Shown piece after piece: positions 1-7,407 of a DNA stretch of 7,407 bases (positions are counted from its first letter, which is position 1; each line of letters starts with the position of its first letter). The notes beneath the pieces were generated by a model. It saw only the letters and a list, made by a program, of their open reading frames with translations, ran no database searches and had not been told where the DNA came from. The DNA lies in contig JASIBJ010000562.1 in NCBI GenBank assembly GCA_030045215.1, positions 1 through 7,407 of the forward strand, read 5' to 3'. The position numbers and the translations under genes are program-made. This DNA comes from Streptosporangiaceae bacterium. Lineage in GTDB: Bacteria; Actinomycetota; Actinomycetes; Streptosporangiales; Streptosporangiaceae.

Positions 1-334
1 GCCTCGCCGTTGTGGCCGAACGGCGGATGCCCGAGATCGTGCGCCAGGCAGGCGGCGTCGACCAGGTCAGGGTCACAGCCGAGAACGCCGCCCAGCTCCC
101 GGCCGATCTGCGCGCACTCGAGGGAGTGGGTCAGCCTGGTGCGCGGGAAGTCGGCAGATCCGACGGCGACGACCTGCGTTTTGGCCGCGAGTCGGCGGAG
201 CGCGGCACTGTGCAGCACCCGGGCGCGGTCCCGTACGAACGGGCCGCGCCCGGCGCCGTCTGCGCGCTTCGGCGGCTCGTCAGCCCGCCTGGCGCGGGCC
301 AGCTCGTCGTAGCCGCCACATTCGCCGGCCAGTG

Positions 335-338
<4 letters not shown>
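1..338 (-). CDS. dgt: dGTPase-family HD phosphohydrolase, N-terminal part (runs off left edge)
   Basis: The 112 complete codons read here match the N-terminus of deoxyguanosinetriphosphate triphosphohydrolase-like proteins. These cytoplasmic enzymes hydrolyse dNTPs to the deoxynucleoside and triphosphate. Visible hallmarks are [20 protein letters not shown] (residues 36-55), [10 protein letters not shown] (65-74, with metal-ligand candidate H71), and [14 protein letters not shown] (99-112), which contains the HD pair H100/D101 and H109. The C-terminal part, including the last metal-binding Asp, lies outside the window. The start is GTG at 338, which overlaps the ppdK stop codon in GTGA. A GGAGG at 355-351 lies 12 nt upstream, rather far, so translation probably depends partly on coupling to ppdK. 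The same strand and the overlap make it the second gene of a ppdK operon. The family is clear; the substrate preference of actinobacterial members is less certain than the name suggests. Confidence 0.93.
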
Positions 339-3022
<2,684 letters not shown>

Positions 3023-3031
3023 TGCTCTGCA

Positions 3032-3036
3032 CTCCT
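3032..3036 (-). promoter_or_regulatory. Ribosome binding site of ppdK
   Basis: On the minus strand AGGAG lies 9 nt before the GTG at 3022. It supports GTG as the ppdK start, which also gives the conserved MPKLVYDF N-terminus. Confidence 0.6.
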
Positions 3037-3125
3037 GCCTGGCCAGCCCGGCTCTCGACCTGCACGGTGCCTGGGCGGCTCTCTGATCGCTCCGCTGTGT
3101 TGCGGCCTGTCGGCCCTTATCACCG

Positions 3126-3131
3126 AGCCTA
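3126..3131 (-). promoter_or_regulatory. Possible -10 box of the ppdK promoter
   Basis: The minus strand reads TAGGCT here, which fits the TANNNT -10 pattern common in actinobacterial housekeeping promoters. A purine start about 5-6 nt downstream (3120-3121) would give a leader of roughly 100 nt. No good TTGACN -35 box stands at the expected distance (around 3149-3154), where a hairpin-like repeat lies instead. This is an inference from a short motif only. Confidence 0.3.
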
Positions 3132-3146
3132 GCGACCCGTCCATAT

Positions 3147-3166
3147 CGGTGGCGCGCCGGTCACCG
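3147..3166. repeat. Imperfect inverted repeat / possible operator
   Basis: CGGTGGC (3147-3153) can pair with GGTCACCG-type sequence at 3160-3166: five Watson-Crick pairs, one G-T pair and one further C-G pair, around a 6-nt loop. It contains an 8-bp palindrome GGCGCGCC (3151-3158) and overlaps the odd palindrome CCGGTCACCGG (3157-3167). It sits where the -35 region of the proposed ppdK promoter would be, as an operator might. Short GC-rich palindromes occur by chance in such DNA, so function is unproven. Confidence 0.35.
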
Positions 3167-3283
3167 GACGTGAAATGAACAAACCGGAAACCCAAAATCG
3201 GTCCGCGCCGGCTGCCCGCCAGCCAGGACGAGAATTTCTGGGTCAGGCGAGCAGCAGATCGGGCTGATGTTCGTGTCTGTGTC

Positions 3284-3853
3284 ATGGAACTAGACGGCAC
3301 GGCGCTCACCGGGCAGCGCGACTGGCCGGGAGGCAGCGACCGCTCCCGCGCCGGGAGCGGAGGGGACGAGCGCGCCAAGGCGGTCACTGCCCTGTTCGCC
3401 GAGAATGCTCTCGGTCTTATCCGGCTGGCCCACATCATGCTCGGGAACGCGGCCGTCGCCGAGGACATCGTGCAGGACGCGTTCTGCGGCCTGTACCGGC
3501 GCTGGCCGCAACTCAGTGACCAGTCACGGGCACTCGGTTACGTAAGGTCGTCCGTGCTGAACGGATGCCGGTCGGCGATGCGGCTGCGTCCCACGGTCGA
3601 GCTCGTGGAGGGACATCAGCCGCCTGCCGCCTCGGCCGAAACGGCGCTGCTAGCCGCTGAGGAAGGCCGCGAGGTACTCCGGGCGCTGCGCCGGTTGCCC
3701 GACCGGCAGCGCGAGGTGCTGACGCTGCGGTACTACCTCGACCTGCCCGACGACCAGATCGCCGCCGCGATGGGCATCGGACCTGGCACGGTCCGGTCCG
3801 CTGCCCACCGGGCGCTCGCCGCGCTGCGCAAGGCACTCAAGGAGACGTCATGA
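3284..3853 (+). CDS. ECF-type RNA polymerase sigma factor (SigE-like), first module
   Basis: This is a 189-residue sigma factor of the extracytoplasmic-function class, with only regions 2 and 4. It would direct RNA polymerase to a small regulon. Sigma2 covers about 33-100 and includes AEDIVQDAFCGLYRRWPQL (59-77), the core-binding and -10-recognition part. A linker of about 30 residues follows. Sigma4 (about 130-187) has LPDRQREVLTLRYY (138-151) and a helix-turn-helix through GIGPGTVRSAAHRALAAL. Region 3 is absent, as expected. The ATG at 3284 has no Shine-Dalgarno and no plausible in-frame alternative before sigma2, so the transcript may be leaderless. The stop overlaps the ATG of the next gene (ATGA), tying it to the membrane protein as probable regulator. 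In the sigma4 stretch it matches the second sigma factor (5142-5675) at 29 of 48 positions by eye. The target promoter is unknown. Confidence 0.92.
   Translation: MELDGTALTGQRDWPGGSDRSRAGSGGDERAKAVTALFAENALGLIRLAHIMLGNAAVAEDIVQDAFCGLYRRWPQLSDQSRALGYVRSSVLNGCRSAMRLRPTVELVEGHQPPAASAETALLAAEEGREVLRALRRLPDRQREVLTLRYYLDLPDDQIAAAMGIGPGTVRSAAHRALAALRKALKETS
3839..3844 (+). promoter_or_regulatory. Ribosome binding site of the first membrane propeller gene
   Basis: AAGGAG lies 5 nt before the ATG at 3850, inside the last codons of the sigma gene. This strong, well-spaced site fixes the start and shows that the partner can be translated efficiently despite the overlap. Confidence 0.75.
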
Positions 3854-5055
3854 ACCTTACCGAAGACCGGCTGCGGGCAGTGCTCAGGAAGGCCGGGGAC
3901 GAGATCGTGCCGGAGCGGGTCCGGCCGCTGGATCTTCGGCCGCAAGGCGCCCTCCGGCTCGCGGCCCGCAACCCGACCGAGCGCTGGCGTCGCAGCCGCT
4001 GGCTCCAGGCCCTGGCCGCAGCCACGGCCGTGGCGGCGGTCGCGATCGCCGCGACCGCGATCGCGACCGCACCGACCCGGCGCGGCGGTGCTCCCAGCTC
4101 AGTCGCTCCCGCCACAGTGGCCCGCAACCGCAGCGTGCCTCCGTATTACGTCGCCATCATGGCCCCTCCCAAGGGCGCGTTCGTCACCACAATCCGGGAC
4201 ACGACGACCGGTGCCGTGCTGACTACGGTGCGGCCACCCAGGGGCGAGTCGTTCTTCGACGCCGTGCCGGGGGCCGACGACACATTCGTGCTCGAAGCCA
4301 ACCAGCGCACAGATCGCCTTGGGCTATTTCTGCTGCGGTTCAATCCGGCCGACCGCGGCACCACGCTGACCAGGCTGCCCATCCCGGCGACGCTCAGCAC
4401 CGGCGGGCTGGCCATGTCGCCGGGCGGCACCGAGCTCGCCGTGGCCAGCGAAGGGTTCCCCGGCGGGCCGTCGAATCTGCAGATCTACACCTTGTCAGGA
4501 CAGCTGATCCGGCAGTGGCAGGGCCCCGGATTGATCTGCCAAGCAGGCGGGACCGCGGTCGAGGACGAGCTGGATTGCGTGTCCTGGACCACGGCCGGGT
4601 ACCTGGCGTTCGGCTGGACCAGCAACGGCACGAACGTCGCCGCGGATGGCATCAGGCTAATCCGGCCGACGGTTTCCAGCGGCAGCTTGCTCGGCGCTAG
4701 CCGCCTCGCCGTGCCCCTCAAGATGGCCGACATTTCGAGCTTCGTCGTGTCCGGTGACGGCACGACAATCGCCGCCGACGTCCTGCTCCATCCCCGCTCC
4801 GGAGGGTTCTACAGCGCGTTCGAGGAGTTCTCTGCGGCCACCGGCAAGATGACCCGACAGTACTGGCCAACGCGCCGGGATGTGGCCGGGACGGGGACCG
4901 TGTTCTGGAGCAACCGGACGGGCAGCGAGCTGGTCGTTGACGCTCAGTTCCCGCGGACCAGCCCGCACCCGCGGTGGTCGCTCGGCATCCTTGCTTCGGG
5001 CAAGTTCACCCCGCTGCCGACGCAAGCGAGAGGCGTGCTAGCCATCACGTTCTAG
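3850..5055 (+). CDS. Membrane-anchored propeller-like protein, putative regulator of the upstream sigma factor
   Basis: I do not recognise a named family for this 401-residue protein. Visible layout: a charged cytoplasmic N-terminus of about 50 residues starting LTEDRLRAVLRKAGDEIVPE; an Arg-rich juxtamembrane segment (RWRRSRW, 45-51); one Ala/Val-rich membrane helix (about 52-74); then an exterior domain of about 325 residues rich in short beta segments. Blade-like pieces such as MSPGGTELAVAS (189-200) and VSGDGTTIAADV (300-311) suggest a WD40/PD40-type beta-propeller. Exterior cysteines C230 and C243 could form a disulfide. The start at 3850 overlaps the sigma stop and has a strong AAGGAG. 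A one-helix protein encoded directly behind an ECF sigma gene is typically its anti-sigma or sensor, but no H-x3-C-x2-C zinc motif is present, so this role is inferred from context. Its paralog is at 5659-6876. Confidence 0.85.
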   Translation: MNLTEDRLRAVLRKAGDEIVPERVRPLDLRPQGALRLAARNPTERWRRSRWLQALAAATAVAAVAIAATAIATAPTRRGGAPSSVAPATVARNRSVPPYYVAIMAPPKGAFVTTIRDTTTGAVLTTVRPPRGESFFDAVPGADDTFVLEANQRTDRLGLFLLRFNPADRGTTLTRLPIPATLSTGGLAMSPGGTELAVASEGFPGGPSNLQIYTLSGQLIRQWQGPGLICQAGGTAVEDELDCVSWTTAGYLAFGWTSNGTNVAADGIRLIRPTVSSGSLLGASRLAVPLKMADISSFVVSGDGTTIAADVLLHPRSGGFYSAFEEFSAATGKMTRQYWPTRRDVAGTGTVFWSNRTGSELVVDAQFPRTSPHPRWSLGILASGKFTPLPTQARGVLAITF

Positions 5056-5081
5056 CCGGGCCCTCAGAAACAGGTCAGCGT

Positions 5082-5111
5082 CACGCAGCATAAGCAGCCG
5101 CTCGGTGCGTG
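5082..5111. repeat. Short inverted repeat upstream of the second sigma gene
   Basis: CACGCA (5082-5087) and TGCGTG (5106-5111) form a perfect 6-bp inverted repeat with an 18-nt spacer, 30 bp before the chosen start at 5142. It could be an operator or a weak hairpin. It lies in the only non-coding gap (5056-5141, 86 bp) between the two sigma modules, and that gap contains no convincing terminator. A repeat this short could be chance. Confidence 0.25.
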
Positions 5112-5132
5112 TTTACTGCAGAGACGACCGTC

Positions 5133-5137
5133 GGAGG
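5133..5137 (+). promoter_or_regulatory. Ribosome binding site deciding the second sigma start
   Basis: GGAGG lies 4 nt before the ATG at 5142. The alternative in-frame GTG at 5109 has no purine-rich site ahead of it. With the ATG, the protein begins MTFEEFARARLPAVLAF, which looks like a normal SigE-family N-terminus. Confidence 0.6.
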
Positions 5138-5141
5138 CGGC

Positions 5142-5675
5142 ATGACCTTTGAGGAGTTCGCCCGTGCCCGGCTGCCCGCCGTGCTCGCCTTCGCCACTGT
5201 CCTGGCCGGCCAGCGGGCCACCGCCGAGGACCTGGCCCAGGAGGTCTTGATCCGGGCCCACGCCCGGTGGGACATGATTGGTCAGCTGGACCGGCCGGAG
5301 ATGTACGTCCGGAAAATGATCCTCAATGAGTTCCTGTCCTGGCGGCGCCGATCCTGGCGGCTGATCCCGTCCGGCCATAACGAGCTCACCACCGGCAGTG
5401 CGCCCGACCACGCGACCGGATACGCCGAGCACGAGGCCATGCTGGCCGAGATCGCTAAGCTGCCGCGCCGGCAGCGGGCCGTACTCGTCCTGCGCTACTA
5501 CGAGGACCGCAGTGACGCCGAGATCGCCGAACTCCTCGGCTGCGCGCCGGGCAGCGTGCGCGGGTACGCGTCCAGGGCCCTCGCGGCCCTGCGGATCGAG
5601 CTACGACCTCAGCAGGCTGACGGACCGACGATCGCGACTTACCAGCTGGGGGATGCCGATGCGTACCGAGGATGA
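5142..5675 (+). CDS. ECF-type RNA polymerase sigma factor (SigE family), second module
   Basis: This 177-residue ECF sigma factor resembles the actinobacterial SigE family: it starts with FEEFARARLPAVLAFATVLA directly in sigma2. Sigma2 (about 3-70) includes TAEDLAQEVLIRAHARW (27-43) and YVRKMILNEFLSWRRR (55-70). Sigma4 (about 100-154) includes LPRRQRAVLVLRYYEDRSDA (107-126) and the helix-turn-helix AEIAELLGCAPGSVRGYASR (126-145). A polar tail of about 23 residues (155-177) extends beyond sigma4; the first module's sigma has almost none. The last codons overlap the next gene by 17 nt, so sigma and membrane partner are co-transcribed. ATG 5142 is preferred over GTG 5109 because of its Shine-Dalgarno; the longer form would add 11 residues. 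The downstream regulon cannot be read from the sequence. Confidence 0.93.
   Translation: MTFEEFARARLPAVLAFATVLAGQRATAEDLAQEVLIRAHARWDMIGQLDRPEMYVRKMILNEFLSWRRRSWRLIPSGHNELTTGSAPDHATGYAEHEAMLAEIAKLPRRQRAVLVLRYYEDRSDAEIAELLGCAPGSVRGYASRALAALRIELRPQQADGPTIATYQLGDADAYRG
5648..5653 (+). promoter_or_regulatory. Ribosome binding site of the second membrane propeller gene
   Basis: GGGGGA lies 5 nt before the ATG at 5659, within the 3' end of the sigma gene. It favours 5659 over the in-frame ATG at 5653, which would have this G run directly against it. Confidence 0.5.
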
Positions 5676-6876
5676 CATCCGCGCGGCCTTCCGGGTCCTG
5701 GCCGCTTCCGCTCCGGATCCTGAGAGCGTCCTGGCGGGTGTTGCCCAGGCCGAGGCACGCCGCGGCGATCACTCGGCACTGCAGGCAGTCACGCCGCCCA
5801 CGCGGCCAGCCCGATCCCTGCCTGGCCGCCGAGCCTGGACACGGCGTCTCGCACCGCCGATCGCGGCGGCCGTTGCGGTGCTAGCGATCATCGGCCTGGC
5901 GGTAGCACTCGCGGCAGGCGGCACGCGCCGGCTCTCTCCTGGTCCGGCACAGGGCGCCGGCAGCCCGGCGGGCCTGCCGCGGTACTACGTTGCCTACCAG
6001 GTCGGTGCGCAGCGGGCCGTCATTGGTGACCTGGCCACCGGCGCCATGATCACGGTCAACCTACCCAGGCTTTACGTGGACGGCGCCGCGGTCACGGCCG
6101 GCGACCGGGCGTTCGTTTTCCAGACCTCCCGCCAGAGCGAGCCTTACCACCGTTACTACTACCTGGCGCGTCTCAGCGCCGCAAAGCGCACGGTGAGCCT
6201 CAGTCGGCTGCCCATCACCGCCACGGGCCAATTGGTGTCCTTTGGGCTCTCCCCCGCCGGAACCGCGCTGGCCGTCGCCTTCATGGACGTCTCGCCCCCC
6301 ACCCGGAGAGTGCCTGGGCGAGTGCTCTCCGGCGTCAACATATATTCACTCAACGGGACGCTTCTCAGGGCCTGGCGGACGCGCGGATATGTCTGTGACC
6401 CAGGTCCGATGACCTGGGCCCAGAACGGCCTGCTGATGATCGGGGTGCGTTTCCAGCAGGACCACTATGGCGAGTGCGTCCTGAACGTCAGCGCTCCAGG
6501 TAGCAGCCTGCTGGGCGCGATCAGGCTGGTTGTACCGAGACTCGGTCCCGGATGGGTCGTGCAGACGGCCTCCATGGCTGGGAACGGCCAGACGATCGCG
6601 GCGACCGCGAACTCCGCCGCCCCAGGCGACAAATGGGAATTCGTGGTGTTCTCGGCGGTAACCGGCACCGTGCTGCGCCGATCCTGGCCCGACGACTCGG
6701 GATTTGACGAAGAAGTTCTGTGGGACAGCTATTCCGGCAGCCAGCAGATCGTGCAGGCGCCCGTGAGCGTCCGGGCGAAGCACCAGGTTTATCGGTACGG
6801 CGTACTGACGAGCGGAGAATTCGTTCCGTTCCGGCACTTCGAGAGTGAGTGGTTCTTGACGGAATTCGCGTTCTAA
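5659..6876 (+). CDS. Membrane-anchored propeller-like protein, paralog of the first, putative sigma regulator
   Basis: This 405-residue protein has the same plan as the product of 3850-5055. A cytoplasmic N-terminus of about 65 residues (opening MRTEDDIRAAFRVLAASAPD) ends in a basic stretch (RRAWTRR, 57-63). One hydrophobic helix follows (about 66-87, APPIAAAVAVLAIIGLAVAL), then an exterior beta-rich domain (about 105-405). Shared ordered motifs include YYVA (109-112), LSRLPITATG (181-190), LSPAGTALAVAF (197-208), VNIYSLNGTLLRAW (226-239), SLLGAIRLVVP (283-293), FSAVTGTVLRRSWP (331-344) and YGVLTSGEFVP (380-390). Exterior cysteines are C246 and C273. No zinc anti-sigma motif is seen. The start overlaps the sigma stop by 17 nt; the longer open frame reaching back to 5398 is only read-through inside the sigma gene. 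A role in controlling the neighbouring sigma factor is inferred from gene order, not from a known domain. Confidence 0.85.
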   Translation: MRTEDDIRAAFRVLAASAPDPESVLAGVAQAEARRGDHSALQAVTPPTRPARSLPGRRAWTRRLAPPIAAAVAVLAIIGLAVALAAGGTRRLSPGPAQGAGSPAGLPRYYVAYQVGAQRAVIGDLATGAMITVNLPRLYVDGAAVTAGDRAFVFQTSRQSEPYHRYYYLARLSAAKRTVSLSRLPITATGQLVSFGLSPAGTALAVAFMDVSPPTRRVPGRVLSGVNIYSLNGTLLRAWRTRGYVCDPGPMTWAQNGLLMIGVRFQQDHYGECVLNVSAPGSSLLGAIRLVVPRLGPGWVVQTASMAGNGQTIAATANSAAPGDKWEFVVFSAVTGTVLRRSWPDDSGFDEEVLWDSYSGSQQIVQAPVSVRAKHQVYRYGVLTSGEFVPFRHFESEWFLTEFAF

Positions 6877-6928
6877 CGGTCACGTCGGCGGGCCCTAGGG
6901 CGCTGCCCGGGCAAGCGCGCGGTGACCG
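6877..6928 (+). terminator. Possible terminator / palindrome cluster after the sigma block
   Basis: Directly after the TAA, CGGTCAC (6877-6883) pairs perfectly with GTGACCG (6922-6928). Inside this lie a perfect 10-bp palindrome GCCCTAGGGC (6892-6901) and GCCCGGGC (6905-6912). No T run follows, so a classical intrinsic terminator is not shown, although GC-rich stem-loops without a T tract are proposed to act in actinobacteria. It could equally be an operator for the next gene. Confidence 0.35.
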
Positions 6929-6937
6929 GGCCTGTGC

Positions 6938-6943
6938 CACACT
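6938..6943 (+). promoter_or_regulatory. Weak -10-like box of a possibly leaderless transcript
   Basis: CACACT ends 6 nt before the ATG at 6950, the spacing expected if transcription begins at the start codon itself. The box departs from TANNNT at its first base, and no -35 is visible. It is suggested mainly because the following gene has no Shine-Dalgarno. Confidence 0.2.
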
Positions 6944-6949
6944 CCAGCC

Positions 6950-7407
6950 ATGACCATGATTGCGGAGAGCGTGATCGGGCTGCTGCACCCGGGTGAGATG
7001 GGCGCGGCCGTGGGACAGTGCCTCACCAGCGCCGGGCACCAGGTGCTCTGGGCATCGGACGGCCGGGGCCCCGACACGGCTGCCAGGGCGGCGGCTGCCG
7101 GGCTGAGGGATATCCGGACGCCGCGGCAGATGGCCGCCGAGGCCTCGGTGATCATCTCGGTCTGCCCGCCGCACGCGGCCCTGGACGTCGCCTGGGCCGT
7201 GCACGGCTTCACCGGCCTGTACGTGGACGCGAACGCGATCTCGCCAGGCACGGCGCGGGAGGTGGCCAAACTGATCACCGACAGCGGCGGCCGCTACGTC
7301 GATGGCGGCATCATCGGCCCGCCGCCGAGGACGGCGGGCACGACCCGGCTCTACCTTTCTGGCCCGCAGGCGCTGGACATCCACGCGCTGTTCGCCGGTA
7401 CCCCGCT
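6950..7407 (+). CDS. NAD(P)-dependent oxidoreductase, 6-phosphogluconate/3-hydroxyisobutyrate dehydrogenase-like, N-terminal part
   Basis: The 152 complete codons present (open at the right edge) form a Rossmann-type NAD(P)-binding domain of the beta-hydroxyacid dehydrogenase superfamily. The nucleotide-binding turn is VIGLLHPGEMGAAV (8-21), matching the GxxxxGxMG pattern. Further family-like blocks are ASVIISVCPP (65-74), YVDANAISPGTA (91-102) and YVDGGIIGPPP (116-126) with RLYLSG (133-138). The DANAISP and GGIIGPPP pair resembles the subgroup that carries a DUF1932-type C-terminal domain, which would lie beyond the window. The substrate cannot be named. The start is ATG 6950 or the in-frame ATG 6956; neither has a Shine-Dalgarno. 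It follows the sigma block by 73 bp, across a palindrome-rich spacer, and is probably an independent gene. Confidence 0.85.
   Translation, partial: MTMIAESVIGLLHPGEMGAAVGQCLTSAGHQVLWASDGRGPDTAARAAAAGLRDIRTPRQMAAEASVIISVCPPHAALDVAWAVHGFTGLYVDANAISPGTAREVAKLITDSGGRYVDGGIIGPPPRTAGTTRLYLSGPQALDIHALFAGTP

What the first reader, a model, noticed from the sequence alone, without database searches (positions are those of the whole stretch)
3284..6876. Tandem duplicated sigma factor / membrane propeller modules
Two complete ECF sigma genes, each overlapping a one-helix protein of about 400 residues, stand head to tail. The sigma4 stretches match at 29 of 48 positions by eye, and the membrane proteins share at least seven motifs in the same order. 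This implies duplication of a whole two-gene signalling unit followed by strong divergence, perhaps to two signals or two regulons. The partner type (exterior propeller-like domain, no zinc anti-sigma domain) is not a standard anti-sigma factor.
Basis: partly seen in the sequence, partly recalled or inferred. Interest (0 to 1): 0.7.

Follow-up and report, generated by a model that had tools for sequence, protein, structure and literature searches.

The report
Paired sigma factors with swappable sensors
Two neighbouring gene pairs each encode a gene-switching sigma factor and a membrane protein that probably holds it inactive; the outer sensor parts look alike, but the sigma-gripping ends belong to two separate lineages and have been recombined with the sensors repeatedly.

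Summary
In detail: two SigE-family ECF sigma genes (3284-3853; 5142-5675), each overlapping a gene for a one-helix protein of about 400 residues; the first protein's ectodomain is a confident TolB-like beta-propeller. The reading as a duplicated two-gene unit does not hold. Sigma1 and sigma2 are about as alike as SigE paralogs in general and fall in different parts of the sigma tree; only the propellers are close kin.

The membrane proteins are modular: a cytosolic segment of about 40-65 residues, one helix, the propeller. On a tree of 52 propellers the segment type changes 12 times, at least 6 forced by well-supported branches. Three of three loci with the M2-type segment carry a sigma2-type sigma; none of 23 other pairs does. 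In 75 sigma/partner pairs sigma distance tracks the segment (rho 0.45) more than the ectodomain (0.14). In six chosen genomes 60 of 69 SigE sigmas precede such a membrane-protein gene.

Best reading: two separately autoregulated sigma/anti-sigma modules; the segment grips its sigma, the propeller is an exchangeable sensor. Binding, inhibition and signal are untested. New variant of a known kind.

The parts
3251..3274 (+). Candidate autoregulatory promoter of module 1: GCAGC-N16-CGT, 33 nt before the sigma1 start (nearly leaderless)
   Evidence: Same box at about the same position upstream of other sigma1-type loci; pattern in 13 of 26 propeller-paired sigmas, shuffle mean 0.67, max 4 of 300, none in four control windows
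3284..3853 (+). Sigma1: SigE-family ECF sigma factor, 189 aa
   Evidence: TIGR02983 147.4 bits, over cut-off; Pfam sigma70 r2, r4_2
3850..5055 (+). M1: single-pass membrane protein, 401 aa, putative anti-sigma factor with propeller sensor
   Evidence: ATGA overlap with sigma1; 98 proteins listed, one being itself; AlphaFold2 model pLDDT 84.6
3850..3975 (+). M1 N-terminal cytosolic segment (residues 1-42), type T1, helix 3-18; proposed sigma1-binding part
   Evidence: secondary structure; T1 profile 66.4 bits, T2 2.4; M1 is among the T1 seeds
3976..4065 (+). M1 transmembrane helix (residues 43-72)
   Evidence: basic residues before the helix favour N-in (read by eye)
4144..5049 (+). M1 beta-propeller ectodomain (residues 99-400)
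5085..5110 (+). Candidate autoregulatory promoter of module 2: GCAGCA-N15-TGCGT, 57 nt before the sigma2 start
   Evidence: Both boxes kept in the L019 and L023 sigma2-type loci while the spacer differs
5142..5675 (+). Sigma2: SigE-family ECF sigma factor, 177 aa from ATG 5142 (GTG 5109 is an alternative start)
   Evidence: TIGR02983 148.8 bits for the 188-aa reading; starred clade with the L019 and L023 sigmas
5659..6876 (+). M2: single-pass membrane protein, 405 aa, putative anti-sigma factor with propeller
   Evidence: Homologous to M1, E 1e-29; 7 proteins listed, one being itself; relatives start at the same MRTE
5659..5850 (+). M2 N-terminal cytosolic segment, type T2; two predicted helices; proposed sigma2-binding part
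   Evidence: T2 profile 78.1 bits, T1 9.7; M2 is among the T2 seeds; helices 176-188 and 193-208 of the chained model at block pLDDT 63-74
5851..5919 (+). M2 transmembrane helix (approximate)
   Evidence: Read by eye from the translation
5977..6873 (+). M2 ectodomain, homologous to the M1 propeller (start approximate)
   Evidence: Alignments; propeller tree; M2's ectodomain was not folded

Best explanation
Each pair is a one-input signalling module. The sigma factor is held at the membrane by the short N-terminal segment of its translationally coupled partner; the propeller outside the cell senses a ligand or envelope state; a change there, through regulated proteolysis or a conformational shift, frees the sigma, which then transcribes its own module and a regulon. 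The two modules are not a simple duplicate. Their sigma plus N-terminal segment come from two separate SigE-family lineages (T1 and T2), here side by side, while the part behind the segment has been exchanged between lineages repeatedly. Shown here: sigma identity, overlap, predicted propeller fold, segment/propeller shuffling, sigma-segment co-variation, a candidate promoter before each sigma. Inferred: binding, inhibition, topology, signal, release mechanism, regulon.
Confidence: 0.72

Rival explanations
1. Plain tandem duplication of a whole sigma/anti-sigma unit followed by strong divergence, with sigma2 and its segment evolving fast.
For: Head-to-tail order; M1 and M2 homologous from the helix region on; both sigmas in one NCBIfam family; similar promoter boxes.
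Against: Sigma similarity is near SigE background level; sigma tree and AU tests; segment types differ and swap repeatedly on the propeller tree.
Confidence: 0.15
2. The membrane protein is not an anti-sigma factor but a co-transcribed effector or sensor whose N-terminal segment does something else; the sigma is regulated by transcription alone, as listed for some ECF39 members.
For: No recognised anti-sigma domain over a cut-off; ECF39 SigE of S. coelicolor is listed under transcriptional regulation (PMC8999054, table passage seen).
Against: Overlapping genes in 26 of 26 propeller-family pairs; sigma-segment co-variation exceeding sigma-ectodomain; segment absent where the neighbour is GntR.
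Confidence: 0.13
3. The co-variation of segment and sigma is only physical linkage: recombination breakpoints fall at the alanine-rich helix region, and the segment has no specific contact with sigma.
For: In P0087 against P0084 the change lies just before the helix (sequences printed, read by eye), where GC-rich repetitive DNA could recombine; P0016 is closer to P0034 in its first 60 residues and to P0013 after them.
Against: Does not explain why 55 of 59 scored SigE partners keep a segment of 36-60 residues before the helix, or its absence beside GntR.
Confidence: 0.15

Closest known systems
CnrH/CnrY and EcfG/NepR (wrap-around, class II anti-sigma factors)
   Same: Short cytosolic segment, about two helices, sigma in the compact form (PMC4598750 passages)
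   Different: No sequence comparison of the segments was made; CnrY works with a separate periplasmic sensor CnrX and, as I recall, has no propeller; the complex is not shown here
RsiV/SigV of Bacillus subtilis
   Same: Single-pass anti-sigma factor whose ectodomain is itself the ligand receptor; release by site-1 and site-2 proteolysis (PMC5014341, passages)
   Different: Ectodomain DUF4163/DUF3298 instead of a propeller; no exchange of ectodomains described in what I saw
ECF57 sigma factors with WD40-like C-terminal extensions
   Same: An ECF sigma linked to a propeller-type domain (PMC8999054, passage)
   Different: There the repeats are fused to the sigma; here they are on a separate membrane protein
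SigE family (TIGR02983); ECF39 SigE of Streptomyces coelicolor
   Same: Sigma family membership over cut-off
   Different: S. coelicolor SigE is listed as transcriptionally regulated (PMC8999054); that it is the namesake of TIGR02983 is recalled
TolB
   Different: About 15% identity; TolB is a soluble periplasmic protein of the Tol-Pal system (recalled); no Tol-Pal genes seen in the window

Membership tests
SigE-family ECF sigma factor (TIGR02983) | Score over the curated cut-off of 141.55 bits | tested here: met
   147.4 and 148.8 bits
ECF sigma factor | Regions 2 and 4 | tested here: met
   Pfam PF04542 and PF08281 over cut-off in both; no region-3 model listed
Class I zinc anti-sigma (ASDI/ZASD) | HisX3CysX2Cys motif in the cytosolic part | tested here: not met
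   No cysteine in the N-terminal segments of M1 or M2 (translations); zinc-free class I domains exist (PMC7406223, passages), so this excludes only the zinc form
[quoted passage not shown]
   Two helices at block pLDDT 63-74 and a compact sigma; contacts not readable and no control fold of sigma alone
Anti-sigma factor in general | Binds and inhibits the cognate sigma | not testable with these tools
   Needs a binding or reporter assay
Anti-sigma factor in general | Gene beside and usually overlapping the sigma gene | tested here: met
   26 pairs, 22 with gap -4; 60 of 69 in the sigma-centred survey
NCBIfam NF052375 (anti-sigma factor) | Score over the curated cut-off of 100 bits | tested here: not met
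   M1 14.2 bits, M2 not listed; two of 57 surveyed partners match at E 1e-3 or better
TolB-like beta-propeller | Propeller fold | tested here: met
TolB-like beta-propeller | Pfam propeller model over cut-off in the window's proteins | tested here: not met
   No Pfam family for M1 or M2; PD40 reached 27.4 and 23.8 bits (cut-off 20.9) in homologs P0069 and P0084

The most novel reading that the evidence does not exclude
A plug-in sensor system: one lineage of actinobacteria carries up to about twenty SigE-family sigma factors per genome, each gripped by a short dedicated membrane-anchored segment, with ectodomains (propellers among them) exchanged between segments as interchangeable sensors. In a recurrent T1/T2 tandem (inferred for four other contigs) two sigma lineages share look-alike promoters (GCAGC...CGT), so two differently gripped sigmas may feed one another as a two-input circuit.
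Probability: 0.35. Interest if true: 0.75.

Novelty: new variant of a known kind. Interest (0 to 1): 0.55.

Why it matters
How a sigma factor tells its own anti-sigma from many paralogs in the same cell is a live question for ECF systems. Here nature seems to have run the swap experiment several times: one sensor family sits behind two different N-terminal segments, and in the three T2 loci with a known sigma the sigma goes with the segment. That points to a stretch of about 40-65 residues as the specificity determinant, gives natural chimeras for tests, and suggests a toolkit of orthogonal sigma/anti-sigma anchors. It also proposes a role for many membrane proteins of these genomes that match no curated family.

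Tried and rejected
A sigma-propeller fusion: L072 carries both in one 620-aa frame, but region 4 lies in another frame, so it is read as a frameshift, not a fusion. Segment typing by a text pattern missed variants and mislabelled rows (8 changes); profile typing replaced it (12 changes). The profiles were seeded with rows that they then typed. The tree of 90 propellers left out 30 of 120 rows; the 52 rows are one starred clade of it that holds M1 and M2. Alignments A5 and A6, meant to add partner rows to the chained model, misaligned the segments and were dropped; A7 holds sigma rows only. Sigma-70 promoters and terminators: none found in 3000-7000. Open gapped-word search upstream of 26 sigmas: nothing above shuffles. 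Plasmids: no M1 relative by tblastn. Class-wide search with P0084: 1 of 108 genomes, the nearest one itself; at most 15 candidates per genome were scored in the rows shown. The scan of named genomes gave nothing for alignment A2 and one Streptosporangiales MAG for P0084. Papers: searches listed none whose title or abstract start told of a propeller-bearing anti-sigma factor; I read listings, and passages of five papers. Three ECF papers (Casas-Pastor 2021, Huang 2015, Pinto 2020) are not held, so novelty against them is untested. The six surveyed genomes were picked, four of them because they hold the propeller family. Nine of 69 surveyed sigmas were left out of the Mantel test because the downstream frame had no predicted helix, and L182 because no helix was found within the limit; L069, L026, L061, L071 and L077 were dropped from the added pairs. 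57 of the 69 downstream frames were scanned against Pfam and NCBIfam; nine without a helix and three cut by contig ends were left out. L069 was left out of the AU set, and L120, whose partner also matches the propeller profile, was never put into it.
Full report
What is there. The window holds, on the plus strand, sigma1 (3284-3853), M1 (3850-5055), sigma2 (5142-5675; GTG 5109 is an alternative start) and M2 (5659-6876; ATG 5653 is an alternative start). Both sigmas pass the NCBIfam SigE-family cut-off. M1 and M2 have no Pfam match at E 1 or better and no NCBIfam match over a cut-off; M1 has two weak ones, one to an anti-sigma model (14.2 bits, cut-off 100). Flanks are ordinary: pyruvate phosphate dikinase (335-3022, minus), part of a dGTPase-like gene (minus, window start), and an NAD-binding dehydrogenase-like fragment (6950 on, plus).

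Is it more than chance. M1 and M2 align over 337 columns at 32%, E 1e-29, so they are homologs. The sigma similarity is real but carries little news: 38% by global alignment, 27 of 48 in region 4. Against 69 SigE sigmas of six other genomes the median best ungapped region-4 count is 25 (sigma1) and 24 (sigma2); 21 and 15 of 69 reach 27; 51 align better to sigma2 than sigma1 does, and 23 better to sigma1 than sigma2 does.

Kin and context. Protein queries found relatives in genomes of one family only: 9 of 60 relatives of the nearest genome G001 with M1 (23 of the 60 lie outside the family and gave none), 15 of 61 family genomes with P0084, 8 of 110 with P0026, and 1 of 108 class-wide, G001 itself, with few candidates scored per genome. 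One named record, a Streptosporangiales MAG, holds a 30% relative. In 34 stretches read and the window, 26 sigma/partner pairs were assembled, the window's two included; all overlap, 22 by 4 nt. A 27th pair, L072, has a frameshifted sigma. Propeller homologs without a SigE sigma: a third copy in L022, L029, L032, L033, L068, L070 and two in L078; L075 is doubtful, its frame carrying a sigma region 2; others are cut off at contig ends and cannot be judged.

General pattern. TIGR02983 matches at E 1e-3 number 94, 105, 36, 107, 25 and 53 in G001, G009, G037, G069, G030 and G062, but that level also rings in 8 of 14 control genomes, none over the cut-off; over the cut-off they are 23, 20, 5, 15, 2 and 4, together 69 (my count from its list). 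All 69 were taken with their downstream DNA, and the longest frame starting between 40 nt before and 300 nt after the sigma stop was taken as the next gene. In 59 it has a predicted helix starting at residue 37-107, in 55 of them at 37-61; in L182 it starts at 117; the other nine have none. Two (L119, L143) show further helix-like stretches. The commonest gaps are -4 and -8 nt. Ectodomains differ: 8 of 69 match the M family across the propeller. Of 57 partners scanned, at least 38 have no Pfam match at E 1e-3; single members hit PASTA, YceG, lactonase-type and other propeller models, three hit DUF5074 (NCBIfam). So the architecture is ordinary for this sigma family in these genomes, and the propeller is one sensor among several.

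Modularity. N-terminal segments of the propeller family fall into two types by profile score, T1 (M1-like) and T2 (M2-like), with few rows between. On a maximum-likelihood tree of 52 propellers the type changes 12 times, at least 6 forced by starred branches, and a single T2 clade is rejected (p-AU 7.3e-7). P0087 and P0084 lie in one starred clade of three with short branches but have different segments, the change lying just before the helix (by eye). P0103 and P0104 have M2-type propellers with a segment that scores low on both profiles.

Which sigma goes with which segment. DNA is at hand for three T2 loci: the window's second module, L019 and L023. All three have sigma2-type sigmas (75% and 72% identity for L019 and L023), while their propellers lie in three separate starred parts of the propeller tree. 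In the other 23 pairs the sigma is closer to sigma1, L069 and L025 being near ties; 19 of these are T1 by profile, L069 scores low on both, and three partners were too short to type. Across 75 pairs of all kinds sigma distance correlates with segment distance (Mantel rho 0.453; 0 of 499 permutations reached it, maximum 0.10) more than with ectodomain distance (0.136); partial values 0.443 and 0.088. The segment is also next to the sigma gene, so linkage cannot be separated from binding with these data.

Sigma tree. In a quick tree of 89 sigmas sigma1 sits in a starred set of 31 with 21 of the propeller-family pairs; sigma2 with L019 and L023 forms a starred clade outside it. Holding the propeller-paired sigmas together is rejected (24 rows, p-AU 1.5e-8; 26 rows after adding L155 and L173, 0.0024). 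The sigma2 branch is long and its nearest kin unresolved.

Tandem order. Four pairs of homologs share one contig length and so probably one contig: P0007/P0026, P0008/P0030, P0023/P0037, P0015/P0102; each is one T1 and one T2. G037:C706 has two T1-like modules head to tail, and L019 and L023 hold a single module in the DNA read.

Promoters. GCA[AG]C-N14-18-CGT lies within -75 to +15 of the start in 13 of 26 propeller-paired sigmas (shuffle mean 0.67, maximum 4 of 300; none in four control windows) and in 7 of 64 other sigmas (mean 1.09, maximum 5; 0, 3, 0 and 2 in the control windows). Eight of those printed sit at exactly -33, the window's sigma1 among them. In the window the matches lie 33 nt before sigma1 (spacer 16) and 57 nt before sigma2 (spacer 18). 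The pattern was found after several others had been tried and was then relaxed. That it is an ECF promoter for autoregulation is inference. The two promoters look alike, so cross-activation is possible.

Complex. Sigma2 and the M2 segment, read as one chain, gave pLDDT 81.6 and pTM 0.64, the segment's two helices at block pLDDT 63-74. The sigma is compact and nearest to RpoE bound by NepR and SigW bound by RsiW (RsiW is class I but wraps around; PMC7406223), then CnrH bound by CnrY; SigG1 and SigJ without a partner match too. This fits the proposed mechanism without testing it. That CnrY embraces CnrH with two helices, and that the PhyR/NepR complex superimposes on it, is from PMC4598750 (passages).

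Verdict. Two non-equivalent sigma/anti-sigma-like modules in tandem, with exchangeable propeller sensors. The partner is most likely an anti-sigma factor, working perhaps like CnrY inside the cell and like RsiV outside it (receptor in the ectodomain; PMC5014341, passages). Signal and regulon are unknown.

Noticed in passing
L068:4666-6485 and L070:5813-7788: Propeller membrane proteins of the same family overlap or abut a GntR-family regulator gene instead of a sigma gene and, by eye, lack the sigma-type N-terminal segment; a possible membrane sensor for another regulator class.
   Followed up: partly
G001, G009, G069: Many SigE-family sigmas per genome (23, 20 and 15 over the cut-off; 94-107 matches at E 1e-3, which include other sigmas), some in tandem, such as three in 4.2 kb on G009:C376.
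   Followed up: partly
L117, L140, L181: A SigE sigma in three genomes is followed, 66-155 nt on, by a long frame (507-575 aa, one cut by a contig end) without a predicted helix, alike in its first residues; not identified.
   Followed up: no
L022:569-1735: A third propeller copy in a tandem array with a degenerate N-terminal segment and no sigma gene of its own; by eye its C-terminal part is nearly the same as its neighbour's, which suggests recent gene conversion.
   Followed up: no
window 7098, minus strand: A third match to the promoter pattern, inside the dehydrogenase-like reading frame; about 0.7 expected by chance in the window.
   Followed up: no
L032:3458-5499: A propeller homolog with a different N-terminal domain and no membrane helix by eye lies behind a phage-integrase-family gene.
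   Followed up: no
partners: Single surveyed SigE partners match PASTA or YceG-like models, hinting that some of these modules watch the cell wall.
   Followed up: no
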